Assembly: GCA_031296355.1 (NCBI GenBank) | Contig: JARLFX010000228.1 | Span: forward strand, 1-64,000 | DNA length: 64,000 nt | Origin: Acidobacteriaceae bacterium | Lineage (GTDB): Bacteria; Acidobacteriota; Terriglobia; Terriglobales; Acidobacteriaceae | Reading direction: 5' to 3' | Shown: one piece after another, positions 1-64,000 of the stretch | Numbering within the stretch: position 1 is the stretch's first letter | Layout of the letters: each line of letters opens with the position of its first letter | Made by a program: the position numbers and the translations under genes | The notes under the pieces: model-generated | What the model was told of the DNA's origin: nothing | The model's database searches: none | Seen by the model: the letters and a program-made list of their open reading frames with translations, nothing else

Positions 1-1
1 C

Positions 2-1657
2 GGCGTAAAGATTTCAGAGACGGTGTTCACGTTGCCTGAGGTAGAGGTTGGCAGCATTCTTGAATACCGCTATAAAACGCGCATTCCAGAGGGGTATATC
101 CACGAGCCAGAGTGGTTTGTGCAGCAGGACTTGTTTGTACGAAAAGGCTACTTTTTCTGGAAGGCAACAGAAGATCAAATCAGAGACGCGCTACGCGGGG
201 ATTTGAGCATTGGGATTGCATGGACTCCAGTACTGCCTGCTGGCGCCCAGGTGGTTCACGTGGAACGGCCTGCGGTTGGCAACGATAATGCGTTTCAGAC
301 CTTTGAACTGAAGGTTAACGACATTGCGCCGTTGCCGGAAGAAGATTACATGCCGCCAGTGCATAGTTTTACGTATCGAGTGCATTTTTATCATGCTCTT
401 GACCACACTATGGCGGAGTACTGGAAGAATGAAGGCAAAGCGTGGGCCAAGGGAGAAGAGAAATTTATTGGATCAACCGGCAGCATGAGCCAACAGGTGC
501 AGACGCTGCTGGCTGCGGGCGATTCCGATACGGTGAAGCTACAGAAGATCTATGCCGCAATCATGGCGATGGATAATACGTCGTACAGCAGGCAGCGCGA
601 TCAGGCAGAGAACAGAGCTGCGGGACTGAGAGAGACGAAAACAACTCAAGACGTGTGGGACCGCAAGAGAGGCTATGATGACCAGCTGACGGATCTTTTC
701 ATCCAACTTGTACGTTCTGCAGGCTTCAAAGCTTATGTGATGAGAGTTACGAATCGCGATAAAAAACTGTTTTTCCAGCCGTGGCTCACCCTGCAGCAGC
801 TCGACGACAATATTGCAGTCGTGGTGCTGGATGGCAAGGAGCAATACTTCGATCCGGGGCAGCGCTATTGCCCATTCGGCCAGTTGGCATGGAAGCATTC
901 GGGAGTGCAGGGCCTGCGGGAGCAAGAGGGTGGAACCGCAATCGGAAATACTCCACTGCCACCGTATCTACAATCGCAGACGCAGCGCATCGGCGACCTG
1001 GTATTGAGTACAGATGGGGCGGCCAGCGGGACGGTGAAGATATCCTGGCTCGGTTCATCAGCACTCTCCTGGCGGCAGGAGGGTCTGCGTAAGGATGAAG
1101 ATGCTGTACAGCACTCAATGCGAGAGTGGCTGGAGCGCCTATTGCCCGGCGGGATGGAGATCGCGGTTACCAGCGTGCAAAACATGAAGGATTACGATAA
1201 GCCATTGGTGGCGAACTTCAGTGTGCATGGTCCATTGGCGACGATAACGCAGAAGAGGCTTATTCTGCCGGGACAATTGTTTGAAGTGAACAGCAAGCCG
1301 CGTTTTCCGCATTCCACTCGAACGGTTCCTGTTTACTTTGAGTATGGGGAACGAACGATTGATGCGGTGCGTATTAAGTTTCCGAGCGACCTGAAACTGG
1401 AATCTGTTCCCAAGGAAGACAGTGTTACGTATAAGAGCCTGGCGGGGTTCCATTCCAAGGCGGAGGCGCAGATGACTTCTATACTGATGCGAAGGACGTG
1501 CGATCTGGCCGCTCCGTATTTCCTTCCGGAGGAATATGCCAACGTGAGAGATTTCTTTTCCAAATTAGCTACTGACGACCAGCAACCCATTGTCCTGACG
1601 AATGCCGGAACAGCTTCTACTTCAGATGCTGCGGAGACGCATGTTAAATCAAATTAG
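2..1657 (+). CDS. DUF3857/transglutaminase-like protein, inactive paralogue (5' truncated by window)
   Basis: The frame is open from base 2, and the first residues already belong to the DUF3857 beta domain (..FTLPEVEVGSILEYRY), so the true start lies upstream of the window. About 551 residues are visible: DUF3857, a transglutaminase-like core near residues 190-300, and a C-terminal beta region. Compared with the next gene, the core has lost its catalytic residues. The YGDCKD motif reads GYDDQL, the DHMV histidine reads DNIA, and only the aspartate (QYFDPG) remains. It is therefore probably a binding or structural pseudoenzyme in the cell envelope. It overlaps the following paralogue by 17 bases, which implies co-transcription and probably a shared role. 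Family assignment is firm; function is unknown. Confidence 0.85.
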   Translation, partial: GVKISETVFTLPEVEVGSILEYRYKTRIPEGYIHEPEWFVQQDLFVRKGYFFWKATEDQIRDALRGDLSIGIAWTPVLPAGAQVVHVERPAVGNDNAFQTFELKVNDIAPLPEEDYMPPVHSFTYRVHFYHALDHTMAEYWKNEGKAWAKGEEKFIGSTGSMSQQVQTLLAAGDSDTVKLQKIYAAIMAMDNTSYSRQRDQAENRAAGLRETKTTQDVWDRKRGYDDQLTDLFIQLVRSAGFKAYVMRVTNRDKKLFFQPWLTLQQLDDNIAVVVLDGKEQYFDPGQRYCPFGQLAWKHSGVQGLREQEGGTAIGNTPLPPYLQSQTQRIGDLVLSTDGAASGTVKISWLGSSALSWRQEGLRKDEDAVQHSMREWLERLLPGGMEIAVTSVQNMKDYDKPLVANFSVHGPLATITQKRLILPGQLFEVNSKPRFPHSTRTVPVYFEYGERTIDAVRIKFPSDLKLESVPKEDSVTYKSLAGFHSKAEAQMTSILMRRTCDLAAPYFLPEEYANVRDFFSKLATDDQQPIVLTNAGTASTSDAAETHVKSN

Positions 1658-3617
1658 GTTCCGGGCTCTACTGCTCCCAATCGCGTTGATGCTGGCCTGT
1701 ACGGCTACAGCGCCTTTCGCCTATGCACGCAAAGACAGCGTGCCGGACTGGGTGCGCGATGCCGCTAAGGAGACACTGCCTGACTATCATCACGAACCTA
1801 ACGCTGTGGTGCTGCTGGACGATCAGGAATATACCGTGCTGCCCAATGGTCACACGGTGCTGCATGAGCGGATCGTGAGACGCATTCTGCGACCGGAGGG
1901 ACGCTCTGAAGCTAATTTTTCGGTCTGGTACAACAAGGACTCCAAAGTGAACTGGATGCACATCTGGAGCATTGGCCCAGATGGGCATGAATATGCCGTG
2001 AAGGATAATGAGCAGGCTGACGTAGCGGCAGTGAGCTACGTTTTGTATCAGGACGATCGCGCCCGAGTCGGCCATGCTCCCGCGGGCGATCCGGGGGCAG
2101 TCGTGGCCATGGAGTATGAAGAACAGCAGCCCTTTTATATTCCAGAAGTTCAATGGGAGTTGAATTCCAAGATTCCCATTCACCGTAACCGGCTCAGTGT
2201 GCAGTTTCCGCCGGGATTCACTTTCGATACGCGCTGGAAGCAGCATGAGCCCATTACACCGGTACAGGCGGGCAATAACCGTTGGCAATGGGAGCAGATG
2301 GATTCGCCGGCAATGAACATGAAGGAGATAAGGCTTGCTCCGGCCCACGGGGAACTGCTTGCCATGATGACGCTGCATTATGCCGCTGCGGGCGCGATAA
2401 TCATGGAAGATTGGAAGTCGTTGGGCGTGTGGTACCAAGGTCTGACTGCAGACCGAATTGCTGCAACCCCCGAGATGATCGGTAAGGCACAGGCATTGAC
2501 AGCCGGCGTTACTGACTTTTATCAAAGGGCGAAGGCGATTGATAATTTTGTTCGCGGAGACATCCGCTATGTCGCGGTTGAGGTTGGCATCGGAGGATAT
2601 CAACCACATGCCGCGACCGATATCTTCCGCAACCGGTACGGCGATTGCAAAGACAAGGCGACGCTGCTGGCTGCCATGATGGCAGCAGCAGGCATCCACT
2701 CCACATGGCTCTGGGTGGATACAAACCATTCGATGGATGCTTCGATGCCGTCGTTGCTGGGGGATCATATGGTGGCAGCTATTGAGCTGCCTCCGGGTTA
2801 CACCTCGCCGGAGATGTATAGCGTAGTGACGGCGAAGTCGGGCAAGAGGTTCCTGATCACGGATCCAACGTGGGAGAAGACTCCGTTCGGACAGATAGAG
2901 CATGAGTTGCAGGGAACGAGTGCGCTGCTGGTGGATGGTGAACAGAGCCAGGTGATCCAGATTCCGGTCATGGACCCAGGCCGCAATACCTGGACGCGTA
3001 CCGCGCATCTGAAGCTAGAACTAGACGGCGGGCTCAAGGGAGACGTAACGGAACGCATGTACGGCGATGAAGGGTCAGAGTTCCGCTACGCATTCACCTA
3101 CAGCGACGAGCATCAGCGCAGTGAGATACTGGATCGCCATGTAAATGCTGACCTGACTGGATTCACATTGGAGAATGTGAAGATCGATAATCTTCCTGAC
3201 GTTGATAAAGAGGCGGTGCTGTCTTACTCGGTCACGGCAAAATCTTATGCGAAGACGATGGGGCCGCTTCTGATGGTGAGGCCGCGTGTGCTGGGCTCAG
3301 ATGCCCTGAGACTGGACGACAAGCAGCGCCATTATGCCATCAACCTAGGACAAACGGTTCGGAAGCAGGATAGCTTTGATGTGGAGTTGCCTGAAGGCTA
3401 TGTGGTGGACGAATTGCCAGCGCCAGTGAAGAAGGACGTGGGCTTTGCCAGCTATGAAAGTTCAACGTCAGTGAAGGGTAAGACACTGCACTATGAGCGC
3501 ACGTATACAGTGCGCCAGGTGGAGGTGCCTGCCGAGCGCTATGGTGATCTGCGCGGACTGGTAAGCGCTATTGTGAATGACGAACGCAGCAACGCTATTC
3601 TGCGCAAGGCGCAATGA
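1641..3617 (+). CDS. DUF3857 and transglutaminase-domain secreted protein
   Basis: 658 residues. I chose the ATG at 1641 because it opens a good signal peptide (MLNQIRFRALL..ACTATAPFAYA) and has GGAG five bases upstream; the frame's earlier start gives no export signal. Domains in order are signal peptide (1-28), DUF3857 (about 50-220), transglutaminase core (about 280-410) and a C-terminal beta-sandwich. The Cys-His-Asp triad is visible as C336 (RYGDCKDKATLL), H376 (GDHMVAAIE) and D408 (LITDPTWE). It is expected to act outside the cytoplasm as a thiol amidase, transpeptidase or protease-like enzyme; the substrate is unknown. It overlaps the inactive paralogue upstream and is convergent with the next gene, with only 3 bases between the stops. 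Confidence 0.9.
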   Translation: MLNQIRFRALLLPIALMLACTATAPFAYARKDSVPDWVRDAAKETLPDYHHEPNAVVLLDDQEYTVLPNGHTVLHERIVRRILRPEGRSEANFSVWYNKDSKVNWMHIWSIGPDGHEYAVKDNEQADVAAVSYVLYQDDRARVGHAPAGDPGAVVAMEYEEQQPFYIPEVQWELNSKIPIHRNRLSVQFPPGFTFDTRWKQHEPITPVQAGNNRWQWEQMDSPAMNMKEIRLAPAHGELLAMMTLHYAAAGAIIMEDWKSLGVWYQGLTADRIAATPEMIGKAQALTAGVTDFYQRAKAIDNFVRGDIRYVAVEVGIGGYQPHAATDIFRNRYGDCKDKATLLAAMMAAAGIHSTWLWVDTNHSMDASMPSLLGDHMVAAIELPPGYTSPEMYSVVTAKSGKRFLITDPTWEKTPFGQIEHELQGTSALLVDGEQSQVIQIPVMDPGRNTWTRTAHLKLELDGGLKGDVTERMYGDEGSEFRYAFTYSDEHQRSEILDRHVNADLTGFTLENVKIDNLPDVDKEAVLSYSVTAKSYAKTMGPLLMVRPRVLGSDALRLDDKQRHYAINLGQTVRKQDSFDVELPEGYVVDELPAPVKKDVGFASYESSTSVKGKTLHYERTYTVRQVEVPAERYGDLRGLVSAIVNDERSNAILRKAQ

Positions 3618-3620
3618 CCG

Positions 3621-5168
3621 CTATGGCAGCGGAAGCCGGCAGACCAGAACAGTAGCGTTGCGGTAGGGGCATGCAAAGTGCGTCTGGGCGGCGCCGGTTT
3701 GGAATTTCTGCTGCAGCACCACCCAGGAGACATGCGCCCCGGATAGGCGTGCAATACGTTCGCTGTCTGGGATGCGGCTGAGATCGACCGTAAGCGGCTC
3801 GTCTTGCTGCCAGCGTGGTGCCAATTGCGGAAAGATAGCGGATGAGCCACCATCCTTGGAATAATCCGAAAGGGCACTGCGTTCTGCGAGGGAGCGAAAG
3901 TTCTGCGCGTCTTCGCCGGACGTGGTGATGTAGTTCGCATCCAGCGCAAAGACCGCATCCTGCGGCGTATGGTCATGCGACCAGAGGAATGCTTGCTCCC
4001 AGGGGTTTTGCGGCGTGTGCCCCGGTATCTCAAAGTGGACGCAGGCAGGGAAGACCTGACGTTCTACATAAAACATGGAGAAGCCGAGGATAGCCAGCAT
4101 CGTTGCAATGCAGGTTACTGCAGGCCGCAAGGGAAGGGTGCGGAGCAGCAGCTCTACAAGGGTTCCGGCGAGGAGCAGGAACATCAGCAGGTAGAGCGTA
4201 TGAAATGTCCTCAGGGGCTGCAGCCGTGCCAGTAGATGGGAATGACTGCCGGGGTGCACGAGCAGGCTGCTGATGGTGATAGCGGTGATGGCACCGGCGG
4301 CAGAGGCTCCACTGAGCGCGGAACGATTACGCGCCTGGGGAGATGTTTGACCAGTATCTGCACGAAACATCCATAGAAAAACAGCAAGCGGCGCAATCAG
4401 GCCTACTATCTCATACCACTGCCACTCCTCCATAAAGAAGTACGTGCGGGTTAGTGCGGCACGGATATAGGCAGGACTTTCCACGACATGCTGCTGCGAT
4501 AACGCAATCACGATGGCTGCTGCAACCGTAGCGAGACAGATACGCAGCGTGCCATGTGTACGGCGGGTACGAATAGTCCACAGTACCAGCGCAAACAGTC
4601 CAGCATAGAGAGCCATGAGTGGGTGGAAAAGGAAGGCGATGGTAAGCAACAGTATGGCCGGGCCGAAGCTTACATCCAGGACGGCGGAGAAAAGCAAGAT
4701 GGCGAGCGGGGTAGCGAAGGACCGCGGGGTGAGATAGGGATCGGCGATGCAAAGCGCGGTGCCAGCGACCGGAGTGGCGAAGCAAAATGCTGCCACTGCC
4801 ACAGCAGCCCACTGCACTACAGGACGAGGCCAGCAGCGGATAGCAAGACGTTGCAGGGCGAATACCAGAAGCCAGAGCAGGGCAAAGTGCACAGCCAGCA
4901 GGGTCCATTGCACGGGGAGATGGAGGATGCGCACCAGCATCGCTAAAAAATAAGGGAATAGCGTGTGGTGCATGTGTGCCAGAATAAAGGGCTGGGACGA
5001 AGGGTAAAGGGCCGGATTGAGAGCAAGATGGAGCCCGCTCAGGTAGATGCCGGCATCTTCCGCATAGGGGTGGTACCCCATAATTGCCGCTGAAATCAGG
5101 GCCAACAGGGTGACATAGATCAAGCTACGGAGCCGGGTTTGGGCTTGGGGTATAGGTGCAGATTTCAT
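3621..5168 (-). CDS. polytopic membrane protein of unknown function
   Basis: 515 residues from the ATG at 5168; the frame runs 43 codons further upstream but those codons look like leader. There are about 9-11 hydrophobic segments. The first periplasmic-loop-like stretch (YHPYAEDAGIYLSGL, then HMHHTLFPYF) carries charged and histidine residues, a layout reminiscent of GT-C type lipid-linked sugar transferases. The C-terminal 130 residues are soluble and contain FALDANYITTSGEDAQNFRS. I do not recognise a named family. A GT-C-like transferase is a guess from topology only. It is divergent from the aminotransferase gene at 5246, with a short shared promoter region. Confidence 0.75.
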   Translation of the reverse strand: MKSAPIPQAQTRLRSLIYVTLLALISAAIMGYHPYAEDAGIYLSGLHLALNPALYPSSQPFILAHMHHTLFPYFLAMLVRILHLPVQWTLLAVHFALLWLLVFALQRLAIRCWPRPVVQWAAVAVAAFCFATPVAGTALCIADPYLTPRSFATPLAILLFSAVLDVSFGPAILLLTIAFLFHPLMALYAGLFALVLWTIRTRRTHGTLRICLATVAAAIVIALSQQHVVESPAYIRAALTRTYFFMEEWQWYEIVGLIAPLAVFLWMFRADTGQTSPQARNRSALSGASAAGAITAITISSLLVHPGSHSHLLARLQPLRTFHTLYLLMFLLLAGTLVELLLRTLPLRPAVTCIATMLAILGFSMFYVERQVFPACVHFEIPGHTPQNPWEQAFLWSHDHTPQDAVFALDANYITTSGEDAQNFRSLAERSALSDYSKDGGSSAIFPQLAPRWQQDEPLTVDLSRIPDSERIARLSGAHVSWVVLQQKFQTGAAQTHFACPYRNATVLVCRLPLP

Positions 5169-5245
5169 TACTGACAGAGGTGGCCTCAAGCCAAGTATAG
5201 TTAATGTTTCACGATTTGCAGCTCTCCAATTTCGGAAGGGGAACC

Positions 5246-6544
5246 ATGGACCGTCAGGAAGTATTGCGTAAGCAAAAGGAATATATCTATCCGGCAATCG
5301 CGAACTATTTTAAAGAACCAATGGTGGTTGATCACGCTGAGATGCAACACGTCTGGGACAGCGAAGGGCGCAAGTACCTTGATTTTTTTGGTGGCATTGT
5401 GACCGTTGGAGTGGGGCATGCAAACCCGCGCGTTACCGGGCCGATGAAGCAACAGATCGACAAGCTGCAGCACGCTTCCACCATGTTCCCCAATGCTCCC
5501 ATGATGGAGCTGGCAGAGAAGATTGCCCAGATCACGCCAGGGACGCTGCAAAAATCTTTTTTCACTAACAGCGGAACTGAAGCAAACGAGACTGCGATTG
5601 AATCGGCGCGGCTGCACACGGGGAATCTGGACGTGATTGCACTGCGGCATGGGTACCATGGGCGTTCGTCGCTTACGCGCGCACTTACCGGCATCAGCAG
5701 CTGGCGGCGTGCCTCGGTTGAGGTGGGCATCGTCCGCGCACTGAATCCGTACTGTTATCGCTGTCCGCTGGGCAAGACTTACCCTAGTTGTGGAGTGGCT
5801 TGTGCGCAGGATGTAGAGGCGGTGATCCAGAGTGCAACGCCGGGTAAGATTGCAGCGTTCATCGCGGAGCCAATCCAGGGCGTGGGCGGATTTATTACGC
5901 CACCGAAGGAGTATTTCAAGATCGTCTTCAATATTGTGAAGCAGTACGGCGGCGATTTTATCTCAGACGAAGTGCAGACCGGCTGGGGACGCACCGGCAA
6001 GAAGTGGTTTGGCATTGAGCACTGGGAAGTAGAGCCGGACATTATTACGGCTGCAAAGTCGCTGGGCAACGGACACCCCGTGGGCCTGACCGTGGCTAAG
6101 CCGGAGATTGCAGCAGCTTACACGGCGCCCACTATCTGCACGTTTGGCGGCAATCCGGTGACGAGCGTGGTGGCTAAGGCTGTTATCGACATCATCGAGG
6201 AGGACAACCTGCTGGAGAATTGCCACGTGGTTGGCGGCTACTTCCGCGAGAAGCTCAATGAGCTGAAGACAAAGTACCCCATTATCGGCGATGTACGCGG
6301 CATGGGCCTGATGCAGGCGATGGAGCTGGTGGTGGATCCGCAAACCAAGGAGCCGGCCACGGCGCTGGCGAACGAGATGCTGGATGCTGCACGCGATCGC
6401 GGCCTGCTGATTGGCAAAGGAGGCATGTTTAATAACACGCTGCGCATGTCTCCGCCTATGAATATCAGCAAAAGTGATGTAGACGAAGCTGCGCGCATAC
6501 TGGATGAGTGCTTTGCGTTTGTTACCAAGAATCACGCAAGCTAA
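5246..6544 (+). CDS. class-III PLP aminotransferase (AGXT2 / beta-alanine-pyruvate type)
   Basis: 432 residues. The ATG at 5246 is preferred over an upstream in-frame start because GGAAGGGGAACC lies directly before it. The fold type I class-III aminotransferase pattern is complete: SGTEANETAI (PLP phosphate binding), ISDEVQTGWGRTG (cofactor aspartate) and K271 in TAAKSLGNG as the Schiff-base lysine. The nearest resemblance I can recall is to alanine-glyoxylate aminotransferase 2 and omega-amino-acid:pyruvate transaminases. Expected role is reversible transfer of an amino group from an omega-amino acid or alanine to glyoxylate or pyruvate in the cytoplasm; the exact substrate cannot be read from the sequence. 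A hairpin follows the gene at 6605-6635. Confidence 0.85.
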   Translation: MDRQEVLRKQKEYIYPAIANYFKEPMVVDHAEMQHVWDSEGRKYLDFFGGIVTVGVGHANPRVTGPMKQQIDKLQHASTMFPNAPMMELAEKIAQITPGTLQKSFFTNSGTEANETAIESARLHTGNLDVIALRHGYHGRSSLTRALTGISSWRRASVEVGIVRALNPYCYRCPLGKTYPSCGVACAQDVEAVIQSATPGKIAAFIAEPIQGVGGFITPPKEYFKIVFNIVKQYGGDFISDEVQTGWGRTGKKWFGIEHWEVEPDIITAAKSLGNGHPVGLTVAKPEIAAAYTAPTICTFGGNPVTSVVAKAVIDIIEEDNLLENCHVVGGYFREKLNELKTKYPIIGDVRGMGLMQAMELVVDPQTKEPATALANEMLDAARDRGLLIGKGGMFNNTLRMSPPMNISKSDVDEAARILDECFAFVTKNHAS

Positions 6545-6604
6545 CTGCACTGTGTTTCGGGATATCCTAGAAGGGATGGAATTCAGGAAACATACGCAGG
6601 ACAA

Positions 6605-6635
6605 GCCCGCCCTTCTGCGAGGAAGGCGGGTTTGT
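6605..6635 (+). terminator. probable intrinsic terminator after the aminotransferase
   Basis: CCCGCCCTTC and GAAGGCGGG pair with one bulged C around a short loop and are followed by TTTGT. It lies 60 bases past the aminotransferase stop and just before the ribosome-binding site of the next gene. Confidence 0.6.
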
Positions 6636-6655
6636 CTGCGCGGTATAGGAGCCCA

Positions 6656-7678
6656 ATGACGCAGCCTGCAAGCAGGCGCAACAATTTACTAAAGACGCTG
6701 CCAGGGTTTGCCATCAGCGGCTTCTTTCTGTGGTTTACTTTTCGCAATTTCAGCTTCCGCGAACTGGAGGATGTTCGCATTGTTGCGCCGGTGTGGATTG
6801 GAGGTGTGGTGCTGGCCATGCTCGGCAGCTACACGATTCGGAGCCATCGCTGGTATCGCATGTTGCGGCCTACGGCTCATCCCCGCTTCAGCGTATGCGC
6901 ACGCGTCTTTCTTACCAGCATTGCAGCGAACAACATCATGCCGTTCCGCATTGGCGATTTCATGCGTATCTTCACCTATGCGGGAGATCTGGGAGCGTCC
7001 AGTTCGGTTATTTTGAGCACGGTTATCCTGGAAAAGCTGTTGGATGTATTCACGCTGGTCGCCTTTTTCGTGCTCACCATGGGCGGCGGATACGGTTTTC
7101 CGTCGCACCACGTAAAAGTGGTCGCTATCACCCTGCTATGTATTGCGGGAACTGGCCTGCTGGTCATGGTTCTGGGCGCACGTACGCTGGAAGTTCCGCT
7201 GCGGCGTTTGTTTGCCAAATTACCGTCAGGACCGAAGATGCTGAAGCTGGAGAACTGGCTCTTCCTGGCGTTTGACGCGATACGCGGGATTGGCGTGCGC
7301 GGCATGGCATTTCTGCTGGGAGAGTCATTTGTTGCGTGGGCCTGTGAGGGAATGATCTTCGTTTCTATCGCAAAGATCATCGGTCTGACGACCGACCTGC
7401 GCGGGCCCTGGCAGGCTTTCTCATCGAGCAACCTGTCGTACCTGGTTCCAAGCTCCCCGGGGGGGCTGGGACCATTTGAAGCTGCAGTGAAGACGGCCAT
7501 GATGAGCCATGGGATGAACGCCTCGGTCGCGGCGCTCTACGGCATTGTGGTGCATGCCGTGGTGTTGATTGTTCTGACGATTGCCGGTGGCATTGCATTC
7601 CTATGGCACAGGTATCACAGGCTATCGCGTAAGCCGCTGCTGGAAGAGATCGAGGTGCTGCCGGAAGAGATTCCGTAG
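6656..7678 (+). CDS. LPG_synthase_TM / UPF0104-family integral membrane protein
   Basis: 340 residues. The ATG at 6656 has AGGAG at 6647-6651. The protein has eight or so transmembrane segments and the family hallmarks: N-terminal AISGFFLWFTFRN, an arginine-rich loop (SHRWYRMLRPT), RVFLTSIAANNIMPFRIGD, and the C-terminal SYLVPSSPGGLGPFEA. Related proteins are the membrane half of lysylphosphatidylglycerol synthase/flippase and stand-alone members often annotated as lysylphosphatidylglycerol synthase TM-region proteins. It has no soluble aminoacyl-transferase domain, so a transport or flipping role for a polar lipid is likelier than synthesis (inference). It ends 11 bases from the convergent Hfq-like gene. 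Confidence 0.85.
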   Translation: MTQPASRRNNLLKTLPGFAISGFFLWFTFRNFSFRELEDVRIVAPVWIGGVVLAMLGSYTIRSHRWYRMLRPTAHPRFSVCARVFLTSIAANNIMPFRIGDFMRIFTYAGDLGASSSVILSTVILEKLLDVFTLVAFFVLTMGGGYGFPSHHVKVVAITLLCIAGTGLLVMVLGARTLEVPLRRLFAKLPSGPKMLKLENWLFLAFDAIRGIGVRGMAFLLGESFVAWACEGMIFVSIAKIIGLTTDLRGPWQAFSSSNLSYLVPSSPGGLGPFEAAVKTAMMSHGMNASVAALYGIVVHAVVLIVLTIAGGIAFLWHRYHRLSRKPLLEEIEVLPEEIP

Positions 7679-7689
7679 CAGGAGGCAAT

Positions 7690-8103
7690 TCAGGCGGGAG
7701 TGTTTTCGCCTGTCTTGTAGATGAACTTGATCGCACTCTTGTAGATGAGAACGCGCTGTAGCGTGGTGAGGCGGAGCTTTACCGCATCCTTGTCAAACCA
7801 CTCGATGACGCCGTCCAGACGCTCGCCATCATCCAAGACCACCACCATGGGCGTTTGCGCCTGCACCTGTTTTTGATAATAAAAGACTTCAGCGTGGCTA
7901 GGTTCCGGCTGTGTGGCTTCAGGGTGGTGCGAACGCACCGGAGTGCGGCGAGCACGCGGGGCTGCGAGATTGCCATTGGCCGCTGGGGGAGTGCGATGCG
8001 TAGGCGCGGCGTTCGCAGGAAGACGCGGACGGATCAACTTTCGATTCCCGTTGAGGGTAGTTTCTGGCGTATCAGACGCAGTCTTGTGTGCGGTCGGGTT
8101 CAA
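7690..8103 (-). CDS. Hfq-like Sm-domain RNA-binding protein with long N-terminal extension
   Basis: 137 residues from a TTG codon; no strong ribosome-binding site is visible, so the start is uncertain. A GTG at the V of TPVRSHH is an alternative. Residues 1-70 are rich in Pro, Ala, Arg and His and look disordered. Residues 73-132 read as an Sm fold. Sm1 is TPMVVVLDDGERLDGVIEWFDK, interrupted nowhere by gaps, and Sm2 is RVLIYKSAIKFIYK. This parallels the canonical Hfq pattern of VxxxLxNGxxLxGxIxxFD followed by QMVYKHAISTV, with YKSA in place of YKHA. It has the expected place as a post-transcriptional regulator but is divergent from classical Hfq. Family assignment is by eye. Confidence 0.75.
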   Translation of the reverse strand: MNPTAHKTASDTPETTLNGNRKLIRPRLPANAAPTHRTPPAANGNLAAPRARRTPVRSHHPEATQPEPSHAEVFYYQKQVQAQTPMVVVLDDGERLDGVIEWFDKDAVKLRLTTLQRVLIYKSAIKFIYKTGENTPA

Positions 8104-8266
8104 TGGGAAGTGGACTCGCTTTTAGCTAGATTTGTTCTATTAAGACGCGTCTCATACGGCAAAAGTTGCGTAAATATAACCGCTGCATTCATGTGATAGT
8201 GAGATGCAACGTGCATCCTTTGTGGGATGAGCGCGCCACTGAATCAGTGCTCAGTGTGGACTTCGA

Positions 8267-9382
8267 TTACCGGGCGGCAAGTTGTGCGGCGAAGGCATCC
8301 AGCGAGAGCGAACGCAGCAGGTTGCGGCGCATTCCGCTTTCGACCTGATCGAGAGCACGCGAAGCCTGCTCAACCCAGTGAAAACTGAGAGCGGATGCGA
8401 GCTTTTCGATCTGGGGTTCAATGTCTACGTTGCGGATCAGTGCGGGGGCGCCTGATTGGAGAAGAAGAATGTCTTCCAGCAAACTGGAGAGCGCGCGCAG
8501 CAGTGCCGTGGTCTTCTGCGCGCCATCTGCGCCGGCACGGTAGGTTTCTGTCACCTTGAAGAGCGCAGTGTGGTCGGGATCATTCACTGCATTTTGAATG
8601 AAGATGAGCGCATCTGTGCGTCCGGTGAGGTAGGCGGCGAGATCGAAGCCGAGGGCGCGGCCGATTCCTCCCTGGGCGAGCCGGGCGACGAGGGCGCGCT
8701 GTGCGGGCTTCCATTCAGGACGGTGTGTGGCGAGGGTGGATTCAATTTCTGCCGCAGGCAGGGCGCCGAGACGCACGATGCCGCAGCGTGAGCGGATGGT
8801 GGGGAGAAGCTCACCGGGATTTTCCGCGAGGATGAAGATGTGCGCATAGGCGGGGGGCTCTTCCAGCACTTTCAGCAGAGCGTTGGCCGCTTCTTTCATG
8901 AAGGCGGTAGAGGTGAAGATGTAAATCTTGCGTTCACCTTCGCCGGGGCGGTAGTAGATGCTCTCCGTAAGCGAGCGGACCTGACCGAGCTTGATGAGGA
9001 GCTGCGGTGGGTCGGGCGGAAGCACGAGAACGTCAGGATGCGTCTGGACGAGGATGCGGGTTTCTTTCTTGTCGACCTCGCGCAGGGATTCGCGGGCTTC
9101 GATGGCTTCGTCGATGCGAGTCTGAAGGTCGTGAGATTCGGCGATGCGGACGCAGTTGGTGCAGGTGCCGCAGAAGCCGGTTAGCTCGGTGCCGTCAGGG
9201 CCGGTCTCGCGCGGCTGGTTCTTGCAATTGACGGCCTGTGCGAGCATGAGCGCGAGAGTGTATTTGCCCGAGCCCCTGGGACCGGCGAGGATGAGCGAGT
9301 GGGGCAGACGACCGGTAGCGATGGCGGCGCGGAGATGATTGACCGCAGTGGTGTTGCCGATGAAATCGCTGAAAGAGTTCAT
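8267..9382 (-). CDS. holB: DNA polymerase III delta' subunit
   Basis: 371 residues, starting with an ATG that overlaps the tmk stop by 4 bases, so the two are translationally coupled. It is an AAA+ clamp-loader subunit: Walker A GPRGSGKYT (residues 35-43), a four-cysteine zinc module (NCKN, then CGTCTNC), LLKVLEEPPAYAHIFIL, and the sensor-1/SRC region TIRSRCGIV. In the replisome it works with the tau/gamma and delta subunits to load the sliding clamp. Delta' is usually ATPase-dead; the Walker A here is intact, as in many non-enteric homologues. The tmk-holB pairing is widespread in bacteria and supports the call over DnaX. Confidence 0.9.
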   Translation of the reverse strand: MNSFSDFIGNTTAVNHLRAAIATGRLPHSLILAGPRGSGKYTLALMLAQAVNCKNQPRETGPDGTELTGFCGTCTNCVRIAESHDLQTRIDEAIEARESLREVDKKETRILVQTHPDVLVLPPDPPQLLIKLGQVRSLTESIYYRPGEGERKIYIFTSTAFMKEAANALLKVLEEPPAYAHIFILAENPGELLPTIRSRCGIVRLGALPAAEIESTLATHRPEWKPAQRALVARLAQGGIGRALGFDLAAYLTGRTDALIFIQNAVNDPDHTALFKVTETYRAGADGAQKTTALLRALSSLLEDILLLQSGAPALIRNVDIEPQIEKLASALSFHWVEQASRALDQVESGMRRNLLRSLSLDAFAAQLAAR

Positions 9383-10047
9383 GCGAGCAGCCCGAGCCTT
9401 TCAGCGACGATGGCGACGATCTTCTGGTGGATGGCTTCGATGCTGGCGTCATCTTCGATGAGGACGACGCGGTGGCTATCGCGGACGGCAATGGCGCGGT
9501 AGGCGGCGTAAGCGCGGGCGTAGAAGCAGTCGTCTTCGCGCTCGAAGCGATTTTCGTCGGTGCCGTGCTGCTGGGTGTGGCGTTCGTTGCGGCGGCGAGC
9601 GCGGGCGAGCGAGGCGGCTAGGGGCGGCAAGAGGAGAATGGTGAGGGTGGGCTGAAAATCGTCGCAGATGGTGTGGTGCGCGGCGAGGATGGTATCTGCC
9701 CCGAGCTGGCGGCCGCCGCCCTGGTACGCCTCAGACGAATCGGTATAGCGATCACAGATGACAATGCTGCCCTCAGTGAGTGCCGGTCGAACGATTTCTG
9801 CTATGTTCTGGGCGCGGTCCGCGAACATCAGCGCCAATTCGGCCTTGGGTGTGATAGTGCCGGTGGTGACTTCCGTACGGGAGTCAAGCAGGATGGCGCG
9901 GATGCGTTCGCCGAGTATGGTGCCACCGGGGTTGCGGGTGAGGACGACGTTGCGCCCGCGGGATTGGAGCCAGGCGGCGAGACGCTTGATCTGCGTGGTC
10001 TTGCCGGAGCCGTCGAGGCCTTCGAAGGTGATGAAGAAGCCTTGCAT
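9379..10047 (-). CDS. tmk: thymidylate kinase
   Basis: 222 residues, a typical length. It phosphorylates dTMP to dTDP with ATP. Visible motifs are the P-loop FEGLDGSGKTT (residues 8-18), the nucleotide-binding TRNPGGT, the DR(Y/F) motif DRYTDSSEAYQGGGR, and a basic lid segment RARRRNERH. The usual REPGGT reads RNPGGT here, a mild departure from the common form. It is the first gene of a tmk-holB pair and overlaps holB by 4 bases (ATGA). It lies 80 bases downstream of the glnD stop, separated from it by a small hairpin. Confidence 0.93.
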   Translation of the reverse strand: MQGFFITFEGLDGSGKTTQIKRLAAWLQSRGRNVVLTRNPGGTILGERIRAILLDSRTEVTTGTITPKAELALMFADRAQNIAEIVRPALTEGSIVICDRYTDSSEAYQGGGRQLGADTILAAHHTICDDFQPTLTILLLPPLAASLARARRRNERHTQQHGTDENRFEREDDCFYARAYAAYRAIAVRDSHRVVLIEDDASIEAIHQKIVAIVAERLGLLA

Positions 10048-10090
10048 GTATGAGGTAAGTGTAAATGCAGGGAACTAAAAACAGGGATTA

Positions 10091-10109
10091 GGGGTTAGGG
10101 ATTAACCCC
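10091..10109 (-). terminator. weak hairpin between glnD and tmk
   Basis: GGGGTTA and TAACCCC form a 7-bp stem around GGGAT. On the minus strand it is followed, after about 8 bases, by TGTTTTTAG. It may attenuate read-through from glnD into tmk. Only the pairing is visible. Confidence 0.4.
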
Positions 10110-10127
10110 AGGTTTGAGGTGGCATGG

Positions 10128-12842
10128 TTACTTTGTATTGCGGGCGATGGCTACGATGAGATCGTCTCGGAGCAGGCCGGCACGGGCGGAATCCAGCTTC
10201 TGACCGGCGCGGGTGATGTAGAAGACGTCAATCGCCATTTCGCCTTCGGTATCAATCAGTGCGACTTCGATATTGCATTCGTGATCGGCGACGGTGAGCG
10301 AGATGGCACGGAGCAGGCCGGGGACGTCTTGCGCGACGACCTGCAGGAGGGTGCTGTGGCTGGAGACGTCGTGGTCAAAGTTGATCTGCGTTTCGATGTT
10401 GACTTTGGGGGGCTTCCGCTTGCCGCCACGGGTGCGTGCGGCCAGTAGCTTCTCCACCGGGGTGGCACCGGTAAGCGCATCTTTCAGGCTCTTGACGAAG
10501 CGCTTATGCTCGGTCGGGTTCAGTTCGAGGGTGCGAAAACGATCGATGAAGCTGAAGCTGTCCACCACAATTCCGGCACCGTTGGCGAAAGCATCGGCAT
10601 TCACAATATCCATGCCCCAGGCAGCGAGCGCTCCTGCGATTGTGGCGAAGAGACGAGGTCGATCCAGCGCGACCAGGGTGATTTCGCTGACGGGCAGCGC
10701 CTGACTGAGGATGAGATCGACGGCGGCGGCTATTCCAGCTTCAGTATCCTTTGCCGCAGGATTGGCGCTGACCAGGGTAGAGGCAATTATGAAGTGGCTG
10801 TGGACCTGCTCTGGCGTGCGCGTACGTAGATAGCGCTGTGGGAAACCCTGCAGGTAGGCGCGAATCTCCTTGGACTGTGCAGGAGCGAGCGTGGTGACGC
10901 GCTGGATGAGTTCGGATCTTGCACGAGAACGCACGCGGTCGTCATCGACAGTGCGGTCGAGATAGTTCGACGCACCGATGTAGAGGTTCCAGAGATTTTC
11001 TGCTTTCCACGGCGTAAGGGCGTCGGGGTGTACGGCGGAGATGTCGGCGTAGGTGAGCAGGGCGAGCATGCGCAACTGCTCCGGCGACTCGACCTGTTCG
11101 ACGAAGACGCGCAGGGTTTCTAGATCGAAGATGTCCCGGCGCAGTGTGGCGGACATAACGAGGTGGTTCACAATGAGATGGCGAACGATGCCAGCTTCGT
11201 AGGGGTCAAGCTCCATACGGGCAAAGAGATTCTTCGCCATGCGAGCGGATTCTTTCGAATGATCCGGCGTCTCGCGGCCTTTGCCCGTGTCATGCATTAG
11301 TGCGGCAAGATAAAGCAGCTCAGGATGGGGCAAGTCGGCCAGCAGGCCGCCAAAGCGGCGCTGCCACTCGGCGAGAGTATTCGGACGGTTGTTTGCCATC
11401 ATCTTTTCTGGCGGATGCTGCAAATTATGCAGCACATCAATCAGGACGAAGGTGTGCTCATCCACGGTGTAGCGGTGGTAGGCATCGCGAATGACGAGGG
11501 CATCGATGCCGAGAAATTCGGGCACGATGAGCTCGAGAATGCCGAGCGCGTGCATGGCGCGGAGCGCCTCTCCAGCATAAGGGCCATTGAGGATGTTGCG
11601 GAAGTGACTCCACAGCGCGGGGCCTTCTTCCAGATTTGAGGCGAGAACCGGTAATGCGGGTTCCAGGCTCTCTTCGGCTTCGGACGAGAGTTTGCAGCCG
11701 TGAGTGGCGATGGCCTCAAACAGATTCAGGACGGTGTCAGGATCGTTTGCTGGATCGGGGGCGCGTGGAGATGCCGGTGGATCGAAGACGATGCGGCCAT
11801 GCTGGATGTGAAAGCCATCAAATTGCGCACGTTTATGCCTGCGGCGCAGCTGGTCGTAGAATGACGAACCACGGACGCGCGGGGCTTCTTCCAGTAACTG
11901 CATGGTGCGGCGGTGGATGGTGCGTGCATTGCGGAAGAAAGAACGCATCCACACAGACGCGTCGACGCGTCGATTGCCGATGTTGCCGAGTGCGAGCGCA
12001 GCCTTTGCCGCAGCATCCTGCGATTGCCAGTAGAGCGTATTGTCGTCACGCTCATGGGCGTAGTGGAGGAAGCAGCGCACCGTGGCGAGGAAGTCTGTGG
12101 CCTGATTGAATTCAGCGATATTGCCATGCTCGGGGCGCGCCTGTTTCTGAGCCTGAGCCGCGATAGCGTAGAGCGTGGTGAGCCAGCCACAGACGTGCAT
12201 GTCGCGCAGACCGCCGGGGCAGTCTTTGATATTCGGTTCCAGATGGAAGAGCGTGTTGGCGTACTTGCCGTGACGGTCGAGTGTAATCTCGACCAGCCGG
12301 TTGATGAGCGTGCGATGATCGCGTTGCAGCAGTTTGGGCAGAGCGTCGTTCGCAAGTTTGTCGTAGAGCTTACGGTCGCCGCAGAGGAAACGGTGATCCA
12401 TCAGCGACAGCGTAAATTCAGGGTTGCCAATGATGAGGCCATCACACTCTGAGAGTAGGCGCGTCTGCGGACTGGCTCGGATTCCGCAATCCCATATCTC
12501 CTGATTGATGCGCCGGATGGGATCTTTCATCTCGAGTTCCTTGAGGGAATTGTCGAGGAGGAAGAGCACATCGAGGTCAGAGTGAGGGAAGAGCTGCCGG
12601 CGTCCGTAACCGCCGATGGCAACAATTGCCACGCCGGACTTCAGCTTGGGATGTTCAGCAAACTGGCTCCAGAGACGCTGTACCAACTCATCGGCCAGCT
12701 GGGCGCGCTGCTTGACCGCAGTGGGGCCAGCTGCACGCGTTGATTCATTCTGCTCAAATTGCGCACGAATTTCCGCCAGTCCCTGCTGATAGAAATCACG
12801 CAGGACGTTGGGTGGCTGAGTGGAACCAGTCTGCTCATTCAT
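10128..12842 (-). CDS. glnD: [protein-PII] uridylyltransferase / uridylyl-removing enzyme
   Basis: 904 residues, close to the family norm. It senses glutamine and adds or removes UMP on PII (GlnB). Domains in order: nucleotidyltransferase with GGYGRRQLFPHSDLD at residues 77-91 (catalytic D89 and D91), the GlnD central helical region, an HD domain with metal ligands in DEHTFVLIDVLHNL and ALMHDTGKG, and two C-terminal ACT domains (LVALDRPRLFATIAGAL and LLQVVAQDVPGLLRAISL). The start has GGGAGG upstream. It lies 64 bases downstream of its own substrate gene, glnB, on the same strand, which strongly supports the assignment. Confidence 0.95.
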   Translation of the reverse strand: MNEQTGSTQPPNVLRDFYQQGLAEIRAQFEQNESTRAAGPTAVKQRAQLADELVQRLWSQFAEHPKLKSGVAIVAIGGYGRRQLFPHSDLDVLFLLDNSLKELEMKDPIRRINQEIWDCGIRASPQTRLLSECDGLIIGNPEFTLSLMDHRFLCGDRKLYDKLANDALPKLLQRDHRTLINRLVEITLDRHGKYANTLFHLEPNIKDCPGGLRDMHVCGWLTTLYAIAAQAQKQARPEHGNIAEFNQATDFLATVRCFLHYAHERDDNTLYWQSQDAAAKAALALGNIGNRRVDASVWMRSFFRNARTIHRRTMQLLEEAPRVRGSSFYDQLRRRHKRAQFDGFHIQHGRIVFDPPASPRAPDPANDPDTVLNLFEAIATHGCKLSSEAEESLEPALPVLASNLEEGPALWSHFRNILNGPYAGEALRAMHALGILELIVPEFLGIDALVIRDAYHRYTVDEHTFVLIDVLHNLQHPPEKMMANNRPNTLAEWQRRFGGLLADLPHPELLYLAALMHDTGKGRETPDHSKESARMAKNLFARMELDPYEAGIVRHLIVNHLVMSATLRRDIFDLETLRVFVEQVESPEQLRMLALLTYADISAVHPDALTPWKAENLWNLYIGASNYLDRTVDDDRVRSRARSELIQRVTTLAPAQSKEIRAYLQGFPQRYLRTRTPEQVHSHFIIASTLVSANPAAKDTEAGIAAAVDLILSQALPVSEITLVALDRPRLFATIAGALAAWGMDIVNADAFANGAGIVVDSFSFIDRFRTLELNPTEHKRFVKSLKDALTGATPVEKLLAARTRGGKRKPPKVNIETQINFDHDVSSHSTLLQVVAQDVPGLLRAISLTVADHECNIEVALIDTEGEMAIDVFYITRAGQKLDSARAGLLRDDLIVAIARNTK

Positions 12843-12906
12843 AGACAGAGATGCCTCCCTTCACGGCTGCAGCAGGTGAGATGTACAGCAGAGAGCCGGA
12901 AATGCG

Positions 12907-13245
12907 TTAGATTGCGTTGTCGCCGCGCTCGTCATTGCGGATGCGAATAGCTGCATCGATGCGAGATACAAAGATTTTTCCGTCGCCTATCTTTCCACTG
13001 CGGGCCGTATTGGCGATAGTGTTCACCACTTGATCGACCATATCGTCCGTCACGATGATTTCGAGCTTGAGCTTGGGCAGCAGATCCACTGAATATTCGC
13101 GTCCGCGGTAGGTCTCTGTGTGGCCCTTCTGCCTGCCATGGCCGCGAGCCTCCAGGATGGTGATGCCCTGAATACCAACTTCGATCAGCGCCTCTTTGAC
13201 GGCGTCGAGTTTGGACGGCTGGATGATGGCCTCTATCTTCTGCAT
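12907..13245 (-). CDS. glnB: nitrogen regulatory protein PII
   Basis: 112 residues when started at the ATG at 13245, which is the canonical PII length and has AGGAGA just upstream; an in-frame start 11 codons earlier is less likely. The T-loop tyrosine is Y51 in YRGREYSVDLLPK, the uridylylation site for GlnD. The ATP and 2-oxoglutarate region GRQKG and the signature TARSGKIGDGKIFV are intact. It reports carbon/nitrogen status to targets including the ammonium channel. It sits between amt and glnD, so by context it could equally be called GlnK; the sequence does not separate the two. Confidence 0.93.
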   Translation of the reverse strand: MQKIEAIIQPSKLDAVKEALIEVGIQGITILEARGHGRQKGHTETYRGREYSVDLLPKLKLEIIVTDDMVDQVVNTIANTARSGKIGDGKIFVSRIDAAIRIRNDERGDNAI

Positions 13246-13338
13246 GGTGTCTCCTGAAGCAAGTGCTTCCTGTTGCATTGTGTTTCTTTCATTCTAGTGC
13301 AATCGGACGGAAAATTTGCCAGCTATGGATGAGATCGC

Positions 13339-14718
13339 TCAACGTGTAATGGTCTCCCACTCGTAACCCTCTTCACCGTGCTGGGTGAGATCAAGGCCTT
13401 CTTCTTCCTCCAGTGGCGTCACCCGCAGGCCGATGAACTTGTCCACGACGAAGAGAATGGCGAGCGTTCCGATGATGGAGATGGCCCAGGCAAGGAGCAC
13501 TCCGGCAGCCTGGTAGAGCAGCTGGCGGGGATACCCTTCGAGCAGTCCTGTGGCGTGTCCGCCGCGGTAGGTCACATTGACGGCTGAGTTGGCAAAGACG
13601 CCGGTGAGCAGCGCGCCGATGGTGCCGCCAGCGCCGTGGACACCGAAGGCATCGAGCGAATCATCGTAGCCAAAACGCGTTTTGACGCTAATGACCATAA
13701 AGTAGCAGAAAGCACCGGCTATAAAACCGATGGCGAGTGCGGCCATGGGCGTGACAAAACCAGAGGCAGGTGTGATGGCAACCAGGCCAGCCACGGCCCC
13801 GGAGATGGCGCCAAGCGCGGAGACCTTGTGCTTCTTGTTCCACTCCATTGCGCACCAGCCAATCGCAGCCGCTGCTGCGGCAAAGTGGGTGGCGACGAAG
13901 GCGCTGGTGGCCAACGTGCCAGCGGAAAGGGCGCTGCCAGCATTGAATCCGAACCAGCCTACCCACAGCATGCAGGCGCCAATCAGGCTGAGTACGACGG
14001 AGTGCGGGCGTGTATCAGACTGGGGATACCCGAGGCGTTTACCGAGGTAGAGACACGTGACCAGGGCAGAGACGCCGGAACTGATGTGGACTACGGTGCC
14101 GCCCGCGAAATCCAGGGAAGGAAGATAGCCGCCAAGATGACCCGAGCCGATGGCGGCGAAGTTGAGCAGGCCGCCCTTACCCCAGACCATGTGGGCCATA
14201 GGGCTGTAGACGAAGATGATCCAAAGCGTGGTGAAGGCGAGCATGGCGGAGAACTTCATGCGCTCAGCAAAGGCTCCGCTGATGAGCGCGGGGGTGATGA
14301 TGGCAAACATGAGCTGATAGACCATGAATGTCTGCGCGGGAATGGTGGGGGCATAGAAGAGATCGGGGCTAAGCCCGACGCCGTGCAGGAAGATCTGGTG
14401 AAAACCACCGATAACGCTGCAGCCCGGACTGAACGCGAGCGACCAGCCGAAAAATGCCCAGAGTACCGTGACCACAGCCATCATGGCAAAGCACTGCATC
14501 ATGGTGTTGAGCACGTTTTTCCGGCGGACGAGGCCGCAGTAAAAGAGCGCCAGACCGGGCCCGGTCATGAGCAGGACAAGCGCGGATGAGGTTAGCATCC
14601 ATGCGTTATCGCCATTATTGACGGAAGTCGTGGTGACCTGCGCGTGGGCGGAGGGTGCGAGAAGGGTAATGGCGGCGAAGACGGCAAACAGACGGCGTGC
14701 GGAACTGCTGGTTAGCAT
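13339..14718 (-). CDS. amt: ammonium transporter (Amt family)
   Basis: 459 residues from the ATG at 14718, which has GGGAG upstream and opens a signal peptide (MLTSSSARRLF..LLAPSAHA). This precedes the usual 11 transmembrane helices, as in other Amt proteins with cleaved leaders. Family motifs include LFYCGLVRRKNVLNTMMQ, WVGWFGFNAGSAL, the first pore histidine in VVHISSGVSALV and the second in FGVHGAGGTIGALLTG. It conducts ammonium or ammonia and is blocked by unmodified PII. The order amt-glnB-glnD on one strand makes a compact nitrogen-sensing unit. No sigma-54 type promoter was seen upstream. Confidence 0.93.
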   Translation of the reverse strand: MLTSSSARRLFAVFAAITLLAPSAHAQVTTTSVNNGDNAWMLTSSALVLLMTGPGLALFYCGLVRRKNVLNTMMQCFAMMAVVTVLWAFFGWSLAFSPGCSVIGGFHQIFLHGVGLSPDLFYAPTIPAQTFMVYQLMFAIITPALISGAFAERMKFSAMLAFTTLWIIFVYSPMAHMVWGKGGLLNFAAIGSGHLGGYLPSLDFAGGTVVHISSGVSALVTCLYLGKRLGYPQSDTRPHSVVLSLIGACMLWVGWFGFNAGSALSAGTLATSAFVATHFAAAAAAIGWCAMEWNKKHKVSALGAISGAVAGLVAITPASGFVTPMAALAIGFIAGAFCYFMVISVKTRFGYDDSLDAFGVHGAGGTIGALLTGVFANSAVNVTYRGGHATGLLEGYPRQLLYQAAGVLLAWAISIIGTLAILFVVDKFIGLRVTPLEEEEGLDLTQHGEEGYEWETITR

Positions 14719-14907
14719 TTCACTCCCTGATCCTACGTGCAGAGGGCTCGGGGAAGGCCCGATGTGGACATGCAGGAACATGTAATTGAACCGATGAGAT
14801 AAATTTACCGAATACGGCGCATAAAAATTGCACAATAAGGAGATAGAAAATTATGCAATTCGACATATAAGAAATCGTTATATTGAATATGCGCTGATAC
14901 ATCTGCG

Positions 14908-15651
14908 ATGATGCAATCGATGAGACAAGTGGTTTGGAAGAGACGAACAGCGATTGTCGTGCTTCTGGTAATGGGAAGCGGAATTGCAGCAATGGCTGCC
15001 ACGGCAAAGGCGGCTTATAAGCGGACGCAAGCTGGGACTTTGTGCGCCAGTGCAAGCTTTGAGGGTGAGGTAGAGGCAGGACAGAGCTATACACACGCGT
15101 TGGGTAACGGCCAGATGTTTGATCTGGAAGCTGTGCGGGCCGGATGGATTGTGCGAGTACTGCCGGTGAAAGGCCCTCGGCCTCCGCATGATGCAGCAGA
15201 ACTGGCGACGCCACCGTACAACTCGGTCACGCCGCTGGCGTTGACGACAGACTTCAGCTTCCGCGCGCAGGATGCGGTGGCGTGGAACCCACGGAGGTTC
15301 CAGTTTGCTTTGAATCCGGTCAGATTCGCGCAATTGCAAGGCTTGTACGCGGCATACATGGCCGCACCGGACAACGCTGCATTGGGAGAAAAACTGGCGG
15401 AAATGGCTGCAGCTTCACCCACCGCAGAACTGCAGGTACTGGATGCCCGGCTGATTCCTGGGACGGCGAACCAGGCGCAGATGGCTGCAGCAGTGGCTTC
15501 GCACTTTTCGCAGACGCCCCATACCACCGAGCCCAGTGGCGCCAGTCCTCTGGGAGCAATCACCTGGATCAGGTTTCGCGTGATATTGCATCTGCCGGTG
15601 GGATATCAGCCGGACGCTGGACTGACCGTGGATCGACGTGGCTGCCGGTAA
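14908..15651 (+). CDS. exported or membrane-anchored protein of unknown function
   Basis: 247 residues. An N-terminal hydrophobic segment (residues 14-32, TAIVVLLVMGSGIAAMAA) follows KRR, so it is exported or anchored with the bulk outside the cytoplasm. The body shows a beta-rich part (GNGQMFDLEAVRAGWIVRVLP), an Ala-rich helical stretch (LGEKLAEMAAASP) and a C-terminal strand pair ending GLTVDRRGCR. I recognise no named family. No clear ribosome-binding site supports any of the clustered ATGs at 14908, 14911 and 14920. It is divergent from amt, with about 190 bases of AT-rich spacer between them. Confidence 0.65.
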   Translation: MMQSMRQVVWKRRTAIVVLLVMGSGIAAMAATAKAAYKRTQAGTLCASASFEGEVEAGQSYTHALGNGQMFDLEAVRAGWIVRVLPVKGPRPPHDAAELATPPYNSVTPLALTTDFSFRAQDAVAWNPRRFQFALNPVRFAQLQGLYAAYMAAPDNAALGEKLAEMAAASPTAELQVLDARLIPGTANQAQMAAAVASHFSQTPHTTEPSGASPLGAITWIRFRVILHLPVGYQPDAGLTVDRRGCR

Positions 15652-15792
15652 GGCTGGGAGTTCAGCTTGATTCAGCAGGCGAAGTTTCTTTTCATGACGG
15701 TGCAACGCACATGAGGCAGTGGGGCATCCATTGAAGTATTGGATTTTGAAAACGTGTCATAAAATCGATTGAAGTTCCTTTATATTGAACAT

Positions 15793-16407
15793 ATGAGCAT
15801 CAGCCCAGGACAAAACTCGAGTAGTGGACGCCCAACTGCTGTTCCCCAGCAGGATGATCGGCACCTGTTCGGCACACTGACGAGTTTCGGAAAAAATCAG
15901 GACAAACTACGTGAAGTGAGCTGGGGGACTGACCTGCCAGAGGGTGTCATTCTGGCATCGCTGGACGCAGCAGTGAACTGGGCGCGCAAAAATTCCATCT
16001 GGCCCATGACCTTTGGTCTGGCGTGCTGCGCCATTGAGATGATGTCCATGGGGGGATCGCGTTATGACATTGCCCGCTTCGGGTCCGAGGTTTTCCGGCC
16101 TTCGCCGCGGCAGAGCGATCTGATGGTGGTTGCAGGACGGGTATCGCAGAAGATGGCCCCTGTCATTCGCCGCCTGTATGAGCAGATGCCCGAGCCCAAG
16201 TGGGTAATTTCCATGGGGGCCTGTGCGACTTCGGGCGGAGTTTTCAATAATTATGCGCTATTGCAGGGAGTAAACCAGGTGATTCCGGTCGATGTATATG
16301 TACCGGGATGCCCACCCCGTCCAGAACAGCTTTTGTATGCGATCACGTTGTTGCAGGAGAAGATCCAGCAGGAGCGTGGCAGCCTCAAGAAGACATTGAA
16401 TTTATAG
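15793..16407 (+). CDS. nuoB: NADH-quinone oxidoreductase subunit B, stand-alone gene
   Basis: 204 residues from the ATG at 15793; the frame extends to a TTG 8 codons earlier that I consider less likely. It binds the N2 4Fe-4S cluster at the quinone end of the peripheral arm of complex I. The cluster ligands are visible: the tandem cysteines of [11 protein letters not shown], the cysteine of [10 protein letters not shown] and that of [15 protein letters not shown] variable N-terminal 45 residues is Ser/Gln-rich. No other nuo gene lies in the window, so this copy is outside any complex-I operon here. The gene 243 bases downstream is unrelated. Confidence 0.9.
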
Positions 16408-16478
16408 GGATTATGTAGGATTTTTTATAGGCCAGGATAACGGTTTGGATACCGCTTGAAGATTTCTAAAAACAGATG

Positions 16479-16506
16479 TTGAACAAGGCGGGAATTGCAA
16501 TAATGT
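16479..16506 (+). promoter_or_regulatory. candidate sigma-70 promoter for the OmpA-like gene
   Basis: TTGAAC at 16479-16484 and TAATGT at 16501-16506 are separated by 16 bases. They lie 145 bases before the ATG, leaving a long leader. That leader contains a small hairpin, AGCC-TTAG-GGCT followed by TTTTT, at 16599-16615, which could act as an attenuator. Pattern match by eye only. Confidence 0.4.
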
Positions 16507-16650
16507 AGTCTCGAAGTGGATTTTGTGCTTCATTTGCCGTTAGATAGAGTAGACTTTGCAGGTACATCAAACCGGAACTTCACCCGGCGCTATTTTTTAG
16601 CCTTAGGGCTTTTTGAATACTCAGATCGTAACTTTTGGAGGATACGTCGT

Positions 16651-18276
16651 ATGGTTGATCGTTCGTCACACAGAGTTGGCCGGCTCATAGCGGCCGCATG
16701 TGCGGTAGTGTTGGGAGTAGCCGGCGTGGCTGCAGCCCAGACTTCCGCTCTGCCCAGCGCACCCAATCCGTCACGCGTGGATGTCTTCCTGGGGTATTCG
16801 TATTTTGGGGCCCACGGAACACTCAAGCCACAAGGCGTCCGCTTCTCCTCGATCAACGAAGGGGCAATCGGCAGTGCAACCTATTTCTTCAACAAGTACC
16901 TCGGTGCGCAGGTTGAAATTGCAGCGCATCCGTCTGGTACGAACGATGGTCTGTACACTGTCATGGTCGGACCGGAAGTTCGGCTGCCCTTGCAGAACTA
17001 CAGCCTCTTTGCTCATGCTGTTGGCGGTACCGCCAAGCTGGGCTACTCCGGCACCTCTATTGGTACCGGTGGTGATCCGTATAAGTTTGGCCCCGCACTG
17101 GCAGTAGGCGGCGGCATGGACTACGACCTTCCGTTCTTCAATCATCGCTTTGGCTTCCGTCTCTTTCAGGCGGACTATGAGTTCATGAGCGAAAATTGGA
17201 GTGCTCCAGTGGCTCCCGCCAATGCAGTGGGTGGCAAGACCAGCCTTTCGGCGGCGCGCCTGAGCACTGGCGTCGTGATCCATTTTGGATCCATCGTGCC
17301 TCCTCCTCCGGTTACCTATGCCTGCGTTGCATCGCCGGCAGCGGTTTACCCTGGTGATCCGGTCACGGTGACTGGCACGGCAACCAATCTTAATCCGAAG
17401 AAGCCGGCCGTATATACCTGGACGTCTGATTCAGCGAAAGTAACTGGAAATAGTGCAACGGCGGCTGTCGATACTACGACACTGGCGCCGGGCACTTACA
17501 CGGTCAAGGGCCACGTAGCAGAAGGCGTCAAGGCTGGCCAGATGGCAGATTGTGCGGCGACGTTCACCGTGAATCCCATCCAGCCCCCGACGATTAGCTG
17601 CTCGGCGAATCCGTCCAGCGTGAACCCCAGTGACTCATCCACAATCACTGCAACGGCAGTCAGCCCGCAGAATCGCCCCCTGACGTACAGCTACAGCGCG
17701 TCAGCAGGTTCGATCAGCGGCAGCACTTCTACGGCAACCCTGAGCACAGCAGGCGCAGCGCCTGGCAGCATCGTAGTGACCTGCAATGTGGTCGACGATA
17801 AGGCCAACGCTGTAAGCGCAACCACTCAGGTAACAGTCATTGCTCCGCCGCCGCCGGCGGCTCCGACGACGTCCTCGCTCTGCTCGATCAGCTTCGAGAA
17901 GGACAAGGCCCGTCCGACCCGCGTCGACAACGAAGCGAAGGCTTGCCTCGATGACATTTCACTCAGCCTACAGCACTCCGCCGATGCGAAGGTCGCACTG
18001 GTAGGGTCTTCTTCTCCGAAGGAGAAGAAGGGCGAGAAGTTCGCTGCTGAGCGCGCTGTGAATGCCAAGGCTTACTTGGTAAGCGAGAAGGGCATCGACG
18101 CATCCCGCGTGACGGTATACACGGATGGAACCGACGGCAAGACGGTCGCTGCCACCCTGGTACCTGCAGGTGCTACCTTCAGTGCAACCGGTGATACCGC
18201 AGTGGATGAGGCAGCCGTCAAGGTTGTACCTCGCAAGGCGCTTCCTGCCAAGCACCACAAGAAGGCCGCCAAGTAA
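16651..18276 (+). CDS. outer-membrane beta-barrel / Ig-like / OmpA-like C-terminal protein
   Basis: 541 residues from the ATG at 16651, preceded by GGAGGA at 16637-16642. Order of parts: signal peptide (MVDRSSHRVGRL..AGVAAAQ), an eight-strand-type barrel about residues 30-220 (VDVFLGYSYFGAHG, FFNHRFGFRLFQADYEF), two Ig-like domains with Pro-Gly and Thr-rich strands about 225-400, then an OmpA-like region (CSISFEKDKARP, AERAVNAKAYLVSEKGIDASRVTVYTDG). The tail is basic (PAKHHKKAAK). It probably spans the outer membrane and contacts peptidoglycan. The OmpA-like domain is recognisable from its AxxRAxxVxxYL and GI-pattern but is divergent. A perfect hairpin follows the gene. Confidence 0.8.
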   Translation: MVDRSSHRVGRLIAAACAVVLGVAGVAAAQTSALPSAPNPSRVDVFLGYSYFGAHGTLKPQGVRFSSINEGAIGSATYFFNKYLGAQVEIAAHPSGTNDGLYTVMVGPEVRLPLQNYSLFAHAVGGTAKLGYSGTSIGTGGDPYKFGPALAVGGGMDYDLPFFNHRFGFRLFQADYEFMSENWSAPVAPANAVGGKTSLSAARLSTGVVIHFGSIVPPPPVTYACVASPAAVYPGDPVTVTGTATNLNPKKPAVYTWTSDSAKVTGNSATAAVDTTTLAPGTYTVKGHVAEGVKAGQMADCAATFTVNPIQPPTISCSANPSSVNPSDSSTITATAVSPQNRPLTYSYSASAGSISGSTSTATLSTAGAAPGSIVVTCNVVDDKANAVSATTQVTVIAPPPPAAPTTSSLCSISFEKDKARPTRVDNEAKACLDDISLSLQHSADAKVALVGSSSPKEKKGEKFAAERAVNAKAYLVSEKGIDASRVTVYTDGTDGKTVAATLVPAGATFSATGDTAVDEAAVKVVPRKALPAKHHKKAAK

Positions 18277-18293
18277 AAGTAGCTAAGCCAACC

Positions 18294-18327
18294 AAAGGGC
18301 TGACTGGGATCACCCAGTCAGCCCTTT
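18294..18327 (+). terminator. strong 15-bp hairpin after the OmpA-like gene
   Basis: AAAGGGCTGACTGGG and CCCAGTCAGCCCTTT pair perfectly around ATCA, starting 18 bases after the stop codon. The last three bases of the stem are T residues; there is no longer U tract. Probable terminator or mRNA 3' stabiliser. Confidence 0.75.
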
Positions 18328-18396
18328 GCATTGCAGGGTGCAAATTTCACTGCCGAAGCCAAACTGTGACCGATGGCATCTGATTGACTGAGACTA

Positions 18397-20430
18397 ATGA
18401 TTGATCGTCTAAGCAGGTCGTTACGAGGAGTTTGTGTCGCGTTAGTATCCATTGCCGCCCTGTGCCCGGCTTATGCCGTGTCGTGGCTGCCATTTGGGCC
18501 AGAAGGCGGCGATGTTCGCAGCTTCGCCGAAGATCCAACAAACCCGGCGCATGTGTACATGGGCACCGCGAATGGCTGGATATATGAAACCACCAATGGC
18601 GGAGCAAAGTGGCAGCGGCTGGCCCGCATTGCACGGCGAGACGACCTAGTGGTCGACAGCATCGTTGTCGATACAGACAACCCGAAACACATCCTGGTAG
18701 GTGCCTGGGTACTGGATCATCCCGACGGTGGCATCTTCGTTAGCGATAATGGCGGGCATACGTGGAGCAGTAATGCCACAATGAGCGGGCAGTCGATTCG
18801 GGCACTGGCAGCAGCACCATCGAACGCTAAGATATTGATCGCCGGTGCGTTGAGTGGCGTCTACCGGAGCACCGACAGCGGACGGCGGTGGGAGCAGATT
18901 AGTCCTCCGGGAAGCACGGAGATCCACGAGATAGAATCTCTGGCGGTGGACCCGCATGATCCGCAGGTTATTTATGCAGGTACGTGGCATCTGCCGTGGA
19001 AGACGACTGATGGCGGGGAGCACTGGAAGAACATTAAGAATGGCGTGATCGAGGATTCAGATGTGTTCTCGATCATCGTGGATGAACGCGATCCGCAGAC
19101 GATCTACGCGAGCGCGTGCTCAGGAATCTACAAGAGCCAGAATGCCGGTGAGTTATTCAAGAAAGTGCAGGGAATTCCGAAGACCGCGCGGCGTACCCGC
19201 GTACTGATGCAGGATCCCGTACGCCCGGATATTGTGTTTGCAGGCACAACAGAAGGCCTGTTCCGGTCGTCGGATGCAGGGCAGAGCTGGCTGCGGATGA
19301 CGCGTCCGGAAGACGTCATCAACGACATCTATATCGACCCGAAGAATCCTGAACATATGCTTGTAGCGACGGATCGTGGTGGCGTGCTGATGAGCGACGA
19401 TGGAGGCTTCACGTACAAGTTATCGAACAGCGGATTTTCTGCGCGGCAGATTTCAGCCTATGCGGCAGACCCGCAGAGTCCCGCAAATATTTATGTGGGG
19501 GTCGTCAACGACAAAGATTCCGGCGGAGTATTTGCAAGCCGGGATGGCGGGATCAGCTGGCAACAGCGGGCAGACGGCTTGAATGGCCGCGATGTATTTG
19601 CACTGACTATGGCGCCTGACAATACGTTACTGGCGGGCACTAATCACGGAATATTCAGTTGGCATGATTCTCAGTGGCAGCAGTATGGCGCAGATAGCGG
19701 CACAGCTAATGTGGAGTTCCCAATGCAGGCGGGACCAGCTGACCCAGGGCTGTCCGCATCACCTTTGGCAAAGCATGGCACCGCATCAGCCAGGACGGCG
19801 AAGAAACCTGCTGTGCCGAATGCAGCAAAGAAGATTGCCGGTTTCGACGGGCCGGTCTATGCCCTGATGACCGCTGGCTATGAGGTGTATGCCGCTACGC
19901 AGCAGGGTTTGCTGGAAAGCTCCAGCTCCGGGGCCGTATGGAAGCAGATTGTGGCCGCCGGAACGGAGCCGCTGCGCTATCTCGCAGCAGGGGGAGGCAA
20001 ACTGGCGGTTGCCGACCTGAAGCGTATTGAGCTGTCCCATGACAGTGGCAAGAGCTGGAAGCCGGTGAAGTTGCCAGCAGGTCTAACCCAGATATCCAGC
20101 CTGACCGTCGATGGGGCTGGGGAAATATGGGTGGTAGGCGGAGAAGGCATCTGGTTCAGTGAGGATGATGGTGCGCGCTGGCAGATGGTGCCCAAACTCA
20201 ACCTAAATGACGTAAACAGCATCTACTATGATGCGACAGGTCAACGTGTGCTGGTGACTGCCAATAATTCCAGTACATTTGCCTGTGCGATCACGGTAGC
20301 AGATAAGGGTGTGCAGTGCTGGGATACTGGCTGGCATTTGCGGATGCTGCGGCCTGTAGGAGATCACATGGTGGCAGCCACACTGTTTGACGGCATCGTG
20401 GTGCAGCCCAGGATGGTTGAGTCGAAGTAG
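18397..20430 (+). CDS. secreted Asp-box (BNR/YCF48/sortilin-type) beta-propeller protein
   Basis: 677 residues with a signal peptide (MIDRLSRSLRGVCVALVSIA..AYA). At least nine Asp-box or Asp-box-like turns of the S-x-D-x-G-x-x-W type are visible, including SDNGGHTW, STDSGRRW, TTDGGEHW, SSDAGQSW, SRDGGISW, SHDSGKSW and SEDDGARW. They are spaced about 45-60 residues apart, as in photosystem II assembly factor YCF48 and VPS10/sortilin propellers. A low-complexity linker about residues 435-480 splits two propellers. No catalytic site of a sialidase is evident, so this is likely a protein- or ligand-binding scaffold in the periplasm. The dienelactone hydrolase starts 27 bases downstream, suggesting one transcript. 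Confidence 0.85.
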   Translation: MIDRLSRSLRGVCVALVSIAALCPAYAVSWLPFGPEGGDVRSFAEDPTNPAHVYMGTANGWIYETTNGGAKWQRLARIARRDDLVVDSIVVDTDNPKHILVGAWVLDHPDGGIFVSDNGGHTWSSNATMSGQSIRALAAAPSNAKILIAGALSGVYRSTDSGRRWEQISPPGSTEIHEIESLAVDPHDPQVIYAGTWHLPWKTTDGGEHWKNIKNGVIEDSDVFSIIVDERDPQTIYASACSGIYKSQNAGELFKKVQGIPKTARRTRVLMQDPVRPDIVFAGTTEGLFRSSDAGQSWLRMTRPEDVINDIYIDPKNPEHMLVATDRGGVLMSDDGGFTYKLSNSGFSARQISAYAADPQSPANIYVGVVNDKDSGGVFASRDGGISWQQRADGLNGRDVFALTMAPDNTLLAGTNHGIFSWHDSQWQQYGADSGTANVEFPMQAGPADPGLSASPLAKHGTASARTAKKPAVPNAAKKIAGFDGPVYALMTAGYEVYAATQQGLLESSSSGAVWKQIVAAGTEPLRYLAAGGGKLAVADLKRIELSHDSGKSWKPVKLPAGLTQISSLTVDGAGEIWVVGGEGIWFSEDDGARWQMVPKLNLNDVNSIYYDATGQRVLVTANNSSTFACAITVADKGVQCWDTGWHLRMLRPVGDHMVAATLFDGIVVQPRMVESK

Positions 20431-20457
20431 AAATCAACGGACCTACACGGAGGGTTC

Positions 20458-21162
20458 ATGAGCGAATATGTGCAACTGAAAGCTGAAGACGGCAATCAGC
20501 TCAGCGCGTATGTGGCGCGGCCTGCGGTGGCGCCTGTGGCGGCGTTGGTTATTGTGCAAGAGATCTATGGCATAAATGCACACATCCGCAGCGTAGCAGA
20601 CGGCTATGCAACTGCAGGATTCCTTGCAATTGCTCCGGCTTTATTTGACCGTATTGAGCATAAACCGGCCCCGGGCGTGGAGCTCGACTATTCAGGCGAA
20701 GGCGCAAAGAAGGCGACTGAATTCTACGGAAAGCTGAATGTTGATCTGGCGCTGCTGGATATTGCAGCAGCATTCAAGTGGGCGCAGCAGAGTGTGGCTC
20801 ACATCGGCGTAGTGGGTTTCTGCTATGGCGGGCTGATGGCGTGGCTCTCTGCAACACGGCTGAAGAACCTTGGGCTGGAGCCGAGCGCGGCGGTAGGATA
20901 CTACGCGGGCGGCATCGGAAAGTTTGCCCAGGAGAAGCCGACTTGTCCCGTAATGCTGCACTTCGGCGAGAAGGACGACCACATTGGCGCGGATCAGCGC
21001 GAGGCTGTGGCGAAGGCGCATCCAGACGTGATTATCTACACGTATCCGGAGGCGGGACACGCATTCAACCGGGATGTGGACCCGACTAAATACAACGCGG
21101 CGGCGGCGAAGCTGGCGCTGGAGCGGTCACTGGCATTTTTGAAGAAGAATGTAGCTAGTTAG
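20458..21162 (+). CDS. dienelactone hydrolase family protein (carboxymethylenebutenolidase-like)
   Basis: 234 residues, with ACGGAGGG before the ATG. It is an alpha/beta hydrolase with the dienelactone hydrolase triad: the nucleophile cysteine in GFCYGGLMAW (about residue 122), an aspartate in EKDDHIGADQ and the histidine in EAGHAFNRD (about residue 201). The family hydrolyses enol-lactones in aromatic degradation, but many members act on other esters. No aromatic-pathway genes lie nearby, so the substrate is open. It has no signal peptide, so it is cytoplasmic, although its upstream operon neighbour is secreted. Confidence 0.9.
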   Translation: MSEYVQLKAEDGNQLSAYVARPAVAPVAALVIVQEIYGINAHIRSVADGYATAGFLAIAPALFDRIEHKPAPGVELDYSGEGAKKATEFYGKLNVDLALLDIAAAFKWAQQSVAHIGVVGFCYGGLMAWLSATRLKNLGLEPSAAVGYYAGGIGKFAQEKPTCPVMLHFGEKDDHIGADQREAVAKAHPDVIIYTYPEAGHAFNRDVDPTKYNAAAAKLALERSLAFLKKNVAS

Positions 21163-21247
21163 GTTCCTGGTATCCGGGCAAGCCGGGTTTTCCTCAGCAT
21201 TCTGCTCCTGACCGGCGGGCGGATGCTTTACGGCGTTAAAATGGGGT

Positions 21248-24200
21248 ATGGCCGTCCCCGAGTTTACCCACCTTCATCTGCATACCGATTATTCACTGCT
21301 GGATGGCGCTTGCGATATCGACAAGCTGATGAAGCACGTGAAGAAGATGGAGCAGACCGCCGTGGCGATGACGGACCATGGAAATATTCATGGAGCTGTC
21401 CACTTCTTTGACTCGGCGAAGAAGAACGGCATCAAGCCGATCCTGGGCTGCGAACTCTATATCTGCAAGGCGGAGGACCACCGCACGCCGGGTGCAGGTA
21501 CTGACGACAAGTACAATCACATGCTGGTGTTGGCAGAGAATGAGGCCGGATACCGCAATCTAGTGCGCTTGACCAGCGAGGCCGCCTTGCATGGTTTCTA
21601 TCGCAAGCCGCGCGTGAGCAAGAAGTTTCTTGCGGAGCATGCGGAGGGATTGATCGGATTTTCCGGATGTCTGGCTGGGGAACTTTCGCAGCACCTGATG
21701 GCCGAGGAGTATGAGAAGGCCAAGGCGACGGCAGGGATGTATCAGGACATCTTCGGGAAGGACAATTTCTTTCTCGAAGTGCAGGACCATCATCTTGCGC
21801 CGGACGCAAAGGTGTCGAAGGCGATGTTCCAGCTGGAGAAGGACCTGGGCATTCCGCTGATCGCGACCAACGACAGCCACTATGTCTCCGATCAGGACAG
21901 CCGGGCGCATGAGATTCTGCTGTGCGTGCAGACCGGCGGATCCATGAACGATCCCAAGCGGTTCAAGTTTGATACGCAGGAGTTCTATGTAAAGTCTGCC
22001 GAGCAGATGGCGCAGCTGTTTCCGCAAAACCCTGAAGTGCTGACGCGGACCATGCAGTTTGCCGAGCGCTGTAATCTGACGATGCACAAGGTGGAGAATT
22101 CCTTCCCGAAGTTCGATGTGCCGGAAGGCGACACCATTGACAGCTATTTCGAAAAGGTGTGCCGCGAAGGCTATCGCATGCGCATGGATACGGCGGTGCG
22201 GCATCTGCAGGAGAAGGGTTTACTGCGGAGCACGATCTCGGACTACGAGGCGCGGCTACAACGCGAGATTGATTGCATTAAGCAGATGAAGTTTCCGGGA
22301 TACTTCCTGATCGTGTGGGACTTTATCCGCTACGCGAAGGAGAAAGACATTCCGGTGGGTCCGGGACGTGGCTCAGCGGCTGGGTCGCTGGTGGCTTACG
22401 TGATGGGGATTACCGACATCGATCCCTTGCAGAATAATCTTCTCTTTGAGCGCTTCCTGAACCCCGAGCGTGTGTCCATGCCTGATATCGATATCGACTT
22501 CTGCATGAATCGCCGCGGCGAAGTGATCGAATATGTGCAGGAGAAGTATGGGCGCGAGCAGGTTGCGCAGATCATCACGTTCAACACGATGGCGGCAAAA
22601 GCGGCTATCAAGGACGTAGGCCGTGCGCTGGACATGCCGTATGGCGAAGTGGACCGCATTGCGAAGATGGTGCCGGCGACGATTGGTATCACACTGGAGC
22701 AGGCGCTGAAGGACTCGCCGCCGATGGCGCAGGCATACGAGAGCGACGCGCGGGTGCGCGAGGTGATCGACACGGCAATGCGCCTGGAAGGATTGGTGCG
22801 AGGCGCAGGCGTGCATGCAGCGGGCGTGGTGATTGCACCGGCACCGCTCACGGAGCTGGTGCCCGTGACGCGCAACAAGAACGAAGAAATCGTTACAGCG
22901 TACGACATGAAGGCCATTGAAAAGATGGGCCTGTTGAAGATGGACTTCCTCGGCCTGACGACACTGACGGTGATTGATGATGCGCTGAAGATGATCAAGA
23001 TGAATCGCGGGGAGACGGTAGACCTTGCAACGATTCCGCTGGATGATCCCGAGACGTACGAGAAGGTGTTTCATCGCGCGCTGACGTCTGGCGTGTTCCA
23101 GTTTGAATCCGGCGGCATGCGCGATGTGCTGCGGCGCTATAAGCCGACGAACGTGGAAGACTTGACGGCACTGAATGCGCTCTACCGGCCTGGTCCAATT
23201 CAGGGCGGCATGATCGATGACTTCATCGAGCGCAAGTGGGGACGGCGGCCGGTGGAGTATATGTTCCCGGAGCTGGAGCCGCTGCTGAAGGAGACGCTCG
23301 GCGTCATTGTGTATCAAGAGCAGGTGATGCAGATCTCGAGCGTGATCGCTGGATACTCGCTCGGCGGCGCCGATCTGCTGCGCCGCGCGATGGGTAAGAA
23401 AAATGCCGAGGAGATGGCGAAGCAGCGCGTCTTGTTTATGGCGGGCGCGGCAGAGCTGAAGTTCAACAAGGACAGGGCCGGGCAGCTATTTGATTTGATG
23501 GAGCAGTTCGCTGGATACGGTTTCAACAAGTCGCACTCGGCTGCATATGCGCTGCTGGCGTACCATACGGCGTACCTGAAGACGCACTATCCGACGGAGT
23601 TCATGGCAGCTCTGCTGACCAGCGAAACCTCAAAGCCTGAGAATGTAGTGAAGTACATCCAGGAGTGCCGCGAGATGGAGATAGCTGTAGAGCCGCCGGA
23701 TGTGCAGCTATCTGCCGCTACGTTTACGCCCGTCGGCAATGTGATTCGCTTTGGGCTGACGGCGATCAAGAACGTGGGCAGCAACGCAATCGAATCTATC
23801 CTCACGGCGCGTAATAAGCTACAGGCAGAGGGGAAGCAGGGCTTCAGCAGCTTCTGGGAGTTCTGCGAACTGGTGGATCTGCGGCTGCTGAATAAGCGTG
23901 TGCTTGAATCGCTCATCAAGTCCGGCGCGATGGATTGCTTTGGCGGACGCGCCTCCGTAACGGCTGCGCTGGATAAGGGGATTGAGCAGGCGCAAAAGGC
24001 GCAACGGGATGCGGAGAGCGGCCAGAATGGCCTATTCGGCATCTTTGACGATGCTCCAGTGGCTGGTGGAGGCAAGGCTGACCCGTTGCCAAAGGTGGCG
24101 GAGTGGGAGGAGCACACACGTCTGCAGAACGAGAAGGACGTGCTGGGTTTCTTCGTTTCCGGTCATCCGATGGACAAGTATCGCGAAAAGCTGCGCAACA

Positions 24201-24781
24201 TGAAGGTTGTAACCACGGCGGCGGCGTTGGAGATGAAGCCGGAGCCGCAGACGTTTCGCCGCGGGCAGGAGCCGCAGAACGAAATCAGTATTGCAGGCGT
24301 CATTACAGGTCTGAAGGTGGCGAAGTCAAAGCGTTCGGGCGAGTTGTACGCGCAGGCTGCACTGGAAGACACGCTGGGTAAGATCGAGCTGATCGCGTTT
24401 CCGCAGAGTTACGAGAAGCTGGCTGAAAAGCTGAAGATTGATGTGCCGGTGGTGATCCGTGGCTCGCTGCGCGGGGAGGAAGATTCAGCTCCGAAGCTGG
24501 CGATCTCGAGCATTCAGGCGTTGGAAGACGTGAAAATTAAGTTGCCGGAAGCGCTGCGCATCAAGGTGCCGCTGCATAGCGAAGACACTGCGTTGATGGA
24601 GAAGCTGCTGGCGCTGTTTACGGCAACGCCGGGGCCGGCGAAGATGCTTCTGGATCTGGAGGAACCGGATGAATTCTGCGCCGTTCTGGAACCACAGGGG
24701 ATCACGGTAACAGCGGATAGACTGTTCATCGACCGGGTAGAGGAACTGGTAGGCCGCGGAGCCGTGCGGATCATCGAATAG
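21248..24781 (+). CDS. dnaE: DNA polymerase III alpha subunit
   Basis: 1177 residues, the DnaE1 size. It is the main replicative polymerase. It begins directly with the PHP domain (FTHLHLHTDYSLLDGA, residues 5-20). The palm carries PGRGSAAGSLVAYVMGI and the catalytic carboxylates of MPDIDIDFC (D413-D417), with the third in KMDFLGLTTL. Then follow fingers, the tandem HhH region, an OB-fold (ISIAGVITGLKVAKSKRSG, about residue 1015) and a C-terminal tau-binding region. PHP histidines look retained, so PHP metal binding or proofreading is possible. No PolC-type exonuclease insert. It precedes accA, a neighbour pair seen in many bacteria. Confidence 0.97.
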   Translation: MAVPEFTHLHLHTDYSLLDGACDIDKLMKHVKKMEQTAVAMTDHGNIHGAVHFFDSAKKNGIKPILGCELYICKAEDHRTPGAGTDDKYNHMLVLAENEAGYRNLVRLTSEAALHGFYRKPRVSKKFLAEHAEGLIGFSGCLAGELSQHLMAEEYEKAKATAGMYQDIFGKDNFFLEVQDHHLAPDAKVSKAMFQLEKDLGIPLIATNDSHYVSDQDSRAHEILLCVQTGGSMNDPKRFKFDTQEFYVKSAEQMAQLFPQNPEVLTRTMQFAERCNLTMHKVENSFPKFDVPEGDTIDSYFEKVCREGYRMRMDTAVRHLQEKGLLRSTISDYEARLQREIDCIKQMKFPGYFLIVWDFIRYAKEKDIPVGPGRGSAAGSLVAYVMGITDIDPLQNNLLFERFLNPERVSMPDIDIDFCMNRRGEVIEYVQEKYGREQVAQIITFNTMAAKAAIKDVGRALDMPYGEVDRIAKMVPATIGITLEQALKDSPPMAQAYESDARVREVIDTAMRLEGLVRGAGVHAAGVVIAPAPLTELVPVTRNKNEEIVTAYDMKAIEKMGLLKMDFLGLTTLTVIDDALKMIKMNRGETVDLATIPLDDPETYEKVFHRALTSGVFQFESGGMRDVLRRYKPTNVEDLTALNALYRPGPIQGGMIDDFIERKWGRRPVEYMFPELEPLLKETLGVIVYQEQVMQISSVIAGYSLGGADLLRRAMGKKNAEEMAKQRVLFMAGAAELKFNKDRAGQLFDLMEQFAGYGFNKSHSAAYALLAYHTAYLKTHYPTEFMAALLTSETSKPENVVKYIQECREMEIAVEPPDVQLSAATFTPVGNVIRFGLTAIKNVGSNAIESILTARNKLQAEGKQGFSSFWEFCELVDLRLLNKRVLESLIKSGAMDCFGGRASVTAALDKGIEQAQKAQRDAESGQNGLFGIFDDAPVAGGGKADPLPKVAEWEEHTRLQNEKDVLGFFVSGHPMDKYREKLRNMKVVTTAAALEMKPEPQTFRRGQEPQNEISIAGVITGLKVAKSKRSGELYAQAALEDTLGKIELIAFPQSYEKLAEKLKIDVPVVIRGSLRGEEDSAPKLAISSIQALEDVKIKLPEALRIKVPLHSEDTALMEKLLALFTATPGPAKMLLDLEEPDEFCAVLEPQGITVTADRLFIDRVEELVGRGAVRIIE

Positions 24782-24838
24782 CATATTGCGATATATTGAG
24801 CGGATTTCGCTACAATAGAGCGTGCAGGCAGGGCAAAG

Positions 24839-25702
24839 ATGGCAGACCACGAAGTGACCCCAGTAGAATCCGTGCAGGCAGCAGATCCTGCTCCTCCGCC
24901 ACCGGCAGCATGGATCAAGACGGAGATGGCACGGCATCCGCAGCGGCCTTACCCCATGGACTTCATCGAGCATCTGTTCACCGATTTCAGCGAGATACAT
25001 GGCGACCGCGCCTTCGGAGACGATCCTGCGATGGTTTGCGGTATGGCGCGCTTTCTCGGCGAAGAAGTGTTGGTCATCGGAAATCTAAAGGGAAGAACGA
25101 CCAAGGAAAAGGTGCAGCGCAAGTTTGGCATGCCTGATCCGGAAGGTTATCGCAAGGCGCTTCGCTGCATGAAGATTGCGGAGAAATTTTCGCGTCCCAT
25201 CTTTACCTTTGTAGACCTCGCCGGGGCAAATCCTGGTCTGGGTGCGGAAGAGCGCGGCCAGGGTGAGGCCATTGCGCGTAATCTGCGTGAGATGTCGCGA
25301 CTGCGCGTACCGACGATTGCCACAATTACTGGTGAAGGTGGCTCGGGTGGCGCACTGGCGCTCTCCGTGGCCGATCGCGTGCTGATGCTTGAAAATGCTA
25401 TCTATTCCGTGATCTCGCCGGAGGGTTGTGCATCCATCATGTGGAAGGATGCAGCGAAGCGGCAGCAGGCAGCGGCGGCCATGCGGATTACCGCGGCAGA
25501 CGTGAAGGAACTGGGCTGCATCGACGATATTATTCCTGAGCCTGAGGGCGGCACACAGGCCGACGCGATTGCGGCAATGAATATCGTAGGAAAGCGGCTA
25601 TCGCACCATCTGGCCGAACTGAAGGCTATGCCTTTGGAGGCAATGCTGGAAGCGCGCTATAACAAATTCCGCAACATGGCACAGTTTTATACCACGGCAT
25701 AG
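24839..25702 (+). CDS. accA: acetyl-CoA carboxylase carboxyltransferase subunit alpha
   Basis: 287 residues, about 30 shorter than the E. coli protein at the N-terminus; the first 24 residues are an Ala/Pro-rich lead. With AccD it transfers the carboxyl group from biotin to acetyl-CoA in fatty acid synthesis. Motifs: GDRAFGDDPAMVCGMARFLG, GAEERGQGEAIARNLREMSR, the crotonase-type oxyanion segment TGEGGSGGALAL, and YSVISPEGCASIMWKDA. One stretch is unusual: the near-universal DTPGAYPG reads DLAGANPG. The gene lies 57 bases after dnaE and 12 before a CPBP protease gene on the same strand. Confidence 0.93.
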   Translation: MADHEVTPVESVQAADPAPPPPAAWIKTEMARHPQRPYPMDFIEHLFTDFSEIHGDRAFGDDPAMVCGMARFLGEEVLVIGNLKGRTTKEKVQRKFGMPDPEGYRKALRCMKIAEKFSRPIFTFVDLAGANPGLGAEERGQGEAIARNLREMSRLRVPTIATITGEGGSGGALALSVADRVLMLENAIYSVISPEGCASIMWKDAAKRQQAAAAMRITAADVKELGCIDDIIPEPEGGTQADAIAAMNIVGKRLSHHLAELKAMPLEAMLEARYNKFRNMAQFYTTA

Positions 25703-25714
25703 AGGGACTTCGCG

Positions 25715-26800
25715 TTGACTGAAACCCCTGCGCCTTTTCAGGCAAATTATCCATCGCAAAAGAAGCCGTTTTCAGGCCTGCTCAGCGGACCGGGGCGCGC
25801 ACGTTCGTTGCTCCGCTTCGTGCTAGCCTGTGCTTGGTACGCAGCAGCTATGCGGCTGGCGGCAGTAGCAGGCTGGTTTACGCGCGGCGATTTCGCTACG
25901 CTGCTGTACCAGTGCGGATTGGTGATCCTCTTACTGGTTGGGTACAGCCTGATGGGCATGGTACTGGACGGGCAGGACGAACCCTTCAACGCCATGGGAC
26001 TGGTGCGCCGGGCCACCACTGCGAAGGAGTTCGGCGTCGGCGCAGCACTAGGTTGGGGACTAGTGCTGGTTGCGGTTTTGCCCATGGCGCTGACTGAAAG
26101 ACTGTACGTTGACTTCTGGACGTCGCCGCGAATGTTTTTTCTGTTTGCGCTGAATGTGGGTGTAATTGCTGCTGGTGCACTAGTGGAAGAGCTGGTCTTC
26201 CGGGGCTATCCATTCCAGCGGCTGATTGAGGCGACAGGCCCGACTAAAGCGACCATACTGATGGCGATATTTTTCGGCCTTGTGCACATGGGCAATACCG
26301 ACGCCTCACTGACGAGCGTATTGGTCACAATGCTGGCAGGCGTATTACTCTCCATCGCTTACCTGCGGACACATGCGCTTTGGCTGCCCTGGGGATTGCA
26401 TGCGGCGTGGAACCTGAGCATGGGGGGATTCTTCGGCCTGCCGGTAAGCGGGAATACCGACTTTGCCACCATAGTGCAAACCAACGCGGTGGGGCCACGC
26501 TGGCTGACCGGCGGCGTCTATGGGCCAGAGGCGGCATTGCCGACCTTCCTGGTATTGATCGTGGGTATCGGGGTGCTGATGCGGGTGACACGCGATTACG
26601 CATGGGAGTACACGCATAAGCCGATCGTGCCAGCAGGGTATCCGATGGACGTTGCGCCGCCTAAAGCGCATGTTGATATGGAGAATAGAGCAGCTGCAAC
26701 TCCGCAACTCATTCAGATTGCAGCGACTACCCCACAAGAGCCATCGTTACACAGCAAAGACGTATTGCCGGAGCTACCGGGGGTGAGCCGGGAAGAGTAG
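25715..26800 (+). CDS. CPBP-family intramembrane metalloprotease
   Basis: 361 residues from a TTG codon supported by GAGGGA seven bases upstream. About eight transmembrane segments. The three CAAX-protease/bacteriocin-processing motifs are present: motif 1 EELVFRGYPFQ (paired glutamates and arginine, about residue 158), motif 2 FFGLVHMGN (histidine) and motif 3 WLPWGLHAAWNLSMG (histidine and asparagine). These form the glutamate/histidine active site of Rce1-like membrane proteases. A C-terminal soluble tail of about 60 residues follows. The substrate is unknown; the gene may share a transcript with accA. Confidence 0.88.
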   Translation: MTETPAPFQANYPSQKKPFSGLLSGPGRARSLLRFVLACAWYAAAMRLAAVAGWFTRGDFATLLYQCGLVILLLVGYSLMGMVLDGQDEPFNAMGLVRRATTAKEFGVGAALGWGLVLVAVLPMALTERLYVDFWTSPRMFFLFALNVGVIAAGALVEELVFRGYPFQRLIEATGPTKATILMAIFFGLVHMGNTDASLTSVLVTMLAGVLLSIAYLRTHALWLPWGLHAAWNLSMGGFFGLPVSGNTDFATIVQTNAVGPRWLTGGVYGPEAALPTFLVLIVGIGVLMRVTRDYAWEYTHKPIVPAGYPMDVAPPKAHVDMENRAAATPQLIQIAATTPQEPSLHSKDVLPELPGVSREE

Positions 26801-26946
26801 GCGTGGCTGGTGTAGAATAGAGTTTGAGCTGGACCGCAATTCTTCCGTTCGCCTTATCCCGGTGACAACGTATAGAGCATACGGTCGCAGATTGATGCGG
26901 CGCCATAGGCGCGCGGCAATGACTCTAGAAAACCGAGGAGAGATTT

Positions 26947-27126
26947 ATGGCAAAGATCGCCAAGACAGCAGACCGCAAGAAGGAAATGGACACCACCAAG
27001 AGCACGGATTGCCCGAAGTGTTCGAAGCCAACCCGCATTGTGAAGCGTGTGAAGGATCGTGAGCATGGGATTCCCGGCGGCGTGTACATTTCTTGCTCGG
27101 CCTGTGAATTTTACGAGAAGCTGTAA
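26947..27126 (+). CDS. small zinc-ribbon protein (59 residues)
   Basis: The ATG at 26947 has GAGGAG at 26935-26940, and the frame ends at TAA 27124-27126. The protein is very basic at its start (MAKIAKTADRKKEMD) and carries two CxxC knuckles: STDCPKCSKP (about residues 21-24) and ISCSACEFY (about residues 48-51), spaced 23 residues apart. This is a rubredoxin-like zinc ribbon, as found in small nucleic-acid-binding or ribosome-associated proteins. I do not recognise a named family. A strong terminator follows 24 bases later, showing that it is a genuine transcription unit end. Confidence 0.8.
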   Translation: MAKIAKTADRKKEMDTTKSTDCPKCSKPTRIVKRVKDREHGIPGGVYISCSACEFYEKL

Positions 27127-27145
27127 AAAGAGAATTCAGTAGAAG

Positions 27146-27176
27146 AAAAAAGGAGACCTTCGGGTCTCCTTTTTTG
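27146..27176. terminator. bidirectional intrinsic terminator with UUCG loop
   Basis: AGGAGACC, TTCG, GGTCTCCT form an 8-bp stem with a stable tetraloop, flanked by five A on the left and six T on the right. It can therefore stop transcripts arriving from the zinc-ribbon gene (plus) and from glmU (minus, stop at 27208). Confidence 0.92.
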
Positions 27177-27207
27177 TCGCTCTCAGAAATATAGCTGGGA
27201 ACAGTGT

Positions 27208-28626
27208 TTACGGCTTGGCAGCTTGTTTAGCACGACGTTTGGCCGCCCAGCCATCTTTGGTGACTTGCGGAACACGGGTGAGCGCAAGGGCATCTTCCGG
27301 CACATCGTGGGTGATGCAGGAGCCTGCGGCGACGTAGGCCCCGTCAGCCAGTGTGAGGGGGGCGACGAGGGTAGAGTCACTGCCGACGAAGACGCGGTCG
27401 CCGATGGTGGTGGTGTGTTTGTTCACGCCGTCGTAGTTGCAAGTGATGACGCCGGCGCCGATGTTTACGCCGCTGCCTACCACGGCATCGCCGAGGTATG
27501 TGAGGTGGTTGGCCTTGGAGCCTTTGCCGAGCTTTACTTTTTTGGTCTCGACGAAGTTGCCGACGTGGGCGTTTTCGCCGATCTCGCTGAGCGGGCGCAG
27601 GTGCGAGTAGGGGCCCAAAACGGCACCGTTGGCCACGGTTGCATGGTCGAGAATGCAGCCGTGGCGGACGAGAATGTTGTCGGCAAGGGCAGAATCCTGG
27701 ATGACTGAGTAAGAGCGTATGCGGCAGTCAGAGCCGATGGTAGTGGCCCCGAGAAGCTGCACGTAGGGCTCGATGATGGTGTCTGGACCGACGGTGACGG
27801 AGGCGTCAATCACGCAGGTATCGGGTCGGAAGATGGTGACGCCACCGGTCATCAGGCGGTTGGCGGCGGCGGTACGCATGGCGGCGTCAAGGTACATCAT
27901 CTCGGCGATAGTGTTGGCCCCAAGGACTTCATCGACGTTTTCAGCGGCGAGGGCGACGACCTTTTCTCTGGCGGCGACGAGCAGGGCTGCAACGTCAGTG
28001 AGGTAGTACTCGGCGTGCGCGTTTTCTGTGCGGAGATGATCGAGCTGCTGGAAGAGGCTGGCGGTGGTGAAGGCGTAGATGCCGGAGTTGATCTCGGGCG
28101 TGGCGAGCTGCGCTGGCGTGAGAGATTTCTGCTCGACGATGGCGGAAACTTCAGCCGAATCCTTTGACTTGCGAAGGACGCGGCCGTAGCCGGTGGGGTC
28201 CGAGGGCAGCGCGGTGAGGATGGTCATGGCGGCGTGCTCGCGGAGATGAAAGTCGCGGATGGCGGCTATGGTTTCCGGGCGGATAAGTGGAACGTCGCCG
28301 GAGAGAACGAGGAGATTCTTCGGGGGCGTAATGCCGGCGGCGGCAAAGTGCGCCTTAACCTGCTGGATGGCGTGGCCGGTGCCACGCTGTTCGGGCTGGT
28401 CGACGAACTGGACGCCGGTTGAGGCGACGGCGGCGCGCACGGCTTCAGCCTGATGGCCGACGATGACGTAGATGGAGGCGGGAGGGACGATCTGCGCAGC
28501 GGCAGCGATAACGTGCAGCAGCAACGGCTTGCCGCCGATCTCGTGCAGGACCTTGGGACGGCGGGACTTAAGGCGTGTGCCTTTGCCGGCGGCCATGATT
28601 GCGATAGCGAAGTCTGGAGTAGTCAC
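27208..28626 (-). CDS. glmU: bifunctional GlcNAc-1-phosphate uridyltransferase / glucosamine-1-phosphate acetyltransferase
   Basis: 472 residues from a GTG start. It makes UDP-GlcNAc for peptidoglycan and lipopolysaccharide in two steps. The N-terminal pyrophosphorylase has AAGKGTRLKSRRPKVLHEIGG (residues 12-32), EQRGTGHAIQQ and LSGDVPLI. The C-terminal half is a left-handed beta-helix of hexapeptide repeats, with the acetyltransferase histidine region YSHLRP and signature TYLGDAVVGSGVNIGAGVITCNYDG. Length and both active sites are complete. It is divergent from the fad operon, with about 100 bases between starts. Confidence 0.95.
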   Translation of the reverse strand: MTTPDFAIAIMAAGKGTRLKSRRPKVLHEIGGKPLLLHVIAAAAQIVPPASIYVIVGHQAEAVRAAVASTGVQFVDQPEQRGTGHAIQQVKAHFAAAGITPPKNLLVLSGDVPLIRPETIAAIRDFHLREHAAMTILTALPSDPTGYGRVLRKSKDSAEVSAIVEQKSLTPAQLATPEINSGIYAFTTASLFQQLDHLRTENAHAEYYLTDVAALLVAAREKVVALAAENVDEVLGANTIAEMMYLDAAMRTAAANRLMTGGVTIFRPDTCVIDASVTVGPDTIIEPYVQLLGATTIGSDCRIRSYSVIQDSALADNILVRHGCILDHATVANGAVLGPYSHLRPLSEIGENAHVGNFVETKKVKLGKGSKANHLTYLGDAVVGSGVNIGAGVITCNYDGVNKHTTTIGDRVFVGSDSTLVAPLTLADGAYVAAGSCITHDVPEDALALTRVPQVTKDGWAAKRRAKQAAKP

Positions 28627-28658
28627 AAAATAATCTTCTCACGGACGAAAAGAAGTGG

Positions 28659-28688
28659 TTGACAAAATGAATGACCATTCAGTACGCT
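28659..28688 (+). promoter_or_regulatory. fadNAE promoter with embedded palindromic operator
   Basis: TTGACA at 28659-28664 and TACGCT at 28683-28688 are 18 bases apart. Between them lies the perfect palindrome TGAATGACCATTCA (28668-28681). A repressor bound there would cover the spacer. Half-sites of TGAATGA/TCATTCA type are known for the TetR-family fatty-acid regulator FadR of Bacillus, whose target operon has the same gene order as this one. The identity of the regulator here is an inference. Confidence 0.75.
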
Positions 28689-28724
28689 GGGCCTGCTGAT
28701 TCGACCGCCAGGAGCTTTGCCCGC

Positions 28725-31214
28725 ATGAGCACAGCACTCTTCCCCCTGCCGGCCACCGGCGCAGGCTCGTCTGCGCGTGGAGCCCGGCTGCAGATTCGCA
28801 AGGTCGCCGTATTAGGCGCGGGCACGATGGGCTCGCGCATAGCCGCTCACATCGCAAATGCCGGTGTGCCCGTGGTTCTCCTCGACATAGTGCCCAAGGA
28901 TGCTCCCCCAGGCGATGCGAAGGCGCGCAACGCAATTGTGAACGCGGCGATGGATGGACTGAAGAAGTCCAGGCCAGCGTCGTTCTTCGACAACGCCAGT
29001 GCGCGGCTGATTACACTCGGTAATTTTGAAGACGATCTCACGAAGATTGCTGACTGCGACTGGATCATCGAGGCCGTCGCGGAGAATCTTGAGATCAAAC
29101 GCACGCTGCTGGAGAAGGTGGCGGCAGTGTGCCGGCCAGACGCTATCGTGACGACAAACACGAGCGGGCTGCCGGTGGCACATATTGCGGAGAAGATGCC
29201 GGCGCAGTTCAAGCGGCGCTGGTTCGGGACGCACTTCTTCAATCCGCCGCGCTACATGCGCATGCTTGAGATTATTCCGACGGCGGAGAGCGATCCGGCG
29301 TTTATCGTAGCAGTGGAACGCTTCTGCGATCGACGGCTGGGCAAGACGATCATCCACGCAAAGGACACGCCGAACTTTATCGGCAACCGCATTGGCACGT
29401 TCGCGATGCTGAACACGATGCGCATCATGATGGAGCAGAAGCTGAGCGTGGAGGAGATTGACGCGCTGACAGGCTCTGCGATGGGCTGGCCGAAGACTGC
29501 GACGTTCCGTCTGGGCGATCTGGTGGGCGTGGATGTGCTGGCGCACGTAGCCACGAATTTTGAGAAGCAGGCGCAGGCGATTGGCGATGAACGCGCTGAA
29601 GTAACAGTGCCCGAGTTTTTACTGAAGATGCTGGCGAACAAGCAGCTCGGCGATAAGACAAAACAGGGGTTCTACAAGAAGGAAGGTAAAGACGCGGAGG
29701 GGCGCGATCTGCGCAGCGTGTGGGATTGGGAGTCGCTGGAGTACAAGCCTGCGACGCGTCCGAAATTTTCTGCGCTGGAGATGGCGAAGAACGTGGAGGC
29801 GACGCCAGCGCGGGTGAAACAGTTGCTATGGGGTGATAGCAGCGAGAAGGCGGCTCAGTTTTATTGGCCCGCGCTGACGGAGCTATTCACGTATGCAGCG
29901 AACCGGATTCCGGAGATTTCTGACAACGTGGTGGAGATCGATCGTGCGATGAAGACGGGCTTCAACTGGGAGCTTGGCCCATTTGAGATGTGGGACGCCG
30001 TTGGCGTGAAGGAGACCACGGAGGCGATGCGGGTGGCGGGCGCTCCGGTTGCAAAGAACGTGGAGAAGCTGCTGGCGAGCGGCAACATGAGCTGGTACAA
30101 GGACGATGCGACGGCGGCTTCGGGGCGCAGTTACTTCGATGTGGCAACGGGCGAGTATCTGGCGGTGCCACAGGCTGAGGGCGTGAGCGCAGTGACGGTG
30201 ATCAAGAAGGCCAACGGAGTGGTGAAGAAGAATCCAGGAGCGTCGCTGGTGGATATCGGCGATGGCGTGGCGTGTCTGGAGTTCCACTCGAAGATGAATT
30301 CACTGGGCGAAGATATTGTGTCGCTGGTGACCAACGTCTTGAAACCGCAGAGTGAGGCGGTAGCGCAGTTCGAGGCGTTTGTGATCACGAGCGACGCGAC
30401 GAACTTCTCCGTGGGCGCGAACCTGATGCAGCTGCTGATGGCGGCGCAGGAGGAGGAGTGGGACGAGGTTGACCTGATGATTCGCGGCTTCCAGACGATG
30501 ACACAGACAATCAGGTTCTGCCCGAGGCCGGTGGTAGTGGCACCGTTTGGGCTGTGCCTGGGCGGCGGGGTGGAGATCGCGATTCATGCTGCGGCGCGGC
30601 AGCCGCATGCGGAGCTCTACATGGGGTTGGTGGAGACGGGCGTTGGTCTGTTGCCGGCGGGTGGCGGATGCCGTGAATTCACAATGCGCAGTGTGGCGGC
30701 GGCGAACAGCATACGCCCAGATGCGCGGGGCGAGGGGATTGAACTGTTTGAGGCTCTGAAGAAGAACTTCGAGACGATTGCGATGGCTAAGGTTTCAACC
30801 TCTGCCGCAGAAGCTCGGGGGCTGGGGTTCATTTCACCGGCGGACGTGATCACGATGAATCGCGAGCGGTTGCTGACGGATGCGAAGGAGCGAGCGCGGG
30901 AGCTGGTAAATGCTGGCTATGTCGCTCCGGTGATGCGAACGGATATTCCTGCGCCGGGCGAGAGTGCGTTGGCAACCCTTAAGCTGGCGGTATGGACGCT
31001 GAGGGAAGGACAGTTCATCAGCGAGCACGATGCGCACGTGGCGAAGGCAGTGGCGCATGTGCTTTGCGGTGGCGGTGTGACAGCGGGGACTCCGGTGAGC
31101 GAGCAGTATTTGCTGGATCTGGAGCGTGAGGGTTTCCTGTCGCTGTGCGGAGAGAAGAAGACGCAGGAGCGTATCGCTTTTACGTTGAAGACAGGGAAGC
31201 CTCTAAGGAACTAG
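28725..31214 (+). CDS. fadN: 3-hydroxyacyl-CoA dehydrogenase / enoyl-CoA hydratase
   Basis: 829 residues. I prefer the ATG at 28725 (AGGAG at 28710-28714) over the in-frame ATG at 28671, because the latter lies inside the promoter/operator. Order: NAD-binding domain with KVAVLGAGTMGSRIAAHIA (about residues 24-42), the dehydrogenase catalytic segment THFFNPPRYMRMLEIIP, two helical HCDH C-domains, then a crotonase-type hydratase domain (FGLCLGGGVEIAIHAA, VETGVGLLPAGGG). This order, dehydrogenase first, matches FadN/YusL rather than FadB. It carries out two successive steps of fatty acid beta-oxidation. First gene of fadN-fadA-fadE. Confidence 0.92.
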   Translation: MSTALFPLPATGAGSSARGARLQIRKVAVLGAGTMGSRIAAHIANAGVPVVLLDIVPKDAPPGDAKARNAIVNAAMDGLKKSRPASFFDNASARLITLGNFEDDLTKIADCDWIIEAVAENLEIKRTLLEKVAAVCRPDAIVTTNTSGLPVAHIAEKMPAQFKRRWFGTHFFNPPRYMRMLEIIPTAESDPAFIVAVERFCDRRLGKTIIHAKDTPNFIGNRIGTFAMLNTMRIMMEQKLSVEEIDALTGSAMGWPKTATFRLGDLVGVDVLAHVATNFEKQAQAIGDERAEVTVPEFLLKMLANKQLGDKTKQGFYKKEGKDAEGRDLRSVWDWESLEYKPATRPKFSALEMAKNVEATPARVKQLLWGDSSEKAAQFYWPALTELFTYAANRIPEISDNVVEIDRAMKTGFNWELGPFEMWDAVGVKETTEAMRVAGAPVAKNVEKLLASGNMSWYKDDATAASGRSYFDVATGEYLAVPQAEGVSAVTVIKKANGVVKKNPGASLVDIGDGVACLEFHSKMNSLGEDIVSLVTNVLKPQSEAVAQFEAFVITSDATNFSVGANLMQLLMAAQEEEWDEVDLMIRGFQTMTQTIRFCPRPVVVAPFGLCLGGGVEIAIHAAARQPHAELYMGLVETGVGLLPAGGGCREFTMRSVAAANSIRPDARGEGIELFEALKKNFETIAMAKVSTSAAEARGLGFISPADVITMNRERLLTDAKERARELVNAGYVAPVMRTDIPAPGESALATLKLAVWTLREGQFISEHDAHVAKAVAHVLCGGGVTAGTPVSEQYLLDLEREGFLSLCGEKKTQERIAFTLKTGKPLRN

Positions 31215-31252
31215 AGCTGCGCACGGCGGAGAATGTACGCGCAGAAGCAAAG

Positions 31253-31290
31253 GCAAAGCAGATTCTTCGCTTCGCTCAGAATGACAAAAC
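31253..31290 (-). repeat. dispersed intergenic repeat, copy 1 (fadN-fadA gap)
   Basis: On the minus strand it reads GTTTTGTCATTCTGAGCG then AAGCGAAGAATCTGCTTTGC. The core is nearly the same as copy 2 at 62458. It lies wholly in the gap between two operon genes. Confidence 0.8.
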
Positions 31291-31313
31291 GTTGTGGGTG
31301 TTAGGAGTTTGAT

Positions 31314-32492
31314 ATGCGGGATGTAGTGATTGCGAGTGCGGTGCGGACGGCGGTGGGAAAGGCTCCACGGGGAGCGCTGCGGACGACGCGGCCGGATGAT
31401 CTGGCCGCGTTTGCTATCCAGGGCGCCCTGGCGCGAGTACCGCAACTGGAGGCCCGGGAGATTGAGGATGTCATCATAGGCTGCGCTATGCCGGAGGGCG
31501 AGCAGGGGATGAATGTGGCGCGCGTGGCGGCATTCCGCGCAGGGTTGCCGATGGAAACGGCGGCGATGACGGTGAACCGCTTCTGCGCTTCGGGGCTGCA
31601 GACAATTGCGCTCGCGGCGGAACGCATTCGCGGCGGTGGGGCTGAGGTGATCGTCGCAGGTGGAACGGAGAGTATGAGCTGCATCCCGATGGGTGGGGCG
31701 AAGATCTCGGTCAATCCGTGGCTGGTGGAAAACTATCCCAGCAGCTACATGAGTATGGGGCTGACGGCGGAGCGAGTGGCGGCGCACTATGGCATTACGC
31801 GCGAAGCGATGGATGAGTTTGCGCATGCGAGCCACATGAAGGCGCTGGCCGCGATTGGCGCAGGGAAGTTTGAGGATGAGGTGGTGCCGGTAACGGTGGT
31901 GAGTTCGACGCCGAATGGGACCGCGAAGGCGAAGCGGGTAGAGACGGTATTCAAGGCAGACGAGGGGCCGCGGGCGGACACGTCGCGGGAGGCGCTGGCA
32001 CAACTGAAGCCGGTGTTTCATGCGAAGGGGACGGTGACGGCGGGGAACTCTTCGCAGATGTCAGACGGTGCAGCGGCAGCGGTGGTGATGAGCGGCGAGC
32101 ACGCGCAGGCACTGGGGATTGAGCCGCTGGCGAAGTTTGTGGCGTTCGCGTATGCGGGATGTGATCCGGAAGAGATGGGGATCGGCCCGATCTATGCGAT
32201 CCCAAAGGTGCTGAAGATGGCGGGGCTTTCGCTGGATGACATTGGAGTGATCGAGTTGAACGAGGCGTTCGCGGCGCAAGCGTTGGCGGTGATGAAGGTA
32301 TTGGGGATTGATCCGGCACGGGTGAATGTGAACGGCGGCGCGATTGCGCTGGGGCATCCGCTGGGATGTACCGGGGCGAAGCTGACGGCGACGGTAGTGC
32401 GCGAGATGAAGCGGAGTGGTGTGAAGTACGGCATGGTGACGATGTGCGTCGGCGGCGGTATGGGCGCCGCGGGAATCTTTGAGGCGGTCTAA
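31314..32492 (+). CDS. fadA: acetyl-CoA C-acyltransferase (3-ketoacyl-CoA thiolase)
   Basis: 392 residues; AGGAG lies at 31303-31307 before the ATG. It is a complete thiolase: nucleophilic cysteine in [13 protein letters not shown] (about residue 90), the GHPLG histidine in [17 protein letters not shown] and the second cysteine in [14 protein letters not shown]. It cleaves 3-ketoacyl-CoA to acetyl-CoA and a shortened acyl-CoA. It follows fadN with a 99-base gap that contains a copy of the dispersed GTCATTCTGAGCG-type repeat, and it precedes the acyl-CoA dehydrogenase by 15 bases. Confidence 0.95.
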
Positions 32493-32507
32493 CTTTTCAC
32501 GGAGATA

Positions 32508-34322
32508 ATGATGGCGACAGCGACTGCAGTACCGGCGAAGAAGGTGGCGGGCGGAAGCTTTTTGATTGAGGAGAGGACGCCCGCGGAGTGTTTCTTCCCG
32601 GAAGATTTCAGCGACGAGCAGAAGCAGATTGCAGAGATGGCGGATGCGTTCGCGGCGAATGAGGTGCTGCCGCAGAACGCTGCCATCGAGGCGAAGGATT
32701 TCAGTGTCACGCGGCGGCTGCTGAAAGAGGCCACAGAGCTGGGGCTCACGACGGTGGATATTCCGGAGGAGTATGGCGGTCTGGAACTGGACAAGGTGAC
32801 GTCGGCCATCATTGCGGACCATATTGCGCGGCAGGGAAGTTTTTCGGTTGCGTTCAGCGCGCATGTGGGCATTGGGACGCTGCCGCTCGTCTGGTACGGC
32901 ACGGCGGAGCAAAAGGAGCGCTACCTGACGCGGATTGCCAGCGGCGAGTGGGTAGGGGCGTATGCGCTGTCTGAGTCTACGTCGGCTTCGGATGCGCAGA
33001 ATGCGCGGACGCGTGCGGTGCTGAGCGAGGATGGGAAGCACTACATCCTGAACGGCGAGAAGATGTGGATCTCTAACTCGGGGTTCGCGGATATCTTTAC
33101 GGTGTTTGCAAAGTGCGCTGACCCGAAGGCTCCGGAGAAGGGCGAGAAGCTGACGGCGTTTCTGATTGAGCGCGGCACGCCGGGTTTTTCTGTGGGGAAG
33201 GAGGAGCACAAGCTTGGGATTCGCGGCTCGTCCACCTGTCCGTTGAGCCTGGTGGATTGCAAGGTGCCGGTGGAGAACCTGCTGGGCGAGATCGGCAAGG
33301 GGCATCACATCGCATTCAACATCCTGAACATTGGGCGGTTCAAGCTGGGTGCAGCGGCTGTGGGCGGGTCGCGCGCGTCACTGGGGATTGCGACAAAGTA
33401 TGCGAAGGAGCGGAAGGCGTTCGGCAAATCCATCAGCGAGTTTGGGCTGGTGCAGGAGATGCTGGCGGATTCAGCGGTGGGCGTGTTCATTGGCGAGGCG
33501 CTGGCGTATCGCACGGTGGGCATGATCGACGTGGCGCTGGCCGACGTAGACAAGAAATCGCCGGATGCTTCGAAGGAGATCCAGAAACAGATTGAAGAGT
33601 ATGCGGTGGAGTGCTCGATTCTGAAGGTGTGGGGCTCCGAAATGCTGGAGATGGTGGTGGACAATACGCTGCAGATTCACGCGGGGTATGGGTACGTGGA
33701 GGAGTTTCCGGCGGAGCGGGCGTATCGCGATGCGCGCATCAACCGGATCTTCGAGGGAACGAATGAGATCAACCGGCTGATCATCACAGGCTGGCTGATG
33801 AAGCGGGCGATGGCTGGGCAACTGGCGCTGATGCCGGCGATCAAGGCGCTGATGGACGAGGTCATGAGTGGACCATCGGCGAAGGAGGAGCGCGAGGGTT
33901 CGCTGGCGGCTGAACTGAGCATGCTGGCCAATGCGAAGAAGCTGGCGCTCTTCAGCGCGGGCGCGGCGATGCAAAAGTATATGCAGAAGATCGCCGACGA
34001 GCAGGAAGTGATGGGGGCGCTCTCTGACATGATTATCCAGATCTTTGCGATGGAGAGCGGCCTGCTGAGGGCACTGAAGATCGAAGCCTCCGGGGCAAAG
34101 GCGGAGAATGCCATCGCTATGGCACGCGTGTATGCGGCACAAGCGATGGAGAGTATTGAAGGCAACGCCAAGCGGGTGATTGCGGCAGTGGCTGAGGGCG
34201 ACATGCTGCGGACGCAGATGACTATCCTGCGGCGGCTGACGAAGTATGGCCCCGCAGACACAATTGCGCTAAAACGGGTGGTGGCAAAGAATGTGATTGA
34301 CGCGAACGGCTACGTAGTCTAG
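32508..34322 (+). CDS. fadE: acyl-CoA dehydrogenase (FadE/VLCAD-like, with C-terminal extension)
   Basis: 604 residues with CGGAG before the ATG. The core (residues 40-430) has the flavoprotein dehydrogenase signatures GAYALSESTSASDAQNAR, NGEKMWISNSGFAD, LGIRGSSTCPL and the catalytic-base region RIFEGTNEINRLI. A helical C-terminal extension of about 170 residues resembles that of very-long-chain acyl-CoA dehydrogenases and Bacillus FadE. It starts the beta-oxidation cycle by forming the trans-2-enoyl-CoA, passing electrons to ETF. Last gene of the operon; a GC-rich terminator follows. Confidence 0.93.
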   Translation: MMATATAVPAKKVAGGSFLIEERTPAECFFPEDFSDEQKQIAEMADAFAANEVLPQNAAIEAKDFSVTRRLLKEATELGLTTVDIPEEYGGLELDKVTSAIIADHIARQGSFSVAFSAHVGIGTLPLVWYGTAEQKERYLTRIASGEWVGAYALSESTSASDAQNARTRAVLSEDGKHYILNGEKMWISNSGFADIFTVFAKCADPKAPEKGEKLTAFLIERGTPGFSVGKEEHKLGIRGSSTCPLSLVDCKVPVENLLGEIGKGHHIAFNILNIGRFKLGAAAVGGSRASLGIATKYAKERKAFGKSISEFGLVQEMLADSAVGVFIGEALAYRTVGMIDVALADVDKKSPDASKEIQKQIEEYAVECSILKVWGSEMLEMVVDNTLQIHAGYGYVEEFPAERAYRDARINRIFEGTNEINRLIITGWLMKRAMAGQLALMPAIKALMDEVMSGPSAKEEREGSLAAELSMLANAKKLALFSAGAAMQKYMQKIADEQEVMGALSDMIIQIFAMESGLLRALKIEASGAKAENAIAMARVYAAQAMESIEGNAKRVIAAVAEGDMLRTQMTILRRLTKYGPADTIALKRVVAKNVIDANGYVV

Positions 34323-34338
34323 CAAAAGAGCGATCTTT

Positions 34339-34373
34339 GGCCGCCGGGGAGGCCTCTCCGGCGGCCTTTTTGT
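34339..34373 (+). terminator. intrinsic terminator of the fad operon
   Basis: GGCCGCCGG and CCGGCGGCC pair around an imperfect GC-rich inner stem and are followed by TTTTTG. It lies 17 bases after the acyl-CoA dehydrogenase stop. Confidence 0.88.
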
Positions 34374-34475
34374 TTGTTGCAGATGCGGCAGGACTCAAGC
34401 GTGGTTCGCCCGTATGGGAGGATATAGATATCCACTGTTTACTTTTGAGTAACGGTCGGTAAGAATCGACTCGAA

Positions 34476-37400
34476 ATGTCCATCTGGAAAACCGTACGTC
34501 GAATGCGCACCTATCTGCTGCAAATTGCCGGAATTGCACTTGCAGCGGCGTGCCTGCAGGCCCCAGTGGCCGCGGCCCAGACAACCACGGTGACAGGCAC
34601 GGTTTCACCGCTGCTGGCATCGGCAAACGATCTGGGAGCATTGCCGATCTCACAGGCGATGAGTGGCCTGGTGCTGCAATTGAAGCCCAGCGCAGATTTG
34701 GCGCCCTTTGCGAACGCGGTATCTGATCCCGCTTCAGCACAGTATCGCAAGTGGCTGACCGCATCACAGATCGCAGACCGCTTTGGAGCATCTCAGGCGC
34801 AGGTGGATGAGCTTACGGCATGGCTTACGTGCTACGGCTTGCAGGTAACGTTTGTTGCCCAGTCACGCGGCTTTCTAGTGGTGAGTGGCACGGTTGCTCA
34901 GATTGAAAATGCATTCGGTGTCCAACTTGACCGCTTCCTGCTGGCTAATGGCGCCGCTGGTTTTGCGAATCTGGCTGACCCAGTGCTTCCGGCGAAGATA
35001 GCCTCCAGTATCGCGAATATTCGCGGGCTCAATAGCTTTGCATATGCTCCTGCAACCGCAGCGAAAGCACTGGTGGCTGCGGGCGCAGCAGATGCGGTGA
35101 CGGCGCTCCATGCGGCCCCTCTGGCGGCACAAGGGTGGAATGGCACCGGTGTATCGGTAGTATTGGCTGGCAGCAGCGAGGGCGTGGCGGCAAACGCAGT
35201 TGCGCCGCGCGCTGTGGTGAGCGATGACTCTTCGCTTGTAGCCGATTCCTTGCTGGCAGCGGCGGAACAGATTGATGCCAATACGGCCCCGGTACTGCGC
35301 GTGGCAGGCGGATGCGTGGCCAGCCTGACCACGGCGGACATGGCATGGTTTGAGCAGGTGGCATTGCAGGCGAATGCCCAGGGGATCACACTGGTGGCTG
35401 CAACCGCTGATTGCAGCAGCGGTGCAGCATTTCCGGCATCGCTAGGTGAAGTAACTGCTGTGGGTAAGCTGGGCAGTGCATTCAGCGCGGCAACATCCTT
35501 CGCGCGGTCTACATGGCAGAATATTGCAGGTCTGCCCGTGGATGGATTGCGGCATACCCCCGATCTATCCGTGACCTCTCCCGCAGGCGCTGGGGACGCA
35601 GCAGCATTCGCAGGAGCAGTGGCGCTGATTGTGCAGAAAGCCAACGGCCTTCGGCAGGGCAATATCAACAGTTTTCTGTACTCGCTGGCGAATCTTCCTG
35701 GAGTTTTCAGTACTGCAAGCTCATCAAGCGGGCTTCATGCTCTGGCCAGTTCTACAAATACCCCAACGTCGGCAAGTTTCGATGCACTGGAAGGGCTGGG
35801 TGTACCCGACCTGACGGCGCTGCTGTCATTTGTGCCGCTGGCGGGATCAACGACGAGCTCTACACAACTCGTGGCCAGTAACTACAACATAACCTACGGT
35901 CAGAGTGTGACGCTGACAGCGACAGTGTTACCTTCGTCGCCAACGCCGACTGGATCCGTGCTCTTCTCGTATCCAAACGGATATCAAATTGTGAGTTTAT
36001 CTGGCAATACGGCTTCGCTGGTGCTGAGTTCCCTGGACGGGGGGAATAATACAATTACGGCGAGCTATTACGGGGATACGACTTATGCGGCGAGCGGCAA
36101 CACCAGCATAAATGTGACTGTGCAGCTACAGAGTGTGACCATCACAACAACTCCGACGGGCACGCCGACCATTGGGGTGAGCTTCCCGGTGACGGTAACG
36201 GTGTCCGGTTCATCCTCCGGAACGTGGCCTCCGATGGGTACCGTAACGGTGACACCGCAGGGTGCGAGCAACAGCACGGCTGGTACGGGGACACTGGGGA
36301 GATTTAGCAACAGTGTGACGGTGGATGTGACCGTTGGACAGGCAGGCCCATTCAACCTTGTGACGGCGTATGCGGGCAACATAGACTATTCGGGCGCCAA
36401 CCAGAGTACGCAGATCACGGTGGCACCGGGAACAACGACGACGGCACTGACGTACTCGCCGACGCCGCCTGTGGCGGGTCAGCCGATTACGCTTTCGGCG
36501 ACGGTGACGGGATCGGTATCGACCCCAGTGCCGACGGGCACTGTCCAATTCTATGATGGCACGACGCAGTTGACGACGGGATCGCTTGCGAGTGGCGTGG
36601 CGACGGCGACGGCGACGCTTTCGCCCGGCAAGACCCATTCGCTGACGGCGAAGTATGTGGGCGACACTAATTTCTCTTCCAGCACATCGAGCGCCGTCTC
36701 AGCAGTGGGTGGGACGATTGCCAGCGTGACGGGGCTGAGTTCCTCTACCTATACGTCGACATATGGGAGCAATGTCACGTTCACGGCGGTTGTAACGCCG
36801 GACCCGAGTGTGACTACGACACTGGTTCCGTCGGGCAAGGTCAATTTCTATTCCAACGGCACCCTGCTGGGATTTGCGACGTTGACGAAGGGGGTGGCGA
36901 ACTATTCCACGACAGCGCTTCCAGTCGGTTTGGCGTCGATTACCGCGACGTATGTGGGCGATACGAACTTTGCGACCAGCAATAGCTCGGACTATAACGG
37001 GGTGACGGTATCGGCTGCGGCGGGAACGCTGACGGCAAGCGTGGCTCCATCAAGCAGCGTTCCGTATGGCGCGACGGCAACGGTGACGGCAACGCTGACG
37101 CTTTCAAACGGAGGAACGCCGACAGGCACGATCACTGCGACGATTCCGGGCACGAACGGCGGCACGTACACCGGCACATTAGTGCCAAACACCGGCGGCT
37201 CAGCTACGGCGACGATTGTGGTGAATGCACCGCCGCCTGGAAACTACACGATTACGGTTGCGTGTGCCACGGCCACGACGAACTATACCTGCGCGCCTAC
37301 CACAGTCGCGCTGGGTACAGTGAAGGGGATTACGGCGACTACGGTAAGCTTTGTTCCCACCGCGCCCATGGCTGGGCAGACGACACAGCTTACGGCGATC

Positions 37401-38489
37401 ATCGCTACCACTGGCGGCGGCACGCTGAGCTATACCTATACAGGTTCCGTTACGTTTTATGACAATGGTGCAGCCATCGCCACTGCAGCCGTAGCTTCTA
37501 ATCAGGCCACTACCAACGTTACGTTCAAGGCGAACGTTGTCCACAACATCACGGCCATCTACTCCGGAGATATCAACTGGACAGGGAGCAGCTCGACAGT
37601 CGCGACGGTCACCGCCGCCGCCAGTCCGACAACCACCACACTTGCAACAAATCTTCAAACCGCGCTAGTCGGAACAAATGTAATTTTGACGGCGACGGTG
37701 GGAAGCAGCAGCAGCACACTGGTGCTTGTACCCACAGGATCAGTCACCTTCTACGACAACTACAACGGCGTTGTCTCTACGCTTGGCACGTCCGTATTGA
37801 GTGCCAGCGGCCCCTATGCATCCATTGCAATATTGACCTCAACGGGGCTACAGGGCGGCACACACAGCATCTTCTCCATCTATAGTGGCGATAGCAACTT
37901 CGCAACATCGACCAGTGGGACGCTCATCATCACGGAGCAGGACTTCAATCTGGTGTTCGTGCCAGGATCGCTCACGCTCACACGTGGCCAGAGCGGACAG
38001 GTAGCGGTGATTCTGGGGACGGTCGGAGGCTTTACTGGCAACATTACCTTCGGCTGCACGCCTCCGCCCGATACCGAGACGACCTGCTCGTTTCTTCCGT
38101 CCACCATCGCTTCTGGCGGTTCGACCACGCTCTACATCGGGACGACCGCTCCAAGCGCGGTGAAGGGAACGCCGACCGCCCATAATTCGTTACGGATGCT
38201 TGCTCCCGTGGTGATTGCCGGACTACTACTGCTCGCGCCTGTCGGTCGCAGAAAGTTCCGTGCCGGGCTGCTGGTTCTGATGCTTGCGGCTGCACTGGCA
38301 AATTTTGGATGCGCAGACGTGACTCTCGGCAATAGCTCCGGCGGTTCGGGCAGCTCTGGCGGAGGCACGACTACCGGAACCCCTCAGGGAACCATGAACT
38401 TCACCATCACCACTGCCGGAACTTCGTCCAGTTCCAGCGGCACCTACACCGTACGCCATACGACTAGTTACATGGTGACGGCCCAGTAG
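34476..38489 (+). CDS. catalytically dead S53 (pro-kumamolisin) protein with seven Ig-like repeats
   Basis: 1337 residues. Signal peptide (to about residue 35, ..APVAAAQ), pro-kumamolisin activation domain (about 65-190; QYRKWLTASQIADRFGAS), and a shortened S53-like domain (about 210-450) that has lost the active site. Where the next gene has GEADID and GGTSVGAPAFAG, this one has no matching Glu/Asp pair, and the serine position reads AGAGDAAAFAG. Seven Ig-like repeats with GSVTFYDNG-type strands follow (about 455-1145). The protein ends in two membrane segments, a GC motif (NFGC), a Ser/Gly linker and a beta-hairpin. Probably a surface adhesin-like or decoy protein. Codon bias changes near 37.3 kb. 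Confidence 0.85.
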   Translation: MSIWKTVRRMRTYLLQIAGIALAAACLQAPVAAAQTTTVTGTVSPLLASANDLGALPISQAMSGLVLQLKPSADLAPFANAVSDPASAQYRKWLTASQIADRFGASQAQVDELTAWLTCYGLQVTFVAQSRGFLVVSGTVAQIENAFGVQLDRFLLANGAAGFANLADPVLPAKIASSIANIRGLNSFAYAPATAAKALVAAGAADAVTALHAAPLAAQGWNGTGVSVVLAGSSEGVAANAVAPRAVVSDDSSLVADSLLAAAEQIDANTAPVLRVAGGCVASLTTADMAWFEQVALQANAQGITLVAATADCSSGAAFPASLGEVTAVGKLGSAFSAATSFARSTWQNIAGLPVDGLRHTPDLSVTSPAGAGDAAAFAGAVALIVQKANGLRQGNINSFLYSLANLPGVFSTASSSSGLHALASSTNTPTSASFDALEGLGVPDLTALLSFVPLAGSTTSSTQLVASNYNITYGQSVTLTATVLPSSPTPTGSVLFSYPNGYQIVSLSGNTASLVLSSLDGGNNTITASYYGDTTYAASGNTSINVTVQLQSVTITTTPTGTPTIGVSFPVTVTVSGSSSGTWPPMGTVTVTPQGASNSTAGTGTLGRFSNSVTVDVTVGQAGPFNLVTAYAGNIDYSGANQSTQITVAPGTTTTALTYSPTPPVAGQPITLSATVTGSVSTPVPTGTVQFYDGTTQLTTGSLASGVATATATLSPGKTHSLTAKYVGDTNFSSSTSSAVSAVGGTIASVTGLSSSTYTSTYGSNVTFTAVVTPDPSVTTTLVPSGKVNFYSNGTLLGFATLTKGVANYSTTALPVGLASITATYVGDTNFATSNSSDYNGVTVSAAAGTLTASVAPSSSVPYGATATVTATLTLSNGGTPTGTITATIPGTNGGTYTGTLVPNTGGSATATIVVNAPPPGNYTITVACATATTNYTCAPTTVALGTVKGITATTVSFVPTAPMAGQTTQLTAIIATTGGGTLSYTYTGSVTFYDNGAAIATAAVASNQATTNVTFKANVVHNITAIYSGDINWTGSSSTVATVTAAASPTTTTLATNLQTALVGTNVILTATVGSSSSTLVLVPTGSVTFYDNYNGVVSTLGTSVLSASGPYASIAILTSTGLQGGTHSIFSIYSGDSNFATSTSGTLIITEQDFNLVFVPGSLTLTRGQSGQVAVILGTVGGFTGNITFGCTPPPDTETTCSFLPSTIASGGSTTLYIGTTAPSAVKGTPTAHNSLRMLAPVVIAGLLLLAPVGRRKFRAGLLVLMLAAALANFGCADVTLGNSSGGSGSSGGGTTTGTPQGTMNFTITTAGTSSSSSGTYTVRHTTSYMVTAQ

Positions 38490-38551
38490 CGCCAGCGTAC
38501 AGAATAGTCTGTCTGGAAGTGTCAGGAATCCGCAACTTTCCTTAACAAATC

Positions 38552-38579
38552 CCGTCTAACGAGACGGCTTCCCGTTTTT
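38552..38579 (+). terminator. probable terminator between the two S53 genes
   Basis: CCGTCT, AACG, AGACGG form a 6-bp stem, followed by CTTCCCGTTTTT. It lies 62 bases after the first S53 gene, so the two are probably separate transcripts. Confidence 0.5.
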
Positions 38580-38671
38580 GATTGCAATTCCGCATGAGGT
38601 GGTTATTTTCACCTCTGCGCGCGTAGCATAGGGAATTCAGCAGTGCATTTCAACCCGAATCGAGTCGCACT

Positions 38672-41600
38672 ATGCCATTGCGTTCCGTTTGCCGCCTGTC
38701 CTTGATTACCACTCTGCTGTTTACTGTGGTGTCCTTGCCCGCTCTGGCAGTGCAGCCATCAAGCCGAATCGCTACGGTCGATAGCAATGTGACTGCCGCG
38801 CTGCCGGGAATGGTGCATCCGTGGGTTACGCAGTCCGCCGATCGAGGTATGGTCGATGATGGTTTGCAGCTACAGGGGCTGACGCTGCAATTCCAGCGCT
38901 CCGCGGCGCAGCAGGCGGCGCTCGAGACACTCATCGAGCAGCAGAATGATCCATCATCGCCGAAGTTCCATCAGTGGCTGACGCTTGAACAGTTTGCTGC
39001 GCAGTTTGGCATGAGCGCGACCGATCTTGCGAAGGCATCGGCATGGCTGGAATCGCAGGGCTTCACCGTCGTGAAGGTAGTCGACAGTGGTAATGCCATC
39101 ATCTTCAACGGAACGGCAGGGCAGATCCGCCATGCGATGGGTACTGAGATCCACCACTACATGGTGAATGGGGCGCTCCACTACGCTAACGCTGGAGCAG
39201 TAACGCTCCCCGCAGCGCTTGCCAGCGTGATTGCACACGTAAGCGGCTTGAATGATTTCAAACCCATGTCAAAATCCAGACCGTCGCTGGCAGCAGCCAA
39301 TAGCTCCGTACTGGTACCGCAGTTCAGTTCCGGCGTTAGCGGCAATCACTATCTTTCGCCCGGAGATTTCAGCACCATCTATGACGTTGCTCCCCTCTAT
39401 TCGGGTGGTTATACCGGCACGGGCCAAACGATCGGCATCGCCGGACAGACAGACATCGTACTGTCAGATATAGCTGCATTTCGGGCGGCATCCGGCCTGA
39501 CGGCCAAGGCTCCCATCGTCGTCCTCGCATCCGGGTCGTCTGATCCCGGTACATCATACGGCGACCTGGGCGAAGCAGATATTGATTTGGAATGGTCTGG
39601 GGCCGTGGCTCCAGGCGCCAATCTGGTGTACATCAATTCCACCAACGCATTCTATTCGCTGACGTGGGGCATCCAGAACCGTGTGACGGTCAATAGCGTC
39701 AGCACATTGATACCTATCTTTTCCATCAGCTATGGCCTGTGCGAAGCGAACCAGAGCAGCTCCACCCTTATTGCGATGGAAGCTGCACTACAGCAGGCCG
39801 TTTCGCAGGGCCAGACGGTAATCGCTGCTGCAGGCGATAACGGCGCAGCAGATTGCGATTACAGCACATCCAACAGCACGGTTACTGTCTCCACCCATGG
39901 GCTTGCGGTCGATTATCCCGCTTCCAGCGCCTACGTAACCGCCATTGGCGGTACAGAGTTCAACGAGGGAACTACGACGGGCGCCACCACCTACTGGAAT
40001 GCCAACGTGACGGGATCATCATCGGGCGATATTGTGAGTTCGGCAAGGTCTTACATCCCAGAGATGGTGTGGAACGACACGCCAACTGCTACGCTGTCTT
40101 CGTACTATTCAGGATTGCTGGGTGGCGGTGGTGGCGCCAGCATCTTGTATGCAAAACCATCCTGGCAGGCCGGTGTAACCGGCATTCCAGCAGACGGCAA
40201 GCGCGATGTCCCGGATATTTCACTCAACGCGTCGCCTGTTCATGATTCGTACCTGGTCTGCACGCAAGTGCAGCTCGTCAGCACCAGCACATATACCGGA
40301 AGCTGTGGCAATGGGTTCCGCATTGTAGATGGGACATCCACTGACAATAACGGCTTAACGGCATATGGTGGCACATCGGTAGGCGCGCCTGCATTCGCCG
40401 GCGTCGTAGCTCTTATCTCGCAGAAGCTCGGCACAACGCTGGGCCCAGTGAATAAAACGCTCTACGGCATCGCTTCCAACGCAACAACATATGCCAGCGC
40501 ATTTCACGACGTTACCGTAGGCAGTAACCAGATGCCGTGTATCACTGGAACCGGCTGCTCCGGTGGCGTAGTGGGCTATACCGCCACTACCGGCTACGAT
40601 CTGGCAACCGGTCTGGGCAGCATCGACGCCGCCAACCTAGCCACCGCCTATGCCGCGTACTACACCTCACATGGCGGGACCACGCTGGCTATCACGTACG
40701 CCCCGACAATCCCAGCCATTGGTTCGGCTGTGACGCTTACGGCCACCTTGACCTATAGCGGTACCGTCTCGCCCACAGGAACCGTGACCTTTACCGTGGA
40801 TGGCACAGCACTGAGCCCGGTAACCGTTGCCAGTGGCGCGGCAAGCGCCTCCTATAGCTTTGCTACGGGCGGTTCGCACGTTGTCACGGCGGCCTACTCT
40901 GGCGATAGCAATTTCACCGCTTCCAGCGCATCAGTCACAATTCCTGCGTTTACCAATGCAGCCGGGGCGATCGCCACTACCACCACGCTAACCTCCACCT
41001 CTGCCTCCGCATCGATGTACAGTACGTCGCCAACCTTCACGGCCACTGTAACGACTGGCACAGCGGGCACTCTGAATAGCACAGTGACGTTTACCATAGG
41101 CACCTATTCAGCCAAGGTTTCATCTCCTTCATGCGCCACGCAGACATGCACGTACAGCTACCAGCCCAGCAGCGTCACCACATCCTATGGATTCTCCGTC
41201 GGCACAACAACGGTAACGGCGCACTACGATGGCAACACCTCATACCAGCAGTCCACGTCTAACAGCGTATCGGTCACGGTAGCCAATCCAGCGTTTACCA
41301 TCACTGCGCCTTCGATGACGGTCTCGTCCGCAGCAAACGCCATCGCCTCAACCTCGACCATTACCATCACGTCGAGTGGTGGATTCAGCGATCCTGTCAG
41401 CCTCACGCTCTCCAGCAATACCTATATGGGCTGCGGCTATGTGACTCCGACTTCGGTCACACCACCGGCCAACGGCAGCATTACTGCCGTCATTACCCTG
41501 GGTAATTGCACCAACGCGAAGCTGGTTCCGTACCGTTATGGGCCAACGTCGCATAACGACGTGGTTGCTGCTGGAACAGGTCTGGGCCGCACATGGTTTG

Positions 41601-41857
41601 CTGGAGGCATTGCCGGGGCAGGGCTGCTACTGGCCTTCGCTGCATTTAGCCGCAAGCGCAGACTGCCACGCATAGCAGCGGTACTGGCTATTGTGCTCCT
41701 TGGCGGGCTGCTGGCTGGTACAACCGGCTGTAGCAGCAGTGGCGTAACCAGCAGTGGACTGGTTCCGGGAACATATCAGGTGACGGTGACCGGTACCGAC
41801 TCAGTGAATGCCCTGATTCCGCCAGTCAACACCACATTTACGGTGACCATCAACTAG
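38672..41857 (+). CDS. S53 family serine-carboxyl peptidase (pro-kumamolisin type) with Ig-like tail
   Basis: 1061 residues. Signal peptide (MPLRSVCRLS..SLPALA), activation domain (about 50-200; KFHQWLTLEQFAAQFGMS) and a full S53 catalytic domain (about 210-650). The catalytic residues are E301 and D305 in GEADIDLEW, D389 in AAAGDNGAADC and S569 in YGGTSVGAPAFAG, with spacing as in kumamolisin and sedolisin. Two Ig-like repeats (GTVTFTVDGTAL; TVTFTIGTYS) follow. A C-terminal module then ends the protein: TM, SRKRR, TM, TTGC, Ser-rich linker, GTYQVTVTGT. These peptidases work at acid pH outside the cell, which suits acidophilic Acidobacteriota. Presumably autoprocessed on export. Confidence 0.93.
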   Translation: MPLRSVCRLSLITTLLFTVVSLPALAVQPSSRIATVDSNVTAALPGMVHPWVTQSADRGMVDDGLQLQGLTLQFQRSAAQQAALETLIEQQNDPSSPKFHQWLTLEQFAAQFGMSATDLAKASAWLESQGFTVVKVVDSGNAIIFNGTAGQIRHAMGTEIHHYMVNGALHYANAGAVTLPAALASVIAHVSGLNDFKPMSKSRPSLAAANSSVLVPQFSSGVSGNHYLSPGDFSTIYDVAPLYSGGYTGTGQTIGIAGQTDIVLSDIAAFRAASGLTAKAPIVVLASGSSDPGTSYGDLGEADIDLEWSGAVAPGANLVYINSTNAFYSLTWGIQNRVTVNSVSTLIPIFSISYGLCEANQSSSTLIAMEAALQQAVSQGQTVIAAAGDNGAADCDYSTSNSTVTVSTHGLAVDYPASSAYVTAIGGTEFNEGTTTGATTYWNANVTGSSSGDIVSSARSYIPEMVWNDTPTATLSSYYSGLLGGGGGASILYAKPSWQAGVTGIPADGKRDVPDISLNASPVHDSYLVCTQVQLVSTSTYTGSCGNGFRIVDGTSTDNNGLTAYGGTSVGAPAFAGVVALISQKLGTTLGPVNKTLYGIASNATTYASAFHDVTVGSNQMPCITGTGCSGGVVGYTATTGYDLATGLGSIDAANLATAYAAYYTSHGGTTLAITYAPTIPAIGSAVTLTATLTYSGTVSPTGTVTFTVDGTALSPVTVASGAASASYSFATGGSHVVTAAYSGDSNFTASSASVTIPAFTNAAGAIATTTTLTSTSASASMYSTSPTFTATVTTGTAGTLNSTVTFTIGTYSAKVSSPSCATQTCTYSYQPSSVTTSYGFSVGTTTVTAHYDGNTSYQQSTSNSVSVTVANPAFTITAPSMTVSSAANAIASTSTITITSSGGFSDPVSLTLSSNTYMGCGYVTPTSVTPPANGSITAVITLGNCTNAKLVPYRYGPTSHNDVVAAGTGLGRTWFAGGIAGAGLLLAFAAFSRKRRLPRIAAVLAIVLLGGLLAGTTGCSSSGVTSSGLVPGTYQVTVTGTDSVNALIPPVNTTFTVTIN

Positions 41858-41881
41858 CCCAGACAAATCAGGGCGGCTACC

Positions 41882-41921
41882 AGCAGGGGGCGCATCCACA
41901 AGGGGAGCGCCCCTGCTTTTT
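41882..41921 (+). terminator. intrinsic terminator after the S53 peptidase gene
   Basis: AGCAGGGGGCGC and GCGCCCCTGCT pair with one bulge around a 12-base loop, and TTTTT follows immediately. Confidence 0.85.
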
Positions 41922-41983
41922 GCTATAAATCCAGTGCAATGCCTGTAGATTCAACTGCTTCGGCTCATCGCAGGCCTATTCGC

Positions 41984-42012
41984 TTGATTTTCGCGCAGAA
42001 TCCCTTTAGAAT
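41984..42012 (+). promoter_or_regulatory. sigma-70 type promoter for the 75-residue protein gene
   Basis: TTGATT at 41984-41989 and TAGAAT at 42007-42012 with a 17-base spacer. The start of the downstream gene is 86 bases further, leaving a leader of about 80 bases. Confidence 0.6.
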
Positions 42013-42097
42013 TAGGATTTTGGGTGAACATTCGGGCGCGTTCTACCGTCTGGCCCTCAACACTTTACATTACCGACGGACAGGGGCAACACATTAC

Positions 42098-42325
42098 ATG
42101 GCAAAGCGTCGTGGCAATCCAAACTGGGGTAAACCGGAGCCCATCGGGCCGGTCGTTCCCACGGTTACATCCTTTGAGCTGGTGGTCAAGGAGTTCAAGT
42201 TGACCCCCGACCAGTACATCCGTTCCACCCGCCTTCGCGAGTGGGCGCGGCGCAACAAGAACTCCAAGTACATTCCCGAGGCGCTGCTGGAAGCCTGGGG
42301 CTTCGAGATCGAATCGACTCTGTAG
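42098..42325 (+). CDS. small conserved basic protein (75 residues), unknown function
   Basis: I take the ATG at 42098, because the residues before it in the frame (from 41939) overlap the promoter and have no protein-like composition. The sequence begins [15 protein letters not shown], has a helical middle ([25 protein letters not shown]) and ends [13 protein letters not shown]. The clustered Lys/Arg at the N-terminus and in [14 protein letters not shown] suggest nucleic-acid or acidic-surface binding. I do not recognise a named family. Its own promoter and a tight terminator-like hairpin mark it as a stand-alone gene. Confidence 0.75.
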
Positions 42326-42331
42326 CCAGTG

Positions 42332-42355
42332 AAGGCCGCCAATTGAGGCGGCCTT
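42332..42355 (+). terminator. hairpin after the 75-residue protein gene
   Basis: AAGGCCGCC and GGCGGCCTT pair perfectly around AATTGA, six bases past the stop. Followed by TGCGTTGC, so the U tract is poor. Confidence 0.65.
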
Positions 42356-42453
42356 TGCGTTGCAACATCTGTACCCTCACCGTCACTCTTCTGCCCAATA
42401 CTCTGAAGATGTACTTTCGGGCAGGCGAGGTATTCTGGAAACTAGTACGTGCC

Positions 42454-43617
42454 ATGCCATATTCCGACTCACATTTCGTAAAGGTCCCTGAAGCGCTGGA
42501 TGAGATCCGCGCTGGCAGAATGATTATCGTTGTCGACGATGAAGATCGCGAGAATGAGGGCGATCTCACGCTGGCTGCCGAATTTGTAACACCAGAAGCG
42601 ATCAATTTTATGGCGAAGTTTGGCCGCGGCCTGATCTGCCTCACGTTGACCGAAGAGCGCGCCGACTACCTGCGTCTCGGCCCCATGACAACGGACAACA
42701 CATCGCGCTTTGGCACCGCCTTCACCGAGAGCATTGAGGCCCGCGAAGGCGTCACCACCGGCATCTCCGCGCAAGACCGCGCACACACCATCCAGGTGGC
42801 GATTGATTCACGCTCCACCGCGGCCGACCTTGCCCGGCCGGGGCACGTATTTCCATTGCGCGCCCGCAAAGGCGGTGTGCTCGTACGCGCAGGGCAGACG
42901 GAAGCATCCGTTGATCTGGCACGCATGGCCGGGCTGAAATCCGCCGGGGTCATCTGCGAGATTATGAATGATGACGGCACTATGTCGCGCGTCCCTGACC
43001 TGGTAAAGTTCTGCGCTGAGCACAACCTGAAGATGCTCACCGTAGCCGAACTTATCCGCTACCGGCTACAGAACGAACGGTATATCCATCGCGTAGCAGA
43101 GTCCGCTCTGGTCACGCAGCACGGCGAATTTCGCATGATTGCCTACGAGAGTGACGTCAACGGCGGAGAGTCTCACGTAGCGCTGGTGAAGGGCACAATC
43201 GGCAACGAGGAAGAGCAGAGCGCAAACCCTGTACTGGTTCGTGTGCACCAGCACTGCCTCGCGGGCGATGTCTTTGGTTCCGCCGGATGCGACTGCCGGA
43301 CGCTGGTGGATCAGTCGCTTGCGATGATTGCGGAGGCAGGACGCGGCGCATTTGTGTATCTGCATAACGCGTCGCCGGGTTTCGGCATAGACCGCACGGT
43401 CACGCCGCACCTCATGAATCTGCATCGCGACAATCAGGGCGTTGGGCTGCGCACACTGCGGCAGGTCGGCCTGGGCGGCCAGATACTCAGCGACCTTGGC
43501 ATCCGTCGCATCAGCCTGCTGACCAACACTCCAACTCATATACCCGCCCTTCAGGGCTTCGGGGTAGAGATCGTGGAGCGGCAGCCAATTCCACTCGGCA
43601 CTAAGGTGCGCAGCTAA
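42454..43617 (+). CDS. ribBA: DHBP synthase fused to a degenerate GTP cyclohydrolase II domain
   Basis: 387 residues from the ATG at 42454; the frame runs upstream but into the preceding terminator. The N-terminal half (1-205) is 3,4-dihydroxy-2-butanone-4-phosphate synthase, with [31 protein letters not shown] and [13 protein letters not shown]. The usual AGHTEA is AGQTEA. The C-terminal half resembles RibA and keeps the zinc cysteines ([15 protein letters not shown]) but has lost the catalytic RQEGR-IGL motif (here HNASPGFGI) and reads TNTPTHI where TNNP-K is expected. The RibA reaction is therefore probably absent, as in RibBX-type proteins. The gene would still supply the four-carbon unit of riboflavin. 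Confidence 0.88.
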
Positions 43618-43631
43618 CTGCCGCTTGCCCA

Positions 43632-44273
43632 TCAAATATCCAGCAGATTCCCATAGCCGCGATCGCGCATCGCGCGGAGAAATTCTGCGTGCGTGGTGTA
43701 CTGTATCGCCTGCAATCCGGCAGCGATGGCGCCCTGCACATTCTTCTCTCGATCATCGATGAAGAGCACGTCCGCGACTGCGCAACCCAATCCATATACG
43801 GCGAACTGATAGATGGCGGCAGCCGGCTTGATAATCTTGTGATTATGCGACCAGGTGCAATGGGTAAAATCCGCAATCCAGGCATGTTTAGCGCGCAGGC
43901 CAGATTCCATGGCATCACCGATGTTAGAGAGGATGCCGGTGCGGATACCACGCTCGTGCAGCCGCTTGGCCCAGGCCACCATAGGTTCGTTGAGCTGGCC
44001 CCAGACCTCCACATCCGCGGCGCGCAGTGCGTCGAGCTTTGCAGCATCCAACGTGAATCCGGTTTCGTGGGCAATGGCCTGCCAGTAGGCTTCGCTGGTG
44101 AGCCCGCCACGGTCATACTCGTCGCGGTGCTGCCAATAGCTCTGATGCAGGCTGTCTTCGCTCACGCCAGTCAGGCTGCGCAGGGTGGCACAGGCGGCCG
44201 GATCTGCGGGCGTGCTAAGCACCATGCCGTAGTCAAAGAGCACGGCGCATACTTCAGGCTTCAGAGAAGTCAT
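43632..44273 (-). CDS. HAD-superfamily hydrolase (subfamily IA, YihX/epoxide-hydrolase-N-like)
   Basis: 213 residues from the ATG at 44273; earlier in-frame starts overlap the divergent aminotransferase. HAD motifs: I FDYGMVLS (nucleophile D; the second Asp of DxD is Gly, as in this subfamily), II LSNIGD, III the lysine of KIIKPAAAIYQ, IV FIDDREKNVQGA. The cap is alpha-helical (TGVSEDSLHQSYWQHRDEY). Probably a small-molecule phosphatase; the substrate cannot be told. It is convergent with ribBA, 14 bases apart. Confidence 0.88.
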   Translation of the reverse strand: MTSLKPEVCAVLFDYGMVLSTPADPAACATLRSLTGVSEDSLHQSYWQHRDEYDRGGLTSEAYWQAIAHETGFTLDAAKLDALRAADVEVWGQLNEPMVAWAKRLHERGIRTGILSNIGDAMESGLRAKHAWIADFTHCTWSHNHKIIKPAAAIYQFAVYGLGCAVADVLFIDDREKNVQGAIAAGLQAIQYTTHAEFLRAMRDRGYGNLLDI

Positions 44274-44337
44274 ATTTGAATTGTAGGGTAGCAGCGACTC
44301 GCTCAATCCACAGGGGCAGCCGAGTACCATAGATACT

Positions 44338-45528
44338 GTGTCATTCCGCTTTTCATCACGAACGCATTGGGAGACCTCCGAAGACATCTACGCGCAGGCC
44401 CTGCATGCCGCGCGAGCCGCAGGCCGCAAGCTGATTGACCTCACCGCATCGAATCCAACGGCATGTGGCTTCCAGTTTGATTCAGTCAGCATCCTGACAC
44501 CGCTTGGCAATCCATCGGCCCTCACCTACGACCCAGATCCACGCGGTATGCGGTCGGCTTGCAAAGCCGTAGCGGCCTACTATGCCGATCACGGCGCCTC
44601 CGTGAACGTAGACGAATTAGTGCTGACCACCAGCACCAGTGAGGCGTACAGCTTCCTATTCCGGCTCCTCTGCGACCCCGGCGATGAGGTGCTGGCCGCC
44701 CAGCCAAGCTATCCGCTGTTCGATTTTCTGGCCGACGTGGACGACGTCAGGCTCAAGCCCTACCCGTTGTTCTATGACCATGGCTGGTCCATCGACCTGC
44801 ACGCGCTGGAACAGTCAATCACGCCACGGACGCGCGCTGTGCTCGTGGTGCACCCAAATAATCCGACAGGGCAGTATGTGAGCGCAAATGAGCGGCAGGC
44901 GCTGCAAGAGCTCTGTGCACGGCGAGGTCTGGCCTTGATCGTGGACGAGGTCTTCCTGGATTACCGCATCGCAGAAACCCAGCAGGCCAGAGACAATGCA
45001 GTAAGTTTTGCAGCCGGAGACCACGCAGCCCTGACCTTTGTGTTGAGCGGGATGAGCAAGATCGCAGCGCTACCTCAAATGAAGGCCGCTTGGGTCCTCA
45101 CCAAGGGTCCGCTGCAGGCCCAGCAGGAGGCTCTGCGGCGACTGGAGATCATAGCCGACACATTCCTCTCCATGTCTGCGCCCATCCAACTGGCGCTGCC
45201 GCATTGGCTGGCGAGTCGGCAGAGCATCCAGCAGCAGATAAAGGAACGCGTCCGGGCAAACTGGCAGTTCGTTCGCAAGACCCTCACCGGGAGCAACTTA
45301 CACTGGCTGGACTGGGAGGCTGGCTGGAACCTCGTACTGCGCGCCCCGGGCAGGAGCGACGATGTGGCTTGGGCCACACGGCTGGTAGAGCAGCATGGGC
45401 TGGTGACGCACCCGGGGTCGTTCTACGGGATGTCGCAGGGGAGGCTGGTCATTAGCCTTATCGTGCATCCGGAGAGCTTTCGCGAGGGAATGCAGCTTCT
45501 GGTCGAAGACGGTGCTATCGAAGCCTGA
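44338..45528 (+). CDS. class I/II PLP aminotransferase
   Basis: 396 residues from a GTG at 44338, with no strong ribosome-binding site. It has the fold type I pattern of aspartate-family aminotransferases: LTASNPTACGF, the DPRGM segment, VVHPNNPTGQYVS (the pyridine-ring asparagine), VDEVFLDY and K241 in SGMSKIAALPQMK as the PLP lysine. The subfamily looks closest to the alanine/aspartate or MalY-like group, but I cannot name a substrate. Divergent from the HAD gene, 64 bases between starts. Confidence 0.85.
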   Translation: MSFRFSSRTHWETSEDIYAQALHAARAAGRKLIDLTASNPTACGFQFDSVSILTPLGNPSALTYDPDPRGMRSACKAVAAYYADHGASVNVDELVLTTSTSEAYSFLFRLLCDPGDEVLAAQPSYPLFDFLADVDDVRLKPYPLFYDHGWSIDLHALEQSITPRTRAVLVVHPNNPTGQYVSANERQALQELCARRGLALIVDEVFLDYRIAETQQARDNAVSFAAGDHAALTFVLSGMSKIAALPQMKAAWVLTKGPLQAQQEALRRLEIIADTFLSMSAPIQLALPHWLASRQSIQQQIKERVRANWQFVRKTLTGSNLHWLDWEAGWNLVLRAPGRSDDVAWATRLVEQHGLVTHPGSFYGMSQGRLVISLIVHPESFREGMQLLVEDGAIEA

Positions 45529-45538
45529 AGCGGGCGAA

Positions 45539-45599
45539 CCAAGTTGGTTACTACCTCAAGTGATGCTAGTAAAGCTTCACTTGCGATAATTGAATTATC
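45539..45599. repeat. cluster of three short inverted repeats between convergent genes
   Basis: AACCAA-G-TTGGTT (45539-45551), AAGTGA..TCACTT (45558-45582) and GATAATT-G-AATTATC (45585-45599) fill the gap between the aminotransferase and metallo-hydrolase stops. They may serve as a two-way terminator, but none has the usual GC stem plus U tract. Confidence 0.5.
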
Positions 45600-45608
45600 A
45601 AACTGAAT

Positions 45609-46241
45609 CTAAATATCTTGCAGGAATTGATTCTCATGGCGCTCCTTCGCGATCGTTGTTGCATCTCCGTGGCCCGCGATCACGCGCGTGTCGTCCGGAA
45701 GGTTCATCAGACGTTCCTTGAGCGAGGCCATGATCTTGCTGAAATCCCCACCGGGCAGATCCGTCCGGCCAATGCTGCCGGCAAACAGGGTGTCTCCGGC
45801 AAGTAGAAGGTGCTCTTCGGGAAAGTGCAGGGAGATACTGCCCTCGGTATGGCCGGGAGTATGCAGCACAACACCCTGGATGCCGGTAACGCCGATTTTG
45901 AAGCCTTCCTCCGCGCTGGCATCGGGCTCCGCGACGACAGGAGTGGCAACGCCCAGCCAGCCGGCCTGCATATCCATCATTTTCACCAGGGGCAAATCGA
46001 GCTGGTTGTAGAAGACTGGGGCTCCTGTTACAGCCTTCAGCCGGGCAGCGCCGGCAATATGGTCAATATGCGCGTGCGTGACGATGATCTGCTTCACTGT
46101 GAGCTGATGCTTCGCCAGTACGGCCAGAATACGGTCAATCTCGTCGCCCGGATCGACGACGATGGCTTCGTGAGTGGCTTCATCGCCCAAAATCGAGCAA
46201 TTGCATTGCAGCAGTCCGACGCTGAGAACTTCATGGATCAT
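45609..46241 (-). CDS. metallo-beta-lactamase-fold hydrolase (glyoxalase II-like)
   Basis: 210 residues. The zinc motif THAHIDHIAGA (residues 55-65) is followed by the further histidines of HTPGHTEGS and AGHGDATTI and the aspartate of LAGDTLFAGSIGRTD. The compact size and lack of the glyoxalase II C-terminal domain match the YcbL-type stand-alone MBL hydrolases. It probably hydrolyses a thioester such as an S-acyl-thiol. It has no signal peptide. Confidence 0.9.
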   Translation of the reverse strand: MIHEVLSVGLLQCNCSILGDEATHEAIVVDPGDEIDRILAVLAKHQLTVKQIIVTHAHIDHIAGAARLKAVTGAPVFYNQLDLPLVKMMDMQAGWLGVATPVVAEPDASAEEGFKIGVTGIQGVVLHTPGHTEGSISLHFPEEHLLLAGDTLFAGSIGRTDLPGGDFSKIMASLKERLMNLPDDTRVIAGHGDATTIAKERHENQFLQDI

Positions 46242-46321
46242 GCCTTCATGATACGAGGTTCCGAATCACATTTGTTCTGGGGGAGCAGGTGTAAAATTCT
46301 GCCAACAAGACGGAGTACATC

Positions 46322-47164
46322 ATGGGTATTGGCCGCAAGTTGCTGCTTTTGCCGCTACTGATTCTCCCCGCAGCAGCGTTCATCTCGTGTGGCGGCAATC
46401 CAACGCCGCCTGTCACCAATTCCTATACCGGTCTGACGGGCAACTGGGGAATTATGGGTGACCGGGCAAGCTCGACCTATCCTATGGCCGCACTGGCTCT
46501 CGTTCAGAGTGGGACTCAGCTTGTCGCGAGCGGAGAAGTCGTTGCTCCTTGCGGATATCTTTTGAATCCTCTCTCCATGCTGGTCACTATCCCCGTTCAA
46601 CTGACCGGAACAGTGGCCGTGGACGGCAGCTTTACTTTGGTGCCAATGACGCTTCCTGTCCCGACACAGCTGGCACAGCTCTCTATCCAGGGAAAGTCTT
46701 CGGCGACGGGATGGGGCGGAAGCTACACGCTGACCGGATCGGCTGCACCATCTGGATGCGTTGTTAGTAACTCTTCCGGCAATTTCACAGCGCAGGCAAT
46801 TACTCCTGTAACGGGGAACTACTCGGGCACGGCGCCGATGTCTGCCATCCTGGGTGGCACATCGTACAACGCAATATTCAGCGCGCAGCTTACGCAGTCA
46901 TCGTCGCCCAGTGGGCTCAGTACCTTAAGCGGATCGCTTGCAGTGCAGGGCTTGCCCTGCTTCACGCACTCTACGGCGATGGGCACAACCAGTTTGTTAG
47001 CTGGCGATATTTATGTTGCTACGTTCACCATGGACGACGGATCCAGCTTGATGATGGCGGGAAATCTTACGGACTTCGCCAGCGCAGGACTAGATGGAGA
47101 ATTTATAGTGAATGGCGGTAACTGCAACAACATGTTTGGCCGCGGTACGCTCGTGCGGCACTGA
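46322..47164 (+). CDS. predicted lipoprotein of unknown function
   Basis: 280 residues, GACGGAG before the ATG. The N-terminus is a lipoprotein signal (GRKLLLLPLLILPAAAFISC) with the acylated cysteine at about position 23, followed by GGNPTPPV. The body is Ser/Thr/Gly-rich beta structure in which two related halves can be seen: NSYTGLTGNWGIMG..SGTQLVASGEV and GNYSGTAPMSAIL..TLSGSLAVQG. Paired cysteines in each half (APCGY, SGCVV, LPCFT, GNCNN) may form disulphides. Similar lipoproteins are common in Acidobacteriota; function is unknown. Confidence 0.8.
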   Translation: MGIGRKLLLLPLLILPAAAFISCGGNPTPPVTNSYTGLTGNWGIMGDRASSTYPMAALALVQSGTQLVASGEVVAPCGYLLNPLSMLVTIPVQLTGTVAVDGSFTLVPMTLPVPTQLAQLSIQGKSSATGWGGSYTLTGSAAPSGCVVSNSSGNFTAQAITPVTGNYSGTAPMSAILGGTSYNAIFSAQLTQSSSPSGLSTLSGSLAVQGLPCFTHSTAMGTTSLLAGDIYVATFTMDDGSSLMMAGNLTDFASAGLDGEFIVNGGNCNNMFGRGTLVRH

Positions 47165-47184
47165 GCGGCCTCTGTTGCGAATGA

Positions 47185-47213
47185 AAAAGGGCAGGCGCGA
47201 GGCCTGCCCTTTG
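47185..47213. terminator. hairpin terminator between the lipoprotein gene and secG
   Basis: AAAGGGCAGGC and GCCTGCCCTTT pair around GCGAG; A residues precede the stem and TTGAATTT follows it. It lies between convergent genes and could serve both. Confidence 0.8.
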
Positions 47214-47232
47214 AATTTGCTGCGAAAGGCGG

Positions 47233-47541
47233 TTACTTCTTCGCGGGAGTGCTCTGCGCGGGGCTTGACATGCCGCTCAACACGGAATGGTCCGCAGCGC
47301 GGCGAGACATCATCACGGTCAGCCCGATCGAGGTAAACATAAAGGCGACAGCCGCCCAGGTCGTCAGGCGGGTGAGCAGATTGGCTGCTCCGCGGGGACC
47401 GAAAGCCGTCTGCGAACCCTGGCCGCCAAAGGCGCCGGCGAGATCAGCGCTCTTGCCCTGCTGCAGCAGAACAACGCCGATCAGAAACAGGCAGACCACC
47501 ACGTGAATAATTACCAGAAGATAAAGACCGATGGAGCTCAT
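47233..47541 (-). CDS. secG: preprotein translocase subunit SecG
   Basis: 102 residues with two transmembrane helices (residues 4-24 and 58-78). The family signature spans LFLIGVVLLQQGKSADLAGAFGG, followed by GSQTAFGPRGAANLLTRLTT. SecG assists SecYE in protein export at the inner membrane. The C-terminal 20 residues are Ser/Pro-rich and variable. A tRNA-Leu gene lies 58 bases upstream on the same strand, so both may be transcribed together. Confidence 0.93.
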   Translation of the reverse strand: MSSIGLYLLVIIHVVVCLFLIGVVLLQQGKSADLAGAFGGQGSQTAFGPRGAANLLTRLTTWAAVAFMFTSIGLTVMMSRRAADHSVLSGMSSPAQSTPAKK

Positions 47542-47599
47542 TGCTTCACTTACCGGGCCGTTGAGTAACGACGGCCGCTTTCCTGAAAATAGGTGGATT

Positions 47600-47684
47600 T
47601 GGTGCGGAGGAGGGGACTTGAACCCCTATGCCTTGCGGCGCTAGCACCTCAAGCTAGTGCGTCTGCCAATTTCGCCACCTCCGC
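47600..47684 (-). tRNA. tRNA-Leu, anticodon GAG, CCA encoded
   Basis: 85 bases. On the minus strand the acceptor GCGGAGG pairs with CCTCCGC, followed by A73 and an encoded CCA. The D-arm has GGCGAAATTGGCAGACGC and the T-arm GGGGTTCAAGTCCCC. The anticodon stem CTAGC/GCTAG holds the loop TTGAGGT, giving anticodon GAG (reads CUC/CUU). The long variable arm (CGCCGCAAGGC) is typical of class II tRNAs. Confidence 0.95.
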
Positions 47685-47753
47685 ATGCTGTGGCGCAAAT
47701 GTGCCAGGCTGCAGGTGCCAATCCGTTATTCAGTATAACCCAAATATAGCTAA

Positions 47754-48275
47754 TCAGAGTGCGGGGGGATTTGCCGATGGGCCTGTACTAACCGAGTTCA
47801 TCGGCGTGAATGCCAGACCACTTTCATCCGCGAAGAAAATCCGGGGATTGGACGGCTTATAACGGATGGGAATGTTGCGCCCTAACGCAAAGCGTGCAAA
47901 TGCTTTTGCGTGTTCTTCGCTGCCAAAATCGCGCGAATAATGACCTGTCCAGTCGCCATTGGCCGCAAAGCTATATGTTGCGATTGTGAAGTAGGTTCCT
48001 GACTCGTCATCCAGGTTGTAGCCTACGTCATGCACAGTTGCCCTAACTAAGGGCCACTTTTTTGATTTGTGTTTATAGATCAAATAGTGGAAAAGAAGAT
48101 AGTAGTTCCATAGGCTAAGGCTAGTGACTCCGACTCCCAACACAATCTCAAGGTAATGAGAGCGGGCTCCTTTGAAGGAATCATGGTATGCGAACATAAG
48201 TGCACTCAATCCAAATAACACAACTAACGCATCCCAAAATCGGACGAGTGAGCTCTGATAAGGGAACTCCAACAT
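47754..48275 (-). CDS. DUF3592-type membrane protein
   Basis: 173 residues. Two hydrophobic helices (residues 15-30 and 42-66) precede a small beta domain with the DUF3592 pattern: KKWPLVRATVHDVGYN, YFTIATYSFAANGDWTGHYS, and RNIPIRYKPSNPRIFF. The domain is common in bacterial membrane proteins of unknown function. The tail of about 20 residues (STGPSANPPAL) is low-complexity. The base composition is more AT-rich than its neighbours, which could indicate separate origin or relaxed selection. Confidence 0.75.
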   Translation of the reverse strand: MLEFPYQSSLVRFWDALVVLFGLSALMFAYHDSFKGARSHYLEIVLGVGVTSLSLWNYYLLFHYLIYKHKSKKWPLVRATVHDVGYNLDDESGTYFTIATYSFAANGDWTGHYSRDFGSEEHAKAFARFALGRNIPIRYKPSNPRIFFADESGLAFTPMNSVSTGPSANPPAL

Positions 48276-48296
48276 GAGAAAAGAGTACCACCAGCA

Positions 48297-49049
48297 CTAG
48301 AAAATCTCAGCCAGCTCCCTGAAGCTCCCCATCTCAATCAACTGCTTGCCATCCGGTGGACGCGAGAGCTCGGCCTCCTCCATAATCCAGGTATGCGTAT
48401 GCGGAATAAAGACAGCATGCAGGCCCGCAGCCAGAGAAGGATTGATGTCACTCTTCGGGCTGTTGCCTATCATCCAGGTCGTATCCGCATCCCAGCCGTG
48501 GCGATCAATAAGAGCGCGATAGGCGGCCTCGTTCTTCTCTGGTAGTACCTCAACGCCATGGAAATAGTGGTCCAGACGCGAACGTTTCAGCTTTCCGCGC
48601 TGCTCATCCTCATTCCCTTTGGTCACCAGCCACACGGTATGGCGGGCAGCGAGCTGGTGCAGGGTATCGGCCACTCCGGCGATCAATTCCATCTCGTCCG
48701 CAGCAATGGCGTCTGTAAAGCCGATTATCTCGCGGTGCATCTCCGGAGTAACCGGCCGTTCGGCCAGCTCTTCAAAGCAGCGCACCAGTGACATACGGAA
48801 GCTCTTCAGCCCATAGCCGTGGGCGCGGATGGTTGCCATCTCATGCCGGTTCAGGTGCAGCCGAACCTCCTGTGGCGTATAGGTACGGTGGTTCACATAC
48901 GAGATGAAGGCGGCTATAGCCCTTTCAAAATAGATATTGTTTTCCCATAGGGTATCGTCTGCGTCGATCAGCAGGGTCTGGGGCGACAGGGCCCGCGTGA
49001 GCGGCTGTTTGGCGGCGGTGCTGGAAGTCTGGTTTTCTTCAGGATTCAT
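48297..49049 (-). CDS. HAD-superfamily hydrolase (YjjG-like)
   Basis: 250 residues. Motif I is LLIDADDTLWENN (DxDxT with D at about residues 28 and 30), motif II WLVTKGNEDEQ, motif III the lysine in LPEKNEAAYRALI and motif IV WMIGNSPKSDINPSLAAG. The helical cap follows motif I directly (ERAIAAFISYVNHRTYTPQEV). It resembles nucleotidase or phosphoglycolate-phosphatase-like HADs; the substrate is unknown. Read on the minus strand it lies 21 bases upstream of the DUF3592 gene, so the two may be co-transcribed. Confidence 0.88.
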   Translation of the reverse strand: MNPEENQTSSTAAKQPLTRALSPQTLLIDADDTLWENNIYFERAIAAFISYVNHRTYTPQEVRLHLNRHEMATIRAHGYGLKSFRMSLVRCFEELAERPVTPEMHREIIGFTDAIAADEMELIAGVADTLHQLAARHTVWLVTKGNEDEQRGKLKRSRLDHYFHGVEVLPEKNEAAYRALIDRHGWDADTTWMIGNSPKSDINPSLAAGLHAVFIPHTHTWIMEEAELSRPPDGKQLIEMGSFRELAEIF

Positions 49050-49201
49050 GGGCAGGGAAGCGGCGTACTTACGTTGAGGCGTCCTTATCTTGTTACTAGG
49101 ATTCTATCGCGCAGGTGCGTATTATGGCTCAGCATCCGCATAGCCTCACTGCATGGCCCTGGGATGACCACGCAATCGGTAGAAACGACGAAAGAGACAC
49201 G

Positions 49202-52200
49202 ATGCCGGAGACTGGTCAGAATTTTGGTCCGTACGAAATACTTGGCCAGCTTGGCGCTGGTGGCATGGGGACCGTGCTGCGCGCCTACGATCCTCGCCTG
49301 CATCGCGATGTTGCCATCAAGATGCTGCACGAAGGCTTTGAGGTAGATGGAGTTCGTGCCCGCTTCCTGCGCGAAGCCCGCGCCGCGTCGGCCCTGAATC
49401 ATCCCCACATCGCCACCATCTTCGACATTGGTGAACACGACGGCCAGCCCTACATGGTGATGGAGCTGCTCGAAGGCGAGACGCTGCGGGAGCGTATCGC
49501 GCGCGGCGGCATCGCGCTCGAAGAGATTGTGGCCGTCGGCGCACAAACCGCCGAAGCCCTACAGGAAGCGCATGCCAAGGGTATCGTCCATCGCGATATC
49601 AAACCGGCAAATATCTTTCTGGTGAGCAAGGCTACAGGCGAGATCCACGTCAAGATCCTGGATTTCGGTCTGGCAAAGGTTGACACCTCCGACTCAATAA
49701 CTCGGGTGAATCTGACAGCGACTGGCTCCGCCGTTGGCACTGTGGCCTACATGTCGCCCGAGCAGGCGCGTGGTGAGCCGCTGGATGGCCGCAGCGACAT
49801 CTTCTCTCTGGGGACGGTGCTGTATGAAATGGCCACCGGCCAGGTTCCGTTCAACGGCGCAACCAGCGCACTGGTCTTTGTCGGTCTACTGAGCCGCGAT
49901 CCAGAGCCCATCCGTGACTGGAACCACGCAGTTCCGAAGGAGTTGGAAAAGATCGTCCTGAAATCGCTGGAGAAAGATCGCACCGATCGCTATCAGCAGG
50001 CGATTGATCTGAAGTGGGCGCTGGAGCAGGTGAACACGCGCAAAGGCTGGTTCAGCCGTGGCGGCGCTCCCGTGCCAATACCGCATGAGGCGCATAATGA
50101 CCCTGTGGCGCGCGACCGCCGCACCATGCGCCGCAATTCAGCATCTATTCGTGCGGTCACACGTGAAGATGTGAAACGGCCCTCGCCGCCCCCAGTGAGC
50201 AAGCAGAGTTCCGGCACCGTTCCAGCCGTCCCCGCAGTTCGTCCGGGATCAAGTGCGATGGAACGCAGCGCATCCATGGCAGATTCCGCTGCGCACGATC
50301 TGGATGGAGATCCCGGCAGCAGCGCATCCACCATTCACATGCCGGTAGAGCGCGTGCCGGAACCAGCCGCGCCAATCTCCGAACCACACTTCGAAAATAT
50401 GGGCATGTTTGCAGATGGAGAGGTGCAGCGCAAACTGGCTGAGGCCACACTGCGCGATACTCCTGGTGCGCGCTTACGCCGCAGGCGTAAAACAGCTTAT
50501 TTGTTCGCCGCCGGTCTGGCCGCAACCGCAATTCTGGCTGCCTTCATCTTCAACGCGATGCATAAGCCTCGCCCCATGCTACAGCCAGGTGACAGCGTGC
50601 TGCTTGGCGTGATTGTAAACAAAACAAGCGATCCACAAATGGACGCAGCTCTACGGCAGGCACTGGCAATCGAGCTGAGCAGCTCCGGCTACTTCACCGT
50701 GCTCTCGGATGAGCAGCTCGAAGCCGGCCGCGGCAAAAATCGCGCGACCATCCCGCTCACCCAGGGCCATGTTCAGTCCATCGCCATCGCCTACGGCGTC
50801 AAGGTATATCTCGCTGGCACCGTGCAGCAGGAAGGTAGCAAATTTAAATTAATTCTAAGCGCCCTTGATACCGATGGCGGTATCACCGTAGCCAGTGTGC
50901 AGGAGGAGTCGCCCGATCTGGATCATCTGCTGGATGCGACAGACCGCGCTACGGAAAAGTTACGTGTCGCGCTCGGAGAATCAACAAAGGCCGTTGCCTC
51001 TGAACATGTAGTCTTCAGCCAGGCGCAGACATCGTCTTGGCCCGCGCTCAAGGCGTACGCCGACGCCGAACATTCGCTGGCAGATGGTGATGCAGTAACC
51101 GCGGCGCTACAGTTCCATAAAGCCGTAGCTGCCGATCCCGGCTTTGCTCTGGCATACATGCGATTGGCAGACGCAAGCGCCGCCATCCATGCCGACGGAG
51201 ACGCTGCGCAGTATGCATCGCGCGCCGCCGCAATGGCGGGCAAGCTCACTGGCAGGCAACAACGTTACGTCGCATTTGCAGACGACCTCTACCACGGCGC
51301 ATGGGACAAGGCGCAGGATGATCTGAGGGCTCTGGGCAGTACATCCGCCAGTGGTCCAGCCATGCAACTACGCGCCGCGCTATTGAATGCTACGGTGGGC
51401 AACTACGAGGAAGCATTCAATGATGCCCAGCAGGCCAGCGGCCAGCATCCGAATACCGCAGCCACATACGCACAGGCTGAAACAGGGCTAATTGCACTCG
51501 GGCACTTTGAGACAGCCACCCAGATGGCGCAGCAAGCTGAACGCAATGGGTATGCGCAAACCGGCATATTGCTGACCTCGGCTTATCTGCAAGGCCAGCA
51601 GGCCGAAGTCGATCTTCAGGCGAAGCGCATCAGCAATAGCAATAGTCTTGATGGCAGACTGGAGTATGGGCTCTATCTGGACAATACCGGCCAATGGAAG
51701 CTGGCAGAGCAGACATGGCGCAGTGCAGCAAAGCTGGCACAGGAACAGCACCTTGGCGACGAAGCTCCGGGAGCCTTGAACAACCTGGCTGCAACGTATC
51801 TCGCGCAGGGGGCCTATGACCGCGCACTCGCGAATCAGTGTACTGGAACCGTTGCCCTGGAGCAGGATGCAATGTCGGCACTGGGCCAGTCACAGCCTTC
51901 ACCGAAGATGCAGTTCTATATTGCGATGACCCAGACGGTGTGTGGTGATGCTGCTATGGCACGGACACTCACTGACGCTCTTGCAGCAAATACCGTGAGC
52001 GTACCGGTGCAGAAACTTTACATTCCCGAACTGCATGCAGCGGCCCTTCTGCGTGCGGGCGATTCACCCAGTGCACTGACGCTGCTGGAAACTGTGCGGC
52101 AGTATGAGCGGGTCTCTCTCGTCACCTACCTACGCGCCGTGGCTCACCTGCAGGCCCATCAACCGCAGTTAGCCATCGTGGATTTCCAACAGGTGCTGGA

Positions 52201-52399
52201 ACATCGCGGGTCCACCTATCTGGGGCGTGCTCCGGTCTACGCACTGGCGCAGGCAGGATTAGGCGCTGCGTTTGCAGATCTTGGCGATGAGAACAACAGC
52301 GCTGCTGCCTACAAAGGGTTCCTGCAGCACTGGAAGTTTGCGGATGCAGATCAGCCGCTGCTACGTGAAGCCCGCGCGCACACAGGCGCTGCAAGATGA
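49202..52399 (+). CDS. membrane-anchored Ser/Thr protein kinase with periplasmic TolB-like and TPR region
   Basis: 1065 residues from the ATG at 49202, which places a usual eight residues before [10 protein letters not shown]; an earlier in-frame start at 49115 or 49124 adds unlikely residues. The kinase domain (8-275) is complete: [13 protein letters not shown]40 in VAIKML, D132 in [16 protein letters not shown] and [13 protein letters not shown] Pro/Ser-rich juxtamembrane stretch of about 150 residues leads to one transmembrane helix (about 430-452, [19 protein letters not shown]). Outside is a TolB/FlgO-like segment ([20 protein letters not shown]) and then about ten TPR-like helical hairpins. 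Likely a sensor of envelope or nutrient state. Confidence 0.92.
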
Positions 52400-52584
52400 C
52401 CTGCATGCAGGCAGAGAGCGGCGAAATGTACCGGAATGCGGTACCTTGTCGCGACCGAAGTCCGGATTCTTGTTACTACTGGCGCCAAGCCTGCATCTAA
52501 GAAAACTGAAAGGCCCTTGCTGCCGACAGACCGAGCGTGCTGAGTTTATGGATATCCGGCTGAGCCAGCGGGGAACTGTGTGCA

Positions 52585-54309
52585 ATGGCGAAGAAAGTTG
52601 CTGAACTGTTTGTAGAGGTTTTGGCTGCTGCCGGTGTCGAGAGAATCTACGGTGTAGCAGGTGATTCACTGAACGGCATCACGGACTCTCTGCGCGTACG
52701 CAAAGGAATGAGCTGGGTTGGCGTACGGCATGAAGAGACTGCTGCATTTGCCGCTGGAGCCGAGGCCGCACTAACCGGCAAGCTCGCGGTATGTGCCGGC
52801 AGCTGTGGGCCGGGCAATCTTCACTTGATCAACGGTCTCTATGATTGCCACCGCAGCCGCGTCCCCGTGCTGGCCATTGCGGCGCACATCCCATCGCAGG
52901 AGATTGGCAGCGGATATTTTCAGGAGACGCATCCGGAACTGCTGTTCAAAGAGTGCAGCCATTTCTGCGAACTGGTTTCGCATCCTTCTCAGATGCCGCG
53001 CTTGCTGGAGCTGGCGATACAGACGGCTCTGTCGAAGAAAGGTGTAGCCGTACTTGTCATTCCCGGCGACGTTGCGCTGGCAAACGCGGTCAACGAAGAG
53101 CGGCGCGTATCCTTCTCGTACGCTCAGTCTGAGGTGATTCCTGCGTCTGCTGAGTTGGAAAAGCTCGCGGGTGAACTGAACAACGCGCAGAAGGTGACTA
53201 TTCTGGCCGGAGCGGGTTGCGCCGGTGCGCACGATGAATTGGTAGCCCTGGCAGGGAAGCTGCAGTCGCCCATTGTGCATGCAATGCGCGGCAAGGAATT
53301 CGTTGAGTACGATAACCCCTACGATGTAGGCATGACGGGCCTGCTGGGTTTTTCCTCCGGTTATCAGGCAATGCGCAGTTGCGACACACTGCTGATGCTG
53401 GGAACGGATTTTCCGTACCAGCAGTTCTATCCAAAGGATGCGCGTGTACTGCAGATAGACATCCGCGAAGAGCAGATAGGGCGACGCAGTAAAGTAGACC
53501 TGGGTTTAGTAGGCGGCATCGGCGAAACCCTGCGAGCGCTGCTTCCAAAGATTAAAGCTAAGAAAGACCACAAGCATCTTGACGCAGCGCGGAACGACTA
53601 TCGCGAAGCGCGTAAGGGCTTGGATGATCTGGCGACAGGCAAGCCCGGCCAGAAGCCAATCCATCCGCAGTATGTGGCAAAGGTGTTAGACGAACTGGCC
53701 GCGAAGGACGCAGTATTCACCGTAGACGTAGGCACGCCTGTCATCTGGGCAGCACGCTACCTGACCATGAATGGCAAGCGGAGGCTATTGAGTTCGTTCA
53801 ACCATGGTTCCATGGCAAACGCACTGCCGCAGGCAATAGGAGCGCAGATTACGTATCCTGGCCGGCAGGTCGTCACGCTCTCAGGCGATGGGGGTGTTTC
53901 CATGTTGATGGGCGATCTACTTTCGCTGCGGCAGTTGAAGCTTCCGGTCAAGATGGTGGTCTTCAACAACAGTTCGCTCGGCTTTGTGGAACTGGAGATG
54001 AAGGCAACAGGCTTCCTGAGCTACGCGACGGACTTGATTAATCCTGACTTCACGAAGATTGCAGAGGGCGCGGGAATTCTTGGCATTCACGTGGAAGATG
54101 CCGGGGACGTCCGGCCTGCACTAGAGCGTGCTTTCGCTCATGACGGTCCGGCGCTGGTAGATATTGCGGTGAACCGGCAGGAGCTCGCCATGCCGCCATC
54201 CCTCAAGCTGGACCAGATCGTGGACTTCAACCTCTACATGGTGAAGGCGATCCTGAATGGACGCGGCGACGAAGTCCTCGACCTGGCCAAGACCAACCTC
54301 TTCCGCTAA
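52585..54309 (+). CDS. poxB: pyruvate dehydrogenase (quinone) / pyruvate oxidase-type ThDP enzyme
   Basis: 574 residues, matching PoxB (about 572). It oxidatively decarboxylates pyruvate to acetate and CO2, passing electrons to quinone. Three domains: ThDP-PYR ([19 protein letters not shown] with the catalytic glutamate at about residue 50), the FAD-binding middle ([33 protein letters not shown]) and ThDP-PP with the cofactor motif [19 protein letters not shown]. The substrate-channel sequence [18 protein letters not shown] is typical. The C-terminus may be the membrane-binding helix. No other gene lies close on its strand. Confidence 0.93.
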
Positions 54310-54361
54310 CCGGGCTGGAAGCCAGCCAGCTGCGTATATACGCTCAGGGGATCTACGCAAA

Positions 54362-54389
54362 CCGGGCCACGGGAACACGTGGGCCCGGA
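54362..54389. repeat. GC-rich inverted repeat between poxB and tRNA-Ser
   Basis: CCGGGCC-ACG and CGT-GGGCCCGG pair with one bulge around GGAACA. It sits between the convergent poxB and tRNA-Ser genes and may terminate one or both, but there is no U tract. Confidence 0.5.
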
Positions 54390-54439
54390 CACGGGTAAAT
54401 CCTGCCTTGTTTGAATACTTGGTCGTAGGTGGAAGTATA

Positions 54440-54527
54440 TGGCGGAGAGACAGGGATTCGAACCCTGGATACCTTGCGGTATACACGCTTTCCAAGCGTG
54501 CGCCTTCAGCCACTCGGCCATCTCTCC
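54440..54527 (-). tRNA. tRNA-Ser, anticodon GGA, CCA encoded
   Basis: 88 bases. On the minus strand the acceptor GGAGAGA pairs with TCTCTCC, then G73 and an encoded CCA. TGGCCGAGTGGCTGAAGGC forms the D-arm region. The anticodon loop TTGGAAA between ACGC and GCGT gives anticodon GGA (reads UCC/UCU). The long variable arm TATACCGCAAGGTATC is typical of tRNA-Ser. Confidence 0.95.
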
Positions 54528-54585
54528 GCATTCCGCACTCGTCGGAAGGGCTTTGTTGAATCTAACACATAGCGACCGGTTGAGG

Positions 54586-54620
54586 TGTGGATAGCCGTGG
54601 GCCTCCCAAGCCTATCCACA
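54586..54620. repeat. 9-bp inverted repeat upstream of tRNA-Ser
   Basis: TGTGGATAG and CTATCCACA flank 17 bases (CCGTGGGCCTCCCAAGC). Read on the minus strand it lies 59 bases upstream of the tRNA-Ser 5' end. Its role is unclear: it could end read-through from the decayed gene upstream or be a protein-binding site. Confidence 0.45.
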
Positions 54621-54713
54621 TCAGGCCTGAATAGAGAGACCCCTCAGTAGCGTTTTGGGGGATGGGCTGGGGCGAGTCGAAGGATTCCAGCTTCAGCATT
54701 GTGTCCACATATA

Positions 54714-54741
54714 ATGTCCGATAACATATATTATGTATACT
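54714..54741 (+). other. dif: candidate dif site (XerC/XerD recombination site)
   Basis: Left arm ATGTCCGATAA, six-base centre CATATA, right arm TTATGTATACT: 28 bases in the 11-6-11 layout of dif. The inner halves ATAA and TTAT, the left-arm CCGATAA and the right-arm TTATGT match the patterns I recall for dif of other bacterial groups. The site is in a non-coding, AT-rich patch 31 bases past the end of a decayed glycosyltransferase. Surrounding gene orientation (plus to the left, minus to the right) agrees with a replication terminus. Confidence 0.7.
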
Positions 54742-54771
54742 AAAGAACCGGGCTGTCGTTTACCCTCTGTT

Positions 54772-55316
54772 TTACCTTGAATCGTTCCTTGGCTTCCATT
54801 CCAGTTGCTTCATTCCTACCGCCGCGATTCCTGGCAAATACACGTCGCGGATACGTTGCCAGCCCCGCTCTGCCAGTTGGCACATATCGTATTCTGGCTG
54901 AACTAGCAATTTCAGTATGGCTTCCGTTACGGCGCTTCCTGTGGGGTGTACCAGAATTCCAGCGCGACCGTCCGCTAGAATCTCCTGCGGTGTTGGCGCG
55001 TCTCATGCGATGGCAATAGTTCCCGCGGCGATTGCCTCCAGATAGACCCAGCCACAGGTCTCAAATGTGCTTGGCATCAGGAGCACGTGGCTCTCTGGCA
55101 CGTCAGGTCGCTAACTTCGTCCCGGCCCAGCTGACCCACCACTTTCAGGTTCGGCATTGCCGGAATCGAAACCGGCCCATCTGCAAAGTTGGTGACGACG
55201 AATAGCTCTAACTTGTCTGGATAGATCGTGTTAGCGGCCTGAAAGGCCGCCAGCACCGCGGGTAAACCCTTCCGATTTTCCTCCCACCCGACAAATAACA
55301 TGCTTACTTTCTGCAT
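54772..55316 (-). pseudogene. decayed group-1 (GT4) glycosyltransferase, C-terminal fragment
   Basis: Reading the minus strand from 55316, SMLFVGWEENRKGLPAVLAA through NLKVVGQLGRDEVSDL is the start of the second Rossmann domain of a GT4 enzyme. Near 55090-55115 the frame is lost. In the shifted frame it resumes as HVLLMPSTFETCGWVYLEAIAAG, meets a TGA at 55003-55005, and continues DAPTPQEILADGRAGILV to a TAA at 54772-54774. So there is at least one frameshift and one in-frame stop, and the first domain (about 200 residues) is missing. It is at the distal end of a surface-polysaccharide operon. Confidence 0.85.
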
Positions 55317-55622
55317 GTTATGTCACTTCCGCGTAAGCATCTCGAGCGAAATGGCCTATAAATGCGGCAAAAATAACGGAATACTGCGAATCCTCCCACC
55401 CGATACCGGATCCAGAGCTCTCTAAGTATCTGCTCCCGCCTCGGAGTTCAGCGTAACTAGCTCAGACTTGGAATCCAGGCTTGCTGGAGGTAGATCTCGA
55501 AGTCGCTGGCAAACTCCTGACCCGTGGCAGGTGCTGGTTGTACAGCCAGTCGGTATTCCGCGGGCGAATATGAAACCGCAGGCTGAAGACGTAAAAGCGC
55601 ACGCAAGAATCTCCCTGCCAGA
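55317..55622 (-). other. gene remnant region between flippase and glycosyltransferase pseudogene
   Basis: These 306 bases hold no intact gene. On the minus strand short stretches with protein-like composition occur in different frames, for example RFYVFSLRFHIRPRNTDWL and, further on, LRELWIRYRVGGFAVFRYF, each cut off by stops. They may be relics of the missing N-terminal half of the glycosyltransferase or of a lost neighbour. I could not assign them. Confidence 0.5.
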
Positions 55623-57155
55623 CTATGACTGCTGCTGGGCGAAACGTCCACGAATGCGGCGGACGAAACCACCAGCCACGTACCGCAGATCGAAGAGCAA
55701 GTAGGATACGCCGCCCACCAGAACAACAGTGGCGATGGTAGAGGCAATCTGCAGCCCATGGCCTGCCGCGGCGGTATAGCGCAGTGTGGCTCCAGCCGCT
55801 ACCAGACCTGCCAGAGAGAGCGCCAGCATGCGGGTCAGGTTGCGCAGGGTGAGCTTCTCTACCCCGGTCACAGACGTGTCAAAGAGTTGGTGATTAAGAT
55901 GCACGATGTAGATCAGTTGCGCGACCTCAGTCACTAGCCAGATACCGAGGAAGCCCATGATGCCGAATATCCTGACCAACGGGATGGAGCATGTCACCAT
56001 GACAAGATAGGAGCCAAACATGAAGCGCGCGAGCTTCTCGTGCGAGTTCGTCGCAAACTGGAATTGGTATTTGTGCTCTTCCGTTGCCATCACAATCGAG
56101 ATCGCCGCGCACACCACGTAGGGGTAGAGCTGGAACATACCAGACTTGTTAACCCTCCACACACTGAGCAGCCAGGGCGATGCAACCAGGATGGCCAGGT
56201 TAACCGTAGGGATACAGGCGAAGATCAGTTGCTCAGAATATCCATAGAGAGTGCGCAATTGCCGCCAGTCGCGCTTTCCAAACAGTGCTGTAATCTCCGG
56301 CCCCAGCGATTGGGTAAGCACGGCCAGTATCTGGCGTCCCATGGAGAAGATCGTTCGCATCAAGGTGAATGCAACGACTGACGCTGGCCCAACAATGCGC
56401 TGTAGCACCAGCACCGGCGCTTCAAATGCGAGGAAGGTGCATGAGTAGATCAGGCCGAAATGCCCGCTTCGCTTGAGGATTTCACTCACCGAACTGCGGT
56501 CCCAGTGTTTAACATTGGGAAATATCTGTGGCGCTGTGCGCTTGAGGTCGATCATCACAGCCACGAATACCACGGCATACGTGGCGAGTTGCACGAACGC
56601 GAGCATGGCGAAGGATACATGCAACAGGATTGCCCCAACAGTAGCCAGGATGAACAGCATGCGCTGTCCGTTGTTCCATTGGGTACCGCGGTGTGCCTTC
56701 TCGATCACCATAAAGATGCCGGAGAAGTAGCCGAACAGAATGTTTACCAGCACCTGCATGGCCAGCAGAAACGTAGCCAGGGTGGCTTGCTGGTTAGAGA
56801 TACTGAGTCGCAGAATGTGCGATATGGGCAGCAGAAAAATGATCGGCGAGAGCAACGCCGCGCCCCCGCAGATGCCGAGCAGCAGGCGTAGTGCTGTCGA
56901 CTGCCGCACATGGTACCCCTCGATCTCGCCCCGGTGAAAGCGCAAGGCGAGGTCTTGGTTGACGTAAGTTTGTACTCCGAAATTCAGCGTACGCAGATAC
57001 GCAACTCCTACAGAGAGCGCCAGCCATTCTCCGTAGAGCGCGATCCCATACTGGTGAAGAAAGATGGGAGGCAGCAGTAGTTGATTCGCCACCATAGTGA
57101 TGTTGGCGACGACAAGCGCAAATAGGTTGTTGAAGATACGCTTCAGGCTGCCCAT
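55623..57155 (-). CDS. polysaccharide flippase (Wzx/MATE-like, MOP superfamily)
   Basis: 510 residues with 12-14 transmembrane helices. The N-terminus MGSLKRIFNNLFALVVANIT followed by YGIALYGEWLALSV is typical of oligosaccharide-repeat flippases, as is TLNFGVQTYVNQD. A basic tail (RRIRGRFAQQQS) ends the protein. It is expected to move lipid-linked sugar units across the inner membrane. The gene follows the GT9 gene by 30 bases on the same strand and precedes the decayed glycosyltransferase, so the locus is a surface-glycan operon that has lost at least one enzyme. Confidence 0.85.
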   Translation of the reverse strand: MGSLKRIFNNLFALVVANITMVANQLLLPPIFLHQYGIALYGEWLALSVGVAYLRTLNFGVQTYVNQDLALRFHRGEIEGYHVRQSTALRLLLGICGGAALLSPIIFLLPISHILRLSISNQQATLATFLLAMQVLVNILFGYFSGIFMVIEKAHRGTQWNNGQRMLFILATVGAILLHVSFAMLAFVQLATYAVVFVAVMIDLKRTAPQIFPNVKHWDRSSVSEILKRSGHFGLIYSCTFLAFEAPVLVLQRIVGPASVVAFTLMRTIFSMGRQILAVLTQSLGPEITALFGKRDWRQLRTLYGYSEQLIFACIPTVNLAILVASPWLLSVWRVNKSGMFQLYPYVVCAAISIVMATEEHKYQFQFATNSHEKLARFMFGSYLVMVTCSIPLVRIFGIMGFLGIWLVTEVAQLIYIVHLNHQLFDTSVTGVEKLTLRNLTRMLALSLAGLVAAGATLRYTAAAGHGLQIASTIATVVLVGGVSYLLFDLRYVAGGFVRRIRGRFAQQQS

Positions 57156-57185
57156 GCTCTCCCTATCGTATCTTGAGGAACGCTC

Positions 57186-58325
57186 TTATGGGGTTGTACT
57201 AATCAGGCTATGTTTCACGCGAGTAGTTCTCGCTTCTGCGGATGGAGGATAGAGTGCGAGCAGATCGTCCGCAGCGGCAATCACCTCGGCTACGCTGACT
57301 TCCTCAATTGCATAATTCGGTGGTGGCGGCGCCGGAAACCACGGCCCTTTGAGAATCCGTGCCCATGGCCGGCCCAGGGGCATCCATTCGACCGAATTCT
57401 GCCAGGCGGGCGCAATGACTACCAAAGGCAATTGCTGAGTGCGCGCCACGTGAAGACCTCCCGTATCGAGCGTAATCGCAATATCGGCAAGAGAACATAC
57501 GGCCGCCAGTTCTGCCACCGTGGTTTTTCCCGCAATCGATTCTGCCCCCGGGCCTATACGCTGAGCGAGAGCCTGCTGGACGGCCACATCGCTTGGCATA
57601 CCGGTCAAGAGAACACACAAACCATGCTTGCGTATGAGATATTGCGCCACCTCAACAAAACGATCTTCAGGCCAGCGTGTAGGTTGTCCCCCGCTGGTGC
57701 GCGTTACCAACACCGCGGTCCCCTTTTCAGGATTACCGATTAAGTTGCGCGCAAGATTGATTTCTGACGATGACAAGAAGAGCCGAGGCTCAATATCACG
57801 CGCATGGATTCCCAGTGGCGAAAGTGTGCTCAGGTTGATATTAATCTGGCTTTCCTGGCCACCTGCTGTGAGTGGAACATCGTACAGTGCAGGAACCTGC
57901 GTGAACCCAATTCTCAACGCCTTGCCGCCCAGTATAAGTGCAACAGCTGCAATGCGAGTGCGGCTGCTTCCCCGGGTAGTTATCAAGCAGAAGGCGCGTC
58001 CACTCCGATACTCCCGCCGCAGAAAGCGCGCCGCAGCCAGAGTATGGGTATAAGGATTAGGTGTGATCAGTACGCGGTCAATATACGGATTATTGCGCAG
58101 CGCCTGCGCTGCCAGACCGAACGTCGCGACGGTGATTCGTGCCTCTGGACGGGCTGCGCGCAGCGCTTCCAGCATAGGTGTTTCATGAATGGAAGATCCC
58201 AGCGCGGGGTCGTAAAAGAAAAGCAGAAACTCCTGAATGCTGTCCAATTCACTTGGATTCACCCGGCCGCGCAGTAGTATCTCCGTTGACCTTATGAATG
58301 AAAAGATAAGCTTGCGAAGGTTCAT
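57186..58325 (-). CDS. glycosyltransferase family 9 (heptosyltransferase-like)
   Basis: 379 residues. Both Rossmann halves of ADP-heptose:LPS transferases are visible. The N-terminal part has FFYDPALGSSIHETPMLEAL and ITVATFGLAAQALRNNPYID. The C-terminal nucleotide-sugar part has TRTSGGQPTRWPEDRFVEVA, VLLTGMPSD and ITLDTGGLHVARTQQLPLVV. It probably adds a heptose or related sugar in LPS core or another surface glycan. The usual DAIGD-type start is replaced by DPALGS. It starts 12 bases after the nuclease gene stop, well within an operon. Confidence 0.88.
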   Translation of the reverse strand: MNLRKLIFSFIRSTEILLRGRVNPSELDSIQEFLLFFYDPALGSSIHETPMLEALRAARPEARITVATFGLAAQALRNNPYIDRVLITPNPYTHTLAAARFLRREYRSGRAFCLITTRGSSRTRIAAVALILGGKALRIGFTQVPALYDVPLTAGGQESQININLSTLSPLGIHARDIEPRLFLSSSEINLARNLIGNPEKGTAVLVTRTSGGQPTRWPEDRFVEVAQYLIRKHGLCVLLTGMPSDVAVQQALAQRIGPGAESIAGKTTVAELAAVCSLADIAITLDTGGLHVARTQQLPLVVIAPAWQNSVEWMPLGRPWARILKGPWFPAPPPPNYAIEEVSVAEVIAAADDLLALYPPSAEARTTRVKHSLISTTP

Positions 58326-58337
58326 AGTGGTAGCGGG

Positions 58338-58859
58338 CTACATCTTGTAGCGGCCCATATCCTCGTCACCCAGGCCTTCAAGCCAGCGGCGCAACTCATC
58401 GGAGTTAATATTCTGTGCGCCATTGGCGGTTAGCTTGGAATTATCCAGCACCTGGCGGCTCACGTAGATCGGGCAATCCGAACGCAGTGCCAGCGCCAGT
58501 GCGTCAGATGGTCGTGCATCCATGGTCACCAGTTCCCCATCCTGATCCATCCAGATCACGGCGTAGAACGTATCGTCGCGCAGTTCAGAGACAACTACCT
58601 TCTTCACCTGCGCGTTCAATCCGCGGATAGCATTGCGCAGCAAGTCATGCGTCATCGGACGCGGCGGCGTGGCTTTCTCAATCTCCAGCGCAATGGCATT
58701 TGCCTCATACATCCCCACCCAGATCGGTAGCACCATCTCACTGTCCACATCCTTCAGCACAATGATCGGCATGTTGGTGACAGGGTCCATCATCAGGCCG
58801 CGAATCTTCATCTCCACATCGGGAGCAGCAGGCGCTTCGGGTTTGTTGAAAATATCCAT
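58338..58859 (-). CDS. bifunctional nuclease family protein (DUF151)
   Basis: 173 residues from the ATG at 58859; a GTG directly before it is the alternative start. DUF151 core: MKIRGLMMDPVTNMPIIVLKD, LPIWVGMYEANAIALEIEK, PRPMTHDLLRNAIRGL, and DARPSDALALALRSDCPIYV. Related proteins were described as having DNase and RNase activity; others are proposed regulatory or stress-linked. The C-terminal 30 residues (NSDELRRWLEGLGDEDMGRYKM) form an acidic helix. It lies between miaB and the GT9 gene with short gaps. Confidence 0.9.
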   Translation of the reverse strand: MDIFNKPEAPAAPDVEMKIRGLMMDPVTNMPIIVLKDVDSEMVLPIWVGMYEANAIALEIEKATPPRPMTHDLLRNAIRGLNAQVKKVVVSELRDDTFYAVIWMDQDGELVTMDARPSDALALALRSDCPIYVSRQVLDNSKLTANGAQNINSDELRRWLEGLGDEDMGRYKM

Positions 58860-58876
58860 CACTCTACTTCTGCATC

Positions 58877-60199
58877 CTAATTCGCTACGGCTGCTTCGCC
58901 AAGCAGGCTGTTCGGCATGGTCTGTGTAATGCGCACCCGCAGGTAGCTGCCAATGGCAGGCAGAATAGGTTGCGAAGTGGTGAAGTTCACCGTCTTATTC
59001 TGTGAGCTGCGCCCCGTTATCTGCCCTCGCTGCGGATTGTAGCTCTCCACCATCACTTCCACCAGTTCGCCCAGGTGCCGTGCATAGTGCAGCCGCTGAA
59101 TCTCCCGTTGCCGGTCGTTCAACTGCTTCAAGCGGGCCATCTTCACTTCGTCAGGAATACTGTCTGCCATGTGGATAGCGGGGGTATTGGGCCGCGGCGA
59201 AAATTTGAACGCAAAGATCGCATCGTACTTTACCTCATCCATCATCGTGAGCGTCTGTTCAAAGTCTTCATCCGTCTCACCCGGAAAACCGACGATCATA
59301 TCGCTGGTGATAGAGATATCCCGCTTCGCCGCCTTGATCCAGCTCATGCGCTCCAGATACCACTCGCGCGTGTACTCGCGCGCCATCGCCTTCAGCACGG
59401 AGCTGGAGCCGCTCTGCACTGGTAGATGTACATGGTCACATAGCGCAGGAGAGGCGTCGATGGCCTCCACAATATCCCGCGTGAAATCGCGCGGATGCGA
59501 TGTCGTAAAGCGCACCCGGCGAATGCCATTGATCTCGCCGATGGAGAGCAGCAGTTCCGCGAACGTCTTCTTCCCTGTCGGATCGACGTAGGAATTTACA
59601 TTCTGTCCCAGCAGTTGAATCTCGGTATACCCACTATCGGCCATACGCCGCGCTTCGCGCAGCACAGACTCCGCCGTGCGGCTACGTTCTTTGCCGCGTG
59701 TATACGGCACCACGCAGTACGCGCAGAATTTGTCACAGCCTTCAATGATGGTGATGTAGCCGCGGTGTGGATTGGCGCGCGAAGTGAATTCAGTTTCAAA
59801 CGTCTCATCGGTCTGGCGATCGTCCAGGCCGGTAATGCGCGTCTCACCCGCCTCCAGCCGCACCAGCATCTGCGGAAGGTTGCGGTAGCTGGCGGAACCA
59901 GATACGAGCGACACATACGGCGCCCGCTCGAAGATCTTCTCGCCTTCCTGCTGCGCCACACAGCCCAGCACGGCAAACTTCTTGCCCTCGCCCTGCATCG
60001 CTTTATACTCATTCAACCGATGGAAGACCTTCTGCTCCGCCTTATCGCGGATGGAACAGGTGTTGTAGAGGATCAGCTCCGCATTGGCCTCATCTTCTAC
60101 GCGGGCATAGCCTTCCTGCTCCAGCGTGCCAATAACTTTTTCCGAGTCATGGGCATTCATCTGGCAGCCAAATGTTTCAATGTAGAAGGTCTTTGCCAT
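58877..60199 (-). CDS. miaB: tRNA-2-methylthio-N6-dimethylallyladenosine synthase
   Basis: 440 residues. Radical-SAM methylthiotransferase for A37 of tRNAs reading U-starting codons. The N-terminal MTTase domain has FYIETFGCQMNAHDSEK and cysteines of YNTCSIR and LGCVAQ for the auxiliary cluster. The radical-SAM cysteines are in EGCDKFCAYCVVPYTRG (CxxxCxxC, about residue 156). The TRAM domain ends the protein (GELVEVMVESYNPQRGQITGRS). The NTCSIR motif and CVVPYTRG fit MiaB rather than RimO or MtaB. Confidence 0.94.
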   Translation of the reverse strand: MAKTFYIETFGCQMNAHDSEKVIGTLEQEGYARVEDEANAELILYNTCSIRDKAEQKVFHRLNEYKAMQGEGKKFAVLGCVAQQEGEKIFERAPYVSLVSGSASYRNLPQMLVRLEAGETRITGLDDRQTDETFETEFTSRANPHRGYITIIEGCDKFCAYCVVPYTRGKERSRTAESVLREARRMADSGYTEIQLLGQNVNSYVDPTGKKTFAELLLSIGEINGIRRVRFTTSHPRDFTRDIVEAIDASPALCDHVHLPVQSGSSSVLKAMAREYTREWYLERMSWIKAAKRDISITSDMIVGFPGETDEDFEQTLTMMDEVKYDAIFAFKFSPRPNTPAIHMADSIPDEVKMARLKQLNDRQREIQRLHYARHLGELVEVMVESYNPQRGQITGRSSQNKTVNFTTSQPILPAIGSYLRVRITQTMPNSLLGEAAVAN

Positions 60200-60231
60200 C
60201 GCACTATCAGTATAGTGCGGTACTCATGAAA

Positions 60232-60969
60232 TCAGGCAGCTGGCTTCTCTTGCACTGGCTCTCTCCAATAGCCCTGATCGCGCATAAAGTAGCTTGGGTT
60301 CCATGTATTCAACGCGGTACGCAGAAACATCAGCGCAATGCGCCCATGGCCCATCTTTTGGAAGCGCCGGTTGCTGGTGTACACCTTCCCCGGCAGAATG
60401 CCAAAGCGCCGCACCGCGACCTTCTTCGTCAGTAGGTAATCCTCTGCGTACAACGCCTGCTCGTGGAACCCGCCCAGCCTGTCGAATTCAGCTTTATCGA
60501 AAAGCAGGAACATCCCTGTGCCGAAAGGTGCAAAGACGCTCGCGATGCGTTGCGCCACGTTGTTCGCTGCAAAGAGCAAATCGTCGCGAAATAATCCAAA
60601 CGTGCAGCCGATGCTGGTCGTCAGGCAGTGCAGTTGCCGGCACTGCATCACCTCCACTGCTCTGCGCAACATGGTGCGATCTCGCAGTTCTACATCCGCA
60701 TCAAGAAAGAGTACGTAGCGAGTATCAGCCAGTCTTGCGCCCGAATTTCTCCCGACAGCAGGCAGGCCGCCCGGGATAATCGTGATGTTGAGACGATCGG
60801 CGAACGCCATGGCCGCCGCAACCGTGTTGTCCGTTGAGTTCGCATCAGCAACGTACACTTTCGTATGCTGCAAGAGCGGGTAGTCCTGCCTGCTCAAAGA
60901 GGTCAGCAACCTCGGCAGGTTCCAGGCCTCGTTCCGAGCTGGAATAACGATCGTAAGCTGGGGATTCAT
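60232..60969 (-). CDS. glycosyltransferase family 2
   Basis: 245 residues from the ATG at 60969, which has AAGGAG upstream. A GT-A fold: TIVIPARNEAWNLPRLLTSL at the start, the nucleotide-sugar metal motif FLDADVEL (DxD at about residue 93), and GGFHEQALYAEDYLLTKKV, which carries the ED catalytic region. No large membrane domain is present; there is only a weak hydrophobic segment at the end. Its first 125 bases overlap, in another frame, the end of the phosphoesterase gene upstream. It likely builds surface glycan with the GT9 and flippase genes. Confidence 0.87.
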   Translation of the reverse strand: MNPQLTIVIPARNEAWNLPRLLTSLSRQDYPLLQHTKVYVADANSTDNTVAAAMAFADRLNITIIPGGLPAVGRNSGARLADTRYVLFLDADVELRDRTMLRRAVEVMQCRQLHCLTTSIGCTFGLFRDDLLFAANNVAQRIASVFAPFGTGMFLLFDKAEFDRLGGFHEQALYAEDYLLTKKVAVRRFGILPGKVYTSNRRFQKMGHGRIALMFLRTALNTWNPSYFMRDQGYWREPVQEKPAA

Positions 60970-61699
60970 CGGCAGCTCCTTCGTAGAGATTGATGCGTAC
61001 ACCTGCTTCTGACACCGTGATATAGGTCGGCGTTTCATCCACCCACGAACCGGTATTGAAGTACTGCACGCCGTCCTTCGTGCGTTCGTCGGCCACATGG
61101 GTATGCCCGCAGAAGACGCGATCCACATGCCCCATCCTCGCGTAGGCCAGCGCTCCCGAAGCCACCTTCTCCGTCAGCCGCAGCCATCGCGTATTGAACC
61201 GGTCCATATGGCGCGTCACAAATTTATTCGGGCTGTCCACCATCTGCAGGTAGTGGTATATCTCCACCCCAATGCGGCTGATCAGCAGGTTGCGGCTCAC
61301 AAACCGGTCAAACTGGTGCCCATGGATCGCCAGGTGGCGCTTGCCCGCATACTCCCACACGTACCGCTTGTACACCGGAATGCCGACGAGATGCGACATG
61401 ATCTTTGAGAGCCCCTCATCGTGGTTGCCCTCTACCCAGATCACCTTCACCTGCCGCTTCGGATTTGAGAGCTTTCGCAGCGCACCCAGAAACTTCCAGT
61501 GGTCGCCGGTCAACCGGCTGAAGTTCAGGTCAGAGAAGATGTCGCCCAGCAGAATAAGTTGGCGGTACTCCACAGCATGCAGCAGTTGCAGAGCCTCCCG
61601 CGCCTTGCTCATCTCCGAACCAAGGTGCAGGTCAGAGAGGATCAGCGTGTCATGCTGCTCCCTGTTGGGCTCCGGGCGATCAAATGACGGGCGGTACAT
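60845..61699 (-). CDS. metallophosphoesterase (UDP-2,3-diacylglucosamine pyrophosphatase/LpxH-like)
   Basis: 284 residues from the ATG at 61699. All five calcineurin-like metal motifs are present: LSDLHLGSE, LLGDIFSD, VEGNHDEG, IHGHQFD and CGHTHVAD. The combination and the SDLHLG start match LpxH-like UDP-2,3-diacylglucosamine hydrolases of the lipid A pathway, but other phosphoesterases in this branch act on other substrates. The last 40 residues (SSSERGLEPAEVADLFEQAG and on) are outside the family core and are encoded by DNA overlapping the GT2 start. Confidence 0.87.
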   Translation of the reverse strand: MYRPSFDRPEPNREQHDTLILSDLHLGSEMSKAREALQLLHAVEYRQLILLGDIFSDLNFSRLTGDHWKFLGALRKLSNPKRQVKVIWVEGNHDEGLSKIMSHLVGIPVYKRYVWEYAGKRHLAIHGHQFDRFVSRNLLISRIGVEIYHYLQMVDSPNKFVTRHMDRFNTRWLRLTEKVASGALAYARMGHVDRVFCGHTHVADERTKDGVQYFNTGSWVDETPTYITVSEAGVRINLYEGAADESPAYDRYSSSERGLEPAEVADLFEQAGLPALAAYESVRC

Positions 61700-61890
61700 A
61701 GACGGCGTCTCCTGCACTGTGATCTGCTTCCAGAGTGCCTGCCCTACATGAAATAAAGATGAATCGGCGTTGAATCCTGCGCGGAGGAACACAGAGATAT
61801 ACCTGCACCGCCGCCTCCGCCCTTGGCATCCAAACCAGTAGAGTCAACCTGCTGCAAATCAACGCAGTGCAGTACAGTGTGAGAAAGCCT

Positions 61891-62433
61891 ATGACGATTG
61901 CAAAGAAAAAATCCGGCGCCGGCCACGCTCCCGCGTTGCTCAACCAGGCCCTGGGCAGCCGTGTAAACCGCTGCTTCGGCTGCGGCCCTGCCAACAACTA
62001 CGGCCTGAAGCTGCGCTTCCGCCTCGACCACGAGACCAACACCACCATCGCCCGCGTCAAACTCAGCAGTCGCTACGAAGGCCCTCCCGGCCACATCCAC
62101 GGCGGCATCATCGCCACCCTGCTTGACGAAGCGATGGGCAAGGTCAACAAACTCTTTGACACCGTGTCTATGACGCGGCACATGGAGATCAATTACCTGC
62201 GCCCCTCGCCCCTGAACCAGACGCATACCGTCACCGGCCGCTTTGTCCGTCGCGAGGGCCGCAAGATGTTTATGGAAGGCGAGGTCCGCAACGCTGCGGG
62301 CGAGTTGCTGGCGCAGAGCAAGGGGCTTTTCATCGTGATTGACCCGGTGGCTCTCTTTGCCCGTCAGACCCGCCACCGCATCGAAGGAGCCTGCCCTGTT
62401 GCGGTCCCCACCAGCAAGCGCAAGACGCCATAG
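61891..62433 (+). CDS. PaaI-type hotdog thioesterase
   Basis: 180 residues from the ATG at 61891; a GTG 8 codons earlier is a possible alternative. Single hotdog domain: a short CxxC-containing lead (NRCFGCGPANNYGLKLRF), the HGG motif in GHIHGGIIATLLDEAMGK, and strands ITYLRP-like (MEINYLRPSPLNQTHTVTG). Cleaves an acyl-CoA or related thioester in the cytoplasm. Lysine-rich beginning (IAKKKSG) and end (TSKRKTP). It is divergent from the phosphoesterase operon. Confidence 0.88.
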   Translation: MTIAKKKSGAGHAPALLNQALGSRVNRCFGCGPANNYGLKLRFRLDHETNTTIARVKLSSRYEGPPGHIHGGIIATLLDEAMGKVNKLFDTVSMTRHMEINYLRPSPLNQTHTVTGRFVRREGRKMFMEGEVRNAAGELLAQSKGLFIVIDPVALFARQTRHRIEGACPVAVPTSKRKTP

Positions 62434-62457
62434 CGCCTCAGCCTAATCCCCTATTTT

Positions 62458-62491
62458 CTGTCATTCTGAGCGTAGCGAAGAATCTGCTTTT
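62458..62491 (+). repeat. dispersed intergenic repeat, copy 2 (before pdxS)
   Basis: CTGTCATTCTGAGCG then TAGCGAAGAATCTGCTTTT, matching copy 1 apart from a base or two. It lies between the thioesterase and pdxS genes. Confidence 0.8.
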
Positions 62492-62605
62492 CGCGAATCT
62501 GCAATTCTGCGAACATCCTTGATTTATGCACAAACTCCGGACTCGTCGCCATCGCGTCCATCACCCCTGCCCGAAACTGCTAAACTTGAGTTTTAGGAGA
62601 TTTTC

Positions 62606-63574
62606 ATGGCAGTGACAGGTTCAGACCACAGCAAGAATGGACACAGCAGCACCGGCGCGTCGCTACGGCTGAAGACCGGCCTCGCCGAGATGCTGAAGGG
62701 CGGCGTCATCATGGATGTGATGAACGTCGAGCAGGCCCGCATTGCAGAAGAAGCAGGCGCAACGTCGGTGATGGCGCTGGAGCGCGTCCCCGCCATGATC
62801 CGCGCCGAAGGCGGCGTGGCCCGCATGGCCAACCCCAAGCTCATCAAAGAGATTATGGCTGCCGTGTCCATCCCGGTCATGGCCAAGGCCCGCATCGGCC
62901 ACATTGCCGAAGCGCAGATTCTGCAGCAGCTCGGCGTCGACTTTATCGACGAGAGCGAAGTCCTCACCCCCGCTGACGGCGCGCACCACATTGACAAGCA
63001 TGCCTTCACCACCCCATTTGTCTGCGGGGCGCGCAACCTCGGCGAAGCCCTCCGCCGCATCGCCGAAGGCGCAGCCATGATCCGCACCAAGGGCGAAGCT
63101 GGCACCGGCGACGTCGTTCATGCCGTGCAGCACATGCGCCAGATCGTGCGCGAGATGAAGGCCCTCACCGTCCTCAGCGAGCAGGAGCTCTATCTCGCCG
63201 CCAAGGAGCATCAGGCAGCCTACGAACTCATCCGCATGGTCGCGCAGACCGGCAAGCTCCCCGTGCCCAACTACTCCGCCGGTGGCATCGCCACCCCGGC
63301 AGACGCAGCCCTCATGATGCAGCTCGGCGCCGAAGCAGTTTTCGTCGGTTCCGGCATCTTCATGAAGGAGCGCGCCACCCCGCTGGACGTCGAGCACGAC
63401 AAGAAAGAGCGCGAAGAAGCCGTCTCCCGCGCCAAAGCCATCGTGATCGCGACCACACACTTCAACGATGCGAAGATATTGGCGGAAGCAGCCGAAGCCG
63501 TAACCGGAACCATGAAGGGTCTCGCCGCTGCCGCGATTGAAGAGAAGGATCTGCTGCAGACTCGCGGCTGGTAG
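62606..63574 (+). CDS. pdxS: pyridoxal 5'-phosphate synthase subunit PdxS
   Basis: 322 residues, with TAGGAG before the ATG. A (beta/alpha)8 barrel that makes PLP from ribose 5-phosphate, glyceraldehyde 3-phosphate and ammonia. Signatures: [40 protein letters not shown], the lysine of [14 protein letters not shown] and [14 protein letters not shown]. The N-terminal 20 residues are longer and more polar than usual. Codons end predominantly in C, unlike the plus-strand genes in the left half of the window. PdxT, its glutaminase partner, follows after a repeat-filled gap. Confidence 0.96.
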
Positions 63575-63657
63575 TCCTGCATCGATTCTTCGGCTTTGCT
63601 CAAGGCAAGCGCAGAATCGCTTCGCAGGGTTATCTCGTGCGCTATTCTCACCCCAAC

Positions 63658-63741
63658 CGTCATCCTGAGCGCAGCGAAGGATCCCAGTATTTCTCAGCTC
63701 TTCACTGCGCTCAGAATGACGAAGTAAGCGTTCAGAATGAC
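63658..63741. repeat. dispersed intergenic repeat, inverted copies (pdxS-pdxT gap)
   Basis: Plus orientation CCGTCATCCTGAGCGCAGCG then AAGGATCCCAG at 63658-63688. An inverted partner, CACTGCGCTCAGAATGAC, is at 63703-63720, and a third partial copy, GCGTTCAGAATGAC, at 63728-63741. The inverted pair could fold into a long stem in the pdxS-pdxT transcript. Confidence 0.75.
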
Positions 63742-63760
63742 AAAACCCCAGAACAATTCG

Positions 63761-64000
63761 ATGCTTAAGATTGGCGTCCTCGCCATCCAGGGCAACTTCG
63801 CCGCCCACTCCCACGCTCTGGCTGAGGTTGGCGCGCTCGCCATCGAAGTGCGCAAGCCCGAAGAACTAAAAAACCTCGACGGCCTCATCATTCCCGGTGG
63901 CGAATCCACCACCATCCTGAAATTCCTCGAGCGCGGCGACTTCTTCACCACCCTCCAGCATTTCGTGCAGACCATGCCAACCTTCGGCACCTGTGCTGGC
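63761..64000 (+). CDS. pdxT: pyridoxal 5'-phosphate synthase glutaminase subunit PdxT (3' end outside window)
   Basis: 80 codons are visible. I take the ATG at 63761 (MLKIGVLAIQGNFAAH), the usual PdxT beginning; an in-frame ATG at 63737 lies within a dispersed repeat copy and is less likely. Visible motifs are PGGESTT (residues about 44-50) and the nucleophile-elbow cysteine in FGTCAG at the window edge. It releases ammonia from glutamine and channels it to PdxS. The gene continues past base 64000. Confidence 0.95.
   Translation, partial: MLKIGVLAIQGNFAAHSHALAEVGALAIEVRKPEELKNLDGLIIPGGESTTILKFLERGDFFTTLQHFVQTMPTFGTCAG

Follow-up and report, generated by a model that had tools for sequence, protein, structure and literature searches.

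The 64,000-nucleotide stretch of Acidobacteriaceae DNA analysed here (the window) raises the question of whether an inverted repeat at positions 54714 to 54741 of its forward strand is the dif site of the chromosome, and whether the window covers the replication terminus, as proposed in a preliminary description. Direct reading recovered the 28-mer exactly as claimed there, ATGTCCGATAA-CATATA-TTATGTATACT in an 11-6-11 layout, with two imperfectly inverted 11-bp arms around a 6-bp centre. On the plus strand, these elements are a putative XerC-type arm (54714 to 54724), designated as such by resemblance, a central region (54725 to 54730) that ends in TA and belongs to the type found at most single-copy sites, and a predicted XerD-type arm (54731 to 54741) that resembles the arms of relatives and the TTATGT of the XerD arms listed in PMC10132070. 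The length, the 11-6-11 layout, the inner ATAA and TTAT and the TTATGT that opens the XerD arm are shared with bacterial chromosomal dif sites as set out in Kono et al. 2011 (PMC3025954), which predicted dif in Acidobacteria, including Acidobacterium capsulatum, using profiles from other phyla, and linked dif to the switch in GC skew.

The XerC-type arm of this group, [AG][TC]GTC[CT]GATAA, differs from the ..CG[CT]ATAA of the Acinetobacter sites described in PMC10132070. Among 57 distinct sites from relatives, all of which had been selected at no more than 2-3 mismatches, positions 3-5 and 8-11 of the XerC-type arm are invariant, and the last two spacer positions are T in 55 sites and A in all 57. 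Unlike known chromosomal dif, the XerD-type arm of 21 of these 57 distinct sites contains TTCTG. A swapped labelling of the two arms was considered and rejected, given that TTATGTAAAGT, TTATGTTAACT and TTATGTATACT resemble XerD arms; the XerD-type arms described here also resemble what we take to be the XerD arm of Bacillus subtilis.

The 28-mer, which the preliminary description had placed in a non-coding patch, has a tRNA-Ser (GGA) gene on its left and an interval free of long intact genes on its right. The tRNA gene (54440 to 54527, minus strand; ARAGORN, Rfam tRNA 59.4 bits) lies approximately 0.19 kb from the site and is preceded by a gene for a ubiquinone-dependent pyruvate dehydrogenase (52585 to 54309, plus strand; NF006591, 986 bits against a cut-off of 792). 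Past this interval, the minus strand carries a 510-aa ORF, a gene of the glycosyltransferase 9 type, a gene with a bifunctional nuclease domain (58338 to 58862; PF02577, 139.5 bits) and the adjoining miaB (58877 to 60199; TIGR01574, 475.7 bits), with the dif site 4.1 kb past the miaB stop codon. The 510-aa ORF had no Pfam match at 1e-10 and appears flippase-like by eye.

Two features of the immediate surroundings were observed in addition. The region from 54742 to 55620 contains no long intact ORF, and its minus strand is partly similar, by eye, to a broken glycosyltransferase family 1 gene; when it was considered as a decayed copy of the glycosyltransferase located beside dif in the related genome G061, two weak matches were obtained (E 0.10 and 0.16), one of them inside the region. 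Approximately 100 bp to the left of the dif site, a hairpin with 16-nt arms that are 88% complementary (54586 to 54620) holds TGTGGATA and TATCCACA, the latter resembling a DnaA box.

To gauge the 28-mer against chance, we compared the window with randomized sequences. The window contains a single copy of the inner core ATAA-N6-TTATG, where dinucleotide shuffles predict 0.11; 11 of 100 such shuffles had one, which makes the core modest evidence on its own. Scored against a profile of the 57 distinct relatives' sites, the 28-mer attained 47.3 bits. The next-best place in the window scored -3.2, and the highest score among 60 first-order random sequences of equal length was 20.9; the relatives' own sites range from 33.5 to 50.4 bits on the same scale, and two of them (L083 and L108) have unusual spacers. 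The profile excluded the window's own site, but its 57 sites were located with a pattern derived from the window, so that the score measures fit and is not an independent test. Independent support comes instead from the relatives, which contain such sites but hardly ever the reversed pattern.

We searched related genomes with the core pattern GTCCGATAA-N6-TTATGTATA, allowing at most 2 mismatches and using the reversed pattern as a control. The core pattern was detected in 14 of 20 relatives, with one match each (that of G009 being on an 82-kb contig and carrying an unusual spacer), against none of the 20 for the reversed control. Across 298 genomes of the Terriglobales, it was present in 217 by row count, 191 of which had one match and 26 two or more, while the reversed control gave 6 hits in total over the same 298 genomes (row count). 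The pattern was absent at no more than 2 mismatches from 81 of the 298, which may reflect incomplete genomes, diverged arms or loss. Certain hits, for example in G119, G212 and G125 (GTCCGAT[CT]ATNAGTTTTATGTATC), appear to be coincidental or to fall in coding sequence; they were kept in these counts. Sites of this type are thus widespread in the order and usually present once per matching genome, which bears out the anticipated conservation in related genomes.

To locate these sites on the chromosome, we identified dnaA in 18 genomes picked for large contigs or many sites. In 10 of them, a single contig that represents nearly the whole chromosome holds both dnaA and a candidate dif. In all 10 of these testable relatives, the site lies close to the point directly opposite dnaA, the distance amounting to 0.08 to 4.11% of the contig; for random and independent positions, the chance of such a placement in 10 of 10 is about 1e-11, a figure that ignores the selection by spacer of the G209 site among three. 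Of the three G209 sites, the one carrying the usual spacer deviates from the antipode by 4.1% and the other two by 12 and 24%; in G057, the chromosomal site deviates by 0.08%. The remaining genomes fell outside this test: in G047, G083, G001 and G158, dnaA and the chromosomal-type site are on different contigs; in G055 and G071, the shared contig is far from whole; G133 has a partial contig and unusual spacers; and G068 has four sites on a chromosome-size contig, none with the usual spacer. These four dif-like sites of G068 (contig C1, at 28520, 48782, 4289577 and 4718998) lie 2.4 to 8.1% from the dnaA antipode.

The gene neighbourhood of the site was examined at the best 80 of at least 591 miaB loci, these 80 being nearly all from Acidobacteriota as judged by title, among which the closest MiaB relative is that of Granulicella sp. 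dw_53 (83% identical). In 29 of the best 80 loci, a site with at most 3 mismatches follows miaB at a distance of 0.6 to 5.5 kb and is oriented relative to the gene as it is in the window (where the distance is 4.1 kb); in 2 loci, the downstream site has the opposite orientation. No downstream site was detected in the other 49 of the 80 loci, 8 of which end within 900 bp of miaB; the closest relatives (L001-L003) belong to these 49.

Within the window, GC skew ranges from +0.06 to +0.23 up to 36 kb, from -0.06 to +0.03 between 36 and 60 kb, and is -0.10 in the last 4 kb, defining a terminus-like zone (36000 to 60000) in which it drops from clearly positive to approximately zero. The cumulative GC skew has its maximum at 37,089, which is 17.6 kb from the site and within the tens of kilobases foreseen in the preliminary description. 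This profile fits a terminus, with a maximum that is off the site and not sharp. Sampled stretches running from dnaA to dif in two relatives gave a pooled skew of +0.038, with 14 of 19 positive (G061), and of +0.054, with 11 of 19 positive (G034); such sampling is too noisy alone to locate a terminus, and the dnaA antipode test was used instead. In two relatives, the word GGGNAGGG, which we take to be the E. coli KOPS, points towards dif 71 times and away from it 38 times, a moderate bias. Gene strand in the window was judged from mechanical ORF lists. To the left of the site, plus-strand ORFs prevail; the exceptions are minus-strand ORFs between 8.3 and 14.8 kb and between 47.8 and 49.0 kb, together with a minus-strand tRNA-Leu at 47.6 kb. 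The minus-strand run beginning with tRNA-Ser continues with genes on that strand from 55623 to 61792, followed by plus-strand genes for a thioesterase (61867-62433) and pdxS (62606-63574).

The relatives also encode candidate partners for the site. Tyrosine recombinase matches were obtained in all 20 relatives, and among the matches listed a strong pair approximately 1 kb apart was present in 19, G009 being the exception. In the two tandem pairs scored, XerD is, of the two equivalog models, the better match to the first gene (324 bits in G061 and 314 in G034; cut-off 329.6), which passes NF001399, and XerC the better match to the second (296 bits in both; cut-off 335.15), with these equivalog scores slightly under the curated cut-offs. 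According to established Xer biology, crossovers between sister chromosomes would, when odd in number, produce a dimer, two dif copies of which would be paired at the closing septum by the FtsK DNA translocase. By analogy, one Xer recombinase would then bind each 11-bp arm, and strand exchange at the borders of the 6-bp centre may convert the dimer into two monomers.

Taken together, these data indicate that the 28-mer is very probably the dif site on the chromosome of a Granulicella-like acidobacterium of the Terriglobales. As in the chromosomal dif sites treated in PMC3025954, the sites of relatives mostly occur once per genome and, in the 10 genomes testable for this, opposite dnaA, and many relatives share the miaB neighbourhood, which supports the identification of the 28-mer as chromosomal dif; the window would then probably cover the terminus, in line with the skew maximum 17.6 kb away and with the antipode data of relatives. 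We infer that the site would also be single-copy and opposite oriC in the source organism. The alternative that deserves most consideration is that of a plasmid-type or secondary dif-like site, functioning in dimer resolution of another replicon or bounding an exchanged segment, since some genomes of the clade contain numerous additional sites (11 in G068, 13 in G158 and 7 over six contigs in G057). The window, however, carries chromosomal housekeeping genes and tRNAs, its CATATA spacer is the common single-copy type, its miaB neighbourhood is that seen at single-copy sites, and no insertion sequence end was seen beside its site; we accordingly regard this alternative as very unlikely.

Elements of the IMEX type integrate at dif in other bacteria, and the 28-mer could in principle be the attachment site of such an element, integrated through XerCD. 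This use of dif is its main recommendation, but no second site at 4 or fewer mismatches was found elsewhere in the window and a viral contig collection yielded one exact core match, so this origin appears more improbable still. Least credible, to the point of being negligible, is a coincidental match or an inverted repeat that serves a different function, such as a terminator or an operator: the appearance of the bare core in shuffled sequences speaks for it, but the site is conserved over the order, in which the reversed pattern hardly occurs, and it lies opposite dnaA in relatives. The interpretation of the 28-mer as chromosomal dif given in the preliminary description is therefore right in substance, and the feature itself is ordinary biology; the interest lies mainly in related sites and their insertion sequences, for which the evidence is suggestive and partly worked out.

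Several related genomes contain many matches (13 in G158, 11 in G068, 7 each in G057 and G227, 6 in G133 and 5 in G047), and the spacers varied in G158, G068, G057, G133 and G047, the five of these genomes whose spacers were compared. The sites of G057 are apparently on every replicon, because its seven matches are distributed over six contigs that total its 5.5 Mb. The Granulicella tundricola plasmids pACIX905 (115,221) and pACIX902 (300,292) were matched in the transposase search described below. Genomes of this clade, apparently including these named plasmids, carry extra dif-like sites with different spacers. Of the loci with such extra sites and variable spacers (L124-L143), several have in common an AT-rich motif on the upstream side, approximately TATACTATTGATAACAAA..ACTT. 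At L083, L133 (near 2676), L135 and L139 (near 6580), the XerD-type arm is followed after approximately 7-20 bp by a XerC-type arm in inverted orientation (TTATCGGAC or TTATCAGAC).

Comparison of the flanks of these sites revealed pairs in which similarity ends at the site. The left flanks of L125, L126 and L127 are alike to the first base of the site (93-94% over approximately 1.9 kb) with no similarity reported to the right, and left flanks alike up to the site, again without reported similarity on the right side, were found for L125 and L130 (92% over 3 kb) and for L129 and L131 (95% over 3 kb). In other pairs, similarity stops 11 to approximately 116 bp before the site, as in L133/L137 (11 bp), L140/L142 (approximately 95 bp) and L125/L135 (approximately 100 bp). 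Flanks that end at the site look like the product of exchange or insertion at dif-like sites, a mechanism suggested by the sequences; an insertion beside the site could also cause flank similarity to end there. Extra dif-like sites, varied 6-bp spacers and some homologous flanks that end at the site are shared with the plasmid pdif sites and dif modules of Acinetobacter as described in PMC10132070, and these pdif-like features are found in the Acidobacteriota relatives, not at the window. In contrast with the inversely oriented boundary sites of the Acinetobacter dif modules described there, all sites have a single orientation in 10 of the 12 contigs with two or more listed sites, and a mixed one in contigs C1 of G068 and G209. 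Because the sites on one contig mostly have the same orientation, we did not class the related loci as dif modules.

The transposase search recovered ISNCY_2 (NF033594) transposases at at least 37 places in at least 21 of 150 genomes, with NF033594 scores of 450-467 bits in all four transposases scored. Element ends were analysed for 21 of the 37 copies on the upstream side of the transposase, accepting sites with at most 4 mismatches; a scan on both sides of the sites had yielded four loci, of which the two on the left were probably spurious. In 11 of the 21 copies (L133, L136, L213, L215, L216, L217, L233, L234, L235, L237 and L240), a dif-like site is located directly upstream, with its XerD-type arm 5-6 bp from the end of the element and the transposase reading away from the site. 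Two of these 11 sites have the usual chromosomal-type spacer (CAAATA in G001 and CACATA in G158). Equal 5-bp flanks were found in 4 of the 11, by script in L133 and L217 and by eye with a one-base shift in L213 and L233; the flanks of L136, L216 and L234 are unequal despite a recognisable right end, and the right end of L215, L235, L237 and L240 was not recognised. An additional copy, L239, likewise has equal 5-bp flanks by script, beside an identically spaced but degenerate site (8 mismatches). Nine other copies have no dif-like site directly upstream at 4 or fewer mismatches. The upstream sequence of the ISNCY_2 copy at L212, ACTTGTCATAA-GATAAA-TTATGCGACTG, is a possible dif-like site of another consensus, with 8 mismatches to the one used here.

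These elements conform to the ISAjo2 group of the IS1202 family, as delineated in PMC10132070, in their ISNCY-type transposase, their length of approximately 1.5 kb (1.5-1.6 kb), their mostly TGT/ACA ends (the L133 and L240 elements begin with TAT), a 5-bp duplication in some copies and a left end adjoining a dif-like site, with exceptions in flanks and ends. They depart from it in the side of the site that they adjoin. Harmer et al. 2023 (PMC10132070) place the IS1202 family 5 bp from the XerC arm in Acinetobacter, and report it also near dif-like sites of some further bacteria, whereas the copies in Acidobacteriota that adjoin a site (11 of 21) lie 5-6 bp outside the XerD-type arm. The main text of that article makes no mention of "acidobacteri" or "granulicella", and, judged by titles and abstract openings, no paper on pdif sites or XerD-side IS1202 targeting in Acidobacteriota was found in the literature collection searched.

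These observations could be combined into an economy of Xer sites in the Granulicella clade, with plasmid sites that have their own spacers, segments swapped or inserted at some sites, and XerD-side targeting by IS1202-type elements. Less weight is placed on this composite picture because of the unequal flanks of several insertion sequences, the mostly same-oriented sites and the flanks whose similarity stops short of the site, and we consider the chances for and against it evenly balanced.

For the draft acidobacterial genome itself, the 28-mer marks the likely replication terminus, and the profile of 57 sites finds dif across the Terriglobales, providing an aid for orienting assemblies. The related loci weigh more, as they suggest the existence of plasmid dif-like sites and of dif-hunting insertion sequences in the Acidobacteriota. 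Targeting of the XerD side would be the mirror image of the XerC-side targeting of Acinetobacter and, if true, the transposase may read XerD, or a complex of Xer and DNA, in the Granulicella lineage. Such a switch of targeting side would allow a test of what IS1202-type transposases recognise: XerC, XerD or the DNA itself.
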